Positions 1-64,000 of a DNA stretch of 64,000 bases are shown here, piece after piece (the stretch's first letter is position 1; each line of letters starts with the position of its first letter). Origin of the DNA: Calothrix sp. NIES-4105. GTDB lineage: Bacteria > Cyanobacteriota > Cyanobacteriia > Cyanobacteriales > Nostocaceae. The notes below the pieces were generated by a model that saw only the letters and a list, made by a program, of their open reading frames with translations, did not search any database and had not been told where the DNA came from. The position numbers and the translations under genes were made by a program. The stretch lies in contig NZ_AP018290.1 in assembly GCF_002368415.1 (NCBI RefSeq), positions 9,663,717-9,727,716 of the forward strand, given 5' to 3'.

Positions 1-1546
1 CTGGTTCAGGGAAATGTTGATGGTAAAGTTGTATATGATTAACTAAATCTTGAACATATCCTTCCAAACATTTGAGATTACCCGATATAAAACCAACAGG
101 ATTATTTATTTCATGAGCTACCCCAGCAACTAATTGTCCTAAAGTAGACATTTTTTCGCTTTGAATAAGTTGAAGTTGAGACTGTTGTAACTCACTCATC
201 GCTTCTTCTAAATTTTTGACGGTTTTTTCAAGCTCTGAGTTGAGTTCACGTAATCGGGTAATATAAACGTAACTAGAAATTCCAATTGTTGAAGCAATCA
301 AAGCTAACATAGGTGATAGTACAGGAATCCACCACCCAAATAAAAAAATAATATAGCTAATAATGCCAATACTTATGATACTTGATAGTAATAGGGTATT
401 AATGCGGATGAGGTAGGACAAAGCTTTTGTATTTCGCCATTTCCAACCAAGAGTGGCTATTAGCAAAACCCATAAAAAAATCCATAGGTACTCTAATGAG
501 TCATGCCAAGTATAAATCGACGGGCGCCCATCCAGCACAGAACTTAATACTTGACTTGCTAACGTTGCCTGAATTTCTACCCCAGGTGTCCTTTCTGGTG
601 TAGACGAAAATCCACGACTGTAAGGTGTATAAAAAGCATCATTTAAACTTTGTGCCTTGGCGCCGATTAATACAATACGGTCGCGCATCAAATCCCCAGA
701 AATGCGTCCCTCAAGAACATCCATGAGCGAAACATAACTGAATGACTTTGCCTGACCACGGTAATTCATTATAATTTGATAGCCGCCAGCATCCGCATTA
801 ATATAGCTACCATCATTTGCCTCAAAAGGATGAAAAATAGTATTTTTGAACTTAATAGAACCATCGGGAGCAGTTTCGGGTTTAATACCTTCTTTTTCCA
901 GATAAGCTGCTGCAAGAACTAAACCCAAACTTGGTAATGGATTCCCTGGTTCAGGAAAAAGCACTCCGCGACGTATCACCCCATCAATATCAACAGTTAT
1001 ATCATTTGAACCTGTTTGACCTTTATCACCAAGTATAGGAGGAGGGTCAATTTTTGAATTAAACCCGTTTTCAACTATCTTTTGAATACCGTAGAGATTA
1101 GGAGTAGTTTTATAAATTTCTAATAGTTCAGCGTGACCTGGTTCGACTGGTAAATTGCGGTATAAATCTAAACCAATTATTCTAGGCTGCTGTTCTTTAA
1201 TTTTATTGATTAACCGAGCTAAATCTTTATCCGCAAAAGGCCATTGTTGAAAGCGCGTTATATCTGACTCTTCAATTCCTATAATTACAAATCTTGTGTC
1301 TACTGGTTCAGCAGGACGCAAGCGAAATCTTATGTCCAAAGCAGCTAATTCCAAAGGTTGAAGCCAACCCAACAATCGAATCCCAATTATCAACCCTGTA
1401 ACACCTGGTGCTATTACCAACGTCCCATGCCATTTACGGCTTGTTTTCGTGATTTTACTGACTATCTTACTGACTTTTTTCGCGCTATCAGATGAATTGG
1501 CGCCGATCTCGAAACGCTTTAACAGCTCGGTATAAAAAGATTTCAT
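1..1546 (-). CDS. CHASE2-domain sensor histidine kinase (3' part cut by window edge)
   Basis: Open reading frame entering from the left edge; its ATG is at 1546-1544. About 515 codons are visible. After a short basic N-terminus there is a hydrophobic stretch and then a CHASE2-type extracellular sensor (LDIRFRLRPAEP near residues 65-80, then VLIGAKAQSLNDAFYTP). Three consecutive membrane segments follow at about residues 355-440, then a coiled coil and a HisKA box, STLGQLVAGVAHEINNP, whose phospho-accepting His is residue 478. The HATPase part lies outside the window. CHASE2 kinases are membrane receptors of unknown ligand. No Shine-Dalgarno is obvious. It lies downstream of two DUF928 genes on the same strand, and a CHAT gene is close by; as I recall, these families co-occur in cyanobacteria, but a functional link is inference. 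Confidence 0.9.
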   Translation of the reverse strand, partial: MKSFYTELLKRFEIGANSSDSAKKVSKIVSKITKTSRKWHGTLVIAPGVTGLIIGIRLLGWLQPLELAALDIRFRLRPAEPVDTRFVIIGIEESDITRFQQWPFADKDLARLINKIKEQQPRIIGLDLYRNLPVEPGHAELLEIYKTTPNLYGIQKIVENGFNSKIDPPPILGDKGQTGSNDITVDIDGVIRRGVLFPEPGNPLPSLGLVLAAAYLEKEGIKPETAPDGSIKFKNTIFHPFEANDGSYINADAGGYQIIMNYRGQAKSFSYVSLMDVLEGRISGDLMRDRIVLIGAKAQSLNDAFYTPYSRGFSSTPERTPGVEIQATLASQVLSSVLDGRPSIYTWHDSLEYLWIFLWVLLIATLGWKWRNTKALSYLIRINTLLLSSIISIGIISYIIFLFGWWIPVLSPMLALIASTIGISSYVYITRLRELNSELEKTVKNLEEAMSELQQSQLQLIQSEKMSTLGQLVAGVAHEINNPVGFISGNLKCLEGYVQDLVNHIQLYHQHFPEP

Positions 1547-1656
1547 TGTCGTCGTTTTTAAGAACCAGTAATCAGTGCCTTGACATTTAAAGCACTTATT
1601 GTTTCTAGTGTTCCCAAAACAGGGGCGTTTATCTTCACACTCGCTTAAAAATATAA

Positions 1657-1687
1657 CCGTAGGATAGGCGTCTCGCCTGTCCTACGG
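1657..1687 (-). terminator. Hairpin with 14-bp stem, probable terminator or REP-like repeat
   Basis: Stem CCGTAGGATAGGCG pairs with CGCCTGTCCTACGG across a TCT loop, with one G-U pair. It lies just after the stop of the DUF928 gene at 1703. There is no long T run, so transcription termination is inferred. Similar GTAGG/CCTAC hairpins recur elsewhere in the window. Confidence 0.55.
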
Positions 1688-1702
1688 CCATATCCGTTGT
1701 AA

Positions 1703-2467
1703 CTAACCTTCGCTTTGGCGCCGTAACTCCTTTGCTACAACATTAGATAACCCAACTTGCTCTAATAAACCACGAAGATACGTAGCATGAAAACGATCTG
1801 GATTACTTAAATATGCTTTAGTTATATTCGATACTGCATCATACCAAATACCTCGTTGCGCGTAAAATATTGCCTTATCTCTAAGAAGCTGTTCAGATGC
1901 CATCTTAGAAAAATCACTCACTTCGGTTGATGGAACGCGCATTATCCGACTTCGCGCGTAAATGCTTAGTGAAGGCCGCTTGACGTTACATACAAGCGAA
2001 ACTGTCCAGCGATACTGTTTACCTACCGTCAACTCTTTAACATGTGCGGGTATTTGCAATTGCACCAAACCTGGTTTATCTACCTTTATTGTTTTGACTA
2101 ATAATGGCTTTGCAACTCCAGGTTCAACCAAAGCAAATTGCATCGGGGTCGAGGGAACTGCCGAAACGTACCAAGAAAATGTTGGACGTTCAGAAATAGT
2201 TAACCCTACATGGTCATTTGGCACCAGTAAATTTAAAGAACCAAACAATCCTTCTGGACAACCGCGCGAACCAGCACCATCAGTTCGTTCTATTGGTCTA
2301 CGTTCTTTAGGGGGAACATAACCTTGGAAGGTATTAGCATAAGCTTTAGAACTTAGCGTAAACGTACTTCCGGGCGCCTGCTCATTCAATGAGTCTAATA
2401 AGCCAAAAGACTGGAGGACTGTAAATGAAGTAGTGACTAAAATTATTTTTAATTTGGTAGAAAACAT
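1703..2467 (-). CDS. DUF928 family protein, paralog 1 (254 aa)
   Basis: A 254-residue protein with a hydrophobic N-terminal segment resembling a signal sequence. The DUF928 hallmark is present: YVPPKERRPIERTDGAGSRG, then a Cys, then an LLVPNDHVGLTISERPTFSW block about 30 residues later. The C-terminal third, beginning near LLRDKAIFYAQRGIWYDAV, is helical and TPR-like. DUF928 is a largely cyanobacterial family without an assigned biochemical role; I make no functional claim beyond probable export. A second paralog of the same length follows upstream at 2549-3313 on the same strand, 81 bp away, so the two probably form one transcription unit. The order DUF928, DUF928, then CHASE2 kinase suggests shared regulation or a surface-sensing role (inference). 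Confidence 0.85.
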   Translation of the reverse strand: MFSTKLKIILVTTSFTVLQSFGLLDSLNEQAPGSTFTLSSKAYANTFQGYVPPKERRPIERTDGAGSRGCPEGLFGSLNLLVPNDHVGLTISERPTFSWYVSAVPSTPMQFALVEPGVAKPLLVKTIKVDKPGLVQLQIPAHVKELTVGKQYRWTVSLVCNVKRPSLSIYARSRIMRVPSTEVSDFSKMASEQLLRDKAIFYAQRGIWYDAVSNITKAYLSNPDRFHATYLRGLLEQVGLSNVVAKELRRQSEG

Positions 2468-2548
2468 CGCGACTGCCAGTTAGGAGTAGGATATAAAGGT
2501 TGATGTTAAGAGGTTAGAAAAAAAGTCCCTAACCTCTGACCCTTACTT

Positions 2549-3313
2549 TTAGTTCGTTGGACGCTGATTTCCTGCGGTTGCAATTTTGTTCAAACCAACT
2601 TGTTTAAGCAATGATGTAAATAATTCAGTTGCTTTTGGATTTGACCTGGAAGATTGCAAATTGTTCAAAATACTCATGCCGTCGTACCAAATACCCTCTT
2701 GAGTATAAGCAAGCGCGCGTTCATTATCATTCCTAGCTCCAGCTAACTTTTGCTTTAACTGCGGAGTTGTTGCAACTCGTTCAATCCAAGCACGCGCGTT
2801 AATATTTTGAGAAGGACGCTTATCGTTACAGACAATTGCTACAGTCCAACGGTACTCTTTCCCAACTCCTAACTCTGGTGCAAGTTCCGGCAACTCAAGC
2901 TTCATAATTCCAGCTTTGTCTGCCTTAAGACGCTTTTGATAAATAGGCTGATTTTGACCTGGCGCCGTTAAAGTGAACACCATTGGTGCAGTTGTCGCAT
3001 TTGAAATATGCCACAAAAAGGTTGGACGCGCCTCGGTTGTACGCGCGGTGTGGTCGCTTGGAGTCAATAAATTCAGCGTTACAGGAATTGAATTAGTGCA
3101 ACCGCGCGCTCCACTTCCTTCAGTGCGCTGCATTCGTCCACGACCATTAGGAGGAACATAGTTACCGAGTTGTGCATGTGCTGATGCATCGCCAATAACT
3201 ACAGGTAAAAACGCTTGCGACTGCGAATTTAATGAAATACTTACTGGAGCGAATGCACCCAGTAATGATAACGAAGCCGCACCTAAAGTTGCGGTAAATT
3301 TACGTTTGGACAT
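2549..3313 (-). CDS. DUF928 family protein, paralog 2 (254 aa)
   Basis: Second DUF928 protein. I chose the ATG at 3313-3311 (MSKRKFTATLG) over an upstream in-frame start at 3349 because AAGAGGTC lies about ten bases before it and a clean signal peptide (hydrophobic to about residue 40, ending near SQAF) starts there. With this start the protein is 254 residues, the same length as its neighbour. The family motif is YVPPNGRGRMQRTEGSGARG followed by Cys, with DHTARTTEARPTFLW further on and a C-terminal helical repeat region (EGIWYDGMSIL). It is probably exported. The two copies diverge clearly in sequence, so the duplication is not recent. Function unknown. Confidence 0.85.
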   Translation of the reverse strand: MSKRKFTATLGAASLSLLGAFAPVSISLNSQSQAFLPVVIGDASAHAQLGNYVPPNGRGRMQRTEGSGARGCTNSIPVTLNLLTPSDHTARTTEARPTFLWHISNATTAPMVFTLTAPGQNQPIYQKRLKADKAGIMKLELPELAPELGVGKEYRWTVAIVCNDKRPSQNINARAWIERVATTPQLKQKLAGARNDNERALAYTQEGIWYDGMSILNNLQSSRSNPKATELFTSLLKQVGLNKIATAGNQRPTN

Positions 3314-3543
3314 ATATTTTGTTGACCTCTTGTTGTAAAAAGCCACCATGAAAATTAAACGATTAACAGTTTTGAATTGATTTATCCATTTATCATGGCT
3401 TATATTAAAGATAGATTTATTACCGTGCTGCGTAATAAAGTTTAAGATTAAACATTACTACCAATCAATACTATTCTGAGTGAATAAAGTCGTAATCAGT
3501 ATTTCCGCCATTTTTATAATAAATTTCTTATAAAGAAAACAAA

Positions 3544-3568
3544 TGTAGAGACGCGATTTATCGCGTCT
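3544..3568. repeat. Dispersed TGTAGAGACGCG hairpin repeat, copy 1
   Basis: TGTAGAGACGCGATTTATCG continuing to CGTCT is an imperfect palindrome. The same element recurs at 13399, 20639, 27358, 36985 (degenerate) and 59074. It lies in the 426-bp gap between divergent genes at 3313 and 3740; nothing else recognisable is in that gap. Confidence 0.7.
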
Positions 3569-3739
3569 AAGAAGTAAGGTGGCTATGCCGCACCTACAAA
3601 ACAATATGAACAGAAATCAGTAATAACACGTATAAAAATAAAGGTCAGCTAAAACAGCATAGATAATTCAATAATTTTACGATTGACTAAAACTAATTGT
3701 GAAAAGTTAGATTATTGGAAAATATTTATTTTATAAAAC

Positions 3740-6310
3740 ATGAGATTTAATATGCGACATACGAGGCTCTACCGCTTTTGCCTCTCGTTATGTATAGGTT
3801 TGCTAGCTTACTTATTCTCACATTTTTTATTTTGGGAAGAAGTAGTACAAGCTGCCCAACCAAGTAGTCATCAAGAAATGCTTGGTTGGGTGGTTGCTTC
3901 CAACAATAAAGATACAACGCAGCAAGACAAAGCATTGCTCCAATACAACTCAGGGCAATACCAAGAAGCGATTAAACTTTGGAACGAAGCACTAAAACAA
4001 ACATCAGACAAAAAAACTCTAGCTACTCTCCATACAAATTTAGGTTCTGCCTATCGTCAAGTCGGTAATTTAGGGCAAGCAATTCAAGCTTGGGAAGAAG
4101 CAATTAAAATCTATAAATCGAGTCAAGACAAAGAAACAACTCGTTTACTTGCACAAGTGCTAACCGAACAAGCGCAAGCTTACAATGCACTAGGACAGTC
4201 GAGAACTGCAGTACCAATACTTGAATCAGCTATTGAAAAAGCCACTAAACATAAAGATTCTAATACCTTAGCCGCAGCTTATGGCGCCTTGGGAAATGCT
4301 CATTTGGCGCTAGGCGAATTTGATGCTGCCATCGCATCGAATAAAAAAAGCTTAGAATTTTCTAGAAGCCTAAAAAATTCAGCTTTCATTGCCACAGCTT
4401 TAAACAACCTTGGTAATGTATACAGCAACCGCTACCAACGTTATTCACTGCAAGCCAACTCAGTGCAACAAGAAGGTGATGATAAAGAAGTTGCGCGGTT
4501 AAATGGTTTAATGCAACAAGACTTGGTAGCAGCAAAACAAGCTTACGAGCAGAGTATTGATGCTAGCAGAGCTACTGGTGGAATTCAGCAAGCAAAAGCA
4601 ATGCTTAACAGAGCGCGCATCAGCGAGCTTTCGGAACCTTCTTCACAGGACAAAATTAATCAATACCGTTCTGAAGCGATGGTATTATTAGATTCCGTTC
4701 CTGATTCACGCTCCAAAGCATATGCCCTAATTAACTTGGCAGAAAGTTTAAGTGCTTCTGACTCGCAATTAAAAATCCAGAACTTAGAAAAAGCCATTGC
4801 AACATCACGACATCTATCTGACCAGCGAGCAGAATCTTTTGCCTTAACAGCATTAGGCGCCATTTACGAAAAAATGGGCAATTTGGCTAAAGCTATGGAA
4901 TTAACGCAGCAAGCACAATTCGCAGCACAGCAAGTTTACGCCGCCGACAGCCTTTACCGCGCGCAAGCACAAGCAGGACGAATATATAATGCTCAAGGTC
5001 AACGCGAAGCAGCTATTACATCATATCGAGGCGCCATTGGTTCACTGCAAAGCATTCGTGGAGATATTGCAGTTGCCAGCAAAGACCTACAATTTGATCT
5101 GCGCGACTCAGTAGAACCTGTATATCGTGAACTCATGGCACTGCTTTTAGAAGATGGGGAAAAAGTTAAAGGTCAAGGGGAATCAAAAATCAAAAATCAA
5201 AAATCAAAAATCTCCGAAGTGCTTCAAGTCTCCGAACTACTACAATTAAACGAACTGCAAAACTTTTTTGGAGACGAATGCGTAACTGTCGCGCGTAATT
5301 CTACATCAAGTGCAGAATTAGTAGATAGCAGCAAAGATACAGCATTCATTCACTCAGTTGTTCTCGACCAAAAAACTCATATATTATTACGCCTAAGCAA
5401 CGGTACTCTCAAAAGCTATCCAGTTGCAATATCTGCTACCGAACTAGCTAAAAACATCGACCGCTTGCGCTACACCCTCGAAAATATCTCCACCGATGAA
5501 TACCTTGCTGAAGCGCAAAAAATCTATGATTTGCTAATTCGTCCAATGGCAGATGATTTAGCGCAAGCTAATCCTAAAACACTCGTCTTCGTTAACGACG
5601 GTGTACTGCGAAACATTCCAATGGCAGCACTACACGACGGCAAACAGTTCCTAATAGAGAAATATGCTGTAGCCACTACGTTAGGATTAAATTTAACACC
5701 AAACAACACACCAATAACGCGCAATGCTAAAGCTGCGATATTTGGTTTAAGCGTAGAAATTCCGCCCTTCGCACCATTACCCAACGTCAAATTTGAGACA
5801 GAAGGCTTAGAAAAAATACTTGGTGGCAAACGCTTTATCGACAAAGAATTTACTCTCGCAAACCTGCAAAAACAAATCGATAAAAACGGTTATCCCATCA
5901 TTCACCTAGCAACTCATGGTAAATTTGGCGCCGATACCGAAAGCACTTTCTTACAACTTTACGACCAACGAGTATCACTTAATGAGTTCGAGGCAGTATT
6001 ACGTCGCAGTAAAAAACCAATTGACCTATTAACATTAAGCGCTTGCCAAACAGCCGCAGGAGACAGTCGTGCAACACTAGGTCTAGCAGGAGTAGCACTG
6101 CGCGCGGGAGTCCAAAGCACTCTAGCAACTCTATGGTTCGTCAACGACGCTGACACCGTACCACTAATTCAAAACTTCTACAAACAAATTCAAAAACCAG
6201 GAGTTAACAAAGCCGAAGCACTTCGTACTGCACAACTCAAAATCATTAACGACGCCAACGGACACCCAGCAATTTGGTCGCCATTTGTACTAGTAGGTAA
6301 CTGGCAGTAA
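3740..6310 (+). CDS. TPR-CHAT domain protein, secreted caspase-like peptidase (856 aa)
   Basis: An N-terminal hydrophobic segment (residues about 10-30) looks like a signal peptide or anchor. A second ATG at 3752 (MRHTRLYRF) is equally plausible as start. Residues about 60-440 are TPR repeats (for example TLHTNLGSAYRQVGNLGQAI). The C-terminal third is a CHAT domain, a clan CD caspase-like fold, with the expected catalytic dyad: His726 in IIHLATHG and Cys769 in LSACQTAAG. CHAT proteases act in bacterial protein-cleavage and conflict systems; the substrate here is unknown. Residues about 481-491 come from an ATCAAAA-type tandem repeat that expanded in frame between the TPR and CHAT parts. A decayed paralog is at 27397-29920. 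Its position beside DUF928 genes suggests a shared surface or secretion context (inference). Confidence 0.9.
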   Translation: MRFNMRHTRLYRFCLSLCIGLLAYLFSHFLFWEEVVQAAQPSSHQEMLGWVVASNNKDTTQQDKALLQYNSGQYQEAIKLWNEALKQTSDKKTLATLHTNLGSAYRQVGNLGQAIQAWEEAIKIYKSSQDKETTRLLAQVLTEQAQAYNALGQSRTAVPILESAIEKATKHKDSNTLAAAYGALGNAHLALGEFDAAIASNKKSLEFSRSLKNSAFIATALNNLGNVYSNRYQRYSLQANSVQQEGDDKEVARLNGLMQQDLVAAKQAYEQSIDASRATGGIQQAKAMLNRARISELSEPSSQDKINQYRSEAMVLLDSVPDSRSKAYALINLAESLSASDSQLKIQNLEKAIATSRHLSDQRAESFALTALGAIYEKMGNLAKAMELTQQAQFAAQQVYAADSLYRAQAQAGRIYNAQGQREAAITSYRGAIGSLQSIRGDIAVASKDLQFDLRDSVEPVYRELMALLLEDGEKVKGQGESKIKNQKSKISEVLQVSELLQLNELQNFFGDECVTVARNSTSSAELVDSSKDTAFIHSVVLDQKTHILLRLSNGTLKSYPVAISATELAKNIDRLRYTLENISTDEYLAEAQKIYDLLIRPMADDLAQANPKTLVFVNDGVLRNIPMAALHDGKQFLIEKYAVATTLGLNLTPNNTPITRNAKAAIFGLSVEIPPFAPLPNVKFETEGLEKILGGKRFIDKEFTLANLQKQIDKNGYPIIHLATHGKFGADTESTFLQLYDQRVSLNEFEAVLRRSKKPIDLLTLSACQTAAGDSRATLGLAGVALRAGVQSTLATLWFVNDADTVPLIQNFYKQIQKPGVNKAEALRTAQLKIINDANGHPAIWSPFVLVGNWQ

Positions 6311-6318
6311 ACCCTCTT

Positions 6319-6430
6319 CTTTTCCCCCCTTTGTGCCCTTTGTGTTCTTCGTGGTTTATCTCTTTAAACAACCACAAAGGCACAAAGGACACAAAGAAAG
6401 AGAAGAAAGAAAAGAAAAAGAAACTTGTCT
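6319..6430. repeat. MITE-like inverted repeat, copy A
   Basis: The arms CCTTTGTGCCCTTTGTG and CACAAAGGCACAAAGG are inverted around GGTTTATCTCTTTAAA, followed by a purine-rich AAAGAAAGAGAAG tail. A near-identical copy lies at 55183-55290. It sits directly after the CHAT gene stop, so it may also act as a terminator. Any reading frame through it is an artefact of the repeat. Confidence 0.8.
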
Positions 6431-6826
6431 GTACACGGTAGCGCATTTTCGGGCGGTAGTGGGGGGTTTCCTGGCGCCGCGAGTCCCGCAAGTGGCGTTA
6501 CACAGAGTAAGAGGGAACAGAGGTTTTTACAACTTAGTAATACAAAAGTACATTGATAATTTCTTAGATAAGAATGGGAATCATAAATCTAAGAGTTAAA
6601 ATTTAAAGATTATGAAAAATAAAAGAGCGCTTATTACTTTAATACTGCTAGTTATTAATTTTGATGATAACTCTGAAACTTTTTTGAATTCTTTTAAGTT
6701 AAAGCCATAGTTCGCAGTTGAGAAAATAATTAGGGCAAGCGCAATGCCTGCCCTAGATTTAGTATATTTAAGTATATTTTTTGACTCTATTACATTCGAT
6801 ATACCGCCAACAATAACCTTAAGTAT

Positions 6827-6931
6827 TTATTTAGCTTTAGGTACTGTCCAACAAATGCCCGAAGATAGTGTGATGCTTGCGATAGAAGCAATAATGATAA
6901 TTTGATAAACTTCACTTAAACTAAAAGTCAT
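6827..6931 (-). CDS. Small single-pass membrane peptide (34 aa), hypothetical
   Basis: ATG at 6931-6929 with a good Shine-Dalgarno, GAGGTAAAGACA directly before it. The 34-residue product has one hydrophobic segment (residues about 8-24, rich in Ile, Ala and Ser) and ends WTVPKAK. It is the only supported gene in the 940-bp stretch between 6310 and 7250; the remainder holds the repeat at 6319 and a small GGGCA hairpin near 6731-6753. The size and topology resemble small subunits of photosynthetic or NDH complexes, but I do not recognise the sequence and assign no function. Confidence 0.45.
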   Translation of the reverse strand: MTFSLSEVYQIIIIASIASITLSSGICWTVPKAK

Positions 6932-7249
6932 TGTCTTTACCTCAATTTTGAATTCCTAGAATATCTTCAACGGTTGCCAGCTATTTTGCTGATAAAATGT
7001 TGTGATTTACATTTATTTTATATGTGAGCGAAATCACACAATCATTCATCATCTACCATAAGTAAAACTTTTTTATTCAGAATCTACAAGTTAATTACTA
7101 TACAACTAAAGAATTTAATTTTGTAAACATTATTTACGTAATTATTGATTATCAGTGAGTAATCACTATCATTTGGTATTGCCTAAGTATTTTGGCAATA
7201 CAGGGAAAGGCATTACTTTGACAGAAGCGTATTTTAACTACTTCCAGCA

Positions 7250-8800
7250 TTAGAATGATTTGATTAGAAGTTTATCTTTTAATATATAATGAGTCCCGGC
7301 GCCGTTTTCAAATGTTTTTGTATAATATTTGCTAATTGGGGTGTCTACGTAATTGCGAATCATTCTAGATTTACAAAATAAAGCTTGTTCAGGACGGTAA
7401 TTTTTAAAGACTGAGATAAACTGCTCGCGCGTGATACTGTTTGAGTTCAGTCTGATATGCGATAATACAGCTACTTCTGGTGGAACACGTAAACCAGAAT
7501 AAAATGCATAAATAGGGCAGTCTGTAAATATCCATTGCGTATTTTGTTTATGCTTTAAAACAATATTCAGTAATTCAACTTTTTCTTGACTCTGTTGGAT
7601 ATATTTATTATTTTCCAGCGTTATAATACTGAGTTTGATTGGAATACAAATCAGCGATAATATTAATAAATAGGCTGGTAGTTTCAATAATGATATTTTG
7701 AAATTATTTGAAAGATTATTTTGCTTTGTTTGTAAACTTTTACGTTTGATTATATAATCAAGTGCTAATTTTACTCCATAGGTAGCTAGCCAAGTTAGCG
7801 GGATTGAAATTAATATATAATGATGATACCAAACAGGTTTATGAGTCAGGATAAGTAAAAAAGCTGTTAATAGCCAGATAATTGGAAAAGCTTTATTCCA
7901 TGCGCGTTTTTTGAAAATAATAATTATTGTCGGAATTGCAAAGAGTAGATAATCAAAATCTTGAAGCAAAAATAACAGTGTTAGTTTCATACTCTTTGCT
8001 AGAGTAAACCCTGTTTTTACACTTTCATCAAAATGAGAGTCAAATAGTTGTTCAAAACTCAATGAATTGTAAATCAAACCAATTATTATAAAAACACATA
8101 TACAAGAGGCTAGCCAAGAAATAACATCAATAAATATATGTTTTTTTGTCTGCCAAGAATGTTTTTCAAAGCTGATATTAATTAATTCTAATATAATCAA
8201 TGGAATTAAAAACGCAGTAAATAATTTTATTTGCAAAGACAGTGCTAAAAAAGTACCAGATATTGTAATTAAGCTTTTTGATAATTTCTGCCTATACAGC
8301 ATTAACATATAAATCGACATCATTGCCATTGCTAATGCTGGCTGCCCTATCATTGCAGAAACACTAACTCTCAGAAAATTGCAAGATATAGCTAATAAAA
8401 AGGCGCCATAACAAGCAGTAACGTTTCCTACATAAAGACGCAAAGTTTGGCAGAAAGACCAAATAAGTATTGTTGAAAACCCCAGGACTAAAAGCCGTGC
8501 AGAAAGTATCGACTCACCAAACCAACGGAACCAATATGCAAAAATAATCGTTGAAAGCGGTGGTTGGTCATTCCATATTTGTGTGTATAAAGCGAATCCT
8601 TGCAAGTGAAGAGAAGCTTTTATCAATTCAATTCCTTCATCACTTGAATCGAATTGAAACACTTGTTCAATCGGCATGAAGCAAATTGCAAAAATAAAAA
8701 ATGAGGCAGGTATTATAAAATTGAATAATAAAAAGCTTTTTAACTTATCTAAATTTATTTGATACATATAAATATTTTTATAATTTGCATAGTATGCCAT
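7250..8800 (-). CDS. GT39/ArnT-like membrane glycosyltransferase (about 516 aa)
   Basis: A polytopic membrane protein with roughly ten hydrophobic segments. The first loop carries FDSSDEGIELIKASLHLQG and WNDQPPLSTI, which fits the acidic motif loop of the PMT/ArnT (GT39/GT83-like) superfamily of lipid-linked sugar transferases. A soluble C-terminal part follows the last membrane span near residue 400. The likely role is transfer of a sugar from a polyprenyl carrier at the outer face of the plasma membrane; acceptor unknown. The start is uncertain: ATG at 8800 or 8767, or a TTG further out. It is very AT-rich (many Ile, Asn and Lys codons) compared with its neighbours, yet contains GGCGCC sites, so it is not obviously recent. 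Confidence 0.7.
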   Translation of the reverse strand: MAYYANYKNIYMYQINLDKLKSFLLFNFIIPASFFIFAICFMPIEQVFQFDSSDEGIELIKASLHLQGFALYTQIWNDQPPLSTIIFAYWFRWFGESILSARLLVLGFSTILIWSFCQTLRLYVGNVTACYGAFLLAISCNFLRVSVSAMIGQPALAMAMMSIYMLMLYRQKLSKSLITISGTFLALSLQIKLFTAFLIPLIILELINISFEKHSWQTKKHIFIDVISWLASCICVFIIIGLIYNSLSFEQLFDSHFDESVKTGFTLAKSMKLTLLFLLQDFDYLLFAIPTIIIIFKKRAWNKAFPIIWLLTAFLLILTHKPVWYHHYILISIPLTWLATYGVKLALDYIIKRKSLQTKQNNLSNNFKISLLKLPAYLLILSLICIPIKLSIITLENNKYIQQSQEKVELLNIVLKHKQNTQWIFTDCPIYAFYSGLRVPPEVAVLSHIRLNSNSITREQFISVFKNYRPEQALFCKSRMIRNYVDTPISKYYTKTFENGAGTHYILKDKLLIKSF

Positions 8801-8916
8801 ACTATACAAACAAAATACTGTTTATTATATAATTTTACATAGTCAGAGGCGCCTCCGATCAAATTTTTATTTAGAACATAAATATTACTTGATTGGCGCC
8901 AACTCAAAGGTGGCAC

Positions 8917-9504
8917 CTATTCCACAGCAACTTCGGGTTCTGTAATAACTGCTTGTTTGAGGTTTTCTTGCAAAATATCTAAAACAACTTGCGGATCAGT
9001 TCTTTGCTGCATCACCTCAGCTTCTGGGTCGTGACGATTTTTGACGTTGGGTAAGTCATTTCGTAATTCTTCGACTAGTGCAATTAGCTTGGCAACTTTC
9101 TGCTCTGTGAGCAGGTTAAGTTGTAACATTAAATGAGAGTTTTTAGTGCCCAGTTCCTCTTGACGAGCTTGATAAATAAGCACACCTGTGGAAATTAAAA
9201 GCGAAGCAACGTCAATTCCTTGTTCGTGTAAATCAAATCTGGGAAACTCCCATGTTAAAGCACCTATATTTGCAAGATGGCTGCAAATACCCCAAGCAGT
9301 GAAAAAAATAATTTCAGCATAAAGAAACCACGGTTTACCAAAAGTAGCAGCAATTTTTTCTAAAATACGTTGATGAGCTGGAACACTTTCTTCGTAGTGG
9401 GCATGGAGAGCAATGATTGCCTCTATGTTCTTTAACACATGTTCAGGTAATGCTTCCATATCTTGAATATTAAAACGAGTTTGTTGTTTAGTTTTTACAT
9501 TCAT
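8917..9504 (-). CDS. DUF1003 membrane protein (195 aa)
   Basis: A DUF1003 protein: a charged N-terminus, then two membrane helices (FLYAEIIFFTAWGICSHL and VASLLISTGVLIYQARQ) separated by the short loop with FPRFDLHEQGID, and a long C-terminal coiled region. This matches the usual two-helix DUF1003 layout, with Q-x-R-Q-E-E at the end of the second helix. Function of the family is not established. I start at ATG 9504 (MNVKTKQQTRF); an upstream start at 9549 would add 15 residues with no family resemblance. It stands alone, with a gap to its divergent neighbour at 9853. Confidence 0.8.
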   Translation of the reverse strand: MNVKTKQQTRFNIQDMEALPEHVLKNIEAIIALHAHYEESVPAHQRILEKIAATFGKPWFLYAEIIFFTAWGICSHLANIGALTWEFPRFDLHEQGIDVASLLISTGVLIYQARQEELGTKNSHLMLQLNLLTEQKVAKLIALVEELRNDLPNVKNRHDPEAEVMQQRTDPQVVLDILQENLKQAVITEPEVAVE

Positions 9505-9852
9505 AGTTTTGATGATGTTCCAATTCAGTCTGTTTTTCAAAATTAGCAAATATTATTACTAATAACAGCGATTTAATACTATAGCTCCATGTGTTTTGAA
9601 TAAACTTAATTTTTCTTTTACCAACATTATTAAACGCAATACAGTAACTTCACCTGTATCGCACGGTAGAAATAATGACTTTCCTGCCTTGAGATGGGCG
9701 CCAATACGTCAAAGTTTCCTATACAGGGTGGGCGCTTGCCAATCAAGCAAGACTATTTTCATCAAAACTTGATGTTTCTCAGAATCAAAATCAATTTTGA
9801 TGCGTCACTTAATCTATCAACTCCCAGTAATATTCCCTTTATAAGGTGATTT
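9505..9852. other. Intergenic region, divergent promoters expected
   Basis: There is no gene here. It holds the upstream regions of the divergent DUF1003 and COP23-family genes. A GGGCGCCAATACG / GGGTGGGCGCTTGCC stretch near 9698-9740 looks like a degraded dispersed repeat. The Shine-Dalgarno AAGGTGATTT precedes the ATG at 9853. Confidence 0.4.
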
Positions 9853-10671
9853 ATGTCTAAGCATCCTATTCAATTGTTGGTGTTTGGAGCTTTTGGTATA
9901 TCCTTGTTTACAAGCGTACCAGCATTAGCTCAGTATAGCTCCGGTGATGTTGTAGTACCTACAACTAATGGTGGTGTTGGTGGTTCGACCGATTCATCTG
10001 TTTACTCTGGTGATAGATATCCATCCGGAGGTTCTACAAGTTCTACAAGTTCTACAATATATACAAATACGAACGCGCGGTTTAGTTGTCAGTTGGTAAA
10101 TGGTCAAAATACTGTAATGTACCAACCGCAAAGCCAACCTGGGCAATTCTTTGCTTGGGCAACTCCCCGTACTTTAGGTGGTGGTTGGGATACCGCGCGT
10201 CGCTGTCAGACTATCGCTCAACGTTTAGAATCATACCGTAATGATGGTTTGCTCGATCTTCAAACAACTGTAATGAATGGAGAAAACGTAGTTTGTGTTA
10301 CTACAGAAGCAAACTCAGCTTGCCGTATTGTTCTCACCGTACCACGCGAAAAAGACCCTAATTACGTCCTTAGCAGCGTATTTCAAAACTTATCATCTGC
10401 CGACAACGGACAACAAACAACTGCAGTCAACACATACCGTGATAGAGGTGGTTATCAAATCAACCAGATTTATCGCACTATTGTAGGTGGAAATAATACT
10501 AGAAATAGTACTAACAACCGTTCTACAAAATCTACCATTGCCTTAAAACCATTTCTTGATAGAGCAGACGGTGGTACCGGACAAGGATTGAGAAACCCCG
10601 TTAGAATTGGGCGCCAACCTATTAAACAACAATCAGGCGCGCGTCTAAATCCTGATAAATTTAAAAGATAA
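9853..10671 (+). CDS. COP23-family secreted protein (272 aa)
   Basis: It begins with a clear signal peptide (MSKHPIQLLVFGAFGISLF, cleavage near ALAQ). A low-complexity Ser/Thr/Gly linker (residues about 40-70, STSSTSS) leads into the COP23 core: ARFSCQLVNGQNTVMYQP, then FFAWATPRTLGGGWDTARRC and a pair of further cysteines around NVVCVTTEANSACRIVL. COP23 was described as a circadian-oscillating peripheral membrane protein in a unicellular cyanobacterium; the role is unknown. The Cys spacing suggests disulfides in the periplasm. The C-terminal tail (after residue about 220) is basic and low complexity. The start is supported by AAGGTGATTT. A hairpin at 10678 closes the unit. Confidence 0.8.
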   Translation: MSKHPIQLLVFGAFGISLFTSVPALAQYSSGDVVVPTTNGGVGGSTDSSVYSGDRYPSGGSTSSTSSTIYTNTNARFSCQLVNGQNTVMYQPQSQPGQFFAWATPRTLGGGWDTARRCQTIAQRLESYRNDGLLDLQTTVMNGENVVCVTTEANSACRIVLTVPREKDPNYVLSSVFQNLSSADNGQQTTAVNTYRDRGGYQINQIYRTIVGGNNTRNSTNNRSTKSTIALKPFLDRADGGTGQGLRNPVRIGRQPIKQQSGARLNPDKFKR

Positions 10672-10677
10672 AAACCC

Positions 10678-10705
10678 GTAGGTTAGGCATCTGGCCCTGA
10701 CCTAC
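10678..10705 (+). terminator. Hairpin after the COP23-family gene
   Basis: GTAGGTTAGG pairs with CCTGACCTAC (one G-T pair) six bases after the stop codon. No T run follows, so termination is inferred. It is related to the GTAGG-type dispersed repeats. Confidence 0.5.
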
Positions 10706-10870
10706 CGCACAAACACACCAGGGCAATTAGCATATGTTCGAGTTGCTTCGGGGTAAACTAAACCTACTTAAATATATGCAGGTTTGTTAAAATTGCTGTC
10801 AGAGTGAGGATTCCAGAGAATACGTTTTAATGCTATGTATATTTCTCTACAATCATCTGTCTTGACGTTC

Positions 10871-12047
10871 CTAGCACCCCTCTAGGAGTTCCTTATATTT
10901 TTTGTGACGAGTATGTTTACTATCTAGCCACCCACGACTAACAGCATCATCTAAACTCAAACCCAAGATTTTCAGGAACGCTTTGGTTCTACAAAGCAAT
11001 ACGTACTGAACTTGTTCAAACTTCATGTAGCGCGTAATCTCATGATCATGCGCTCGAAGTCAAATCACTTCTGCCGCATTTTGGTCTGCCTGCAACTCGA
11101 CCCCCGTATAACGGACCCGCGCGATCTCCGCTTCTGGAACCTAGCAATGTTCCAGTCGCAGCATCGACTTGCAACGAGTACGCACAATTAATACAAGTCA
11201 AGTGCGTATGGTTACGGTTAGCCCAAACTTTTAAACGCTCCACAACTGTTCCTTTTTGCCAATGATGCAATCGATTTTTGGCACGTCTGGACATATGTTT
11301 TCTTCTATCTGGAATGTCGGAAGTTAAATCTTCATAAATCAGATGGTCTGTAAGTTGTGTGGCGATTTTTACAGAAGTATTGACAATTGTTTCAACATAA
11401 GAGTCATCACGGTTGCGCCGTTTTAACTCGGTTTTATTATTTAAATTATTTTCTATTATTCGTTTCGCTTTGAGGGGATTTTTATCTTTAAATTTGACTA
11501 AAGCTAATGACCATAATTTATTTTTATGTTGTCCAATACTGGTTATTCTATCAGTTTTACGTGTAAGTTGTTTACCAAAACCATCACCTAACATCATGCC
11601 AGTACTAGTTGCCAATACTTCTGTATACCCACGGTCTACACCAATAGAAGATTCTCGATTTAATAATTTGAAATAATCAAGATTCATTAGAGTTTCTAAA
11701 TTATGTATTTCTAAATTTCCAGAGTCTTTCCGAATAACTCGAATTTGTCCAGTAATGATTCGATTAGTGCGAACAGTTAAAATTATTGGAACACGTGGTG
11801 TCGCTGATTGAATCGATAATTGTACTGTATAACGGTTAATACGTTTACATTTATAACCCTGACCTTGGTAAACAATTTGTCTATTTTGACGACAATGCCC
11901 ACGCTTATATTCTTGTCTTACCCACCGATGTAAACGAGGTATGTTAAAAAATGTACCATCCGAGAGCGCTTTACACCACAATGACCTAATTGCAAGGTTT
12001 GCCTTATTAATACTTTTTTGTTCCAGAGTTAAATTCGCAGATTCCAA
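10871..12047 (-). pseudogene. TnpB-like transposon nuclease (non-zinc-ribbon clade), broken twice
   Basis: A RuvC-like TnpB relative. Visible motifs are SIGVDRGYTEVL (first Asp), LIYEDLTSDIPDRRKHMSRR (Glu), and near the end CINCAYSLQVD and GTLLGSRSGDR. The open frame then runs into an unrelated tail. One base out of phase the expected end appears: RYTGVELQADQNAAEVI, which carries the third catalytic Asp. That frame meets TGA at 11062-11060 and then continues in phase as AHDHEITRYMKFEQVQYVLL to the stop at 10871. So there is one frameshift near 11115 and one nonsense codon. The replacement of the usual C-x-x-C zinc ribbon by an NxAYSxQVD/LLGxRxGD pattern is, from memory, typical of a cyanobacterial TnpB clade related to Cas12k ancestors. 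The start codon is TTG and the N-terminus may also be truncated. No TnpA partner is nearby and no GGCGCC site lies in it. Confidence 0.75.
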
Positions 12048-12207
12048 AGTGATATATCATACATTTATCAATATTTCTGACCTTTCTTAACATATGCAAT
12101 ATTAAATAAATATAAATTATACAGTAGTCAATACTTTATAATATTGGTTTAGAGCGAGCTTTTATGACAGCAGGAGTTTATTTAGGATTTTTTCAATCAT
12201 AACCAAC

Positions 12208-12334
12208 CTTAGAGGATGTTTGAAAAGTTATCTTTAATACACAATCCTTCGTCTAATCCCCCCTTCCACGCGGGGGGTTGGGAGGATTTTCCAAGGTCAT
12301 AGTTTAATTTTATACTTTTCAAACAACCTCTTAG
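12208..12334. mobile_element. MITE of about 127 bp with 21-bp terminal inverted repeats
   Basis: The left end CTTAGAGGATGTTTGAAAAG (then T) and the right end, read on the reverse strand, CTAAGAGGTTGTTTGAAAAG (then T), match at 19 of 21 positions. The interior holds a second hairpin, CCCCCC...GGGGGG near 12257-12283. It has no coding capacity. It lies just upstream of the PstS-like gene. Confidence 0.75.
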
Positions 12335-12416
12335 CTAGAATAAACTTATACCCTTAAGGAATATATAAGTATCAGAAAGTACTGTAAAAAACCTTTTTAT
12401 TCAAAACATTAATGCA

Positions 12417-12438
12417 ATCTTAATCTAAAGATAACCTA
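12417..12438 (+). promoter_or_regulatory. Possible Pho-box-like tandem repeat before the PstS-like gene
   Basis: CTTAATCT-AAA-GATAACCT resembles the cyanobacterial Pho box (8-bp repeats with 3-bp spacers, consensus near CTTAACCT). The match is partial and it lies directly against the ATG, which is unusually close for an activator site. Treat as a candidate only. Confidence 0.3.
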
Positions 12439-12440
12439 AT

Positions 12441-13391
12441 ATGGCAAAAGCAAGTAACAAAGAAACCTTGACGTTGGTGCTAGCTCTACTCATTACTGGT
12501 GGACTTGCCCTAGGTGGTTTGTGGTTTTTCCGGGGCAGTTTGCTTTCAAGGCAAAGTATTGACAATAATCCAACTAAAATAGTTGAAGGTTCGGGTACAT
12601 CAAGTTTAGACGCGAGTTTACCAAACCCAAGTGTCTTAACGATTGATGGTAGTGTAACAATGGTGGCTGCGATTAAGCAGTTGCAAATAGGCTTCTCGCT
12701 ATTAAACCCATCCCTACCTACGACTTATGGTCTACCCGATGGTAAACCAAATGGTACAAATACAGGAATTCAAAATCTTATTAATGGTAAAGTTTTGATG
12801 GCTGCTTCATCCCGGCGCCTCAATTCTAATGAAATTCAAGCTGGTATTGTTGGAATTCCAATTGCAAAAGATGCTTTAGCTGTAGCAGTGGGTGTCAATA
12901 ATCCCTACAAAGGGGGATTGACGATGGATCAATTAAAGGGAATCTTTCAAGGTCAAATTACCAACTGGTCACAAGTTGGGGGACCGAATGCACTAATTAA
13001 AGTAATTAATCGCTCTCCCAATAGTGGTACTCATAGTTTCTTTCAAGATGTGGTTCTTTTAGGGCAACCCTTTGCAGGAGCTTCCGCAAATTTTATAACT
13101 CAACAGCAAGATGAAACTACACCTCTATTGCGTGCTTTAGGTAACGATGGCATCACCTATAGTGCTGTGTCTCAAATTGAAAAACAGCAAACTGTCCGTA
13201 TCGTGCCAATTGACGGAATTTCTCCCACTGATAGAACTGCAATTCAAAATGGTAAATATCCAATTAGTCGCGTTGTCTATTTAGCGGCGCCGAAAAAAAC
13301 AAGTCCTGCGGTAAAGCAGTTTATCGACTATGCCCTATCTTCTCAAGGACAACAAGTTATCCAGAGGACAGGATTTATTCCTTTACAATAA
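12441..13391 (+). CDS. PstS-like phosphate-type substrate-binding protein (316 aa)
   Basis: An N-terminal membrane anchor or signal segment (residues about 11-32, no lipobox Cys) is followed by a PBP-like domain. The motifs fit the PstS family: IDGSVTM (with a Gly-Ser turn), a GLTMDQLKGIFQGQITNWSQ block and NRSPNSGTHSFFQ, which forms the oxyanion site. The C-terminus ends IDYALSSQGQQVIQRTGF, as usual. It probably binds phosphate or a similar oxyanion outside the plasma membrane. No permease or ATPase genes adjoin it, so it may be an orphan scavenging protein or sensor. There is no clear Shine-Dalgarno; the Pho-like repeat at 12417 occupies that place. A MITE sits 100 bp upstream and a strong hairpin with a T run lies 8 bp downstream. 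Confidence 0.85.
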   Translation: MAKASNKETLTLVLALLITGGLALGGLWFFRGSLLSRQSIDNNPTKIVEGSGTSSLDASLPNPSVLTIDGSVTMVAAIKQLQIGFSLLNPSLPTTYGLPDGKPNGTNTGIQNLINGKVLMAASSRRLNSNEIQAGIVGIPIAKDALAVAVGVNNPYKGGLTMDQLKGIFQGQITNWSQVGGPNALIKVINRSPNSGTHSFFQDVVLLGQPFAGASANFITQQQDETTPLLRALGNDGITYSAVSQIEKQQTVRIVPIDGISPTDRTAIQNGKYPISRVVYLAAPKKTSPAVKQFIDYALSSQGQQVIQRTGFIPLQ

Positions 13392-13398
13392 GCGTAAA

Positions 13399-13428
13399 TG
13401 TAGAGACGCAAAATTTTGCGTCTTTACA
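13399..13428 (+). terminator. TGTAGAGACGC hairpin repeat, copy 2, with T-rich tail
   Basis: TGTAGAGACGCAAAA pairs with TTTTGCGTCTTTACA, followed by ATTTTGTTTTTTT. It is well placed as a rho-independent terminator of the PstS-like gene and is a member of the dispersed family listed at 3544. Confidence 0.75.
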
Positions 13429-13536
13429 ATTTTGTTTTTTTGTAGGTTGGGTTACGCAAAGCCGTAACACAATTTAACTTAACAAATTCATCTCTCGCAT
13501 TCAATCGCATCTTAAGCTACATCATGAAACGGAAGT

Positions 13537-13680
13537 TTAGGTATTTGATTGTAAAGTTCTGCATTTTCGCGACTGAGCTTGGCGTAAATCATACTGTGTT
13601 TGTAAATTCAACCAAAACTGAGCGCTGTTACCTGCTCAGGGCGGGATAGACGTAAAGCTATATCTGCTGTAATACTGCGC
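13537..13680 (-). pseudogene. HigA-type antitoxin remnant
   Basis: Read on the reverse strand, one frame gives ITADIALRLSRP and a second frame gives GNSAQFWLNLQTQYDLRQAQ, together the conserved C-terminal half of HigA/VapI-type antitoxins (helix-turn-helix addiction-module antidotes). A frameshift separates the two blocks, the N-terminal helix-turn-helix is missing and no toxin gene remains. This is a scar of a lost toxin-antitoxin pair. The remaining gap up to 13725 holds a CAGGCAGGGATGCCTG hairpin near 13700. Confidence 0.6.
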
Positions 13681-13725
13681 TATTGCCTAAAAAGAATGCA
13701 CAGGCAGGGATGCCTGTGCTACGGT

Positions 13726-15732
13726 TTAATTTTTACCTCGGTAGGAAGCAAATTCCATTGTGAAGGTTGCCATGCCGGAAGTAATCGATCTTAATGTAGT
13801 AGAGTAGCCAAACATTTGTGCTAGCGGAACTTCTGCTTGAATAACTGAGTACCCTTGCATTGTTTGTGAACCTAGCAGCAAACCTTTTCGTGATGATAAG
13901 TCACCATTGACTCTTCCTACATATTCATGAGGTGTTTCTACCTCAACGTGCATGATAGGTTCGAGTAACTGCGGGTTTGCCTCAGTAAATGCTGTTTCAA
14001 ACGCTTGTTTTGCTGCCATGCGGAATGCGAACTCGTTTGAGTCAACTGGGTGATACGAACCACCATCAAGGACAACTTTCACTCCAACTACTGGATAACC
14101 ATCCAACTTCCCAGCTTGCATGGCTTCGATAAAACCTTTTTCACAAGCTGTAATATATGTGTTGGGAATGGCGCCTCCAACTACGCAATTTGTAAACACA
14201 AATGTTTCATCACATGGTTCAATGTACCCCTTAACGTGAGCAAATTGACCTGGACCACCCGTTTGTTTTTTGAATTGATAATCAAAGCAAGCTTTTTTCT
14301 TGATAGTTTCGCGGTAAGCTACAGCAGGTTTACCAACAAGCACTTCAGCATTATACTCACGCTTAATACGTTCGATATAGATTTCTAAGTGCAGTTCGCC
14401 CATTCCAGAAATCAAAGTTTCACCTGTTTCTGCATCCACGCTGACGCGGAAAGTAGGGTCTTCTTTTTGGAAACGGTTGAGTGCTTTAGATAATTTATCG
14501 CTGTCTTCTTGTTTTTTGGGTATTACCGAAAGTGAAATTACAGGTTCTGGGACAAACATTGCTTCTAAAGAAATAGGCGCCTCTGCGGTATAGAAAGTGT
14601 CACCGCTAGCACAATCAACTCCTAAAAGTGCAACAATATCTCCAGCAACAGCAATTTTCACTTCCTCACGTTTGTTAGCGTGCATTCGTAGTAACCTACC
14701 GATTTGCACCCGTTGTTTAGTACGAGCATTGTATACTGTATCACCTGGCTTTAAAGTACCAGAATAAATACGTGTATAAGTTAACTGCCCGAATGATTCG
14801 ACGGTGAGCTTAAATGCCAGTGCTACTAAAGGTGCATCAATGTCAGCGTATACATTTACTGAGTCAGATGTTTTTACTACCTCACGCTCCACAGGAGACG
14901 GAAGATAGCGCGCGACTGCATCAAGTAAGTTTTGCACACCTTTATTTTTAAACGCAGAACCAAGTAGTACAGGAACTAATTCAAGATTTTTTGTAGCATT
15001 TGCAATTGTCTCCCATATCAATTCGTTTTCGACTTGTTCACCAGCTAAAAGCTTTTCGGTCATTCGTTCAGAGAATAGCGACAGCGCATCAAGCATTTTC
15101 TCGCGCGCGTCCTTAGCTTCGTGCTTGTGTGTATCAGGAATTTCTGTTTTCACCCAGTTTTCACCCGCTTCACCTCCATAGAAATTCGCAGTCATTTCTA
15201 CTAAGTCAATAACTCCCTGGAATTCGTCTTCAAAACCAATCGGATATTGAACAAGCAACGGATTCAGATGTAATCTATCACGTATAGCTTGCACCACTTT
15301 AAACGGATTGGCGCCTGTTCTATCCATTTTGTTAATGAAGGCAATTCTCGGTACACGGTAGCGTTTCATTTGCCTATCTACCGTTATTGACTGCGACTGG
15401 ACTCCTGCGACCGCACATAACACCATTACCGCACCATCTAATACACGCAGCGAACGCTCAACTTCAATAGTAAAGTCAACGTGTCCAGGTGTGTCTATTA
15501 GGTTAATTTGCGTATCGTGCCACATACAAGTAGTTGCAGCAGATGTAATTGTGATACCGTGCGCTTTTTCTTCCGGCATGAAATCCATCGTGGCGCCTTT
15601 TCCACCTCCACGAACTTCCTCAATAGCGTGAATTCTACCCGTGTAATACAGAATTCGCTCGCTAATTGTTGTTTTACCAGAATCAATATGTGCAGAAATG
15701 CCAATGTTGCGGACACGGGGTCGGGGGATCAT
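13726..15732 (-). CDS. fusA: Elongation factor G paralog (668 aa)
   Basis: A complete translational GTPase with G-motifs: AHIDSGKTT (G1), DTPGHVDF (G3), NKMD (G4). EF-G domains II to V follow, with domain IV showing GGSYHPVDSNEFAF and the C-terminus GYSTTLRSITSG. It promotes translocation, or ribosome recycling with RRF, in the cytoplasm. The G1 loop IDSGKTTISERILYYTG and the short, Gly-rich switch region are closer to the mitochondrial/spd-type EF-G subgroup than to the str-operon FusA, so this looks like a second EF-G, not in an operon with rpsL/rpsG/tuf. I start at ATG 15732 (MIPRPRVRNIG) with AAGG seven to ten bases upstream, rather than an in-frame start at 15804. Confidence 0.9.
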   Translation of the reverse strand: MIPRPRVRNIGISAHIDSGKTTISERILYYTGRIHAIEEVRGGGKGATMDFMPEEKAHGITITSAATTCMWHDTQINLIDTPGHVDFTIEVERSLRVLDGAVMVLCAVAGVQSQSITVDRQMKRYRVPRIAFINKMDRTGANPFKVVQAIRDRLHLNPLLVQYPIGFEDEFQGVIDLVEMTANFYGGEAGENWVKTEIPDTHKHEAKDAREKMLDALSLFSERMTEKLLAGEQVENELIWETIANATKNLELVPVLLGSAFKNKGVQNLLDAVARYLPSPVEREVVKTSDSVNVYADIDAPLVALAFKLTVESFGQLTYTRIYSGTLKPGDTVYNARTKQRVQIGRLLRMHANKREEVKIAVAGDIVALLGVDCASGDTFYTAEAPISLEAMFVPEPVISLSVIPKKQEDSDKLSKALNRFQKEDPTFRVSVDAETGETLISGMGELHLEIYIERIKREYNAEVLVGKPAVAYRETIKKKACFDYQFKKQTGGPGQFAHVKGYIEPCDETFVFTNCVVGGAIPNTYITACEKGFIEAMQAGKLDGYPVVGVKVVLDGGSYHPVDSNEFAFRMAAKQAFETAFTEANPQLLEPIMHVEVETPHEYVGRVNGDLSSRKGLLLGSQTMQGYSVIQAEVPLAQMFGYSTTLRSITSGMATFTMEFASYRGKN

Positions 15733-16281
15733 AAAATTGACCTTTTTATTTTCTAGATTGTTGATAAATGCCTTAATGCCTGCTATCTCTTGTGGAACAA
15801 GCATAGAAAGCCTGTTATAAAGTCTTGCTTATTGCAAGCTGAGGGCGGGCTTTTGATGCCCACCCCACAAGAGAATGCTGGATATATTTTGTGGAAGTCC
15901 CGCGCATTGGTAGACAGGATAGGCGCCCATGTTTTACGGAAATTTATCCGCTGTGGGCGATGGCATAGGACGCGCTCTTTGCGCTACTACGAACGAACTT
16001 ATGAAATTTGGGTAATAGCTTTGGTGAGAGGGGTTAGTTGTGTTGGGGGATGGTATTCTTTCTTGTGGACGGGCACTCTGTCTCACAATCATCCGGCGCC
16101 TAAAATACCCTCTATTTAATTTTAATGCCCGCGTACTAAACTCATGACTTTGGACTCCTCGTAGAGCTATGCTTTTGCGTCTGCGCTCGTCAGCTATTCA
16201 GATTATATGCTACATTCCGTATTATGGCAAGGGGTATTTTGACGAGGCGCCTTCGTCACCGCCTTTTAGTGTGGTTTAGAT
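15733..16281. other. Intergenic region of about 550 bp, no supported gene
   Basis: It contains a GGGCGGGCTTTTGATGCCCA-type hairpin near 15843-15866, also found near 30125, and three GGCGCC sites. A 109-codon frame starting at 15790 overlaps the EF-G leader and has no family-like composition; I do not call it. Confidence 0.5.
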
Positions 16282-16794
16282 TTATGTAACAGCATTTCTC
16301 CAATATTCAAAGCTACGCGCGTCTATATTGTCTTTTTCGGTCTGATAAATCTTCTCTAAGCATTGAAAAAAAGCATTTGCATAATTTTCTAAACCCATGA
16401 GACGTAAAGAAGTTAAAATCCTGGTAATTCTGAGGTGGTTATGATCTCCCCAGTTCAACCACTCTAGCTTACGCTGTTCAAATGTATCTGAGGGTGTAAT
16501 TTTTAAGTTATTATTCTCAATACATTGTAAGCCGTAAAATTGCAGCATTGTTTTAAAAGAAGTCAGCGCGCGTTTTTTAAGTTCATCGCTGTTGTGAAAC
16601 TGCTCAATATCAGATTGAGTTAAAATTGGCGCATTTGGATTAAAGTTGCTTGGTTGTGTTAATGGAAACAACCACTGTATATAATCATGGACATCTTCAA
16701 GCTGCTCATAATCCCAATTCCAGATTTGGTCAATAGTACATCCTCGCTTATAAGGGATTTTACCGAGGTAAAAATCGACTATTGCTGAATTCAT
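16282..16794 (-). CDS. Opioid growth factor receptor (OGFr)-domain protein (170 aa)
   Basis: A small soluble protein that fits the OGFr conserved region: residues 5-45 contain IVDFYLGKIP, IWNWDYEQLEDVHDYIQWLF and PLTQPSNFN, followed by a helical segment with FYGLQC and a final repeat HLRITRILTSLRLMGLENYA. In animals this domain heads the OGF receptor; bacterial members are short, soluble and uncharacterised. GGGGGAAAAGTT precedes the ATG at 16794, giving good start support. It is divergent from a vWA-like gene with an 86-bp shared upstream region. No link between the two is known to me. Confidence 0.75.
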   Translation of the reverse strand: MNSAIVDFYLGKIPYKRGCTIDQIWNWDYEQLEDVHDYIQWLFPLTQPSNFNPNAPILTQSDIEQFHNSDELKKRALTSFKTMLQFYGLQCIENNNLKITPSDTFEQRKLEWLNWGDHNHLRITRILTSLRLMGLENYANAFFQCLEKIYQTEKDNIDARSFEYWRNAVT

Positions 16795-16880
16795 AACTTT
16801 TCCCCCATTCTAAATGTATTATGGACAACCGGAAAATCAGAAGTTAGTCTAGTGACACTACTGATATTACATTTGCTCTT

Positions 16881-17513
16881 ATGGATGCGTCTTTATTACA
16901 AAACCGTGACTACACAATCATTATCGCCAAAACTGCTGCAAGCGTGGTCAAAGAACCACCAGGATATGAACATCGTTGGCACTCAGCGTATGAGTCGATA
17001 ATTAACTTGGTGCGCGCGTGTCAGAAATTCGATACCGATGGTGTAACGATGTATGTTTCGTGTCGAGACAGTAAAGACTATAACTTTCAGCAATACAAAC
17101 ATATCATGCCCGACAAGCTTAGAGAAATTGTTGAGGCACATTATCCCCCGTATGAGTTAGATTTACTGGGGGTTTTGCAAAAAGCTTTAGATGATTATTT
17201 TACACGCAAAGCTGCTAACCAAGCTAAACCGAACGGTGAAATCATCATAGTCTTGATTGATGGTGAGCCGTTGGATAGAATGGCAATTGCTAAGACAATT
17301 GTAGAAGCGACGCACAAATTAGATAATTCCAGAGAATTGGGTATTGGCTTTGTACAAGTTGGTTCCGACCTACTTGCACGGGGTTTCTTAAAAGCTTTAG
17401 ATGAAGACTTGACGCACGCAGGCGCCTATTTTGATATCGTTGACACTAAGATGGTGGAAGACTTGCAAGCAAACTCACTGCTACAGTTTTTGTTCGATAC
17501 GCTCGATGATTAA
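16881..17513 (+). CDS. vWA-like domain protein with degenerate MIDAS (210 aa)
   Basis: The fold order of a von Willebrand factor A domain is visible: a first strand RDYTIIIAKTAASV, a middle helix (SAYESIINLVRAC), a strand with GVTMYVSCRDS, a helix ELDLLGVLQKALDDYF, then EIIIVLIDGEPLDRMAI and GIGFVQVGSDLLARGFLKAL. In canonical relatives the first strand ends D-x-S-x-S for metal binding; here that position reads AKTAAS, so the MIDAS seems lost while the later Asp in LIDGEP is kept. Cytoplasmic, no signal. It probably mediates protein contacts rather than metal-dependent adhesion (inference). No Shine-Dalgarno is visible before the ATG at 16881. Confidence 0.7.
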   Translation: MDASLLQNRDYTIIIAKTAASVVKEPPGYEHRWHSAYESIINLVRACQKFDTDGVTMYVSCRDSKDYNFQQYKHIMPDKLREIVEAHYPPYELDLLGVLQKALDDYFTRKAANQAKPNGEIIIVLIDGEPLDRMAIAKTIVEATHKLDNSRELGIGFVQVGSDLLARGFLKALDEDLTHAGAYFDIVDTKMVEDLQANSLLQFLFDTLDD

Positions 17514-17573
17514 TTGGCAACGGATGGTTAATTTTGAACGACTAGTGGTTTATGTCATTAATTTTGTCAGGTT

Positions 17574-17715
17574 GGTAGGGTGTGGAGGGCGCCGTTACAA
17601 TCTTCAATAAAATGAAAAATCATGTGCTTTGACGCACCACCGAGAATGCGGGTGCGTGACGCTATAAGTCTTTTGATGAAGAGTGGAGTTTTTTCGTAGC
17701 GTCACACACCCTACC
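17574..17715. repeat. Nested inverted repeat of about 142 bp (MITE-like)
   Basis: The outer arms GGTAGGGTGTG and CACACCCTACC are perfect 11-bp inverted repeats. An inner hairpin is ACGCACC/GGTGCGT at 17632-17657. It carries one GGCGCC site and no coding. It lies between the vWA-like gene and the protease gene. Confidence 0.6.
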
Positions 17716-17768
17716 ATACGGTAACGACAGGCGCTATAAGGTATCTAGGGTTAGGAGAACCATATAAT

Positions 17769-18293
17769 ATGAACGCTATACGTAAACTTTGGGTTGCAAT
17801 TATTCCTGCAATTATATTGACAACATTACCTTCAGCAACAAGAGCAGATACGGGTATCTGTTATATGGTGACATCATCAGGCCAAACTATCAGTCTAGGC
17901 AAGTTGTGCGGGGTAACGGCGGATAATGGGGTTTTTCGTGTACCTATCAAGCGTCGTAGCGGTAAAACTCCTGTGATAGATGTTAAATTTAATGGTAATC
18001 AGGTGTTTGAGATGATTCTTGATACAGGCGCCACTGGTACGCTGATAACGCAGCAAATGGCTTCTTCGATGAATCTTAAACCAAGAGGAACGATTAATGC
18101 AAGAATTGCTGATGGTAGCGAAGTTGAGTTTAAGACGAGTCTCGTTAATTCTATTGCTGTAGGTGGCGCCGTTGTTAATGATGTTGAGGTTGCAATAGCA
18201 CCGAAAGCTGATATTGGATTATTAGGTCATGACTTTTTTGAAAACTATGATGTGAAGATACTTGAGAAGCAAGTTGAGTTTCAGCGTCGGTAA
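17769..18293 (+). CDS. Retropepsin-like aspartic protease, clan AA, secreted (174 aa)
   Basis: The signal peptide (residues 1-27, ending ATRADT) is followed by a short linker and a single-domain retroviral-type aspartic protease: the hydrophobic-hydrophobic-DTG motif MILDTGATGTLI carries the catalytic Asp, then VNSIAVGG, and the second signature GLLGHDFFENYDV with a Gly-hydrophobic-Leu-Gly turn. Such single-lobe enzymes act as homodimers. Bacterial members are poorly characterised; periplasmic processing is inferred from the signal. AGGAGAACC precedes the ATG by 8 bases. The neighbouring NarL-type cluster is convergent. Confidence 0.8.
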   Translation: MNAIRKLWVAIIPAIILTTLPSATRADTGICYMVTSSGQTISLGKLCGVTADNGVFRVPIKRRSGKTPVIDVKFNGNQVFEMILDTGATGTLITQQMASSMNLKPRGTINARIADGSEVEFKTSLVNSIAVGGAVVNDVEVAIAPKADIGLLGHDFFENYDVKILEKQVEFQRR

Positions 18294-18398
18294 GTTGAAC
18301 ACTATATACAATTGCTGATGTTTTCCAAATAGGATAGTTTCTTTTGTAGAATTTATGTTGGGTCTTGTTCCTGCTCCTGCACCTACGAATCAACAAGT

Positions 18399-19046
18399 TT
18401 AAACAGGCGCCGCGTGGCTAAAAACACCATTAGCGTAAATAGCTAACTGCGCGCGATTTTTAAGGTTGAGACGGTTAAAAATGCTATTAATATGGGTTTT
18501 AACGGTGCTTTCTGAAATAAATAACTTAGTTGCAATTTCCTGATTTGTGGCGCCTATCGCTACTAACCGCGCGACATCTAATTCTCTGGGTGTTAGTTCT
18601 GATAATGCTGTTGAAACTGGTTCAGGACTATTAACTTTGGGATTAATAACTCTTTCTAAAAGACCAGGCGCCAGTTGAGCATACCCCGAATTTATACAGC
18701 GAATCGCATTTACAAGTTCGTCTGAAGGCATATCTTTAAGCAAATAACCCTTGGCGCCTGCTTTGATGGCATCACTTACATCACGGTCTTCATCATAAGT
18801 ACTTAGAACCAAAATTTTAATATTCGGAAATTTTTGCGAAATAATTCGAGTCGCAGTACTGCCATTCATGACAGGCATTCGCACATCCATTAATACAACA
18901 TCTGGTTGAAGCGTCTCAACGGCATTAACAGCTTCTTCTCCATTCTCCGCCATTCCAACAATTTCTAAATCAGGTTCTAAGCTTAACATTGCTTTTAAAC
19001 CTTGGCGGACTAAACTTTGGTCATCTACTAGTAATAGGCGAATCAT
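18399..19046 (-). CDS. NarL/FixJ-type response regulator (215 aa)
   Basis: The receiver domain (residues 1-120) has the acidic pocket DDQ, the phospho-acceptor in PDVVLMDVRMPVMNG, and Lys in LLKDMPSDELV. A LuxR-type helix-turn-helix occupies residues about 145-210: LTPRELDVARLVAIGATNQEIAT with the recognition helix SESTVKTHINSIFNRL. It is a transcription regulator phosphorylated by a cognate HisKA_3 kinase, here surely the one at 19638-20471. It starts 2 bp after the stop of the intervening 133-residue protein, so the three genes form one operon. Targets are unknown. Confidence 0.9.
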   Translation of the reverse strand: MIRLLLVDDQSLVRQGLKAMLSLEPDLEIVGMAENGEEAVNAVETLQPDVVLMDVRMPVMNGSTATRIISQKFPNIKILVLSTYDEDRDVSDAIKAGAKGYLLKDMPSDELVNAIRCINSGYAQLAPGLLERVINPKVNSPEPVSTALSELTPRELDVARLVAIGATNQEIATKLFISESTVKTHINSIFNRLNLKNRAQLAIYANGVFSHAAPV

Positions 19047-19048
19047 AG

Positions 19049-19450
19049 TTATATTTTAGATTTTAGATTATCGAGGTTTATCTCATCAAGTTGACTTAAT
19101 GATTTAACAATGTGGCGAACTTCATACATTAAACTACCACTTAACTGATAAGCTTCCTTAAGAGATTGCTGTGCTTGAGTCGGGTTAAGCTGCCAAAGCT
19201 TTTGTGCTACCTGTAATTGGATATGTAAAGCAGCAAGCGACTGTCCCATTCCATTGTATATTTTTACTAAATCTTGATTTTGAGCGGCAATATCGGCGTA
19301 GCTTCTAGCATCGAATGCAGAGCTTTGTAAATATTCTTGAGTAATGATTAATTCGCAGTGCCTTTGATGATTTGCATGTACACCTTTCACCAAATACCAT
19401 AGCGTCAATAATAAGATTGTTAACAACAGAACAGGTAGCATATCTCTCAC
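19049..19450 (-). CDS. Membrane protein with HisKA_3-like helix lacking the phospho-His (pseudokinase fragment, 133 aa)
   Basis: One membrane helix (residues about 4-22) is followed by a helical region that aligns with the dimerisation helices of the kinase at 19638: here QDLVKIYNGMGQSLAALHIQ, there RIARDLHDSVGHALTALNFQ. The phospho-accepting His-Asp pair is replaced by Tyr-Asn, and the second helix (AQQSLKEAYQLSGSLMYEVR) is kept. There is no HATPase domain. It cannot be a working kinase; it could heterodimerise with, inhibit or localise the soluble kinase upstream (inference). It is not simply rubble: the frame is intact and spaced 2 bp from the response regulator. The first codon is GTG at 19450, with an ATG at 19441. 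Confidence 0.65.
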   Translation of the reverse strand: MRDMLPVLLLTILLLTLWYLVKGVHANHQRHCELIITQEYLQSSAFDARSYADIAAQNQDLVKIYNGMGQSLAALHIQLQVAQKLWQLNPTQAQQSLKEAYQLSGSLMYEVRHIVKSLSQLDEINLDNLKSKI

Positions 19451-19637
19451 TCAGTAGTAACAGCAATAGGCGTGAAGATATTATGTTTGATAATTTTCCC
19501 TCTTTCACCTCCTTTTATTAAAACTCGATTCCAAAAATTTGTGAACGAGTTTTTAAATATTTCCAACTTTAGTTGGAATGTATAATTATAAATTTTGGTA
19601 TATATGTAGGTAAGTAGCACTAAAGTTGGAGTTGTAG

Positions 19638-20471
19638 CTAATCACTTAAATCAAGAGGTTGCCACTCTCCTACATCAACAGAAGCACGGTGTGTATCTTT
19701 TTGTTGTATATGGTTCTGTATGTCATCCTCATATACTATTTGGTCGGAGTTACTTGGAGCATTAAACCCAGAAGATACCTTAGATATCAATAGGGGAATT
19801 CCAACACTAATGCAACACCCCTCCCCAGGTTGCGACTCAATTTGTAAACTACCTTGTAAAACAGCAACTCGTTCCTGCATTCCTTGAAGACCGTAACCAC
19901 CACAGACATGAACTTTGTCAAACCCACGACCATTGTCTTTAACAATCAAATACGCTCCTGTTGAAGTAGTACAAATGTGGATTTGCACCGCTGTTGCTTT
20001 TGCGTATTTGCGTATATTATTAAGCGCTTCTTGGGTAATTCGGTAAATCGGCGCCACAAGGTGCGAAGGTAATTGTATCGTTAAATCAATATGAACCTCC
20101 GGCAAAATCCCTGTAGTACTTTCAAAATCCTGAACTAATAACTCTATTAATGCTTCTAGCGACTGAGTTTCAAGCGCATCGCTGCGTAATGCTTTCACCG
20201 ACTCGCGTACTTCTTGAGTAGCAATTTTTACTAATTTGTGCGCTTCGGTAAGAAATTCTTGTGCTTGATTAGGGTCAGGTTTGCACAATTTCATAGCGGT
20301 TTGTAGCTGAAAATTGAGCGCAGTAAGCGCATGTCCTACTGAGTCATGCAAATCACGCGCGATGCGGTTGCGTTCTTGTGCTGCTGAGACATTAGCAAAC
20401 TGTAATACGCACTGCCACAGCGAGTCATGCATTTGAGCAAGTTGTTCAGGTGTATAAAGCTCTTCAACCAC
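19638..20471 (-). CDS. Soluble NarL-type sensor histidine kinase (277 aa)
   Basis: A HisKA_3 dimerisation/phosphotransfer domain starts near residue 35 with ERNRIARDLHDSVGHAL; the His is the phospho-acceptor. A HATPase_c domain follows: N-box EALNNIRKYAKA, G1 box VKDNGRGFD, and GYGLQGMQERV. There is no membrane segment or recognisable sensor domain, so the signal must arrive through a partner, possibly the membrane protein encoded next (19049-19450). The C-terminal 50 residues are low-complexity and polar. The start codon is GTG at 20471, supported by GGAG nine bases upstream. It phosphorylates the response regulator at 18399 (inferred from the operon). Confidence 0.9.
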   Translation of the reverse strand: MVEELYTPEQLAQMHDSLWQCVLQFANVSAAQERNRIARDLHDSVGHALTALNFQLQTAMKLCKPDPNQAQEFLTEAHKLVKIATQEVRESVKALRSDALETQSLEALIELLVQDFESTTGILPEVHIDLTIQLPSHLVAPIYRITQEALNNIRKYAKATAVQIHICTTSTGAYLIVKDNGRGFDKVHVCGGYGLQGMQERVAVLQGSLQIESQPGEGCCISVGIPLLISKVSSGFNAPSNSDQIVYEDDIQNHIQQKDTHRASVDVGEWQPLDLSD

Positions 20472-21112
20472 AGTTATCGTCTCCGTATCCTTCTAATGTC
20501 TTATATTTCTAGGAGAAGGAAACTTATGCAAAATTTGCAACAGATGTAACGGATGTAACGGATAAGCGGATAAATTGTAATGGTCTATGTTATTTCTGGG
20601 GGGTTGGATAAATCCCAAAACCTTGTAAAGACGTTACAGTAAAGACGTTACATGTAACGTCTCTACATTTCGTACAATCGAATTTTTGAACGCTCTTCGT
20701 GCCACTCATCAGTTTATTTATTAAATTAGATCGCGACTGTGCCTACTATGCTCTGTCAGATAAATTTACTCTTAGCACAGCATCCGGTAATGAACTGTAT
20801 TCTGTTGCACAAATCTTGAAGCGGTTGGTTAGCGTGTAATATTTATGTTCGGTTAAACGGCATCACGGGCAACTCTAAACTGTCCGATGCTATTAATTCA
20901 GGGCAATATCTGTATATTAGAGCGTATATTCAAAACCTCTCGTCATTCCGAAACCCGCCGTCACCATAGAATGGCGCGGCTAATTGAACAAAGCCCACCT
21001 ACGTGGGCTAGTATTCTTAGCCCACGCAGGTGGAATTCGTGTCAATAGCCCCAGGCTTCGAGCCTGCGGGCGTTACGCGGATATACGAAAATTTGGATTC
21101 TCCCACAAATAT
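20472..21112. other. Intergenic region, repeats and possible gene debris
   Basis: It contains short direct repeats GATGTAACG near 20542-20560; the dispersed hairpin GTAAAGACGTTACATGTAAC at 20639-20667; and a pair of GCCCACCTACGTGGGC / GCCCACGCAGGTGG repeats near 20990-21030. A frame from about 20719 reads LDRDCAYYALSDKFTLSTAS then stops, and another nearby reads RLNGITGNSKLSDAINSGQY; these look like debris of one gene, but I cannot name it. This region is the upstream flank of the ISL3 element. Confidence 0.4.
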
Positions 21113-22408
21113 GGTTCTTGCGTGTTTAACGTGCTAAAATGTTAGAGTATTTATTTAGCTTTTAAGTAAAATTAATTATGAAAAGAATCCTTACTCAACT
21201 ATTAAATTTGCCTGACGTAGTGGTAGAATCAAGTCTACAAGAGGGTTCTGTCTTAATTTTATCAGTAAGTAAAAAGACTAAAAGCGCAGTATGCCCGGAT
21301 TGCGGTAAAAAGTCTGAGCATCTACATCAAAATCAAAATTACTTAGTAAAAGATTTACCGATGGGAGATAAAGAAGTAATATTAAATGTAAACAGACGAA
21401 GATTTAAATGTAAAAGATGCCGAAAAACCTTTAATGAACAGCTTGATTTTGTAGGGGCAAGAAGGGGATATACGCATCGATACGCAGAAAATATTATTAA
21501 ACAACTTATTAGTAGTAATGTAAGTAATGTGGCGGAAAATAATGGATTAACCGATGAATAAGTTAATTCGATGCTTGAAGATGTAGCTAAAAATATATTA
21601 CCAATAAACTTAAACAATTTAAGAAGATTAGGAATCGATGAAATAAGTTTAGTAAAAGGGCAGGGCAAATATATTGTTGTACTTGTAGACATAGATTCAG
21701 GAAAATTAATAGGGTTAGTAAAAGAAAGAAAACAAATTGAAATAGAAAATGTTATGAAAAACTGGGGAGAAGAAGTTCTAGAACGAATAGAAGAAGTAAG
21801 TATGGATATGACCGGAAATTATAAAAGTTTAATCGATAAGATTTGCCCAAACGCTGTTGTCACGGTTGATAGGTTCCATGTTACCAAAATAATACATGAA
21901 GAATTAAACCAAGCTAGAATAGCAGAAAAGAAAACAGCATTAGAGCTAAACGTTAAGGATAGGGAAAAAATTTTTGATAGTTTAAAAGGGAATAAATTTA
22001 CAATTTTAACAGCAGAAGATAAGTTGACCGATAAACAAAAAGAAAAATTACATACAATCAAAGAAGCATCTCCTTTAATAGCAATGATGCATTCATTGAA
22101 AGAAGAATTTAAGGATTTATTCGATACAAGTGAAGATTCAGGAACAGGAATATTAAACCTACTCGATTGGTTAGAAAAAACTGAACCTTATTATCAGAAA
22201 AGTGTTAAAACAATTAAACGGTGGTTTGGAGAAGTAGCCGGATATTTTGAAAGAAAAACTACTAACGGTGTAGTAGAAGGAATTAATAATAAATTGAAGC
22301 TAATAAAACGAAATGGATTTGGCTTTAGAAACTTTCGCAATTTTGAAATTAGAGCTTTACTTTCTTGGCATTATAATATTAACTTAGCACGTTAAGTACG
22401 CAAGAGCC
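21113..22408 (+). mobile_element. ISL3-family insertion sequence, about 1.3 kb
   Basis: The terminal inverted repeats are GGTTCTTGCGTGTTTAACGT on the left and, read inward on the reverse strand, GGCTCTTGCGTACTTAACGT on the right; they continue to match into GCTAA. They bracket one transposase gene. The expected 8-bp target duplication is not evident (ACAAATAT on the left, AAGTTTAT on the right share only the last three bases). The element contains no GGCGCC site, unlike resident DNA, which fits a recent arrival. Confidence 0.85.
21178..22395 (+). pseudogene. ISL3 transposase interrupted by one in-frame TAA
   Basis: The first part (21178-21561) carries the ISL3 N-terminal zinc finger, CPDCGKKSEHLH and CKRCRKTFNEQ, and a helix-turn-helix. 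The second part (from 21571) is the DDE_Tnp_ISL3 catalytic domain: LGIDEISLVKGQGKYIVVLVD (first Asp in DE), VSMDMTGNYKSL, then VVTVDRFHV (second Asp), and GVVEGINNKLKLIKR with the Glu. Both parts are in the same frame: NNGLTDE, TAA at 21559-21561, then VNSMLEDVAK. A single CAA/GAA/AAA to TAA change explains it, so the lesion is a point nonsense mutation. Without readthrough the element cannot move itself, though another copy could act on its ends. Confidence 0.85.
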
Positions 22409-22508
22409 AAGTTTATCAGGGTCTTCTGATACCTTAAACCTGGTTCCATTAAAAGTTATGGTACGCATAAATAATATACTACCTAGTTTAATACTTTAAA
22501 AGTAAGTT

Positions 22509-24032
22509 TTATTTTGGGCGTTTAATTCCACCTCGACGTTTTACTTTGAAGCCGTATAAGTAAATCTCAGGCATATTAATACGCCCATCAGAACGGCTTT
22601 CAACAATTCCAAGTTGTAGCAGGTATTTTAAAACTTCCTCTGGTTTTGTAGTGGGAGGACGTTTACCAAGTTGTTCGCTCCATTCTGTAGCTGTAAGCGC
22701 TTCTAAAAACTTTGATTTTTGGATAGGAACTTCAAGACCCATTAAATTGATTTTTAAAGCTTCTAACCAAGGGTATTCTTCTTGGGCTAACTCTCTAATT
22801 CTATCAAGAGAGGTGTCCATTAATGCCCCTTGTAAATCTGATGGCATAAGTAATGCGGTTCCAGACATTTGTTCGTCTTGTTGGCTTAACTTATCTAATC
22901 TACGGTTTGCAGCTAAAGAAAATAATTTTAAAAAAGAACGTGGTGCAATTCTTCCTCCAGCATCTTGAAGATGGTTGGGAATCCAGCTATAAGTATAACC
23001 CTTTCTAGCATTGGCGCCCATAAATTTACCAATTATTTTCTCAATCATCGATTGAAAAAGTGATTCTTCGGGCGTTATAGTTATACCAAGAGCAGTATTA
23101 CTATCATTAATCAAGTTTGGAACTATACGTAAATACTCCGTCATTTCCGAACCGGAGTTTGCTAGACGTTTGAATAGTAGTTGATATAACCATAAATGTT
23201 TCCATTCAAGATTAATTTGATGCGCTCGTAGCTTAGAAGCATCAGGGAAACCTAAAAAATCTTCTCGAAAAAGGTCTGTACGCAAAAAAATCTTTGGTCG
23301 TATTCTTTCCCAGCGGCGCCATTTATCTAACCAGAATGCTAAAAGTTCGCGGATGGGAGTAGAAAGTTCGTTATAAAATGAAACTAATCTATCTAACTCA
23401 TCATAAGTTACAAACAGCCATTCATCAGCTTCAAGCAATTTTTCATCTAACAAATCTAAAGCATAATTCATCTTTTCAATTTCATGACGTACTAAAGGCA
23501 ACCATTCTGATAGCAATGGTAATCTATTTACTAAAGCTTCACGAGTTTCTAAGGATATTTCCTCAGCCCATTTTGTATTCAATGCTCCACTCGATGCTCT
23601 ACTTGAATGGCGAAGTATTATTCCTAACATTAATCCAATCCAGAAAGCACGCCAATCAATATTACTCGCGTTTTTCATCTGTGCTTCTACGGCTTCTGGT
23701 GTTGGAAATGTTTTTTCTTTCTGCCGAATACGACCAAAAGCAGCAATCCATGTAGTTTTATCTAAAGAGGGTAAAGCCCTAATCCCTAAATTTTGTACTA
23801 ATGTCGCGCGTCCGGTTTCAATAGCTAGTAAACGAAACAATTCTGTTTTACCTACACCTCGTCCTCCCAGTATTAATAGTATGTCCGGCTCTAGAGCGCG
23901 CCGATAGTCGGGAACAGGAAGAAAATTTTTGAGGAAAGCGCTATCGTCATTACTCTCATGTTCCGCTGTTCCTCTTCCCGGTGCTATATCTATAATTAGT
24001 TCGAGTAGTTTATTTTTATTAAAATTACTCAT
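22509..24032 (-). CDS. Large P-loop ATPase, third gene of HEPN/KGG/ATPase operon (507 aa)
   Basis: A soluble ASCE-type P-loop ATPase: Walker A GGRGVGKTELFRLLA near residue 57, Walker B WLFVTYDELDRL near residue 205, and a sensor-like Arg in KIFLRTDLF. A long helical C-terminus ends in a winged-helix-like segment (EEVLKYLLQLGIVESRSDGRI). The layout resembles STAND- or KAP-like regulators and the Sll1717-type P-loop ATPase group; I cannot place it exactly. Its ATG overlaps the TGA of the upstream gene (ATGA at 24032-24029), so translation is coupled. It may act as the NTP-driven switch or motor of a three-component system with the HEPN and ParA-like proteins (inference). Confidence 0.7.
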   Translation of the reverse strand: MSNFNKNKLLELIIDIAPGRGTAEHESNDDSAFLKNFLPVPDYRRALEPDILLILGGRGVGKTELFRLLAIETGRATLVQNLGIRALPSLDKTTWIAAFGRIRQKEKTFPTPEAVEAQMKNASNIDWRAFWIGLMLGIILRHSSRASSGALNTKWAEEISLETREALVNRLPLLSEWLPLVRHEIEKMNYALDLLDEKLLEADEWLFVTYDELDRLVSFYNELSTPIRELLAFWLDKWRRWERIRPKIFLRTDLFREDFLGFPDASKLRAHQINLEWKHLWLYQLLFKRLANSGSEMTEYLRIVPNLINDSNTALGITITPEESLFQSMIEKIIGKFMGANARKGYTYSWIPNHLQDAGGRIAPRSFLKLFSLAANRRLDKLSQQDEQMSGTALLMPSDLQGALMDTSLDRIRELAQEEYPWLEALKINLMGLEVPIQKSKFLEALTATEWSEQLGKRPPTTKPEEVLKYLLQLGIVESRSDGRINMPEIYLYGFKVKRRGGIKRPK

Positions 24033-25424
24033 GCCTCTACCTCGCTTGCATCTTGGTTCTTATCGAATGAGCGCCCAAACAGTCGGCAAAGTCTTCGTGC
24101 GAGTCCTTGATAAGGATCACCTGTTATTACCTTAACAAGTTCTGACAAACGATTGGCTTCTTCCTGGCTCTGGTCGCGTGCAAATAAAGCGATATCTCCT
24201 CGAAGGTCATCCTGCATTGGTAGTACTATTGGTGTAAAAGGTGCATCACTATCATTAATGTTCGGAACTACATCAGTATCGTAGTAATAATTTTCTTGAA
24301 AAATTTCATATGCTTTATCTGCAAACGCTTTTAATTCCTCGACCCTTCCGGTTTCGCGTAGTGCAGGCGCCATAGCATGAACTAGTAGCACGGGTAATTG
24401 ATATGAAGCCAATGGTCTTGCAAGTCTACGAATAACGTGAGTTATTCCAGCCCAACTTTGGCGAGACTGTGTACCAAATATAACGGCGCCGTGAGACAAA
24501 TCAGCTATGGCTAAACCACCAATATCATGGAATCCGGCTCTAGCATCTAGTAAAATAAAGTCTAAAGGTTTAGATGCACTTTCTAGTTCACCCAGCAAAC
24601 TGCGTAGAGTTTTAGGTAAATGGTCATCAACAATATTTTGAAAATCTAGCCTTGCCAACTTTTCTAAATAATTATCATCTACTGTACCAGCAGAAACTAA
24701 ACGCATAGTTTCACCATTATCGCCCAGTAGAGCTTGCTCGTTAATTGATAATATATGAGTTCTTAAAGACCAATTTTTCAACTGGATTTTTTTCTCTAAT
24801 AAATAATCAATAACACCAGAATTTTCCACAGTATCAGGAAAAAAGATTGTAGATAAACCTGGAGCTTCTAAATCGCGCATCAACTATGGCTATACGATGA
24901 CCACGACGTGCAAGTGTAATAGCACAAGCCACTAATCCCGTAGTACGTCCGGCGCCACCTTTGAAAGAAAAAAAAGTGACTATAGCTGGTTTACTTCCTT
25001 GGTCTACATATTTCTGTTCCCAAGGAGGACTACCTGCATCTTTATTAGTCCACGCTTTTTTGGCAACGTGACGTTCTAATACATACCAACGCGGTGAAAC
25101 AGTTTCATTGTCCCATTCAGCAGGAATTCTCTGCTCAATAATTACTTTAATTAAAGGTTTATAAGCATCCTGCTCACCTTGTGGCAACCAAATATCTTTA
25201 CCGTAGTAAGAACCAAGTTTTTGAGACAAAACATTTTCTAATGTAGTAACGTCCGTTGGTTGAGGTTTAAAAGCATCATCATGCTCTAAATAAAGGCGTA
25301 TTACTCCATAAACATCACGTATAATAGTTATAGACTGGAGATTTTGAGTCCAGAGCGATAATATTGCCCCTTCCTGAAAGCACTCCTGCACCTTAGTAAA
25401 GGTTTCACCGAAACTAATCGCCAT
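24029..25424 (-). pseudogene. KGG-motif ParA/MinD-like ATPase, split by a frameshift
   Basis: The N-terminal part (25424 to about 24880) ends VTFFSFKGGAGRTTGLVACA then HRIAIVD, a deviant Walker A (KGG-x-GR-T-T) of the ParA/MinD class. In another frame the protein resumes at once as DLEAPGLSTIFF and runs for about 275 residues, including LDARAGFHDIGGLAIADL (the switch region) and a C-terminal helical domain. Between IAIVD and DLEAPG the DNA has four bases (GCGC) where three are expected, so one inserted base breaks the gene; position about 24873-24882. Rejoined, it would be a single protein of about 465 residues, as I recall for KGGVGR-motif variant ATPases. No slippery heptamer is present. 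It could be a true lesion or a base-calling error. Neighbours are spaced 12 bp upstream and overlap 4 bp downstream. Confidence 0.7.
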
Positions 25425-25436
25425 TTTAAAAAAAAC

Positions 25437-25853
25437 CTAAATTGAAATTCTACCGTCTAAAATTAGCCCAGGAACAATCTCAAGATAAATTTCCTCCGCG
25501 CGCTGAACTGCTTGTTTAGTTTCAAGTTCGCTCCAAAGTCCCGATTTTGCATAACGTCGTTCTGGGTGGAATTGTTCTAGTACGGTTCCCATTGTACGAT
25601 TAGCAGGAAGCTGCATATCAAGTGCTGGGTACATAAAACGTAACCTTTCCATTGCTTTACCTTGAAGTTCCGCTAAATCATGACCGTATTTTTTTGCTGA
25701 TGCAGAATCAATATATACGGATACTAACACTTTAAATGAGCATTCCACAACGTAACCAGCAAGGTAGACAGCATTGTCCCATCGCTGCTTATCAAGTAAG
25801 CATTGTGCATCACTTAAATGCCTTGAGGCTGCTTGTTGAAAATCATCAACCAT
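25437..25853 (-). CDS. HEPN-domain protein, first gene of the operon (138 aa)
   Basis: An all-helical protein of HEPN type: an N-terminal helix ASRHLSDAQCLLDKQRWDNA, then AVYLAGYVVECSFKVLVSVY, the typical second-helix signature with VE-C-xxK, followed by KKYGHDLAELQ and a C-terminal helix after HPERRYAKSGLWSELE. Many HEPN proteins are RNases of toxin-antitoxin, CRISPR and abortive systems with an R-x4-6-H active site; that motif is not obvious here (the HDL and RRY segments are separate), so it may be a non-catalytic binding HEPN. The start at 25853 is 12 codons before the domain. It leads the tight HEPN/KGG/ATPase cluster. Confidence 0.7.
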   Translation of the reverse strand: MVDDFQQAASRHLSDAQCLLDKQRWDNAVYLAGYVVECSFKVLVSVYIDSASAKKYGHDLAELQGKAMERLRFMYPALDMQLPANRTMGTVLEQFHPERRYAKSGLWSELETKQAVQRAEEIYLEIVPGLILDGRISI

Positions 25854-25922
25854 AATAATATGAGTTATTTGCTTCTTAGAAGTGGTTTAACATGGTAGTT
25901 ACATAAAATACCTAGTACATCT

Positions 25923-26437
25923 ATGGCAGCACTCAAACCTTGGTATAAAATTGATGGATTAGTACCGCGTGAAGATTTGCGGCAAGGGAAACCGCGCATA
26001 GGCTTCGGAGTTTGCTGTTCATTTAGATAAGGTACGTTCAGGAACTGCCCCTTCTGATTATAAAGAGCCGGAGAGATTTTTTGACAGAACTTATTTAACG
26101 CGGTGACTTTAACTGACCCGCCAAAACTACTTCTGGTGAAACCAAAGTGATTGATGGAGGAGTTTCTTATAAAACAGATACTTCCAGCAAAACCATAGAA
26201 CCCCCTATTCAAACAAACACAGCGCGCGTACTCAAGTGGACAGGTGTAATTACCACTCAAAAATGGATGATTTTTTATACAAAAGTACTAAGTAAATTTG
26301 CAATCGCTCAAAACTTGAAATTGACATTAAAAGTTTCTATAAGCGTCGAAGGAGATATTTCATCGCAGAAAATAGAAGATACCAAAGTAGCATTACAGGA
26401 ATTAGGATTGGATAGTGATATTAAGTTAGAGAACTAG
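25923..26437 (+). pseudogene. DUF499 ATPase remnant with large internal deletion
   Basis: Three blocks of a DUF499 protein (normally about 1000 residues) survive. Block 1, 25923-25985: ALKPWYKIDGLVPREDLRQG. Block 2, in another frame after an in-frame stop: ASEFAVHLDKVRSGTAPSDY and EPERFFDRTYLTR, to about 26105. Block 3, from about 26117: TKVIDGGVSYKTD and a C-terminal WTGVITTQKWMIFYTKVLSK, ending 26437. Block 2 to block 3 jumps over most of the protein, including the ATPase core. DUF499 proteins occur with DUF1156 methylases and helicases in defence-type islands, so this is probably the scar of a lost defence locus lying divergent to the HEPN operon. Confidence 0.75.
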
Positions 26438-26685
26438 CGAAAAATGTTGAACCTAACCCCCTAACCTCCTTTCCTATAAAGGAATTATTGAGTACATTTA
26501 CTCCCCTCTCCTTAATTTTGATTTGAGGCGTAAGTAATTAAATGTTCATCTGAAAATTCTTCATTGCTATAAATATCCTTGTTGAAAAGGTAGCACATAT
26601 TGCATTTTTTCTTTCTAACCTTAACCATTATATTTTTAGTGGGCATGTCAAAGCAAAAGAACGAGTATAATTAGTGAAGGTTAGC

Positions 26686-27249
26686 ATGAAAAATATTTTT
26701 TTGTTTGGAATAGTTGGTTTAAGTTTAGCTGGAGCAGTATTTTGTTCTTCAGTTGCTAAGGCTGAAGAAACTATATGTGACGGTGACTTAGGTGCTGTTA
26801 CTTTGGATAATGTAAAAGTACCTAGTGATAAGAGTTGTAACCTGAATGGTACAACCGTCAAAGGTAACATCAAAGTCGAGTCTAATGCAAAGCTAAAAGC
26901 TTCTGATGTCAAAGTAAATGGTAATATCCAAGCTGAGAATGCAGAAAATGTTACTGTAGAGAACAATTCATCTATTGAAGGCAGTATTCAGATTAAGCAG
27001 TCGAAAGGAGCGAACATTACCCGCACAAGAATCAAGCAAGATTTGCAGTTTGAAAAAAACACAAATCAATTAGTTGCTAACGACAACAGTATTACCGGAA
27101 ACTTACAGGCATTTCAGAATACCGGAGGTGTAGAGATTAGACGCAATAGAGTTAATGGTAATTTGCAATGTAAAGAAAATGTTCCTTCCCCAGTTGGAGA
27201 AGAGAATAGAGTACGAGGCAATAAAGAAGACCAGTGTTCAAGTTTTTAG
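26686..27249 (+). CDS. Secreted repeat-strand protein, probable beta-solenoid (187 aa)
   Basis: Starts at ATG 26686 with GAAGG seven bases upstream (an in-frame GTG at 26674 is less likely). Signal peptide MKNIFLFGIVGLSLAG through VAKAEE. The mature part has two cysteines near each end and a run of short, regularly spaced strand units such as GNIKVESNAKLKASDVKVNG and NIQAENAENVTVENNSSIEG; the roughly 22-residue periodicity and Asn/Gly turns suggest a right-handed beta-solenoid. Function unknown; similar small exported proteins are frequent in cyanobacteria. It stands alone. Confidence 0.65.
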   Translation: MKNIFLFGIVGLSLAGAVFCSSVAKAEETICDGDLGAVTLDNVKVPSDKSCNLNGTTVKGNIKVESNAKLKASDVKVNGNIQAENAENVTVENNSSIEGSIQIKQSKGANITRTRIKQDLQFEKNTNQLVANDNSITGNLQAFQNTGGVEIRRNRVNGNLQCKENVPSPVGEENRVRGNKEDQCSSF

Positions 27250-27357
27250 GCTATGTTGGCGCCGTTTGCTTGCGCCAATCATGAAAACGAATACGCAAAC
27301 ATTGCCGATTAAATACAGTAAATTTAGGTAATATTGCAATCATAAAAATTCCGTGAA

Positions 27358-27387
27358 TGTAGAGACGCGATATATCGCGTCTCTACA
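27358..27387. terminator. TGTAGAGACGCG perfect palindrome, copy 4
   Basis: TGTAGAGACGCGATA pairs perfectly with TATCGCGTCTCTACA (30-bp palindrome). It lies nine bases beyond the stop of the CHAT pseudogene at 27397 and is a probable bidirectional terminator. It is the cleanest member of the dispersed family. Confidence 0.65.
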
Positions 27388-27396
27388 AGCGGATGG

Positions 27397-29920
27397 TTAT
27401 GTCCAGTTTCCTAGAAGTACGTATGCTGCCCAAAAGTACGGTGATTTGTAATCGGGATTTTTTAAGATTGCTACTTGCGCGCGTCGTAGTGCTTCGGCTT
27501 TTGAAATACCTGTTTTGTTAGCTTGAACCAGTTCGTCATAAAATTGACTGATTAGCTTGGCTGAGGCATCGTCGTTAACTTGCCATAGTGTTGCTATTGT
27601 ACTACGGGCGCCACTTCGCACTGCAACACCAGCGAGTCCAAGTGCAGATTTTGTGTCACCTGCAGCTGTTCCGCAAGCGCTAAGTACTAAGAGTTCAAGC
27701 GAATTATCGCGCGATAGTTCAACTGTTTTTAATACTCCGCTTAGGTCGTTAACTTTAATTTTGTCATCCCAAGTGACAATGAAAGTTTCTTCTGCGTTTG
27801 AGCTAAATTGACCGTGTGTTGCTAAATGTACTATGGGGAAGGGAGCAGTTGAAACTCGGCTTTTAAATGCGGAGTTTGTAAAGTTTTTATTAAATAATAC
27901 TTGAGATGGTATTTCCGACTGTATATTGCTTACTTCTTTTGCGACGCTTGGTAATGCCGAAAAGTTTTGTCGAGCTTCACTTAACCCTGCTACTAATGCT
28001 CCTAAACGCTCTTGTCGCAGTGAACGTGGCGCCAGTAATTGCAGTCCTGGTGTGAGGGCAATGCTATACTTTTCAATCAGAAATTGCTTACCATCGTATA
28101 ATGCTGACATTGGTATATTCCGCAAAACACCGTCTAAAACAAATACTAGTGTTTCAACTTTGCTGGTTGCAATATCATTTGCAGCAGGGCGAATTACCAA
28201 ATCATACATTGTTTTCAGCTTCGGCAACATCAAGTCAATAATTGCACCTGTTTGTTGTCTAAGGCCGTCATTTAAACGTGCTGCTAGTCGTTCAAACTCT
28301 TTATTATTGATTTTGGTTTTGTAGTAGCGAAACTCACGGTTATCTTTTGAGTCGGAACTGGCGCCTAATTTGGGTAAGCTGGCAATAACAGCAAGCTGGT
28401 CTTTAAGAATAATTGGGTAAATAACTGCTGCTTTGGCATCAACTTTATCTATCTGTTCAGGTTTGGCAGTCAAGCAAGCTTCGCGAAAGAAGTTATCGAG
28501 TTCAACTAACTGTAATCCTTCAATTACGTCACGCGCGGTTTTGAGATTATCTGTATTCTCTGAACCTACAAGCAATTCTACAAGTTCGCGATGAATAGGT
28601 TCAACAGCATTACGGAAAGAAAACTGTACGTCAGGACTTGCGGCTGCTAAATCTGCTCGTAATGATTTAATAGTTCCTACGGCTTCTTTATAAGCAGCAA
28701 TCGCAGTATCATTCTTATTTTGCGCTTTTGTTACCCTTCCTAACTGCCACTGCCACAAATACGCAATGTCAAGAGCATTAACTTGTTGAGCGAGTTGAAG
28801 TGCTTGTGAAGTCAGCTTTTCTGCTTCTTTCCACTGCTTCGTTTGTTCGTAAACACTGCCAAGACTACCTTCTGCATAAGCGAGTGTACGGGGGTTGCCT
28901 AATTCCTGCGCTTGTTTTATCGCAACTGCTAAAATATTTGCAGTATCGCGCGTTAAATCATTAGAACGCATCCGCATCATCGTTTGAGCAAGATTTATGC
29001 GCGCGTCGATAGCAGTTTGACTTTGTGGTAATGCTTCAACTTCTTTTCTGACCTCTGGCAACAAGCTTTTAACAACATCTTGGTAAGCTAAGTTGATTTA
29101 ACTGTGCTTGAACTTTAATTGCGGGTGCAGATGCAGCTTGCTTATAAAAGTTTAGCGCAGCTTGTGTATCAACTTGTATGCGCTCTCTGTCATCTATAGT
29201 ACTATCGAAGTTTATCTGCGCGCGGGATGTATTTCCAAGACTAAGTTGTGTCAGCGCGATAGTTTCAGGTAAATTTAACTTTTGGGCAATTACTAAAGTT
29301 CGTTCTAAAACAAGTTTAGCTTGAGGTAAATTACCAATTACCCGTAATGAATCTCCTAAAGTTCGCAATGCTGCTGTCTCAGGTGATGCGGGGACTTTTT
29401 CTAAAGTGGTTTTTAGGTCTTGTTTAGTGTTAGATAAATTTAATACTGATGCCAGTAACTCAACCGCACGACGATATAATCCTAAGTTTTGTAACGCTTT
29501 TGCTTGTTTGACTTGACTTACAAGCACTTGCTTAGGATTATTTTGCTGCTTATATAAAGATGCTGTACGCTCCCAAGTTTTCAACGCTGCTTCCGCTTGC
29601 CCGCGCGCGAGTAGTAACTCACCTTGGATATCATAGCTTTGTGTTAATGCGGATATTTGTCCTGGTTGTGAACTGCTACTTAATATGTTGATACTCTCGT
29701 TGATTGAAGTATCTGCATCGTTCCATTGTCCTAATTGTTGGTAAGATAGCGATAAGTTGCTTAGACTAATCGCTTGTTGAATTGGGTATGAAGCTATTTG
29801 ATAAGCTTTCGCTGCTTGTTGAAATAGTTTTGCTGCTTCAGAATATTTACCTTCTTTATATAAAGTGCGCGCGGTTTGTTCGAGAGAGGCGCCGGATTGT
29901 GTTATAGATACAGTGGATGT
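27397..29920 (-). pseudogene. Second TPR-CHAT gene, frameshifted and without an intact start
   Basis: Reading from the right: SGASLEQTARTLYKEGKYSE and following TPR units run in frame from about 29920, with no ATG and a TGA at about 29940; a possible signal-peptide start in the same frame is at 30076, beyond that stop. The frame continues through 29584 to QLNQLSLP, where a one-base shift near 29080-29090 breaks it; the next frame resumes with YQDVVKSLLPEVRKE. The CHAT domain is otherwise intact, with IVHLATHGQF (His) and LVLSACGTAAGD (Cys). Total coding length, about 840 codons, matches the intact paralog at 3740-6310. One frameshift plus one upstream nonsense codon imply loss of function, or errors in the sequence. 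Confidence 0.75.
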
Positions 29921-30181
29921 AGAGAAGTAAAAGTATATTCTCGATCAACAGCGTGCGGTACACACAGAAGTCCTATGACGCACCAGCGCAAAGAATATAC
30001 TAGGCAGCAACGTTGTGGTAAAGGTTTGCAAGAAATACGTTTGGTTAATGTTCGAGCTACTGTTGTTAATAAACATCAAAAAGATAAATCATTAACTTAG
30101 TGTGTATGTAATTTATATATGGGACGGGCAGGGATGCCCATTCCACAAGAGTAATAAAATAGATAACTGGCGCCTATAAAG

Positions 30182-31438
30182 TTAATCTTCTGTTATATGA
30201 ATAACAATAACGGTAGCATAAGAGTCAATTACTGATTCTGGTACAATGATTGTTAACTCCCCCATTGGGTTAGGATTAAATGATTCCATAATTGCACAGC
30301 GAGTAGTGTATTCAAGAGGGGTTTTATCTTTCAAATTGTATACAGATTTTATTTTTTTAATCGGTACTCCTCGTACAGAAATTGTTTCGTATGGTTTCCA
30401 AAGTAAATGTAAATAAATTAAATTTTCTCTACGGGTAGATGAACCATAAAATTGCCAAGGTTCTAATCCAGGTTTTGTGCCGATAATACTTTCTGCATGT
30501 GCCTGCATCCAGGTTTCTACTGCTGCTAAACGTTCTAAGAATTCTGGTTGAATTTGTCCATCACCCATTGGAGCAACATTTAATAATAAATTGCCACCTC
30601 TACCTGCTACTTCGCTAAGAGTATGTATTATTTGTCGTGATGATTTAAAATTAGTATCTACAGAATTATAACCCCAACTTTCATTAATAGTCATGCAAGT
30701 TTCCCACATGGTATCAAGAGGTTGGGGAGGGATGAATTGCTCCGGGGTCGTAAAGTCACCGAAACCTGGTAAACGGTCGTTGATTAAAATATCTGGTTGC
30801 AACGCCCGAATCATATCATTTAGTTCTGCTGCGCGCCATTGTTGGGGTGTTCGCTCCCAACTACCATCAAACCAAATAATATCAATTTTGCCATAGTTTG
30901 TTAGTAGTTCTCGCACTTGGGCAAACATAAAATCTGTAAATTTATGCCATTGCTCGGTTGTAGGTTGACGGTGCTTTAAAAGATTGTAAGGTTTATCAGC
31001 TTCTGTAAAAGCTGGATAATCAGGGTGATGCCAATCGATTAAAGAAAAATATAACCCAATACGAATGCCTTCAGAACGCATTGCCTCTATAAATTCTTTT
31101 ACAATGTCTTTCTGATATGGCGAATTACGAATCGAAAAATCTGAAGCTTGAGTGTCAAACATCGCAAAGCCATCGTGATGTTTAGCTGTCAAAATGGCAT
31201 ATTGCATTCCCAAGCGTTTTGCTAAACGTGCCCACTCTTGAGGATTATATTTTTGTGGGTTGAAAGTTTTTGCGCTTTGATGATACTCATCAACTTTAAT
31301 GTTATTACAAAAAGGTAAGCTGAATACACCCCCTGCAAGTGGCCACGATAACTCACACCCAAGCTGAGAACTATGTCCCCAGTGGACAAACATTCCAAAT
31401 CGAGCAGTGTTAAACCAATTATCAATATTCTCTGACAT
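30182..31438 (-). CDS. Alpha-L-fucosidase, GH29 (418 aa)
   Basis: GH29 family enzyme: N-terminal WFNTARFGMFVHWGHSS, LAKRLGMQYAILTAKHHDG with the conserved His pair, and the catalytic nucleophile Asp in IDIIWFDGSW. WETCMTINESWGYN and GGNLLLNVAPMGDGQI follow, as in retaining fucosidases. The C-terminal part is a small beta domain. It hydrolyses alpha-L-fucosyl residues from glycans. There is no signal peptide, so it acts in the cytoplasm unless exported by another route. The start is ATG 31438 with GGAGGAG seven bases before it; an in-frame GTG is two codons earlier. It may recycle self-made fucosylated polysaccharide or use imported oligosaccharide (inference). Confidence 0.9.
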   Translation of the reverse strand: MSENIDNWFNTARFGMFVHWGHSSQLGCELSWPLAGGVFSLPFCNNIKVDEYHQSAKTFNPQKYNPQEWARLAKRLGMQYAILTAKHHDGFAMFDTQASDFSIRNSPYQKDIVKEFIEAMRSEGIRIGLYFSLIDWHHPDYPAFTEADKPYNLLKHRQPTTEQWHKFTDFMFAQVRELLTNYGKIDIIWFDGSWERTPQQWRAAELNDMIRALQPDILINDRLPGFGDFTTPEQFIPPQPLDTMWETCMTINESWGYNSVDTNFKSSRQIIHTLSEVAGRGGNLLLNVAPMGDGQIQPEFLERLAAVETWMQAHAESIIGTKPGLEPWQFYGSSTRRENLIYLHLLWKPYETISVRGVPIKKIKSVYNLKDKTPLEYTTRCAIMESFNPNPMGELTIIVPESVIDSYATVIVIHITED

Positions 31439-31611
31439 TATCACGCTCCTCCATTTTGAAGTAACCGTTCAAGGGCGCCTACTATATAATTACCGAATAA
31501 TGCGCCATTCTTATCTACGCATTTAACCGTGTAACTTGTATGGAAAACAAGAAAGGCGTCTCTTCTAACCAGCAAGAGGCGCCTGTTCAACACTTAGATG
31601 TTATGAATTAT

Positions 31612-31812
31612 TTAACTGAGTAGTTTTTCTCGACGAATAATTTCACCAAGAACGGCTTGACAACGCTTGCTAGTTTCATAAGCCTTACGCATAAGCTCAT
31701 GTCCCTCTTTTCGCTTACCTGCATGTATAAGTTCTACACCCTGCTTACTGTAAGCTGTTAATTCGGAGGATAGTTCCTTTGCTCTGGCTCTTAAATCTTC
31801 TGTTGTTTTCAT
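31612..31812 (-). CDS. Small helical protein (66 aa), hypothetical
   Basis: A 66-residue, charged, all-helical protein: LRARAKELSSELTAYSKQGV, then a TPR-like helix pair HAGKRKEGHELMRKAYETSK. There is no signal or motif I recognise. Its ATG overlaps the TGA of the preceding short frame (31809), so the two are probably co-translated. It belongs to a group of three genes with the secreted protein at 31975. Function unknown. Confidence 0.5.
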   Translation of the reverse strand: MKTTEDLRARAKELSSELTAYSKQGVELIHAGKRKEGHELMRKAYETSKRCQAVLGEIIRREKLLS

Positions 31813-31979
31813 TGTTGTTGCTCCAATTCGGAAATTAAAGACTCTAGATTCTCAGCCTGTTCAAATATTCTATCCGCTTGACTTTGCAGGAAGTCAGCAT
31901 CCGCCAGGTCGTTATTGTTTAACGCTTCCTGTGCAACTGCTAATTTATTACGATGTGTTAAGATTGTTGAAGGATTAAT
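31809..31979 (-). CDS. Short helical ORF without an AUG start, coupled to both neighbours
   Basis: An open frame of 56 codons with the content LAVAQEALNNNDLADADFLQ then RIFEQAENLESLISELEQQQ, a coiled-coil-like peptide. It has no ATG, GTG or TTG at its head; the only possible start is ATT at 31979-31977, overlapping the TAA of the upstream gene, and its TGA overlaps the next ATG. Coupling at both ends and good composition argue for expression, but a non-AUG start is rare, so it may be the remnant of a larger protein. Confidence 0.35.
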   Translation of the reverse strand: MNPSTILTHRNKLAVAQEALNNNDLADADFLQSQADRIFEQAENLESLISELEQQQ

Positions 31980-32352
31980 ATGTTACAGTTCCTTGCTCTT
32001 GAAGTATTAATTTTCCGCTTTTATAGACTTGCAGTTGATTATTTGCAGTAACTTGGTAAAGATATTGATTATTACGAAATTCATAACCAAGGAAACGGCT
32101 TGGGGTGACTCCATCGGCGCCTATTGTGTGAATTGTTTTTCCTGTTAAACGAATTGATTTGCCTGTCTTTAAATCTTTGCCAACATATGTAACATTGTTA
32201 CAAGTTACATTTCCTTCTGCACAGTTTCTTGTAATTTTGACGCTGAAATGTTTTGTCTTTAGTGTTTCTGCATTAGCAATTCCGGCAAGTAAAGTTGCAC
32301 TAAATATTGGTAATAAAACGAAATATATTGCATTCTTTTTGAGGTGAAACAT
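31975..32352 (-). CDS. Small secreted protein (125 aa), hypothetical
   Basis: Signal peptide of about 28 residues (KKNAIYFVLLPIFSATLLAG, ending ANAE). The mature part has two close cysteines (NCAEGNVTC) and alternates strand and turn, ending VYKSGKLILQEQGTVTY. This is typical of small periplasmic beta-rich proteins of unknown role in cyanobacteria. AGGA is ten bases before the ATG. It heads a group of three short genes on the same strand with overlapping ends. Confidence 0.6.
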   Translation of the reverse strand: MFHLKKNAIYFVLLPIFSATLLAGIANAETLKTKHFSVKITRNCAEGNVTCNNVTYVGKDLKTGKSIRLTGKTIHTIGADGVTPSRFLGYEFRNNQYLYQVTANNQLQVYKSGKLILQEQGTVTY

Positions 32353-32400
32353 ATTGTTATATCCTGTATCTATAAGATTATATTTATAGATACAAATTGG

Positions 32401-34215
32401 CTAATTGAATTCCGTAAAATAGTTTTTTGAAACTCGTTCTACTTGTTTAGGTGCCTGCATTTGTGTAAAAATCTCAATTGCTCGGTTGAAAGCCTCTCTA
32501 CTTGATGGTGATTGCAGGTTTTGGTACGTTAGACCTAGTTGAAAGTAAGCTACGGCTAAATCACACTTGGCGCCAATCTTATCTAATAATTCTATTGCTT
32601 GTGCGTGATATGTAAGCGCGAGTTCAAATTCTGACTGATGATCGTATATTTGTGCTAACCCACTTAGGGATTTTGCTTTTACTTGTGTGTAGTGACTTTT
32701 TTCGGCAAAGTTTAATGCAGTGGTAAACATTTGCTTGGCTTGAATATAATCACCTAAGTTTAGATATGTTTGACCAAGCATTTGAATAAAATATGTGTGT
32801 CTACCTGTATGTTCGTTTAGTTCTTGTATGATGATTTGAGATGTTGTTACTGCTTCGCGCGCTTTTTCATGAAATCCTGAGTAAGAATTTACTAATGCTA
32901 GACATACCGAAGCTTTTTCTGCCCAGCGGTGATGGTCGGTGTTTTGCGCTTTGTCTATAACTTGTTGAAATAGTTGTGATGATGCTTCGAGTTCCCACAG
33001 GTCGAGTTGATATAACCCGATACTTAATAGCGAATCTACTTCAAGCATCCGTAAATAATATATTTTATGTTTATTCTCTTGCTGAGGTATTAGAGATTTG
33101 AGGTTTTTTGTTGCTAGTTGTATCGTTTTTTGTTGGCATGTAATTGCTAAGTTGATTTTACCTGTAATCCAGTATAAGTCTCCGAGGATGTTGTAAAGTT
33201 CGCTTAGGTTATGAGATTCTAGCCTACGGCAAATGCTCCGCATTACGCTACGCTCAGAATGATAGTTTTCAACTTTTTGAATGATTTGATTGATTAGGGA
33301 AATTAGGGGTTGTACGCACCCCATTCTGTATAATGTGCTGCCAAGTGGTAAGTATTGGCGCCATTGATTATTTCTGCTTTTGAGGATAACTTTGCCTGCT
33401 AGCTCGAATTGATTGATTTCAATATAGTGATAGTAAGCTTCTAGTGCTTGTATGGCATCTTTGAAGGTGGTTATTTGCTGTATGCTTTCCGTCCAAAATT
33501 CTGCTGCTTTTTGGTTGGTTATTTCCCAGTCTGTACTTGTACGTAAGCGTGAAATAGCTTCCGCGCGGATTACTGGATGTAACCAATATTCTCCTTGATG
33601 ACATTCTATTAAAGAACGGTTTCGTAATGAGGTGATAATTTGACGATGTTCTATAGCTGGTATATCCCAAAGTAAACTATAAAGTCCAGAGGTGGGAATT
33701 TTTGCTACGTCTTGATAACGATAACAGCCTAAACGGCATAATAAACGATAGGCTGATAAGTCAAGAGACTGTAAACGGTTAATTTGACTAACTGTTAAAT
33801 TCTTTAAATCGGTGACTGCAAGCGGGTCTGCGCGATTTTCCTGCCAGTATCGAGCCATGTTACCTGCAAAGTCTTCTTGAATTGTACCGCAGAGTATACC
33901 CATTGCTTTGGCATTTCCACCATACGCGCGCTGCATATCTTCTAAGGTTGGTAAATCTATTTCTGCTCCTCGGTTCTGAAAAAAGTGTAACCATGCGGAT
34001 TTTTCTAAACCTGGAAGACGGTAATGTTCGACGTTTAAACTTGGTTCACATAACCTATCGCGACTCGTTATTATAGTTGTTGAATCAACGTGCGTATCAC
34101 TCAACACTCTTAATAACTCAACGTAATTCCTGTGTGCCTCGATAAATCTACCTTGCCCATCAAGCGCGGATTCTATATTGTCAATTAATACACCAATCTT
34201 AGTACAGTTAATCAA
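32401..34215 (-). CDS. NB-ARC/TPR (STAND) protein lacking its N-terminal half (604 aa)
   Basis: The open frame begins, at a TTG, right before the Walker B of an NB-ARC ATPase: KIGVLIDNIESALDGQGRF, followed by IITSRDRL (sensor), GGNAKAMGILCG, the winged-helix region HRQIITSLRNRSLIECH and WLHPVIRAEAI, then TPR repeats from about residue 250 to the end. The Walker A and any effector domain are absent. Exactly at this 5' edge the opposite strand begins a ferritin-like gene, also missing its N-terminus, so a deletion or inversion joined two genes near 34205. STAND proteins are signal switches, often in immunity; without Walker A this one is unlikely to work. I keep it as CDS because the remaining frame is fully open. 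Confidence 0.65.
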   Translation of the reverse strand: MINCTKIGVLIDNIESALDGQGRFIEAHRNYVELLRVLSDTHVDSTTIITSRDRLCEPSLNVEHYRLPGLEKSAWLHFFQNRGAEIDLPTLEDMQRAYGGNAKAMGILCGTIQEDFAGNMARYWQENRADPLAVTDLKNLTVSQINRLQSLDLSAYRLLCRLGCYRYQDVAKIPTSGLYSLLWDIPAIEHRQIITSLRNRSLIECHQGEYWLHPVIRAEAISRLRTSTDWEITNQKAAEFWTESIQQITTFKDAIQALEAYYHYIEINQFELAGKVILKSRNNQWRQYLPLGSTLYRMGCVQPLISLINQIIQKVENYHSERSVMRSICRRLESHNLSELYNILGDLYWITGKINLAITCQQKTIQLATKNLKSLIPQQENKHKIYYLRMLEVDSLLSIGLYQLDLWELEASSQLFQQVIDKAQNTDHHRWAEKASVCLALVNSYSGFHEKAREAVTTSQIIIQELNEHTGRHTYFIQMLGQTYLNLGDYIQAKQMFTTALNFAEKSHYTQVKAKSLSGLAQIYDHQSEFELALTYHAQAIELLDKIGAKCDLAVAYFQLGLTYQNLQSPSSREAFNRAIEIFTQMQAPKQVERVSKNYFTEFN

Positions 34216-34788
34216 AACGGAGAATTAATAGAACTTGGTCTGTGGGAAAAAGAAGAACGACAACACACTCCAGCACTAGTAAAAATTTATCAGCAATTGA
34301 CAGGGGAAAAAATCACACCGACACTTCGCACGGTTCGAGGTTATCTACCTACAAATAATCCACACGAAGATTTATATCGTCATGGGTTACATCGAGTTGC
34401 AACTGAATATGGCGCCACATGTCTATATATATATATATGGATGATGGCACACACAATAGGCGAGTTACATGATGTACTTGAGCAACTTGCCATAGACGAA
34501 ATTAATCATATGACAAAGTTTTGGGGTTTTGGAGTTTGGGCATACCCCAATACATCTTTACAGCGAGTTCTCAGTATCTTCATCAAAACCCGTCGTCAAA
34601 GTGAAGTACGTAACAATTTATTCCGCACCCTCGCCCGTATGATGAAGACGCTGAATTGGAGAGCCTGGACATTGAACAATAAAATCACTTTGCTTTTAGT
34701 ACTTTTTTATACAATAACGCGGTTATTGAAATGGAATAACACCCTGACACCGCAATACTTGGGTGAATTATTTGGAATGAATCACTAA
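34206..34788 (+). pseudogene. Ferritin-like domain protein, N-terminally truncated
   Basis: An open frame reads ELIELGLWEKEERQHTPALV, YRHGLHRVATEYGATCLYIY and then LEQLAIDEINHMTKFWGFG, the E-E-x-x-H-type metal motifs of a ferritin-like helical protein (as in cyanobacterial DUF/ferritin-like membrane-associated oxidases). The frame is open from the junction at about 34206, with no proper start; a TTG is at 34297. The first helix pair is missing. A (TA)n run at 34423-34437 alters the region after ATC. The C-terminus ends in a hydrophobic segment. It is broken at the same point as the NB-ARC gene on the other strand. Confidence 0.55.
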
Positions 34789-34810
34789 TTATTAATTTGA
34801 TCAAAATCCT

Positions 34811-35554
34811 ATGAATATACCTATTGATTTGGAATTGCAGCGTTTACCACAACATGTAGCTTTAATCATGGATGGAAACGGTCGCTGGGCAAAAAAGCGT
34901 GGACTACCACGTATTGCAGGACATCGGCAAGGAGTAAGAACTTTAAAAGAGATACTACGATGCTGTAAAGATTGGGGAATTAAAGCGCTAACTGTATATG
35001 CTTTCTCTACAGAAAATTGGGGTAGACCGTTTGAGGAAGTTGAGTTTTTGATGCGGTTATTCGAGCGCGCGCTGAAAAAAGAGTTAGAAGCAATGCACTC
35101 AGAAGGTGTACAAATCAGATTTATTGGTGACTTATCTGCTTTACCCCAGTCACTTGTTAAACTTATTGACCTTGCCGTAGAAAAAACAAAGTACAATCAA
35201 ACACTCCAATTTAATATCGCCGTCAACTATGGTGGGCGCCATGAAATAATCAATGCATGTCGTCAAATTGGAGAACTTGTGCAAACAGGCAAACTAGACG
35301 CATCAGAAATAAACGAACAGTTATTTTCACAACAGCTATACACCGCAAATTCAGTAGAACCAGACTTACTCATCCGTACCAGTGGAGAAATGCGCTTAAG
35401 TAACTTTTTACTCTGGCAAATGGCTTATACAGAAATGTATTTTACAGATGTCCTCTTCCCCGACTTTGATAGAACGGCTTTTCATCAGGCTTTACTAAGT
35501 TACCAAAAACGTGACCGTAGATTTGGCACACTTAAAACATCTTTGTCCGCATGA
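34811..35554 (+). CDS. uppS: Isoprenyl transferase, undecaprenyl diphosphate synthase type (247 aa)
   Basis: Cis-prenyltransferase with all family signatures: [17 protein letters not shown] (Asp and the pyrophosphate loop), [32 protein letters not shown], and near the C-terminus [21 protein letters not shown]. It condenses IPP onto allylic diphosphates to make the C55 lipid carrier for peptidoglycan and surface polysaccharide. There is no Shine-Dalgarno; the ATG at 34811 lies 19 bases after the ferritin-like stop. Many cyanobacteria have more than one copy; whether this is the essential one cannot be told here. The supply of polyprenyl carrier fits the polysaccharide genes further along. Confidence 0.93.
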
Positions 35555-35592
35555 GGATAAAATACACCAAGTAGAGTTCAAGTTAAATAAAC

Positions 35593-36060
35593 ATGCGTGT
35601 ACTACTTGGTGGAATAATAATCAGTCTTGGGCTATCTTCACTCCCAGTCCAAGCACAACAGCCAAAAGTCTCAGATTCTCAGGTTGCAGCGATGGTTGAG
35701 GCACTTCGACAATCGGCGCCAAAAAATACACCAAATGACGGTCTTTACAGCGATTGGCAGGTAAAACCAGGAACTGTTAAATTATGGACGAATTTTTGTC
35801 TCAAAAAAGAATTAACGCCGACGCAGTTTGAAAATGACCCAGCAACCGCGCGCAAAGTTGTATCATGTGTAATCAACCGTGAATTAAGCAAGCAACTTAA
35901 GGCGATTCCCAATAATGAAACTGCCGCTGTAGGTAGTGTTGCTTGTTGGTGGATGACTGGTAATTACACTGGTTGCAATCGTGGATTTACCGCTGACTTT
36001 GTTAAAAATGTGACTAAACGCTATCAGCAGCAGCGCTCAAAACCTGAACCACAGCGCTAA
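35593..36060 (+). CDS. Secreted small Cys-containing protein (155 aa), hypothetical
   Basis: Signal peptide MRVLLGGIIISLGLSSLPVQ with cleavage near AQAQ. The mature part is helical with four cysteines: WTNFCLKKELTP, VVSCVINREL, and AVGSVACWWMTGNYTGC near the end, likely forming two disulfides in the periplasm. The family is, as far as I recall, found in cyanobacteria only and has no function assigned. It follows uppS by 38 bp and may share its transcript. A small hairpin at 36103 ends the unit. Confidence 0.65.
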   Translation: MRVLLGGIIISLGLSSLPVQAQQPKVSDSQVAAMVEALRQSAPKNTPNDGLYSDWQVKPGTVKLWTNFCLKKELTPTQFENDPATARKVVSCVINRELSKQLKAIPNNETAAVGSVACWWMTGNYTGCNRGFTADFVKNVTKRYQQQRSKPEPQR

Positions 36061-36102
36061 TACTACTAAAAATTCCTTCTTCTAATTGTGGGTAATTGTG
36101 GA

Positions 36103-36120
36103 ACGGCTGTCCCCAGCCGT
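36103..36120. terminator. ACGGCTG-tccc-CAGCCGT hairpin
   Basis: A 7-bp perfect stem with a 4-base loop between converging genes (stop at 36060, stop at 36183). It is a common cyanobacterial dispersed repeat, possibly a bidirectional terminator. Confidence 0.45.
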
Positions 36121-36182
36121 CTCCTCATATTTATAGTTTAAATCTACGACCACCGCAAAGGCAATTTGCAAGTCTCTAATAT

Positions 36183-36824
36183 CTACTTGGTAACGCTGAT
36201 TAATTGCCCCAACCGCTTAAAAATACTAAGAACTATATACAAATCATTCCCTGGATTAAATATATAGAATAATCGAGATAATGCGTATTTTGCTGTTCCT
36301 TGCTTAACTAACTTCACGAATAGGAAACTACCACCGTTAGTAACTAAACCGTATATCGGTTTCTCAGAATCAGAAAGTGCTAGCATATAAGATAGTAACT
36401 GCGGTTTTCCCACTTCCACTGAAAAAGCAGCTTGCTTGGACTCAATAACTACCACTGTTAACTGTTCAGACAATACCAATACGTCTATATTGCCTTTAAC
36501 GGTTACTCCGTCATCATCAGCAGAAATTTGTACCGACTTTTCGGACTTAATATGAAATGGTGAGAGATAGAAGTCCGCTAAATCTAAAAGATGAGATATC
36601 ACAACCATCTTAACTGTGTTTTCTAGTAAAGGAGGATACCTGAGTAAATTTGAGTAGCTTGCCTTTACTCTATCAAGCCGCTGTTTCTCGGCGCCTGTAA
36701 TTTCTGGTAAGTTGTCTTGCCACTCTCGGAAAAACTGCTCATCCTCAACCCATTGAAGTCCAAAATTTGTTTCCAACGTAAGCATTGTAATATCTTTTGC
36801 TTGTACAGTTGGCGCTTGAGTCAT
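36183..36824 (-). CDS. PD-(D/E)XK nuclease-like protein, restriction-subunit-R type (213 aa)
   Basis: The C-terminal half shows the PD-(D/E)XK core of HsdR_N-like proteins: GNIDVLVLSEQLTVVVIESK (Asp, then Glu-x-Lys) followed by a helix with PQLLSYMLA and GLVTNGGSFLFVK. The N-terminal half is helical. There is no helicase part; such short proteins are abundant in cyanobacteria and annotated as restriction endonuclease subunit R, with no proven activity. It stands alone, no methylase or specificity gene nearby. No Shine-Dalgarno is seen before the ATG at 36824. Confidence 0.7.
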   Translation of the reverse strand: MTQAPTVQAKDITMLTLETNFGLQWVEDEQFFREWQDNLPEITGAEKQRLDRVKASYSNLLRYPPLLENTVKMVVISHLLDLADFYLSPFHIKSEKSVQISADDDGVTVKGNIDVLVLSEQLTVVVIESKQAAFSVEVGKPQLLSYMLALSDSEKPIYGLVTNGGSFLFVKLVKQGTAKYALSRLFYIFNPGNDLYIVLSIFKRLGQLISVTK

Positions 36825-37156
36825 AATTTTATTAATGTTTTAAACGAAGTTTTTATTGTTCATTTTTGTCCAGCTATCAATTTTTATAGCACATTTGTTT
36901 TACTTGTCTTAGGTAAAAACCTGTTTTTAAGGAATCTTTAACTAATAATTGTTAAACGAACTCATATCGAATATGACTTTTTCAGTAAAGACTTACATGT
37001 TTAGTCTCTACATTGTATTGGGTTATTATATCTATCTTGTGGTTGAATTCACATTAAACCCTTGGTTAGTAGACGAATTAATTATACCGATGGCATGATG
37101 AAAATAATTTATATATGATTAGTTAAATTATTTGTTGGATATATTAATTATTAACG
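36825..37156. other. Divergent intergenic region with degenerate repeat
   Basis: Upstream region of the hybrid kinase and the PD-(D/E)XK gene. It holds a degenerate copy of the TGTAGAGAC family at 36985-37011 (GTAAAGACTTACATGTTTAG, then TCTCTAC). No gene is seen. Confidence 0.5.
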
Positions 37157-40100
37157 ATGTTTAGAAGAATTAAAATTGGTACAAAAATTGGCGCCGGATT
37201 TGGAGCAATATTAGCTGTTGTGACTGGTATTGGCTTTATTACATATCGAACTACGAATAATTTAGTCGAAAATGCAACCTGGCAAGCTCATAGTTATGAA
37301 GTGTTGGGTGAATTGAAAAATTTAAATTTGCAGTTACAATCTGCGGAAGCATCACAGCGCGCGTTTATTGTTACTGGTGAACAGCGTTCGTTAGAACCTT
37401 TTGATGGAGCTATTAAAAATTTAGATAATAGTTTACTAAATCTACGTAAATTGACATCGGATAACCGTCAACAGCAAAGCCTTATTAGTAAGTTAGAACT
37501 TTTAATCCCTCAACGGGTAGATATTATTAGAGATCGAGTTTCGTTACGTAGAGCGCAAGGATTTGAACAAGCAAGGCAGGAGATTCTTTCAGACCGAGGT
37601 AGAGAGATAACAACCCAGATTAGGAGTGTAATAGCTGAAATAGAAAAAGATGAAAGAAATATATTAAATTTTCGTTCTAGAAATACGCAAAAGTCTACAG
37701 AACAAGCATTCAATGCGATTTGGATAGGCGTACCTTCTATAATTTTACTATTGATTTTAATTGTTATTTATTTAAATCGAGAAATTTCTCATCCTTTACG
37801 CGAACTTTCTGCACAAACAGCTGCACTTGCTGATGGAGATTTATCAGTAAGTATCCGTGATAACAAACGTGAAGATGAAGTCGGGATGCTGGTCAAAGCA
37901 TTTAACCGGATGGTTGTTAATTTACGCGAAAAAACAAGATACAGCGACCAACAAACTTGGTTAAAGTCAAATTTAGCTAAGTTTTCCCAACTGCTACAAG
38001 GACAGCGCAATTTAGCAACAGTTGCTAAAATTATCCTTAGCGAACTGGCGCCGCTTGTAGGCGCCCAACAAGGTGTTTTATATTTAAAAGATACTGATAG
38101 CGAACCACCTGTATTGATTTTACTAGGTAGCTATGCGTACCAGGAAAGAAAGAATCTCTCAAATAGATATCAGTTGGGAGAAGGGTTGGTAGGACAATGC
38201 GCGTTAGAGAAGCAAAGAATATTACTAACGAATATTCCTGATGACTATATTCAAATTAGTTCAGGTTTAGGAGAAGCAAAACCTAAAAATATTATAGTAT
38301 TGCCGATATTATTTGAGTCGGAAGTAACGGCAGTAATTGAATTAGCATCGTTTCAAAAATTTAAGACAATACATCTAACACTGTTAGACGAATTGTGCGA
38401 GACTTTAGGTGCAGTTTTAAATGCCATAGCATCAGATATTCGCACAGTTGAGTTACTTAAACAGTCGCAAGCATTAGCAGAATTACTGCAAAACCAGCAA
38501 GGGGAACTTCAAGAAAGTAATGAAAGGTTAGCAGAAAAAACAGAAACATTACAAGCATCTGAAGAACTTTTACAGCAACAGCAGCAAGAGTTGCAGCAGT
38601 CAAATGAAGAATTACAACAGCTTAATACTGAGTTAGAGAAAAAAGCCGAACTGCTGGAATTACAAAAGCAAGAAGTAGAAACCAAAAATAACCAACTTGA
38701 AGAAGCACGGCAATCTTTAGAAACGCAAGCTGCAGAATTAGAGCTTTCATCTAAATATAAATCTCAGTTTCTCGCTAACATGTCGCATGAATTGCGAACT
38801 CCTCTTAATAGCTTATTAATTATGGCTAAACTTTTAGCTGAAAACAGTGAAGGAAATCTTACCTCAAAGCAAATTGAATATAGCACTACTATTTATGGCG
38901 CCGGAAACGATTTATTAGGGTTAATCAACGACATTTTAGACTTGGCAAAAATCGAATCTGGTACAATGTCATTTGATTATTATGCCTTACCATTGGTCGA
39001 ACTCAAGCATTATTTAGAACGTACATTTAAACAGCTTGCACAAAGTAAAGGCTTAAACTTTGTCCTTGATTTTGCATCGAATCTTCCATCAAGCATTGAC
39101 ACTGACGCAAAACGACTACAACAAGTTCTCAAAAACTTACTTGCGAATGCTTTCAAATTTACAGAACAAGGTGAAGTGCGTCTCACGGTAAATTTCGCTT
39201 CGCACGGTTGGAGTCCTGGTAATGAAACTTTAAATCAATCTAGTTCAGTTATTGCTTTTAGTGTCACTGATACAGGTATTGGTATAGCACCCGAAAAGCA
39301 AAAGATAATTTTTGAAGCATTCCAACAAGCTGATGGTAGCACTAACCGTAAACACGGTGGTACTGGTTTAGGTTTATCGATTAGTCGTGAAATCGCGCGT
39401 TTGTTTGATGGCGAAATTAATTTATCAAGTCATTTAGGCGAAGGCAGTACTTTTACACTTTACTTACCTATAAATAGGAATAGTGCTGAGTCAAGAAACA
39501 GTGCTGAGTCAAGAAACAGTGCTGAGTTGAAAGTGCTGAGTGCTGAGTCAAGAAATAGTGCTGAGTTAAATAAAAGTGCTAATTTGAATAATGGTGCCGA
39601 ACAAAACTCAAAACTCAGCACTCAGCACTCAGCACTCAGCACTCCTTACTCCTCACTCAGCACTCCTCACTCCTCACTCAGCACTCAGCACTCAGCACTC
39701 AGCACTCCTTACTCATCAATATTTGATGATAGAAAAAATATTCAACCAGGCGAATATGTTTTATTAATTATTGAAGATGATATAACTTTCGCGCGTATTA
39801 TACACGAGATGGCGCAAGAGCATGGTTTTAAGAGTGTGATTGCTCAAAATGGTAATAGTGGAATATCTCTTGCCCGTCAAATTAAACCTTCAGCAATTTT
39901 ATTAGATATTGATTTACCGGGAATTGATGGGTGGATGGTGTTGGATAGATTGAAGCACGATGTAAATACGCGCCATATTCCTGTACATGTAATGACAGTT
40001 GAAGATGGAAAACAGCGGAGTTTGCAGCAAGGTGCAATGGCGTATTTACAAAAACCTGTCACTCGAGAAGAAATAAGCAATGCTTTAAACGCAATTAAAG

Positions 40101-40930
40101 TTTTTGTTGACCGACGAATCAAATATTTACTTGTTGCCGAAGACGATGCAATACAGCGTCAAAGTATCATCGAACTTATTGGTGATGGTGATGGGGATAT
40201 TAAAATTACTGGTGTCGGTACAGCCGAAGAAGCTTTAGCAGCAATTCGTGCCCGACGTTTTGATTGTATGGTTCTCGATTTGGGATTGCCTGATATGAAT
40301 GGGTTTAAACTAATTGAACGTATTAAAAAGCAAGAAAATGGCGAAGCTTTACCTATTATTATTTATACAGGTAGAGAAATTACTTCTTCAGAAGAAGTTG
40401 AATTAAGGCGAATGGCGGAGACAATCATTATTAAAGATGTTAATTCTCCCGAAAGACTGCTTGCCGAAACTTCGTTATTCTTGCATCGAGTTCAAGCATC
40501 CTTACCTCCTACAAAGCAACAAATCCTTGAAAAATTACAATCAAGTGACAGTATTCTTGCGAATAAAAAAGTTTTGATTGTAGACGACGACGTTCGCAAT
40601 ATTTTCGCGCTAACTGGTTTGCTTGAAAAGTACAATATGCAAGTATTATACGCTGAAAATGGCAAGGAAGCTATCGAAGTATTGCAACAAAATCCCGACA
40701 TTAATATTATCCTTATGGATATAATGATGCCTGAAATGGATGGTTACGAAACTACTCAACAAATTCGTCAAAATCATCAATTTAAATCTTTACCAATTAT
40801 CGCTCTCACTGCTAAAGCTATGCAAGACGACCGCGAAAAATGTATAAGATCTGGCGCCTCTGATTATATTACCAAGCCAGTTGACACCGAACAGCTACTC
40901 TCGCTATTAAGAGTATGGTTGTACAATTAA
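37157..40930 (+). CDS. CHASE3-HAMP-GAF hybrid histidine kinase with three receiver domains (1257 aa)
   Basis: Domain order: first membrane helix (about 11-33), CHASE3-like extracellular helical sensor (LQLQSAEASQRAFIVTGEQR), second membrane helix (about 190-207), HAMP (LSAQTAALADGDLSVSI), GAF (about 280-425, GVLYLKDTDSEPPVLILLGS), a long coiled coil, HisKA with SHELRTPLNSLL (His544), HATPase to about 775 (GIGIAPEKQKIIFEAFQ, HGGTGLGLSIS). Then a low-complexity linker (775-855) and three receivers with phospho-Asp motifs ILLDIDLPGIDGW, CMVLDLGLPDMNGF and IILMDIMMPEMDGY. It is a membrane sensor of the barA/phosphorelay type with no output domain; partners are elsewhere. The linker is made from an expanded DNA repeat (see 39479). 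Confidence 0.92.
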   Translation: MFRRIKIGTKIGAGFGAILAVVTGIGFITYRTTNNLVENATWQAHSYEVLGELKNLNLQLQSAEASQRAFIVTGEQRSLEPFDGAIKNLDNSLLNLRKLTSDNRQQQSLISKLELLIPQRVDIIRDRVSLRRAQGFEQARQEILSDRGREITTQIRSVIAEIEKDERNILNFRSRNTQKSTEQAFNAIWIGVPSIILLLILIVIYLNREISHPLRELSAQTAALADGDLSVSIRDNKREDEVGMLVKAFNRMVVNLREKTRYSDQQTWLKSNLAKFSQLLQGQRNLATVAKIILSELAPLVGAQQGVLYLKDTDSEPPVLILLGSYAYQERKNLSNRYQLGEGLVGQCALEKQRILLTNIPDDYIQISSGLGEAKPKNIIVLPILFESEVTAVIELASFQKFKTIHLTLLDELCETLGAVLNAIASDIRTVELLKQSQALAELLQNQQGELQESNERLAEKTETLQASEELLQQQQQELQQSNEELQQLNTELEKKAELLELQKQEVETKNNQLEEARQSLETQAAELELSSKYKSQFLANMSHELRTPLNSLLIMAKLLAENSEGNLTSKQIEYSTTIYGAGNDLLGLINDILDLAKIESGTMSFDYYALPLVELKHYLERTFKQLAQSKGLNFVLDFASNLPSSIDTDAKRLQQVLKNLLANAFKFTEQGEVRLTVNFASHGWSPGNETLNQSSSVIAFSVTDTGIGIAPEKQKIIFEAFQQADGSTNRKHGGTGLGLSISREIARLFDGEINLSSHLGEGSTFTLYLPINRNSAESRNSAESRNSAELKVLSAESRNSAELNKSANLNNGAEQNSKLSTQHSALSTPYSSLSTPHSSLSTQHSALSTPYSSIFDDRKNIQPGEYVLLIIEDDITFARIIHEMAQEHGFKSVIAQNGNSGISLARQIKPSAILLDIDLPGIDGWMVLDRLKHDVNTRHIPVHVMTVEDGKQRSLQQGAMAYLQKPVTREEISNALNAIKVFVDRRIKYLLVAEDDAIQRQSIIELIGDGDGDIKITGVGTAEEALAAIRARRFDCMVLDLGLPDMNGFKLIERIKKQENGEALPIIIYTGREITSSEEVELRRMAETIIIKDVNSPERLLAETSLFLHRVQASLPPTKQQILEKLQSSDSILANKKVLIVDDDVRNIFALTGLLEKYNMQVLYAENGKEAIEVLQQNPDINIILMDIMMPEMDGYETTQQIRQNHQFKSLPIIALTAKAMQDDREKCIRSGASDYITKPVDTEQLLSLLRVWLYN
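39479..39720. repeat. In-frame tandem and inverted AGTGCTGAGT / ACTCAGCACT repeat array
   Basis: In the left part AGTGCTGAGTCAAGAAA recurs; the right part is dense in ACTCAGCACTC and ACTCCTCACTC. The two halves are reverse complements, so the RNA or single strand can fold into a long hairpin. All of it stays in frame within the hybrid kinase, encoding Ser/Asn/Ala-rich repeats such as NSAESRNSAESR and LSTQHSALSTP. Confidence 0.85.
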
Positions 40931-40954
40931 AGTTAGTAAATTACACATTCAACT

Positions 40955-40979
40955 GTAGGGTGGGCACTGCCCACCTTAC
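40955..40979. repeat. GTAGGGTGGGCA hairpin repeat, also at 57269
   Basis: GTAGGGTGGGCA and TGCCCACCTTAC form a 12-bp stem with a single-base loop. The same palindrome, in the other orientation, is at 57269-57293. It lies 25 bp after the hybrid kinase stop and is a candidate terminator. Confidence 0.6.
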
Positions 40980-41073
40980 TAATTAGATGTGATAACATAT
41001 AATTGGGAAAAAGGTAAAACGCGCGTGTCAACCATTGTCACTTACAAGTTTACACATTTAAGTGAAAAATAAC

Positions 41074-41630
41074 ATGGGCAATAATGTAATAGAAGTTACT
41101 GGAATAAGCGAACCTCTGCTAAAGCTTATTGATGAGCGAGTTGGTTCAAAAGGCGGCGACAGAGCCGCATACGTTCGATTACCCCTAATATTTCAGGTAA
41201 CGAAGATACAAAAGCCGTACAAGGGGTTTTTGATACTTTAGGTAAGATAACATGGGATTCGTTCGTTGATTCTCGTCTACCGTTGCTGAGGTTGCCTCTT
41301 GATGTAAAACAAGCATTGCTTATTGGGTAAATAGAGTATACAAAAGCCTGTGCTATAGCTAAAGTAAAAGATGACGAAGCGCGCTTTGCACTACTTGAGA
41401 AAGCAATTAATGAAGATTTATCATTTGCTAAAATCAAGGAATTAATTCAACAACTCGATAAACAGAAGCCAAAAAAAGAGGCGCCTTTGGATAAAGTTTT
41501 TAGTACTAGATGTATAGATATTAGTAAACGTTTCAAGGGTACTAAGATATTGTCTGATGCAAAAAAACGTAAGAGGTTAGAAAAATTACTAAGTGAAATT
41601 GAAAACCTGCTTTCTACACCGGAAGCGTGA
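41074..41630 (+). pseudogene. Plasmid-type ParB-like partition gene, frameshifted and with a stop
   Basis: The first frame gives a short N-terminal block, VIEVTGISEPLLKLIDERVG then GGDRAAYVR, resembling the ribbon-helix-helix-like head of cyanobacterial partition proteins. After a frameshift near 41170 a second frame reads ISGNEDTKAVQGVFDTLGKI and the ParB/KorB-type helix-turn-helix LLRLPLDVKQALLIG, a TAA stop at about 41329, then IEYTKACAIAKVKDDEARFA and a basic C-terminus to 41630. The ParB nuclease-like N-terminal domain is missing. It is a relic of a plasmid or integrated element; no parA is adjacent. Confidence 0.65.
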
Positions 41631-41836
41631 ATTATATATTACAACAAAGCGTAAAAGTTGATATTGCGTTATTGCCCAAATCCCCAAAAAAGGGGAATTC
41701 AGTTTTTATAAGGGTTTTAGCCACTTATGCGGCTTCCGAGTTGTTGTAAAACTCGGCGCCACCAGAAAAATTCTAAAAGTTCCACCATTGGTGAAACTTT
41801 TGATATTGATACATATATACGTGTAGGCTTTAGGAG

Positions 41837-42100
41837 TTATTCTGAGAGAATTCTAACTGACGAGATAGTATCGTTATAGATACCACCACGGGTTATTGCA
41901 AGATTAGGATATTCACCTGGTCCAAGTATTATAGTACGACCGTGAAAGTCGGGATGCTCCCAAACTTGCCATGTACCAGATATTACTTTAACTGATGTAA
42001 TTATGTCGTTCCAAAAATCTCTGACATGTGCTAAATCTTGCTTAAAAATACCAACTTTTCCGCAAAAGCAGCCATTATTAAATACTTGCATTTCAGCCAT
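41837..42100 (-). CDS. Beta/gamma-crystallin domain protein (87 aa)
   Basis: Two Greek-key motifs: AEMQVFNNGCFCGKVGIF, with NDIITSVKV as the first calcium-binding N/D-N/D-x-x-S/T-S motif, and WQVWEHPDFHGRTIILGPGE with NDTISSVRI as the second. Both signatures are intact, so calcium binding is expected. It is a small cytoplasmic protein; microbial betagamma-crystallins bind Ca2+ and often accompany stress or sporulation, but no specific role is known here. I start at ATG 42100 with AGGAGAAATA directly upstream; the longer frame from 42151 has only a basic, unlikely extension. Confidence 0.85.
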   Translation of the reverse strand: MAEMQVFNNGCFCGKVGIFKQDLAHVRDFWNDIITSVKVISGTWQVWEHPDFHGRTIILGPGEYPNLAITRGGIYNDTISSVRILSE

Positions 42101-42213
42101 TATTTCTCCTGATTTTTTCTTCTTAATGGTTAATAGATGCATATAAATCAACTTATGCTCTTAGTTGACAATTTCAGGGTAAAATACTTTAAGGGACGCG
42201 CACGGTGCTTAAA

Positions 42214-42642
42214 CTAATTCTTTTTTATAACTATTGTATTTGCTATTCTATCTCCTAACCTCTGTCTTTTTTTTGAAAAGATAAAAATTAAATCAATTAG
42301 TCCTAAAGAAGATAAAAATAAATTGCGAATAAATGACTGCATAATCGTGCAAGGTCTTTTTGATACCGCATCTACTACTGATATTCCCATAGCTTGTTTA
42401 CCTAAACTTTGTCCCTCATTCAATGCATCTGAAAAGAAGCGATAGAAGATTGCTAAAATAAAACTAATGCCAACTAATGATTTTGGAAAACCAGTTACCT
42501 TTGATAAATAAGACGTTGAAAAATAAAACAAATAAAAAATCAAGTAAATTATAATAAAATCAAGTATATGGGCAGATAATCTTTGGTTAAGTGTAGCCAA
42601 TTTTACATATTGTTTCTGAGTGTATAAATTATAGCTTTTCAT
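42214..42642 (-). CDS. RDD family membrane protein (142 aa)
   Basis: RDD family: Arg in LNQRLSAHILDFIII with the Asp of the first membrane helix, a second helix at about residues 55-70, the loop DALNEGQSLGKQAMGISVV and the closing RQRLGDRIANTIVIKK with the conserved Arg-x-Gly-Asp. Three membrane spans in total, the normal size. RDD proteins are small membrane proteins, some proposed as transporters or Na+/H+ antiporter-like; no specific role is supported. There is no strong Shine-Dalgarno. It is followed by a 600-bp gap that has only hairpins. Confidence 0.8.
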   Translation of the reverse strand: MKSYNLYTQKQYVKLATLNQRLSAHILDFIIIYLIFYLFYFSTSYLSKVTGFPKSLVGISFILAIFYRFFSDALNEGQSLGKQAMGISVVDAVSKRPCTIMQSFIRNLFLSSLGLIDLIFIFSKKRQRLGDRIANTIVIKKN

Positions 42643-42840
42643 ATTTATTCATGTCAGGTGAGTGAATTTATATATACATAGGCGCCAGTCACTGGTATGT
42701 ATGCAGTCGCGCAAGTTCGGCGCCCTTGTACCCGGCTCTCTAGTAGCATTGGAACAGAAAACCGAGTTAATCCGTGCTACATTAATACTACAGAATTTAT
42801 CAAGCACTGATTAGCGATTTCATCTGTCATAGGCATAAAT

Positions 42841-42879
42841 AAAAACCCCGACTATATCTTACTTGAAGTCAGGGTTTTT
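42841..42879. terminator. AAAAACCCCGACT ... AGTCAGGGTTTTT hairpin
   Basis: A 13-bp stem with one mismatch and a 13-base loop, flanked by A and T runs on opposite sides, thus usable in both directions. It stands in the 42643-43243 gap, where no tRNA or gene is recognisable. Confidence 0.65.
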
Positions 42880-43130
42880 GGTGGAGAGGCGCCTAAAGAG
42901 CGATATTAGAGGTTGAGGCGCCTTGTTTACTCAAAGAATAAGGCGCGCTAAAATCAGTGCATCTACTCAACCAACTTCTTTGATTACGTATAGCAATTTG
43001 ATACCATAGCCAATTAAAGGAATTTTCCTCACGTTGAATTTGAATAAGTCGTTGTTTCTCTTCTAGGAACTGCTTTGTTACATTTTTGATAAAGATAAAA
43101 ACTTATATTCCAAGGCGCCCCAAAACCGCC

Positions 43131-43166
43131 CAACCCGCCGCACCATTCGCGTGGTGCGGCGGGTTG
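43131..43166. terminator. Perfect 15-bp GC-rich hairpin after the 43244 gene
   Basis: CAACCCGCCGCACCA and TGGTGCGGCGGGTTG pair perfectly around TTCGCG. On the minus strand it follows the stop at 43244 by 78 bases and is trailed by GGGCGGTTTTGGGG. It is the most GC-rich structure in the window, probably a terminator or a REP-type element. Confidence 0.6.
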
Positions 43167-43243
43167 CGGTATTTTGAAATAACTAGTTAAATTCTACTCG
43201 CGTGAAAGCGTATTTTTTGTCATAAGGAAATTAATTTATTAAC

Positions 43244-43672
43244 CTATCTATATAGCAAACGATTTAATATAGCTTGTCCGGAAGGATGGTATACTTCAAA
43301 ACGAATAGTATTTGATTGCTGTGGTCGGTAAGTAACTCGATAAGTATATCCATCTTTTTTCCAGGTGTAGATTTGACGATTTTTATTGCCAGATTTTGTA
43401 AATGTTCTGCTGGCAATAGATTGCTGTGTTTTTACATGGGTGCGCTCAAAAACATATTCCCCTCCACTATAACTAAGATGAACACCCCATGTATTATCTT
43501 TAAAATAACCGCTTGGGTAATCAAAATTACTTGCAGCAATTAAATTGGCTTTAGCGCCATATGATTGATAGTTGTTAACTCGCTCAACTGCAACTGCACT
43601 ATTTATATTGGTCATAGGTGCGAGTGCTAATGTTGTACAAAAAAGACCGAAAAATATACCACGAGCGTTCAT
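43244..43672 (-). CDS. Small secreted protein (142 aa), hypothetical
   Basis: Signal peptide MNARGIFFGLFCTTLALAPM, cleavage near AVAVE. The mature part is beta-rich with regular Tyr/Trp/Arg strands: WGVHLSYSGGEYVFERTH, NRQIYTWKKDGYTYRVTYRP and IRFEVYHPSGQAILN. It shares general style with the secreted protein at 31975 but no clear homology. AAGGAAAAGCAA precedes the ATG at 43672. Function unknown. Upstream, the 43673-44113 gap contains two GGCGCC sites and no gene. Confidence 0.6.
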   Translation of the reverse strand: MNARGIFFGLFCTTLALAPMTNINSAVAVERVNNYQSYGAKANLIAASNFDYPSGYFKDNTWGVHLSYSGGEYVFERTHVKTQQSIASRTFTKSGNKNRQIYTWKKDGYTYRVTYRPQQSNTIRFEVYHPSGQAILNRLLYR

Positions 43673-44113
43673 TTGCTTTTCCTTGATTATGAAATAATTT
43701 GGTAATAAGAGAGTTGTTTGTCTCGACTATACTTTTAGACACGGACGAAAAAATTAGTTTATGCACTCAAGAAAGATGAAATCTGACAATTTTTAGGTAA
43801 ATATAGTCAGATTGAGCAATTGAAGAGTTAAGAACGGCGCCGCAAAGCAAATGTACTAAAAAATTGGCGCCGTTTCTCTAATTTAAGATAAATCCAATTT
43901 GCTTTTAGCTTTGTATATCTGATGAAAGTCTGCTGAAAGCTAACCCTGTTTTCTGCGCGCCGGTTCTCTCGCCTTCGATATATTCAATATAATACTAATA
44001 GTTGTGGTTACAACAGTTACGCTTATAGTAGTTACTTACCTAACAGATGGCTGGTAATAAGTAAGACTGATGGTTATACTACTGTTAGTGTGATACTAGA
44101 TTGAATATCCCTT

Positions 44114-44335
44114 ATGGAACCGATAAAAATTATGTTCAGATTAAAAGAAATGCGAACTAAAAAAGAAATTTCACAAAATGAGTTAGCGCGTTTATGTGAG
44201 ATGTCAGTAACGAATATTCAAAAATATGAACAGCAAAAAATGAAAAGCATACCGTTTGATACACTTGCTTTGTTTTGCTCAATACTCCACTGTCAACCGG
44301 GTGATTTATTTGAAAAAGTGGAGATGACAAAATGA
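44114..44335 (+). CDS. XRE-family helix-turn-helix regulator (73 aa)
   Basis: A minimal Cro/C1-type domain: FRLKEMRTKKEISQNELARL then CEMSVTNIQKYEQQK (recognition helix) and IPFDTLALFCSILHCQPGDL. Size is typical for stand-alone XRE proteins encoded with phage or plasmid genes or as antitoxins. ATG at 44114, with a second ATG at 44132. Behind it lie only fragments: a nine-codon frame and, from about 44386, APTTEQLKTFFHICVQASNL without a start. This suggests debris of a small mobile region together with the ParB-like pseudogene (inference). Confidence 0.75.
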   Translation: MEPIKIMFRLKEMRTKKEISQNELARLCEMSVTNIQKYEQQKMKSIPFDTLALFCSILHCQPGDLFEKVEMTK

Positions 44336-44559
44336 ATAACATGGAAACCGAACTAAAATAATTAATAAGGATGTAAATCAAAACCAGTGCGCCTACCACA
44401 GAACAGTTAAAAACCTTTTTTCATATATGTGTACAAGCAAGTAATCTATTAAGAAATATTGAATTAACGCGCTGACGATACACGTACACAGAGAATCTTT
44501 GTTTTAGTCGGTAATTAAATTGAAGTAGAAATTTTAAGTAACGGCGAGGAATTAATCAG

Positions 44560-44691
44560 ATGAGTAATACTAACTATCAACAGTTAACAGTAGTTGAACT
44601 AAGAAATTATGTTAAACAACATCCTGAAGATGAAGACGCTTTTCAGTACTACCGCGCGTATTGTACGAGCGAAACCGGGTGTTGTCGTTAG
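44560..44691 (+). CDS. DUF6887-like small protein, probably frameshifted (43 aa)
   Basis: GAGGA stands ten bases before the ATG at 44560. The first 30 residues, NYQQLTVVELRNYVKQHPED followed by EDAFQYY, look like the DUF6887 group of cyanobacterial small proteins. After that the frame ends quickly (TSETGCCR), while the next frame stays open as IVRAKPGVVVSTPEQSLFNF to a TGA at about 44777, which may be the original continuation. I cannot verify the shift without homologs. Confidence 0.45.
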   Translation: MSNTNYQQLTVVELRNYVKQHPEDEDAFQYYRAYCTSETGCCR

Positions 44692-44801
44692 TACACCAGA
44701 ACAATCACTCTTCAATTTCAAAAAAGAATACAAGCCAAACAACACACTGACCGTGAGTGATAATATGCATTCTTGACTGCTATATATAAGAGTATTTGTT
44801 G

Positions 44802-44823
44802 GGTTGGGTTCCTCCACCCAACC
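44802..44823. terminator. GGTTGGGT ... ACCCAACC hairpin before the glycan operon end
   Basis: An 8-bp perfect stem, eight bases past the stop of the last glycosyltransferase gene at 44831. The same type (TTGGGTTT...ACCCAACC) is at about 56817-56850. Confidence 0.5.
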
Positions 44824-44830
44824 TACGAAC

Positions 44831-45772
44831 TTATAGCTTTGTTTTAATTTGCCGAAGTTGGTTTTTGAAGTTATCTACTGTTTTCTGCCACTGATTTTTC
44901 TGAATAGGCGCCGGAAAGTAAGCGGGTGGTAATTCAGGGTTAAGATTACGGTAGTATTCCCAAGTTTCCCAGTAAGGACAACCGGGTTGAATACGAATAC
45001 CTGCCCAGTGTAAATATTGTAGTTGCTGGTTTACAGTTGGGTCGATTAGTATATTACCTTGCCCTTGTTTTAATTGAAAGTGTGGTGTACCTGCCCAGTT
45101 ACCAGGCGCCTGTCCAGATCGACGCACTATGTTAAAGCGGTTTTTGATACGCTTTAATAACATGTAGTTAATAATTGGTTGGTCAGAAGTTTTCTCTGTA
45201 AAATCGAAATATTCAGGATGTTCTGCACATTCGGTAAATACTTCGTACAAGTCTTGTTCGGATACGAGATTTTTCTTGGAACCCCAAAACCCACCGTTGA
45301 ATATATCTTTGACTTCTTCTTGTGTAAATACTTTGTCTTCAAAGACTTTAGTTGAGAATACGTTTTTTATACCGCCTAAATGTTGGTAGTCGCAGTTGAT
45401 AAAGTCTGTGTGTGCCAAGTAATTAAGGTTATCGGCGATTTTTTCAAAGACTACTATATCTGTGTCAATGTATAAAAACTCATCAAACTGTCCAAACCAA
45501 CAAGCTTGCTTGCGAAACTGGTTTGGACGCGCGAAAAACTTGCCACCAAATGTTTCATGCAATTTATTTGATAAACGGTCGATAAATTCTAAGTCTTCAT
45601 AAACCGTTACACCATAATAGCGATTGAGCGTATCGGCTATATTATGATAATTATCATCATATGGAATCATCACAATTGGTGTATGTGTGTCGTGTAACCT
45701 AATGCTGTTGAGCAAAGCGATAGCATGGTCTATGACTTTATCGTTCGCAATTATATATATTCCGCGCGTCAT
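44831..45772 (-). CDS. Cyanobacterial GT-A type glycosyltransferase, paralog 1 (313 aa)
   Basis: Begins RGIYIIANDKVIDHAIALLN and has the nucleotide-sugar/metal motif in FDEFLYIDTDIVVF (DTD as DxD). Further blocks are FNGGFWGSKKNL and NYMLLKRIKNRFNIV, then QYLHWAGI near the C-terminus, a layout like GT8/glycogenin-type retaining transferases. I recall paired cyanobacterial genes of this kind named Npun_R2821/Npun_R2822 family. It is the last gene of the polysaccharide operon, four bases after its paralog. It probably adds one sugar in surface glycan synthesis; donor and acceptor unknown. Confidence 0.75.
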   Translation of the reverse strand: MTRGIYIIANDKVIDHAIALLNSIRLHDTHTPIVMIPYDDNYHNIADTLNRYYGVTVYEDLEFIDRLSNKLHETFGGKFFARPNQFRKQACWFGQFDEFLYIDTDIVVFEKIADNLNYLAHTDFINCDYQHLGGIKNVFSTKVFEDKVFTQEEVKDIFNGGFWGSKKNLVSEQDLYEVFTECAEHPEYFDFTEKTSDQPIINYMLLKRIKNRFNIVRRSGQAPGNWAGTPHFQLKQGQGNILIDPTVNQQLQYLHWAGIRIQPGCPYWETWEYYRNLNPELPPAYFPAPIQKNQWQKTVDNFKNQLRQIKTKL

Positions 45773-45776
45773 AATA

Positions 45777-46781
45777 TTAAACCTCTATTTTCATTCCTAG
45801 TTTTTGTAAAACTCGTGTTGCAAAACTTGGTGGCGCATTATATGCTTTTAGCTTAGTGCTAAAAATAGGGCGCCGTGATGGTTCATTCAAATAACGGTAG
45901 TGCAAGAAGATATCCCTGTAAGGAAACCCAATGTTTTCACCTGCACATATATCGGTAAATAGTTTCGATGACAACCCAATATAATGTAGGTAGGTAAGAC
46001 GACTTTGTTTGTCATATAAAAGATTGTCTCTTTCCTCAAAGTGTGGAGAAGTCACGCAACAACCAGTTACTTTATCCTCACCCAAGTGACGGGCAAAGTT
46101 CCATGTCGAAATACCCGCGCGCATTATCATATAATTGAGAACGCTTTGGTCTGGTGCGTTCATATATAGTACTTCTGCATCACCTTGCCGCAGTTGTGAT
46201 AACAGGTAGTTTCGTTTTTCAGCATCAAGTAATCCTTTTTTGCTAGCGTACATCCCCGCACAAAAGATTTCACTCTGTACGCACGTTTGTGGGAATACAT
46301 TATATAATGCTTTTGAATTTATATTGTAAACGTGTGCTGGGTCTTTATATTGAAAGTCGTAAACAACAAAATCATTATTATTTAACTGCTGAAAAATGTA
46401 CTCTACTGAGTTCAGTACTAAAATATCAGCATCAAGATAAATAAATCTATCGAACGGACCATCAAACGCGCAAAACCTGCGATGCATTCCCATACGGTAT
46501 ACACCTGATGTCCCTTGTTCTGACCATATCTTAAAAGCACTTGGGTGTGCTTGCCAAGCATCAAAAGCAAATTTCTCCCAAAGCTCGATAACAGGTGTAT
46601 CGGCAAATATTTCTACATTGCTGCGTTTTTTAACCTCTTCTTTAACTCGCTCTAACCTATCATCATACGGCAAAATGCAAACCGGGTAGGCGCCTCTGAG
46701 ATGAACTTCAATACTATTTAACAACGCTACTAACTGGTCATAAACCACATCGTTAGCAAGAATATAAATACCATTAGTCAT
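45777..46781 (-). CDS. Cyanobacterial GT-A type glycosyltransferase, paralog 2 (334 aa)
   Basis: A paralog of the next gene: NGIYILANDVVYDQLVALLN at the start, DRFIYLDADILVL as the DxD strand, CAGMYASKKGLLDAEKRNYL (the counterpart of FNGGFWGSKKNL) and LTYLHYIGL. It differs in the middle insert, so acceptors probably differ. The stop is four bases before the next ATG, so the two are co-translated. Member of the 44.8-53.4 kb operon. Upstream, the 228-bp gap to the ABC gene has no feature. Confidence 0.75.
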   Translation of the reverse strand: MTNGIYILANDVVYDQLVALLNSIEVHLRGAYPVCILPYDDRLERVKEEVKKRSNVEIFADTPVIELWEKFAFDAWQAHPSAFKIWSEQGTSGVYRMGMHRRFCAFDGPFDRFIYLDADILVLNSVEYIFQQLNNNDFVVYDFQYKDPAHVYNINSKALYNVFPQTCVQSEIFCAGMYASKKGLLDAEKRNYLLSQLRQGDAEVLYMNAPDQSVLNYMIMRAGISTWNFARHLGEDKVTGCCVTSPHFEERDNLLYDKQSRLTYLHYIGLSSKLFTDICAGENIGFPYRDIFLHYRYLNEPSRRPIFSTKLKAYNAPPSFATRVLQKLGMKIEV

Positions 46782-47009
46782 AATATTACACCAATAACTT
46801 CAAGACAAATTCAATAAATCCGATAAATACAGCTAAGAAATAGATATTGATTTGACTGTAATTCTCTGATTTAATGTATTACTCGTAAATATGCTTAAAT
46901 AAATACCCCCTAACCTATTATTCCTTTATAACTTATACATTTTCCTTTTGAGAAGTGTAAACAGCAAGATTTATGACTGGTATGACCCGTCCAGGGCAAA
47001 CATGATAAA

Positions 47010-49355
47010 TTATATTAAAATAGGCGTAGAATTGCCGTTGTGATTATATTCATGCCCATTATTATAAGCAACAGCGTTTAATGATTTTGATTTGATACAA
47101 TCTTCTAATTCTTGAATCGTATCAAGTAAATGAATTGTCGCGTAGTAAATGTTTTTGATTATTTCGTTTTGTTCGGATGTTTGAACATGACTGTCTACAA
47201 TCAGCGGTAATGAATGTAACATGAAGTTGACGTGAGTGCGTGACTTTTTCACAATACGGTCGAGGTTATCTTTATATATCTTATATGTATCACTTGCTGA
47301 TGTAATAAAGCTGGTTTGTAGTTTGATGATATCCTCAAAGATTTCGATAATATTCTCGACGCGCGATGTTGATTTACGCAATTCTTCGATAAGTTCTTCG
47401 CGCTCCTGCGAGTCCGAAGCTTCGTCGAGTAATAACTGCAAAAACCCAATTGTTGAATTGAGTCGCGTCCGTAATTCGTGAGGGATACGAAGTAAATTCT
47501 GATTATGAGTTAATGCTTCAACTTCGCCTTCACTTACTTTAACCTCTTTTTGCTGCTTCGATTCTTCGGTGCCACCAAATTGCATCGAGTAAAGTCGCGT
47601 GTAAAACCCACCTTTCTGTAACAGTGAGTTGTGCGTTCCCACTTCTACGACTTTTCCTTGGTCTAAAACCGCTATTTGGTCTGCACCTTGAATGGTAGAT
47701 AAACGGTGGGCAATAACCAAAGTCGTTCTGTCTTTACTCAAATCATCGATAGCTGCTTGCACTACCCGTTCAGATACTGTATCAAGCGCACTCGTCGCTT
47801 CATCAAGAATTAAAATCTCTGGATTTTGTAATAGTGCGCGCGCTATTGCTAACCTTTGTCGTTGTCCCCCCGATAGCATCACACCTCTATCACCTATAAA
47901 TGTATCAAAACCTTGTGGTAGCTTCGTGATAAACTCATAAGCATTTGCGCGTTTGCTAGCAGCAATTACTTCGTCTTCGGTTGCATCGGGTTTTCCGTAT
48001 GCAATGTTATATCGTACTGTGTCGTTAAATAAAAATGTATCTTGACTAACGATACCCATCGCGCGACGTAATGACTGAATATCAAATTCTCTCAAATCGA
48101 CGTTATCAAGTAAAATACTACCAGAAATTACATCGTAAAAACGTGGTAATAAGTCTGCCATTGTCGATTTTCCGGCGCCTGAACTACCAACCAACGCTAG
48201 TGTAGTACCCTTCGGCAAAAACAAATCGACTTCTTTTAACACTAATTTCTCGTTACCTGGGTAAGCAAAGGAAATTTTGTTAAAATGAATCCCTTTTTCA
48301 ATCGCTTTGTAAATTTTGGTACCGCGACTCATAAACGGCTTATTGTCACGTCGTAAAAAGTCGGTAGCAATAGATACGCTTGTTGAGGCGTTAGCGAAGC
48401 TGCTGCGAATTGCGTTTAGCTGAGATATGAAAGGCAGTAAGCGCAGAAGTACTAATAAATATGTAAAGAGTACTGCAGAAAGTGAGGTAATTTGAGATGC
48501 AAATAAGTATTTACTAAGCAGTATAATTAATACTAAGGCTGTAATTCCCATTACCTCACTAACAGGTCCAATCGCCTCAGAATTTGCTTGCGATTTAAAA
48601 TCAGCTTGTTCACGGTCACGGATAAGTTTGACTATTTTTTTATATTCGCGGTCTTCATTTGCTGTTGCCCGTACTAACCGCATTCCGTTCATAACTTCCA
48701 AGACGCTTATCGAATATGCTCTCGACATATCCGAAAGCAATTTACCATAATCTTTCGACCGAGCAATAGCGTATTGGTTGACTAGTGTGACAAGTGATAG
48801 TAAAAATGTTGCTGCTATCGTTAACTGCCAGGAAATAGAAACCAAAACACCGATGAAAACTAAAATTGTGATAACTATAATTGCGACTTTAATCACAGTA
48901 TTAATAGCACTCGCTGCTTTTCCTAACTCTCCCCCTAAGCTATTAATAGAATCACCAACTTTAGTTTTTGCAAAATAATCTAAATCCACCTCTAACAAGT
49001 TTTTTAAACCTGCATCACGCATGTCTGTAGTTAATGTTCGTGCGAGTGAGCTTGACGTTAAACTACTTGCATAGCCAGCAACATTTTTTAATACAATAGT
49101 TAATATAATAGCTGCTGCCATTGCCAAGGTACGATAATCTTCTGGTACCTGGTCAAAAGGTCGCATTATAAATTTTAAAATATCAGGTGCGTTGTTGAAT
49201 TCAACATCCAAGCCAACAATTTTTAAAACAACAGGCACAATTAACGTTGTCCCAACCCCATTAAATAAGGCGCCAGAAAATCCGAGTAAAAATGTGAGAA
49301 ACACCCAACCCGGATAAGGTTTTGCAAATCTAATTAAAAGTTTTACTGTAGACAT
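47010..49355 (-). CDS. ABC exporter (MsbA/HlyB type) with a C-terminal histidine-kinase-like helix (781 aa)
   Basis: Residues 1-320 are a six-helix exporter membrane domain. The ATPase domain follows: Walker A VGSSGAGKSTMADLL, signature LSGGQRQRLAIARAL, Walker B ILILDEATSAL and the H-loop AHRLSTI. A normal exporter would end near residue 600. Here about 170 residues more follow, containing RIPHELRTRLNSTIGFLQLL, a convincing HisKA-like box (candidate phospho-His 626) and its second helix ELRKSTSRVENIIEIFEDII, but no HATPase domain; the tail is helical then low complexity. It probably exports a lipid-linked glycan or related molecule. The extra domain could receive phosphate from, or dimerise with, a kinase (inference). 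Confidence 0.85.
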   Translation of the reverse strand: MSTVKLLIRFAKPYPGWVFLTFLLGFSGALFNGVGTTLIVPVVLKIVGLDVEFNNAPDILKFIMRPFDQVPEDYRTLAMAAAIILTIVLKNVAGYASSLTSSSLARTLTTDMRDAGLKNLLEVDLDYFAKTKVGDSINSLGGELGKAASAINTVIKVAIIVITILVFIGVLVSISWQLTIAATFLLSLVTLVNQYAIARSKDYGKLLSDMSRAYSISVLEVMNGMRLVRATANEDREYKKIVKLIRDREQADFKSQANSEAIGPVSEVMGITALVLIILLSKYLFASQITSLSAVLFTYLLVLLRLLPFISQLNAIRSSFANASTSVSIATDFLRRDNKPFMSRGTKIYKAIEKGIHFNKISFAYPGNEKLVLKEVDLFLPKGTTLALVGSSGAGKSTMADLLPRFYDVISGSILLDNVDLREFDIQSLRRAMGIVSQDTFLFNDTVRYNIAYGKPDATEDEVIAASKRANAYEFITKLPQGFDTFIGDRGVMLSGGQRQRLAIARALLQNPEILILDEATSALDTVSERVVQAAIDDLSKDRTTLVIAHRLSTIQGADQIAVLDQGKVVEVGTHNSLLQKGGFYTRLYSMQFGGTEESKQQKEVKVSEGEVEALTHNQNLLRIPHELRTRLNSTIGFLQLLLDEASDSQEREELIEELRKSTSRVENIIEIFEDIIKLQTSFITSASDTYKIYKDNLDRIVKKSRTHVNFMLHSLPLIVDSHVQTSEQNEIIKNIYYATIHLLDTIQELEDCIKSKSLNAVAYNNGHEYNHNGNSTPILI

Positions 49356-49426
49356 TGGTAATAGTTAATCGTTTATAAAAGACTGGATAAAAGACCGATA
49401 AATGCACACCCAAAAATCCTTATTAA

Positions 49427-50602
49427 TTATGAATGATTAATTTTTTGGATTATCTCGAAGAGTGTTACCGCCATTGTTGATGTACTATATTTCTCAATAC
49501 AGCGTTCTCTAGCTTGGCGCCCTTTAAGACATGCCGTATCATAATCGTTAAATATTGCTTCAATTTGCATGGCGATTTGTTCGGGTGCATTTGGGTCAAC
49601 TATATAACCAGTATGAGCTAATATCTCAGGTATATCACCTACACGGGTGGAAATCACAGGTTTACCCATTGCCATGCCATCTGTCAGTTTAAGGGGAAAC
49701 TGCGCGCGCGCCACAATGTCAGAGCGTTGTGGAACAACTACAATATGCGCTGCTGCAACTATTTCGGGCATTGTTTCCACAGGCGCCTTCGGTAATTTAA
49801 TAATCCAACGTCCCCATTGTTTAATCAAACGGTCGTCATAATCATCATATGGACTGCCACCAACTATCACCAACCGCAAATCATCATGGTTTAATTTATC
49901 GAGTGCCATCAATACATCTTCAACACCCTTGTGCGGACGCGGCGCCCCTGGAAACATCAAAATGCGGTAATCTGAAAGTCCATATTTCTCCCGACTCGCT
50001 GCCGAGGAGTACTTATCGGGGTTAAACATCTCGGTATCTTTACCATTTGGTACATAGACACCACCAAATCGATCTTGCAAAAACTGCGTATCAATCGTTA
50101 CTGCATCCGCGTACTTGACCAAACGCTCCATCCAATTAATGTAAACTGGATGGTCAGGAAATCTTAAGGCGCCGTTAGATTTGAGGATATCGCGGGCAAA
50201 CTGTTTAACACTAGGCTGATACCTCCAATTCTCACCACCATGCCAGCTTAACTCCCAATCATCCATATCGAGTAACAACGGACGACGACGAGTTAATTTA
50301 TGAAGCAAACCCACACCAAAGCTAGTTGGTTTGGGTTTAACTGCGTAAATAACGTCTCCTGATAGCGAATGCAGCAACTGCCGTGCGGAACCGAAAAAAT
50401 TGGGATAGTTACTACCAGGTATGGAAATAACCTCAATACCATTGGGAGGTATTGCGTATAAGTCTTTGCCAAAGTTAAACCCAACGATTTCAACTTTATG
50501 GTTAAGTTGTTGCAGGACTTGAGCTAGTAAGTAAGCTCGAACCGTGCCACCTCCGGAGAGGTCGCTAACAACTAACGAAAATTTTAATTGGTCATTAGTC
50601 AT
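49427..50602 (-). CDS. GT4-family glycosyltransferase (391 aa)
   Basis: GT-B glycosyltransferase of family 4: N-terminal FSLVVSDLSGGGTVRAYLLA (Gly-rich acceptor loop), the central ILMFPGAPRPHKGVEDVLMA at the start of the donor domain and FPLKLTDGMAMGKPVISTRV with GDIPEIL, the region that carries the E-x7-E-like motif (here Lys-Leu-Thr-Asp in place of the first Glu). It transfers an activated sugar, retaining. It lies in the middle of the polysaccharide operon, 71 bp from the exporter. The start at 50602 is taken for lack of an alternative. Confidence 0.85.
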   Translation of the reverse strand: MTNDQLKFSLVVSDLSGGGTVRAYLLAQVLQQLNHKVEIVGFNFGKDLYAIPPNGIEVISIPGSNYPNFFGSARQLLHSLSGDVIYAVKPKPTSFGVGLLHKLTRRRPLLLDMDDWELSWHGGENWRYQPSVKQFARDILKSNGALRFPDHPVYINWMERLVKYADAVTIDTQFLQDRFGGVYVPNGKDTEMFNPDKYSSAASREKYGLSDYRILMFPGAPRPHKGVEDVLMALDKLNHDDLRLVIVGGSPYDDYDDRLIKQWGRWIIKLPKAPVETMPEIVAAAHIVVVPQRSDIVARAQFPLKLTDGMAMGKPVISTRVGDIPEILAHTGYIVDPNAPEQIAMQIEAIFNDYDTACLKGRQARERCIEKYSTSTMAVTLFEIIQKINHS

Positions 50603-50687
50603 TAGTAAAGAGTCATGAGTTAGTTATCAGTCATTAATAAATGTTAATAACTAATTGAGTATTTATGATTCAGTAGACCTACCTAAA

Positions 50688-51168
50688 TCAAACTGCTAGT
50701 CTCTTCGCTTTACGGTAAAGTCCGATGATTGATATCAAACTCTGTTCGGAAATCCCAAAATTTCTATTTCCAGTATCCTCTTGGTCATAGGGATACAGAT
50801 AGTGTGGTTTCAGGTCGTTTTCCTGAATTCTCAGATACCGTTTGGCAAAGAAACTTGCTTTTTGTAAGTTTGATGACTGCTGCCAATCGTAGTAAGCAGG
50901 TACTGCCACATCTTCAATAAACTGGCGCCATTGTCCGAGAATAGTCTCTGTTTGGAACTTTTGCGCGCGTTTTTGACAGTTATCCATCATCGCTACCGTT
51001 TAGAAGTATCATCACGTAAACGCGCTAGGGTAGCAATCGTTTCTTCTAACGATGTCACCTCGATCTTGCTGTATAAAATGTTTCATTTGGTATCAGTATC
51101 TGCGGGAATTCACAGTTTGGTAAATCACCTGACGGGATATAAAAGTGAATTGTGAAATTGATTTTCAT
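50688..51168 (-). pseudogene. Broken paralog of the GT-like gene at 51201-52292
   Basis: A deleted, frameshifted copy of the next upstream gene. It begins with ATG 51168 and HFYIPSGDLPNCEFPQ (compare YFYIPKVDFPDWEIP in the intact gene), then jumps to IEVTSLEETIATLARLRDD in another frame (compare IEVASPSETITALKRLRDD), and finally an open stretch from 50990 to 50688 with EDVAVPAYYDWQQSSNLQKA and RIQENDLKPHYLYPYDQE, matching the intact C-terminus. About two thirds of the protein is missing from the middle. Tandem duplication followed by decay is the simplest reading. Confidence 0.8.
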
Positions 51169-51200
51169 TACTGACAATATCGTATTAATCTTTTTATAAA

Positions 51201-52292
51201 CTAATTTTTACATATTAGTTTTTTAAAGGAGCGATATTTTTGCATTGTCGAAATAATAATCAAATCTGAAAATCCAACATGGTCATTTTTGACGTTTTCC
51301 CGGTCGTGTGGGTAAATTAATTGGGGTTTGAGATTGTTTTCTTGAATTATTAAAGACCGCTTTGCTAGATATAACTTTTGTTTATACTGTGATTCACACC
51401 AGCGATGGTAGGCAGGAACGGCAACTTCTGTTATTAAATTACGCCATCGTACACATACTTTATCAACTGTAAAATCTTCGGCACGTGCTCTTCCGTTTTT
51501 GACCATAGCATGATACAAAGCTTTATCATCGCGCAGTCGTTTGAGTGCTGTGATGGTTTCGGATGGTGATGCGACTTCGATATAGTCGAGTTCGCTACGA
51601 CGTTCCGCACGGAATGCTGAGTCACCGGAAACAATTGCTGGGACTCGCGCGTGCCATGAATTATAAAGCTTTGATGCTGGTTTATATTTATAGCTTTCCT
51701 GAAATTGGAAGTTACGCACAGCAATAACAGCATCCATTTGACTATAGTCGTTCCATGCGTTTTCACCGACGATGTGCCAGTGTAGTCCTAGTGCTTTTAG
51801 CTGTTCTGACCATGCTGGGTCTTTTAATTCAGATGCAATGTTTTTCTCTATACCGTAATAACCAACATTTACAAACTTATCACCACGTTCAGAGTCACGC
51901 GGAATTAGACCAGGTTGGCGCCAGTGCGGTATAAAGTAATGACCATCACTTGTATTAACTTCCTGCTGATTTTGCACTACATGTAATTGCGCGTAGGGAT
52001 GAAAGTCATGGTCGGCTTTCATACATACTATTAATTGATTCGGCTTTGGTTGCAAGTTAAACGGAAGTGAATAGCGGTGCGCGAAGATAATACCCGATGC
52101 AGGTAAAGTATCAACTAGCTGACACTCAAACCCGGATGCCACCAGACGAATATAAGTTTGTAACGACCAGTTATAAACCGCGTTATTTGGTTTACTTTCA
52201 AAAATTTGCCATCCTTTATCAGCATCTTCAGGTATTTCCCAATCAGGAAAATCGACTTTAGGGATATAAAAATAAATTGGAGGATTATTCAT
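51201..52292 (-). CDS. Glycosyltransferase-like protein, GT-B fold suspected (363 aa)
   Basis: It starts PPIYFYIPKVDFPDWEIPED. The C-terminal half looks like the donor domain of a GT-B transferase: NVGYYGIEKNIASELKDPAW, IAVRNFQFQESYKYKPASKL, YNSWHARVPAIVSGDSAF and YIEVASPSETITALKRLRDD, the normal places of the donor loop and the final helix. The family is not named to my knowledge, and I cannot see a clear DxD. It belongs to the polysaccharide operon, with a broken tandem copy directly downstream at 50688. Role in glycan assembly is inferred from neighbours. Confidence 0.6.
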   Translation of the reverse strand: MNNPPIYFYIPKVDFPDWEIPEDADKGWQIFESKPNNAVYNWSLQTYIRLVASGFECQLVDTLPASGIIFAHRYSLPFNLQPKPNQLIVCMKADHDFHPYAQLHVVQNQQEVNTSDGHYFIPHWRQPGLIPRDSERGDKFVNVGYYGIEKNIASELKDPAWSEQLKALGLHWHIVGENAWNDYSQMDAVIAVRNFQFQESYKYKPASKLYNSWHARVPAIVSGDSAFRAERRSELDYIEVASPSETITALKRLRDDKALYHAMVKNGRARAEDFTVDKVCVRWRNLITEVAVPAYHRWCESQYKQKLYLAKRSLIIQENNLKPQLIYPHDRENVKNDHVGFSDLIIISTMQKYRSFKKLICKN

Positions 52293-52324
52293 TTAAGTAA
52301 AAAATAGAGTTGATTATTAAAAAT

Positions 52325-53362
52325 TTATACCTGAGATGAATTATTAATGCTAAGACGGAAACTCTTGTGGAAAAAGTCAAATATTTTTTGAGTTTTTGGA
52401 CTACGTGAGTGTTTGTAAAGCATAAACTCCGGTAGTAGTATACGCATTAAATAAGCGAGTATATAACCAAGTTTGTTATTTACTCGAAACTGTCCGTCAA
52501 ATAGTGCAACCGGATAATTCGTGATTTTTGCTAGTCTAAAATAATTGTTTTTATCTTTCTCGATTAGTGTTTGTTCGAGCCAATATTTCACCGCAGGTTC
52601 GGAATATTTTTGAAAAAGAACGTTTTTGCGACTTTCAATTTCGTAAAACAACACATAATCATTCTTCATATATTCCCAATTGCTACTCATGTTCGTCTCA
52701 TGCTTCGTATAATAGGCACCCACAATTGGTGTATATATAAAATCTACCCCTTTATCGAGCAATTCCAAAGCAAAATCTCTATCTTGTAAAGCTTTTAAAC
52801 CATCATCAAACTTTTTGGATAGCAATAACTCTTTTTTAACCAACATGCACTGCTGTAACACCGGGAAAGGTGAGGAAGCCAGAAAATCAGGTAAAAGTAA
52901 ACGTTGTATTAACTGGTCACGAGTTAGCGAACCGATTATATTAGGTTCACGACGCAGAATATTTTGGTCATTGTCTAGAAACACACGCTCGTAATCGCAG
53001 TAAAACAGCACATTTTGGTTATTTTGATTATCTAACCCTTCTAAATAGCTCAACTGGAACCGAGTTTTATCTTCGTGAATCCAATCATCCGGGTCTAGAC
53101 ACTGTATCCACTCACCGCGCGCTTTCTCAATTCCAAAATTGCGCGCGGAAGATAAACCACCGTTTTCCTTATAAAAATATTGAACTCGTGAATCAAGAGT
53201 CATTAACTGTTCAGCTATTTCACGAGTATTATCTTTAGAGCCATCGTCAACTAAAATGCACTCAATATCAGTATAAGTCTGTGCTAAAACGCTTTTAACA
53301 CACTTTTCTATGTAACTAGCTCGGTTATAGCAAGGTAAAATAATCGAAACAAGAGTTGTCAT
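52325..53362 (-). CDS. GT2-family glycosyltransferase, first gene of the operon (345 aa)
   Basis: Typical inverting GT-A transferase: TTLVSIILPCYNRASYIEKC, IECILVDDGSKDNTREIAEQ, a GLSSARNFGIEKARGEWIQC strand and the metal motif in LDPDDWIHEDKT (D-P-D-D). The acceptor part has CMLVKKELLLSKKFDDGLKA (with LQDRDFALEL). It is soluble apart from a hydrophobic patch near residues 300-315. I start at ATG 53362; an in-frame TTG lies at 53398. It heads the one-strand series to 44831 and probably the operon promoter lies in 53399-53756, where an 11-13-bp palindrome sits at 53557. Confidence 0.85.
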   Translation of the reverse strand: MTTLVSIILPCYNRASYIEKCVKSVLAQTYTDIECILVDDGSKDNTREIAEQLMTLDSRVQYFYKENGGLSSARNFGIEKARGEWIQCLDPDDWIHEDKTRFQLSYLEGLDNQNNQNVLFYCDYERVFLDNDQNILRREPNIIGSLTRDQLIQRLLLPDFLASSPFPVLQQCMLVKKELLLSKKFDDGLKALQDRDFALELLDKGVDFIYTPIVGAYYTKHETNMSSNWEYMKNDYVLFYEIESRKNVLFQKYSEPAVKYWLEQTLIEKDKNNYFRLAKITNYPVALFDGQFRVNNKLGYILAYLMRILLPEFMLYKHSRSPKTQKIFDFFHKSFRLSINNSSQV

Positions 53363-53556
53363 AGTGCTTACCAATCCCAAATCATTAATAGTCACCAATA
53401 CACTAAAAATCTAACCCACCTCACCCTGAAACTAAGAGCGAGAATTTACTGTCGAATCCATGAATATTGATACCCTTACTTCTCCCCTTCACAGTATTAT
53501 CACAGTTTTAGCATAATATTATTGATTTATTTTTCTTTCTTAGTCCAACGAGTCTA

Positions 53557-53594
53557 ACAAGCATGGTAAAAGTCTTTGATATTACCATGCTTGT
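53557..53594. terminator. 13-bp perfect inverted repeat ACAAGCATGGTAA / TTACCATGCTTGT
   Basis: The arms are 53557-53569 and 53582-53594 with a 12-base loop. It could terminate the small gene at 53757 (same strand) or be an operator upstream of the glycan operon. Nothing else is evident in the 53399-53756 gap. Confidence 0.5.
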
Positions 53595-53756
53595 CACAGA
53601 GGTCAAGTTATAAAAATAAAAAAACTCTAGCCATTGAAAAGAATAATTCAACTCAACATAATGACATAAATTAAAAATTTTATTTTTATTTAATGTCAAA
53701 TTTTATTGAACTGATGTATTATTGAATAATAGATAATTGTTTGCCTAACTAGTTAT

Positions 53757-53981
53757 CTACCAGTCAACTAATTTGAGTTCGCCATTTTGGATGTAGTCTA
53801 GGATACGATTTAGCTGACGGCGCGCACCCTCGCTTACATCGCTATTCCCAATTAGGTCTGTTAGTAAGGTATGGTCGCCACGACTATACCTCTTAGAAAA
53901 AATAATTTTATCTGCAAGCTTTTTAACAGCTATTTCAGATGTGGAGTTAATTGGTCTTGTCATTGAAAGTTTGTGAAGCAT
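53757..53981 (-). CDS. Small helical protein (74 aa), hypothetical
   Basis: A polar helical protein: INSTSEIAVKKLADKIIFSK, then GDHTLLTDLIGNSDVSEGAR and RQLNRILDYIQNGELKLVDW. It has no signal or known motif. The start may be at 53981 or at ATG 53963 (MTRPINSTSE). Codon use and a clean C-terminal amphipathic helix suggest a real gene, possibly regulatory because it lies directly before the glycan operon on the same strand. Its upstream gap, 53982-54344, shows no further gene. I do not recognise the family. Confidence 0.5.
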   Translation of the reverse strand: MLHKLSMTRPINSTSEIAVKKLADKIIFSKRYSRGDHTLLTDLIGNSDVSEGARRQLNRILDYIQNGELKLVDW

Positions 53982-54344
53982 ATTCTGATATTAGCCACTT
54001 CAAAAAAATAAAAAAAAAGCAAAACTTGCTCCGCTTCTGCCTAAAAGCGTGCTTTAAAAAGTTTATTAAATATATTCAACTTATTAAACTTAATGCAGCG
54101 AGCAAATCTTATCAAATACAGCGTTTATGTCTTACGATACCTTTGTGGTATCTTCACAACACAAACCAGTAAAAACAATTTAACTTTATCTTTATAACTC
54201 ACCCAGAGGATTATTACTGATATCTAAAAATTTATTACCTTAGACGGATGAAAAAATACGTGTAACTACGGTTGTATTCTCCAAGCTGCGACAAACAATA
54301 AGCTTTCAGGTAAAAATAAAGTAATTCTCTCAACTCTTAAAAAA

Positions 54345-55118
54345 ATGCAGATAATCCGTATACCAGTACTATCAGATAATTACATTTTCTTACTTTGGGA
54401 CAGCGCGCGTAAAATTGCCGCAGTTGTTGACCCAGCAGTAGCACGGCCAGTTTTAACAAAACTTAATGAACTAGATGCTCAGTTAGTAGCTATTTTCAAC
54501 ACGCATCACCACAATGACCATGTGGGAGGAAACCGCGAATTAATTACCCAGTACCCAAACGTAACTGTTTATGGTGGAGAGGAAGACAAGGGACGTATCC
54601 CTGGACAAAAAGTATTTCTTCATGAAGGAGACATTATAGAATTTGGCGATAGAACAGCGACCGTTTTCTTTGTTCCAGGACATACACGCGCGCACATTGC
54701 TTATTACTTCCCACCGAGAGCAAGCGAAGAGACTGGTGAATTATTCTGTGGTGATACATTATTTGCTGGTGGTTGCGGGCGCCTATTTGAAGGAACACCC
54801 GCACAAATGGTAGATTCTCTCAGTAAAATACGGACACTACCCGATAACACTCGTGTGTGGTGTGCCCATGAATACACTCTTAAAAATCTTCAGTTCGCCC
54901 TTAGTGTCGATGGTAACAACGAAGATTTACAACAGAGGTATACAAAAGTACAAGCTGCTCGCAATAAAGGAGAAGCTACAGTACCTTCACTATTAGAGAT
55001 AGAAAAACGCACTAACCCATTTTTAAGATGGGATATACCTACATTACAAACAGCAGTAAAAACTAGCGAGTCAGTACAAACTTTCGCACGTTTGCGTGGA
55101 ATGAAAGATACGTTTTGA
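54345..55118 (+). CDS. gloB: Hydroxyacylglutathione hydrolase, glyoxalase II (257 aa)
   Basis: Metallo-beta-lactamase fold: the metal-binding [16 protein letters not shown] (T-H-x-H-x-D-H), [31 protein letters not shown] with the bridging Asp, and [16 protein letters not shown]. The C-terminal HAGH domain ends TNPFLRWD. It hydrolyses S-lactoylglutathione to lactate and glutathione, the second step of methylglyoxal detoxification in the cytosol. The size matches bacterial GloB. There is no clear Shine-Dalgarno. It is an isolated gene, followed by the dispersed repeat at 55183. Confidence 0.95.
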
Positions 55119-55182
55119 TTAGAATTAGATCCCCACTAACCCCCCCTTAATAAGCCTACCGTGTACACACCTCTTTAATAAA

Positions 55183-55290
55183 CCTCTTTTTTCCCCCTTT
55201 GTGCCCTTTGTGTTCAAAGTGGTTTATCTCTTTAAAGAACCACAAAGGCACAAAGGACACAAAGAAAGAGAAGAAAAAGAGACTTGTGTC
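55183..55290. repeat. MITE-like inverted repeat, copy B
   Basis: Nearly the same as the element at 6319: CCCTTTGTGCCCTTTGTG ... CACAAAGGCACAAAGGACAC, the shared centre GGTTTATCTCTTTAAA, and an AAAGAAAGAGAAG tail. It lies between converging genes (gloB and the GT8 gene) and abuts another GGGGGGTTGGGGGG-type repeat at 55308, which encodes the last residues of the GT8 protein. Confidence 0.8.
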
Positions 55291-56262
55291 TTAGCCCCTC
55301 TTATTAAGGGGGGTTGGGGGGATCAGAGATTTAATTTGCTTTTTAAACGAACTATACATATTATTGAACACAGCCATTTGTTTCTGGCGCCGCTTTTTAG
55401 CTGCTTGTTCTACATACCAATTCGACCATATTGAGTTGTCGAGATATTCGTAAAATAATTCTTTTTGCGGATGGCTACAGTTTTCGTTCCAAGGTTTCTC
55501 GCGCGTTGAGTAATGGATGATATATGCGTGTTCCCGCAGGTTATTATATTCTTCCTCACTAAATGGACTTTCTTGCCATGAACCAAACCGGAATAAATAA
55601 GGCATTTGGTTCCAACGCGCGTCAAGTTCTCCCCATTTGCCTGCCAAAACTGCGTTTAACCCGTCTTGGTCGAACCAGCGCACGTACTGTTTATAGTCGT
55701 TGAGATATTTAATTACTGCCAAACTTGTATTTTCTTGCCGCCATTTCTTTAAATTCAGTACTAGTACTCCTGAATTAAAATATTTACAATCAGCGGGAAT
55801 ACCGAGTTCTTGATAGTTTACCAAACCGCGCGCAGAGGAAACTAACGGAGCGCCCATATCCTGCACTGCTAGTAAATAATTGTCTCCAATATCTTGATTC
55901 CACAGTGCTTCAATATCACTGCGAACGATTACATCGCTATCTATATAAATTGCTTTTTCAATTTCGTTAGGTAAAAACGCTGGAATTAGGAGCCGATAAT
56001 AAGCAGCTATTGTTACACTAGATGAAATTTGCATGTTTTTGAACTGCGACCTGCGGGCTTTTATCCAAGTGACTTTGACTTGCTCAGATTGCAGGTTTTG
56101 AATTATCCGCTGTTTATTGGCGCTGCTAATTCCACCATCGATTATGTATAAAGACAAGTTCTGCGGATTTCGCATACTCGCAATAACCGAACGAGTAGTT
56201 GCTGCCAACGGCATCGAGTAGTTATCATCCGCAGCACATACTAGCACTATAGAGTTATGCAT
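55291..56262 (-). CDS. GT8-family glycosyltransferase (323 aa)
   Basis: Retaining GT8 transferase (LgtC/glycogenin type): NSIVLVCAADDNYSMPLAAT at the N-terminus, AYYRLLIPAFLP, the metal motif in KAIYIDSDVIVRSDIEALW, CKYFNSGVLVLNLKKW, WFDQDGLNAVLAGKWGELD and AYIIHYSTREKPW, all in the family order. It adds galactose- or glucose-type sugars, substrate unknown. The last dozen residues (LIPPTPLNKRG) derive from an intergenic repeat, so the original stop was probably lost. On the same strand as the polysaccharide operon but separated from it by gloB. Confidence 0.88.
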   Translation of the reverse strand: MHNSIVLVCAADDNYSMPLAATTRSVIASMRNPQNLSLYIIDGGISSANKQRIIQNLQSEQVKVTWIKARRSQFKNMQISSSVTIAAYYRLLIPAFLPNEIEKAIYIDSDVIVRSDIEALWNQDIGDNYLLAVQDMGAPLVSSARGLVNYQELGIPADCKYFNSGVLVLNLKKWRQENTSLAVIKYLNDYKQYVRWFDQDGLNAVLAGKWGELDARWNQMPYLFRFGSWQESPFSEEEYNNLREHAYIIHYSTREKPWNENCSHPQKELFYEYLDNSIWSNWYVEQAAKKRRQKQMAVFNNMYSSFKKQIKSLIPPTPLNKRG

Positions 56263-56896
56263 AGATTTTTAATGTTTAAATTTTAGTCAATTTAATTTAT
56301 ATACTGATAAGATAAGCGCAATATTGCACAATTATCATGGGATAAATACTTAATTTGATTAAAAATGTGATACAAAGTTGATTATGAACAGTTTATATTT
56401 TATCTATACATTTCTGCAACTTTCTATCGAAAATCAGCACTAAGTAAAATCATTAGATGCCGTGTTACTTTGGTTTAGCTTGGATAAATGACAAATTTTA
56501 ACTAAACAAGCTACTTTTTTATTTACTTCAGTATTTTTACCTTTCCATCCATCTAAGGGCTTAGTCATTAATTTAAATTAATAATAATAAGACTAATTCT
56601 GATTAGTTGATGTTGTTTTTGCGGTTTTTTTGAATTATTTTTAGGTAATTTACTAATTTACTCACAAAATATTCACTTAAAGGTTTTAACTTAAATGAAA
56701 GCGAATAATTTTTTAACAAGACTTAGTTTTCGTTTGAACTAACGCTCTATTTTACCGTAGGTTAAATGGTATTACTGACACGCAATGTATCCTAGTTTAC
56801 CTATGCTAAAAGCATTTGTTGGGTTTCGTTCTACCCAACCTACAACCGCAGTAAGCGACCATTGGTACAGTTCGGTAATTAATCAGGTTTAACAAA
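56263..56896. other. Intergenic region of about 630 bp
   Basis: AT-rich, with no gene seen. It has a TTGGGTTTCGTTCTACCCAA-type hairpin at about 56817-56850, shared with 44802. It holds the upstream parts of two divergent genes. Confidence 0.5.
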
Positions 56897-57223
56897 ATGA
56901 CTTATAAAATTCGTCGTTTCAAGAGTAAGGTTCAAGCGTGTAAAGGTATGGAAACTAATACAAGTGGGCAACTGCGAAAGCAAATACTTACTTTGAAGTC
57001 AGAAATAGAAAACCTAACTTTGGAATTGCGCTGCCAAAGCTTTGAGATGGCACAAATCAAGTCTTCCAGAGATGTAGAGCGGGAAATCAATTCTCTAATA
57101 ATGTCAGTGTTTGTAAGTAATAGTGATGAGAATCAGTTAAATGATAATTTAGCTTCGTTGGATGTGCTGATTAATACTTTTAGCAGAAAATTACTGGATG
57201 TTTTTCATCTTATTACTGAGTAA
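56897..57223 (+). CDS. Coiled-coil small protein (108 aa), hypothetical
   Basis: A basic head MTYKIRRFKSKVQACKG is followed by a predicted coiled coil (QLRKQILTLKSEIENLTLEL) and a helical tail (NLASLDVLINTFSRKLLDVF). No motif is recognised. Codon use is like resident genes; the ATG at 56897 has no strong Shine-Dalgarno. An internal ATG at 56949 gives a 90-residue alternative (METNTSGQLRK). Neighbours give no hint of function. Confidence 0.45.
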   Translation: MTYKIRRFKSKVQACKGMETNTSGQLRKQILTLKSEIENLTLELRCQSFEMAQIKSSRDVEREINSLIMSVFVSNSDENQLNDNLASLDVLINTFSRKLLDVFHLITE

Positions 57224-57268
57224 TAACTGCCTCAATACTGCAAGGGATAGCTAACAATACCAAAATTT

Positions 57269-57293
57269 GTAAGGTGGGCAATGCCCACCCTAC
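57269..57293. repeat. GTAAGGTGGGCA hairpin repeat, second copy
   Basis: GTAAGGTGGGCA and TGCCCACCCTAC: the inverse of the element at 40955. It lies 46 bp after the coiled-coil gene. Confidence 0.6.
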
Positions 57294-57488
57294 GCTTGGG
57301 ATAAGCATTACAAGCTCTTTTATTCTCAATAAGCTCGTGGTGCATTCCGGTCAGTTAACGTAAACGTAAGCGAAGCTTTCCCTTTACTGGTAGTTTTCCT
57401 TTATGGTAGCAAAACCCAACGTTCATAAGGTTTTGTTGGGTTCCACTTCGTTCCAGTGAAACCAGTGTATCCGGGAGCTTGTTTACGA

Positions 57489-57585
57489 GAGCATCCAATG
57501 AATGGCGGATAGAATTTTTGCTACAACCCATATAGTACGGTTTCTGGCGCCAAAAAATTATGTTTCTTCCATTCATTGGATGCTC
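57489..57585. repeat. 97-bp element with perfect 17-bp inverted ends
   Basis: GAGCATCCAATGAATGG at 57489-57505 and CCATTCATTGGATGCTC at 57569-57585 are exact reverse complements. The interior has a GGCGCC and no coding. It looks like a small non-autonomous element in the 660-bp gap before the PAS-CRP gene; the rest of that gap shows an AACCCAACG hairpin-type repeat near 57413-57450 and nothing else. Confidence 0.65.
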
Positions 57586-57897
57586 CCATACGTAGGTGCG
57601 TAGACTATTCAACGTCAAAGTAATTTATACTTATAGCAAGGGTAGCATTATGCTCACTGCTTCTACAACGTCCTTTAAGTTGTCAACCATGAAATGGATT
57701 TTGTGATCCGTACAACTCGTTACAAGATGCCTGCTGATTTATTAAACCTTCTAACTGATGTGCGAAGTCATAAAAATAATAAATTCTTCAATTTTACAAT
57801 ATTTTAATGAAATTATAGTGTTAAAATTTATTAAAATAATTAATAATGAAACAAATATAACAAATCTTAATAGTTAAAATCAATGATGGAAAAGAGA

Positions 57898-59073
57898 ATG
57901 GATATCAATCAAGCGGAACTTGACAAATTTGTTTATCGTACAGAGACGATGTACAAACGGTGGTCAGACTTGCTGCATGGAACGGCTTCACCAAGTAAGG
58001 TGGAAATATTACCCCAAGCATTAATGGAACTAGGTTCAGCTTCACAAACGTTACAAACCGCAACTGAAGAATTGCGCCAGCAGAATGATGAACTGACAAA
58101 AACGCGCGATTTACTTGAGATAGAACGTCAACGCTACAAAGACCTTTTTGATTTTGCACCAGATGCGTACTTAGTAACTGACTTAAACGGCAAAATTCAA
58201 GAAGCAAATCGTGCTTGTTCTGAACTTTTTTCTATTTCACCACAACATATAGTAAATAAACTTATTATTAGCTTTGTTACGTTAGATGACCGTCATAAAC
58301 TAAGGTGTCAAATTGTTAAGTTAACCAAAATGGAAAAAGTTGGTGAAATTATTATATGTTGCCAGAGAAGAGACGGTGAATTTTTTCATGCAGCTTTAAC
58401 CGCAGCTAGTGTTTGCAGCGCTCAAGGTAAAGTAACTGCGTTACGCTGGTTGATACGTGATATTACAGAGGAAAGAGCGAATTCAACACCACAAAGTAGC
58501 GACTTAGATTTGTCCAAAAATCGTCCTTTATATAAATATTGTAAACGCGAAACAGTGCCGCTTGGAAATGATATAATTTGGTACGTTCATCGCGGTTTAG
58601 TCAAGCTCAGTTCGGTTTCTGAAGCTGGAACAGAAATATTAGTTGGATTAGTTGGAGAAGGAATGGTGTTTGGCGCCAGTCTTACGGTACAGCAAATTTA
58701 TCAAGTTACAGCAATTTCGGATGTTGAATTGGTGCCAATAATGCAGAAAGAAATTGTCAATTCACCAAGTTTGAGTCATGCTATTTTACCTAAAATTAAG
58801 CAGCGATTGCAACAAACCGAATACTTTTTAGTAATTGCAGGTAGACTTAAAGTTGAAGATAGATTTTGGAATTTATTACAATATTTCAAGCAATATTTTG
58901 GTGAAACTACTCCAAAAGGAACTCGGATTAATATTCGCTTTACCCACGAAGAATTAGCTAGTGCTTGCTCTACTACGCGCGTTACAATTACTAGATTAAT
59001 TCAGAATTTGCAACAGAAGGAATTGATTAGTTTTGATGCCAAGCGGCACATTATTGTACATGGTGATTTATAA
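57898..59073 (+). CDS. PAS-CRP/FNR fusion transcription regulator (391 aa)
   Basis: N-terminal helical part, then a coiled coil (QTATEELRQQNDELTK), a PAS domain at about 80-200 (LFDFAPDAYLVTDLNGKIQE, LRWLIRDITEER), a cyclic-nucleotide-like beta-barrel at about 215-310 (YVHRGLVKLSSVSEAGTEIL) and a Crp-type helix-turn-helix near the end (FTHEELASACSTTRVTITRL). The cNMP pocket lacks an obvious R-x-S/T phosphate cassette, so the ligand may not be cAMP. I start at ATG 57898 (MDINQAELD) because GGAAAAGAG lies before it. It is a cytoplasmic DNA-binding regulator with an extra sensor; its targets are unknown. Confidence 0.85.
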   Translation: MDINQAELDKFVYRTETMYKRWSDLLHGTASPSKVEILPQALMELGSASQTLQTATEELRQQNDELTKTRDLLEIERQRYKDLFDFAPDAYLVTDLNGKIQEANRACSELFSISPQHIVNKLIISFVTLDDRHKLRCQIVKLTKMEKVGEIIICCQRRDGEFFHAALTAASVCSAQGKVTALRWLIRDITEERANSTPQSSDLDLSKNRPLYKYCKRETVPLGNDIIWYVHRGLVKLSSVSEAGTEILVGLVGEGMVFGASLTVQQIYQVTAISDVELVPIMQKEIVNSPSLSHAILPKIKQRLQQTEYFLVIAGRLKVEDRFWNLLQYFKQYFGETTPKGTRINIRFTHEELASACSTTRVTITRLIQNLQQKELISFDAKRHIIVHGDL

Positions 59074-59103
59074 CGTAGAGACGCGAAATTTCGCGTCTCT
59101 ACA
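59074..59103. terminator. Dispersed CGTAGAGACGCG palindrome between converging genes
   Basis: CGTAGAGACGCGAAA pairs with TTTCGCGTCTCTACA. It begins right after the PAS-CRP stop and ends two bases before the stop of the GH65 fusion, so it almost certainly serves as a two-way terminator. Confidence 0.75.
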
Positions 59104-59105
59104 TT

Positions 59106-62006
59106 TTAAGAATGTTGCAATAAAGCTGCTAATTTGGCTTGTAAATCTTGCCAGTGAACATTTTCCAGACTAGGTAAAACAATTTCAGCTAATCCGACCC
59201 TTTCTTGTGGCCCCAAACCAACAGCTATCATTCCTCCTGCTTGCGCTGCTTCAATACCTGCTGCCGCATCTTCAACGACGATACACTCATGTGGCGCCAA
59301 CCCAAGTTCTTTGGCTGCGAATAAAAATAAATCAGGCGCCGGTTTTGGTTCAGTAACGCTGAAACCATCAGCGATAACGTCCATATATTTAGCTATTCCC
59401 AATTTCTCAACTACTGGACGTGCGTTTTTACTTGCGGAACCTAGCGCTATTTTAATCCCCGCACTGCGTAACTCTTCAAGTAAATCTAGCGCCCCTGGCA
59501 ATAAATCTTTAGGTGAAATATTTTCGATGGATTCTACATAGTAGCGGTTTTTACGCTCCATCATTTCTTGTATTTGGTCTTCAGAATAATGCTTGTCGCC
59601 AATAATTTTAAGTAATGAGCCACGACGAGATACTCCCCGCAGTTCTTCGTTGGCTTCGCGGTTAAATGGCAACTTTTCTTCATCAGCGAGTTTTTGCCAA
59701 GCTAGATAATGATACTCGGCAGTATCTGTTATGACTCCATCTAAATCAAAGATTACACCTTTGATGTTTGATTGTGACGAATCGAGATTTTGTGCTTCCA
59801 TATTTGTATTTTCTGCCTTCAAGTCAAATTCGTGCCAATCACCCCGCCAATTGATTTTAAATTGTAACCGCTTCCAGCCTGATGGTAAATGTGCTGTCGC
59901 GACGGGTCCCTCAGCTGTCAGCTTAATACCACCAAAACCGAATACAACAGCTTGCCATATTCCACCTGCACTGGCGCCGTGTATTCCTTCATGAGCATTA
60001 CCGCGTACATCTTCGATATCAACCATTGCCGCTTGCATGAAGTATTGATACGCTTCATCAGCTTTTCCTAAATCGGATGCTAAAATCGCGTGAATCGCTG
60101 GGCCAAGCGAGGAACCGTAGGTAATATCGGTACGAGGTGCGTAGTAATTCCAGTTTTTCTCTAATATTTCTAATGAGTAAGGAAACTCTTGTGATTCGCG
60201 CATTAAGTAAAGCAACATTAAAACGTCGGGTTGTTTTAATACCTGACGTCTATTGGCGCCTTCGATGCTAAGAATCGTTTGCATCGACTTAGTACGCGGT
60301 TCATAATCAGCCAGATTAATATCTTCAAGTTTGAAAAATCCATCTGCCTGTTCGATGAGTTTCGTGTTTGGGTCGTAGGGAATTACTAAGTTCGCGATAA
60401 TATCTTGCCAACGTAGGCGCCGACTTAAAGTCAACTGTAATCTAGTTTCGAGTTCTTTGGCTTTATCAGGATATTTTTCGCGTAACCAGTCTTGAGTTGC
60501 GATAGCTTTTTCTAAATGCCACTGCACCAATCGGTTAGTAAAAGCATTATTATTTGCTAACTCGTGATACTCATCGGCGCCGATTACACCGCGAATTTCG
60601 TACTTTTCATTCTTAGTACTATATTCAACGCGACTTCCCCAAAATACTGCTGTGTCCAGAATAATTTCGGCGCCGTAATCACGCATCCAGTCATCATCAC
60701 CCGTAACTAGCCAATATGACCATACAGCGTAAACAACATCAGCGCTAATATGGATTTCACGGTCACGGCACCATATCCGAATATCTTCGCCATATGGGTC
60801 ATTCGGTGGCAACCAACGTGGGGTAACTTCATCACCCGTATCCGCACTTTCCCACGAATACATTGCACCTTTATATCCGTAGTGAACTGCTTTACGTCGG
60901 GCGCCACCAATTGTGTGGTAACGGTATGTAAGTAAGTTACGTGCTAATTCCGGCTGTGTGTAGATGAAAAACGGCAGGATAAATATTTCTGTATCCCAGA
61001 ATACATGTCCGCGATAGCCAAATCCTGATAAAGTCTTAGCGGCAATACTCACGCGGTCATCATGTTTAGGCGCCGCAATTAATAATTGAAAAAGATTATA
61101 GCGAACTGCGAGTGCCGCACGAACATCTCCTTCAATCGCAATATCACTTTTATCCCATGCTTCTTCCCATGCCAAAGAATGTTCTTTTAACAAAGTTGGG
61201 TATAAAGGTAAATCAGCTAATTGCTGTTGTGCCGCTTGAATTGGGTTTTCTACATCCCTAGAAGTAAAAAATGTTACTAATTTATCAACAGTAACAGCTT
61301 GTCCAGAAGTCGCTTGAAACGAAGTTATAACAGTAGGGTATCCGGGTGGATTTGTCACAATTACCGATGCTTCGGCGCCTGAGACATTCATAGAAAGACC
61401 CATACCGAGGGTAATACGCGAGTTGCGAGTCCTGAGATTCAACCACGCAGCTTTATTTGCACTGCCTTGGTCGATTAATTCCCAGTGGTTAAACCCTTGG
61501 TTCTCAGGGTATCCGCTAATACTCGCTTGCACCTCAATTAACCCATCAAAATCAACTGGCTTAACTTGACAGCGCAGTGCTGTTACATGTTCAGAAGCTA
61601 AACTAGCAAACCGCTCAAATTGCAAGTCTACAGTTTTTCCACCAAGCGAACGCCACCGTACAAACCGACTTAAAATACCGCGTCGCAAATCAAGCTTTCG
61701 TTCATAGCTAATTATTTCACCCCTATCCATACGAAAGCGTTCCCCATCAATTGTTATTGATAGCGGCAACCAATCAGGACAGTTAGCAAGTTCAGTGTAA
61801 ACAATTGGCACATCGTCAAACACACCGTGAAGTAAAGTCGCAGGTGTCGCGCGCGAGTAACCTTCTTCAAATGTGCCGCGCGTACCAAGATAACCATTAC
61901 CAATTGTAAAAACAGTTTCACGGTGGTGAATTTTATCTGGGTCAAATCGAGTTTCGATTAATGACCAATCAGTATAAATAAAATCAAGATTAGTATTTAC
62001 ATCCAT
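59106..62006 (-). CDS. GH65 disaccharide phosphorylase fused to beta-phosphoglucomutase (966 aa)
   Basis: Residues 1 to about 740 form a GH65 inverting phosphorylase (trehalose/kojibiose/maltose type): HHRETVFTIGNGYLGTRGTF, FWDTEIFILPFF, and the catalytic acid Glu479 in GVIGADEYHEL. Residues about 745-960 form a HAD-family beta-phosphoglucomutase: nucleophile Asp754 and acid Asp756 in GVIFDLDGVITDTAEYH, the cap RGVSRRGSLLKI, KIALGSASKN and the motif ECIVVEDAAAGIEAA. One chain can thus cleave a disaccharide with phosphate to beta-glucose 1-phosphate and turn that into glucose 6-phosphate. The disaccharide cannot be fixed by eye. It lies 239 bp downstream of sucrose synthase on the same strand. 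Confidence 0.92.
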   Translation of the reverse strand: MDVNTNLDFIYTDWSLIETRFDPDKIHHRETVFTIGNGYLGTRGTFEEGYSRATPATLLHGVFDDVPIVYTELANCPDWLPLSITIDGERFRMDRGEIISYERKLDLRRGILSRFVRWRSLGGKTVDLQFERFASLASEHVTALRCQVKPVDFDGLIEVQASISGYPENQGFNHWELIDQGSANKAAWLNLRTRNSRITLGMGLSMNVSGAEASVIVTNPPGYPTVITSFQATSGQAVTVDKLVTFFTSRDVENPIQAAQQQLADLPLYPTLLKEHSLAWEEAWDKSDIAIEGDVRAALAVRYNLFQLLIAAPKHDDRVSIAAKTLSGFGYRGHVFWDTEIFILPFFIYTQPELARNLLTYRYHTIGGARRKAVHYGYKGAMYSWESADTGDEVTPRWLPPNDPYGEDIRIWCRDREIHISADVVYAVWSYWLVTGDDDWMRDYGAEIILDTAVFWGSRVEYSTKNEKYEIRGVIGADEYHELANNNAFTNRLVQWHLEKAIATQDWLREKYPDKAKELETRLQLTLSRRLRWQDIIANLVIPYDPNTKLIEQADGFFKLEDINLADYEPRTKSMQTILSIEGANRRQVLKQPDVLMLLYLMRESQEFPYSLEILEKNWNYYAPRTDITYGSSLGPAIHAILASDLGKADEAYQYFMQAAMVDIEDVRGNAHEGIHGASAGGIWQAVVFGFGGIKLTAEGPVATAHLPSGWKRLQFKINWRGDWHEFDLKAENTNMEAQNLDSSQSNIKGVIFDLDGVITDTAEYHYLAWQKLADEEKLPFNREANEELRGVSRRGSLLKIIGDKHYSEDQIQEMMERKNRYYVESIENISPKDLLPGALDLLEELRSAGIKIALGSASKNARPVVEKLGIAKYMDVIADGFSVTEPKPAPDLFLFAAKELGLAPHECIVVEDAAAGIEAAQAGGMIAVGLGPQERVGLAEIVLPSLENVHWQDLQAKLAALLQHS

Positions 62007-62202
62007 CGGCAGTGCTTTCCTTATAAGATTAGTTAGAAGTTAGGAGGGGCGGGTTTAGTTATATCCTGGTAAATAATCGGAAATTTTGGTGAACCCGCCC
62101 GTACAGTTAGCAGTGAATAGTTAGGAGTTAGGAGTAGGCTGGCAAAAGCCACCTTACAAGTTAGGACAAGTTAGGGGTTTTTAATAGTTAAAAGTTTCAA
62201 CT

Positions 62203-62240
62203 CCTAACTCATAACTCATAACTCATAACTCCTAACTCAT
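62203..62240. repeat. Heptamer (AACTCAT)n tandem repeat
   Basis: CTAACTCATAACTCATAACT and onward: about five units of a 7-mer, ending near the sucrose synthase stop. With GAGTTAGGAGTTAGGAG at about 62116-62133 it can form an inverted structure. Short tandem heptamers are typical of filamentous cyanobacteria. Confidence 0.8.
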
Positions 62241-62245
62241 AGTCT

Positions 62246-64000
62246 TTACCTTTGCATGTGCTGTTCCAGAATTTTTTCAGCTCTGGGTTTGAACACTAAA
62301 TAGTATAAAGTTTCGAGGTAGCGCGCCCTGGCTTCACGGTTTTCTGGGGTGACATAATCCCAGAAACGGTAGATTTTGGAGATTAGCAGCAATTGCTTTG
62401 AATGCAAGCTCCAGTTATATTTGTTACGCACTCTGTCGATTGCCCGCGTAGAAATTTCATGCCAGTATTGGGGATTCGTATCACATTCATATAGAAAATG
62501 TAATACTTTTTTAGCTGTTCCTTCGTAGTCGGTTGGGTTAATTTGGAACTTATCTACGTCTTCGATAATTTCGGAGGCGCCGCCAAATTGGGTGGCAAAG
62601 GTGGGGAGTCCAGAAATCATCGCTTCGAGTAAAGTTCGTCCGAAGGCTTCAAAGCGGGCAAAGTGAACAAAAATTCCTCGACAATCTGCAACCGCACGAT
62701 ACGCTTCGCCTAGTTCCATATTTGAAAGGCGAATACCTACCCAGCGAATATGACTATGTAAATTGTACTGGTTAATTATTTCGCGCAGTTTTTCAATTTC
62801 TGCTGCTTCTTCAGGATGGGTCGCTTGTTCTGGACTAAATTTGCTTGTAACCAATATTAAGTTACAGCGTTCTTGGAGTTCTTTGCTTTTACCAAAGCAC
62901 TCTGCTAACCCGGTAAGATTTTTGGTTGAGTTAATTGGAGCAACCGCTAAAAGAGGAGTTTTTTTGGGGTTTTCCAAACTACCTAGTATGCTAGGGTCAG
63001 AGCGCAAAAACATTAGTTCATGAATTGTACTGCGCGCTTCTCTGTCCCGGTCTTCGCTTTGGTTGTAAGGAAAGAAGATGTTTTCGTTTACTCCAGGTGG
63101 CACCATATTAAATTTGGGATTGAATAAATCTATCCCATCTACAACGTGGTAAAGCTGGGGCATTGTAAAACATTTGTACGATTCGTATTGCCCCATGCTG
63201 TCGGGAGTACCAACAATTTCTTGGTATGACGAACTAATAATAAAGTCCGCCGCATTCATGCTAATTAAGTCAGCAGTAAACTGAGCGCTGAAATGATATC
63301 TATCCTCTAAATCTTGCCAGTACAGGTTACTAAACAGGTATTTGGGTTTTTCTAGCGAGTGGGCAATATTGCAATGTGCTGCTTTTAGGCGCCGTGATAG
63401 TAGAAACGCGACTAAATTACCGTCGCTGTAGTTACCGATAATTAAATTGGGGTTGCCTTTAAATTCTGCGACTAACTGACGTTCAGCTTCGAGAGCAAAC
63501 GATTCTAAGTAAGGCCAAATTTCAAACTTGGAAATCCAGTTTTGTGTGACGTTTGGATTGAAATCAGCGAATGGAACCCGTAATATCCATCCATTTTCCG
63601 TTCCTTGCAGTTTTTCCAATCTGAGATTACAAGCAGTTCCTTCGCAATTGGGGATCAACCGAGTTAATATTATTACTTTTGGCTGAATTCCAAGTACGTC
63701 GAGTCCAGCTAGTTTAACATCTTCACGTAACTTCGCTTCTAAACTGCGCGCTTGTTCCAAAACATACATAACTTGACCAGCAGTTTCTGGGCGCCCAACT
63801 ACACCTTCTTGACCAACCCATCCGTGAATTGATACCAAGACTACACGAAATATTGCCGGAACGCGCGTAACAAACGCTTCTAAAATTGCTGGTTCTGGGT
63901 CACTAACTAAACGGTTAAATAGTTCAAAGGTTTCTCGAACGCGACTTGCTGTATTTCCCCAACCGGGTTCAAAACCAAGCGACTGTAAATCAAAGCGAAA
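62246..64000 (-). CDS. sus: Sucrose synthase (C-terminal 585 codons; 5' part outside window)
   Basis: The frame is open to the window's right edge. The visible part has FEPGWGNTASRVRETFELFN, VVLVSIHGWVGQEGVVGRPE and GGQ-type donor loop region, then the GT-B core: NLIIGNYSDGNLVAFLLSRR, CNIAHSLEKPKYLFSN, VVDGIDLFNPKFNMVPPGVN and the nucleotide-binding RFEAFGRTLLEAMISGLPTF with the E-x7-E pattern, then ATQFGGASEIIED. The order matches plant and cyanobacterial sucrose synthases. It cleaves sucrose with UDP or ADP to nucleotide glucose and fructose. In heterocyst-forming cyanobacteria this enzyme links sucrose import to glycan and glycogen synthesis; that this strain forms heterocysts is inference. 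The GH65/beta-PGM gene follows downstream. Confidence 0.93.
   Translation of the reverse strand, partial: FRFDLQSLGFEPGWGNTASRVRETFELFNRLVSDPEPAILEAFVTRVPAIFRVVLVSIHGWVGQEGVVGRPETAGQVMYVLEQARSLEAKLREDVKLAGLDVLGIQPKVIILTRLIPNCEGTACNLRLEKLQGTENGWILRVPFADFNPNVTQNWISKFEIWPYLESFALEAERQLVAEFKGNPNLIIGNYSDGNLVAFLLSRRLKAAHCNIAHSLEKPKYLFSNLYWQDLEDRYHFSAQFTADLISMNAADFIISSSYQEIVGTPDSMGQYESYKCFTMPQLYHVVDGIDLFNPKFNMVPPGVNENIFFPYNQSEDRDREARSTIHELMFLRSDPSILGSLENPKKTPLLAVAPINSTKNLTGLAECFGKSKELQERCNLILVTSKFSPEQATHPEEAAEIEKLREIINQYNLHSHIRWVGIRLSNMELGEAYRAVADCRGIFVHFARFEAFGRTLLEAMISGLPTFATQFGGASEIIEDVDKFQINPTDYEGTAKKVLHFLYECDTNPQYWHEISTRAIDRVRNKYNWSLHSKQLLLISKIYRFWDYVTPENREARARYLETLYYLVFKPRAEKILEQHMQR

Follow-up and report, generated by a model that had tools for sequence, protein, structure and literature searches.

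The locus at 22509..25853 of the window (the whole 64,000-nucleotide stretch of Calothrix sp. NIES-4105 DNA analysed here) encodes a HEPN protein (A) and two ATPases (B and C). From sequence comparison, we hold with moderate confidence that a mobile three-gene cassette of the PDC-M28 type is present here in decayed form; the cassette is most likely anti-phage and would work as an abortive-infection unit with a HEPN protein gated by ATPases. The cassette itself is an already catalogued candidate; new here are its fusion variant, the exchange of forms at one site, carriage on viral contigs, the count of copies embedded in BREX-2 operons and the HEPN-T site.

Gene A, coding for a HEPN-T type protein of 138 aa, is an intact ORF at 25437..25853 (-) and matches PF05168 HEPN (Pfam) with 27.6 bits for a cut-off of 22, as the first-pass annotation had proposed. 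The three genes lie on the same strand in the order A-B-C, and the close packing described earlier was found again: 12 bp (25425-25436) between A and B, and a 4 bp overlap, ATGA, between B and C (24029-24032). B, a MinD/ParA-type ATPase, is split over two overlapping ORFs in different frames. Piece 1 (24834..25424, -, 196 aa) carries the N-terminal domain and the KGGxGR Walker A, and piece 2 (24029..24883, -, 284 aa) the remaining ATPase domain and the C-terminus; the KGG-x-GR motif and N-terminal domain reported at first pass are thus present, while the single intact gene is not. C, a Sll1717-family P-loop ATPase whose Walker A reads GGRGVGKT, is an intact ORF of 507 aa at 22509..24032 (-), in agreement with the earlier description.

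The surroundings of the trio also agree with the first-pass annotation, which had pointed to a DUF499 wreck and an adjoining insertion sequence. The divergent remnant of a DUF499 ATPase gene (25923..26434, +) has kept both ends and lost its middle; by tblastn, a 957-aa DUF499 protein encoded on a Calothrix plasmid (L010) aligns to it with residues 1-24, 27-62 and 855-957, at 96, 89 and 90%, and this protein matches PF04465 with an E-value of 6.2e-21. Two ORFs of an ISL3-family transposase (127 and 274 aa; PF14690, PF13542, PF01610) adjoin the C end at 21178..22395 (+). On the far side of this element stands the tail of a gene (20713..20841, +) that the Calothrix plasmid carries past the trio, with 90.7% identity over 129 bp to L010:13364-13492 (blastn) and 88% over 41 aa (tblastn). 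Moreover, positions 22505-26099 of the window are 92.5% identical over 3595 bp to plasmid Cal7716_p2 of Calothrix sp. PCC 7716. That plasmid carries an intact trio and, divergent to it, a complete DUF499 gene and then a helicase gene that has a NOV_C end. Given this match to an intact trio beside a full-length DUF499 gene, the window locus appears to be a plasmid-type island in a decayed, chromosomal copy. The nine neighbouring window ORFs scanned held no BREX core gene (PglZ, methylase, BrxC/PglY), only the DUF499 fragment, and no ParB partner. The whole window genome gave no match to a BREX-2 PglZ query, in a search run without a positive control.

The first-pass annotation knew of no named system with this gene set; PADLOC-DB 2.0.0, in fact, lists the trio as candidate PDC-M28 A/B/C, of which the window carries a diverged copy. 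A matches PDC-M28A (E 1.5e-13), B piece 1 matches PDC-M28B over positions 1-164 (E 3.3e-19), B piece 2 over positions 166-412 (E 2.9e-32), and C matches PDC-M28C over positions 1-479 of 480 (E 5.1e-80). Piece 2 alone passes the curated cut-off of 90 of NF047398 AAA_KGGVGR with 111.3 bits, and piece 1 alone, with 46.6 bits (E 4.8e-12), is below it; C scores 97.9 bits with NF047389 (Sll1717-family ATPase; curated cut-off 75). However, the models fit BREX-embedded copies far better (for C, 3e-165 in Thiodictyon and 3e-158 in Streptomyces versus 5e-80 in the window), the cyanobacterial clade is diverged, fused B-C proteins match the B and C models within one chain, and the window copy is frameshifted. 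According to extracts from PMC12988326 (2026), PDCs are putative candidates obtained by 'guilt-by-embedding', and most of that paper's core set awaits validation. PDC-M28 presumably stems from the Payne 2024 preprint (10.1101/2024.01.29.577857). In the open-licence PMC literature, a scope that does not include bioRxiv, no paper was found that names PDC-M28, Sll1717 or KGGVGR.

The first 182 residues of B piece 1 align with relatives and its remaining tail is out of frame, whereas in cyanobacterial and Paenibacillus relatives B runs across the break as a single protein of 451-472 aa. The window copy therefore cannot yield an intact B as sequenced. Programmed frameshifting is unlikely, because the relatives hold a single frame; pending the reads, the break could also be a sequencing error instead of a true frameshift. 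Two further HEPN + KGGVGR loci occur in this genome (C1, ~2.45 and 5.85 Mb; L090 and L091), and they align to B-C fusions over residues 1-421 and 1-401 only, with the C half missing. No second match to C was found elsewhere in the window genome. With B frameshifted and the other two loci without a C half, all three modules of the genome are incomplete as assembled, and the unit is, by its sequence, dead or partial here; the window's own copy is a case of ordinary decay.

The first-pass annotation had suggested checking whether homologues keep their order, and they do: four phyla, Cyanobacteriota, Bacillota, Pseudomonadota and Actinomycetota, share the order A-B-C. Among GTDB contigs, 16 loci hold C; 11 are complete and in order (Paenibacillus included), one runs into a contig end and four are degraded. 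C was matched in 35/386 cyanobacterial genomes, at 44 places, and flanks were examined at 40 of these, the window included. Twelve belong to the split class (nine with A-B-C intact, the window with its frameshift, one decayed locus and one that meets a contig edge). In the other 28, B and C are fused into one protein, mostly of ~890 aa, with a HEPN-like ORF (E-C-x-x-K) directly upstream in 27 and a fragment of one in the last. Some sequence is shared between the two surveys (L017 is identical to L057), so their counts are not additive, and close copies inflate some of them (L166/L172, 98.7% over 4.7 kb; L014/L059, 97%; L016/L019, 96%; L100/L113, 92%). Plasmids gave 20 records with a C relative, and the 18 viewed comprise 11 A-B-C, one A plus fusion, five C without a detected A or B, all from Streptomyces, and one cut by the record start. 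Over 23 chosen trios, the distance matrices of the three proteins correlate at 0.98-0.99; within the 13 cyanobacterial trios and within the nine from plasmids, the values are 0.86-0.93. Judged from these sequences, the three diverge together as one conserved unit, either A-B-C or A with a B-C fusion.

We compared the obgE (PF01018) site in 16 genomes of one genus, in six of which the second flank falls beyond the sequence covered. obgE is followed by an intact trio in three of them (G072, G048, G386), by a decayed trio in one (G064) and by the fusion in opposite orientation in another (G149), an arrangement shared by G074 of another genus. In two genomes, a short gap of 0.2-0.6 kb leads from obgE to a HGSNAT_cat gene, and in three more, among them G103 with HsdR-N and PIN domains, other genes stand between the two. 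Since the trio and the fusion are both found at obgE, the split and fused forms occupy the same site in related genomes.

The window A has E-C-x-x-K, H-x-L and R-Y motifs, and the canonical HEPN RNase motif Rx4-6H is absent from it. Among 58 A proteins, Rx4-6H was present at the conserved Arg in only two, and we therefore dropped a canonical HEPN RNase identity for A; this lack counts against the preferred reading. E-x3-K is found in 58/58 (27 of which had been picked by E-C-x-x-K), a His in 58/58 by a loose pattern (H with a hydrophobic residue at +1 or +2, at most 75 residues from E-C-x-x-K) and R-Y/C in 56/58. A thus appears to keep the residues of a proposed alternative HEPN site, and we infer that it may be an RNase; given the missing Rx4-6H, it may also not be one. 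The HEPN-T (PF05168) proteins with an alternative His, of the AF0298/AbiV-like kind described in sections of PMC3710099, are similar in having E-x3-K in the second helix region, a His ahead of the motif, the motif Arg kept and the Rx4-6H His missing. Unlike them, the A family is tied to two ATPases, and no MNT partner came to light in the regions examined. A had no match to PF18737 (MAE_18760 type HEPN) at E 0.1.

The Walker A of B is KGGxGR: in 34/34 aligned B proteins the second lysine is replaced by Arg and the signature lysine is kept, and the KGGxGK form of ParA/MinD partition ATPases does not occur among them. Fold claims rest on a fused B-C model, because the model of the trio B is poor (pLDDT 55). 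In this model B, with its invariant KGGxGR motif, has a MinD/Soj-type fold, by a VIA-align comparison that covered mainly residues 123-406. For the N-terminal domain of B, no match to a solved structure was established, and the N-terminal domains of split and fused B gave no profile match to each other; their predicted elements come in similar order. C, a P-loop ATPase whose Walker A is invariant, bears some resemblance to Orc1/Cdc6. The window C scores 19.9 bits with PF24389 (ORC-CDC6-like), below the gathering cut-off of 27, PF24389 is precomputed on many of 120 listed B-C fusions, and Foldseek aligns the fused model with 2qby_A (E 3.3e-6). The winged-helix end once proposed for C is consistent with the last elements of the fused relative's model only, which are three helices and then two short strands.

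The conflict-system layout suggested at first pass gains support from links to BREX-2, plasmids and viral contigs, with the anti-phage activity itself a prediction. The trio stands inside a BREX-2 operon on Streptomyces, Thiodictyon and Sphaerotilus plasmids (n=3). A BREX-2 PglZ match (1e-20) was found in 6/72,556 plasmid records, half of which (3/6) carry the trio; with 12 trio plasmids, the hypergeometric chance of this co-occurrence is 7e-11, an approximate value, as the records are non-independent and the PglZ query was itself taken from a trio plasmid. A tyrosine recombinase/integrase gene lies directly upstream of the trio in four plasmids, of which two are related. At locus L016, a methylase-Mrr protein, HEPN_MAE_28990 and GmrSD_N adjoin the trio, and homologues of the last two are found in three other loci, the four being two pairs of near relatives.

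Moreover, 19 distinct IMG/VR contigs hold a C relative: 13 with A-B-C (two near-identical), one with A and a fusion, and five in which only C was detected. The presence of C without a detected A or B, in 5/18 plasmid regions and 5/19 viral contigs, counts against the preferred reading. Among 109 neighbour ORFs of 14 viral contigs, two or three each match PHROGs terminase large subunit, Q antiterminator, NinB, integrase and repressor, and two match ParB-like families, these being among the top 25 of 141 families. The IMG/VR contigs came from alignments, and P0004 had no match among 50,697 annotated phage records; like the ParB-like matches beside some viral copies, this weighs against the preferred reading.

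Enrichment beside defence genes, a further check proposed at first pass, is approximate for BREX-2 and coarse for other neighbours. A PADLOC scan (1e-10) of all 195 trio-neighbour ORFs (101 + 94) gave matches to 262 and 74 families, of which the 25 commonest of each are listed; these figures count overlapping models, not proteins, and several come from generic methylases and from kinase-like, transposition and TnpB-like proteins. The control matched 20 families, with 99/196 ORFs scanned at positions that were hand-picked round numbers; the other 97 comprise L124-L133 in full plus a long edge ORF from both L114 and L117, and 227 fused-neighbour ORFs lay outside the scan. The enrichment is thus only a hint. 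The defence link is weaker in cyanobacteria. Half of the ten neighbours scanned there with Pfam belong to metabolism, transport or chemotaxis, and a Cpn60/GroEL gene is nearby in 10 loci of one fused subclade, which looks like vertical inheritance at a fixed address; both observations count against the preferred reading.

As B and C fuse in nature, we infer that they would form one ATP-dependent complex. In the preferred reading, C would be a DNA- or infection-sensing AAA+ protein and B a dimerising nucleotide switch, and the resting complex would keep A inactive. Infection, or a nearby system such as BREX being disabled, would flip the switch and release A, which would cut or block RNA so that the cell stops; the role of the cassette would then be anti-phage defence. 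More tentatively, and with rather less confidence, we hypothesize a distinct phage- and plasmid-borne immune device, in which a MinD-type dimerisation switch and an Orc1/Cdc6-like AAA+ sensor gate a HEPN-T effector with a non-canonical site, and which was taken up into BREX-2 operons of different phyla as a fail-safe and became a two-gene form in cyanobacteria by ATPase fusion. An anonymous database candidate thereby becomes a testable hypothesis about which protein senses, which switches and which kills.

A cassette with a HEPN toxin could also be a toxin-antitoxin or plasmid-stability module, with the ParA-like B (with C) as antitoxin, kept by addiction and not for phage defence. Sections of Anantharaman et al. 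2013 (PMC3710099) put forward the same idea for a different dyad, of MAE_18760 HEPN and ParA/Soj, in which a HEPN gene likewise adjoins a ParA-type ATPase and a toxin with ATPase control is proposed; the trio differs from it in its PF05168 HEPN, its two ATPases instead of one and its KGGxGR Walker A. Complete modules in 12/18 plasmid regions viewed would suit addiction. However, two large ATPases would make a costly antitoxin, three modules stand in BREX-2 operons, and an active addiction toxin should punish losses such as those at L090 and L091, which hold A and B without the C half, and at L066, with a shortened A and B gone; we consider this explanation unlikely. It is also rather improbable that A is a non-catalytic HEPN adaptor, with no RNase involved, and that B-C acts directly on incoming phage or plasmid DNA by loading, silencing or a replication block. 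The rarity of Rx4-6H, the resemblance of C to Orc1/Cdc6 and the predicted fold of B, that of DNA-partition ATPases, all fit such an adaptor, but the E-x3-K, His and R-Y/C residues described above, even with the loose His pattern and the selection of 27 proteins by E-C-x-x-K, look like a kept active site.

A housekeeping unit for partition, cell division or transport would explain the fold of B, database names such as ParA/MinD, and the Cpn60/GroEL gene near one fused subclade. The first-pass annotation had named a partition or transport linkage as evidence against its proposal; no such recurring partner was seen by intact trios, although there are ParB-like matches for the two viral-contig ORFs already mentioned, and two C-alone genes on Streptomyces plasmids have ParB-type genes close by; these matches, too, would suit a housekeeping role. 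Against housekeeping stand the invariant Arg of the B Walker A and the BREX-2 contexts. The low occurrence of C in cyanobacteria and the variability at obgE, where sibling genomes have the unit absent, decayed or replaced, led us to drop this as the main reading, ParB-like neighbours notwithstanding, and we regard it as highly improbable.

Among known systems, the cassette is also close to BREX type 2 and DUF499 'BREX-related' systems, inside or beside which the trio stands. The text of PMC12839542, as far as it was available, describes their own ATPases as STAND/ORC-Cdc6 AAA+ proteins, a likeness to the weak ORC-CDC6-like match of C, and has no mention of a HEPN-ParA-ATPase trio; the window differs from these systems in having the DUF499 fragment as its sole such neighbour among the nine ORFs scanned. 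The alternative HEPN site, as proposed in 2013 in sections of PMC3710099, is open to a mutation test in A, and ready constructs exist in the B-C fusion found in nature and in the copies embedded in BREX-2.

The interval between obgE and HGSNAT_cat is a chromosomal site whose content varies among related genomes (compared loci L064, L065, L071, L074 and L150-L162), being occupied, depending on the genome, by the split trio, by the fused form in which ATPases B and C are joined in one protein, by other genes or by next to nothing. The other genes encode PIN and HsdR-N domains at L150 and a pentapeptide protein at L160.

At L016, methylase-Mrr, HEPN_MAE_28990 and GmrSD_N genes lie in a row adjoining the trio (L016:3382-7937), and homologues of the latter two were found in L014, L019 and L059.

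A tyrosine recombinase gene directly adjoins the trio on L100 and L113, two related IncF plasmids of Enterobacter. On the Streptomyces plasmids L106, L107, L108, L110 and L111, A (HEPN) and B (KGGVGR) were not detected beside the relative of C, which is surrounded by conjugation-type genes on L107 and L108.

The genome of the window carries two additional HEPN + KGGVGR loci on C1, at ~2.45 Mb and ~5.85 Mb (L090 and L091), which are kin of the two fused subclades but are devoid of the C half. A gene for Cpn60/GroEL, an identity checked with Pfam on L085 only, lies close to the fused system in 10 loci of one subclade (L072, L076, L078, L081, L083, L085, L086, L088, L093 and L094).

The gene beyond the intact trio on the Calothrix plasmid is termed 'DUF450' in the plasmid record and has no Pfam match at 1e-5. 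In the window, the protein encoded at 36210-36800 shows 37% identity to its product, and a second remnant of it lies at 20713-20841. On the minus strand, a CHAT protein with TPRs appears to be spread over two adjacent ORFs (555 and 171 aa; 27397-29584 of the window), perhaps another interrupted gene.
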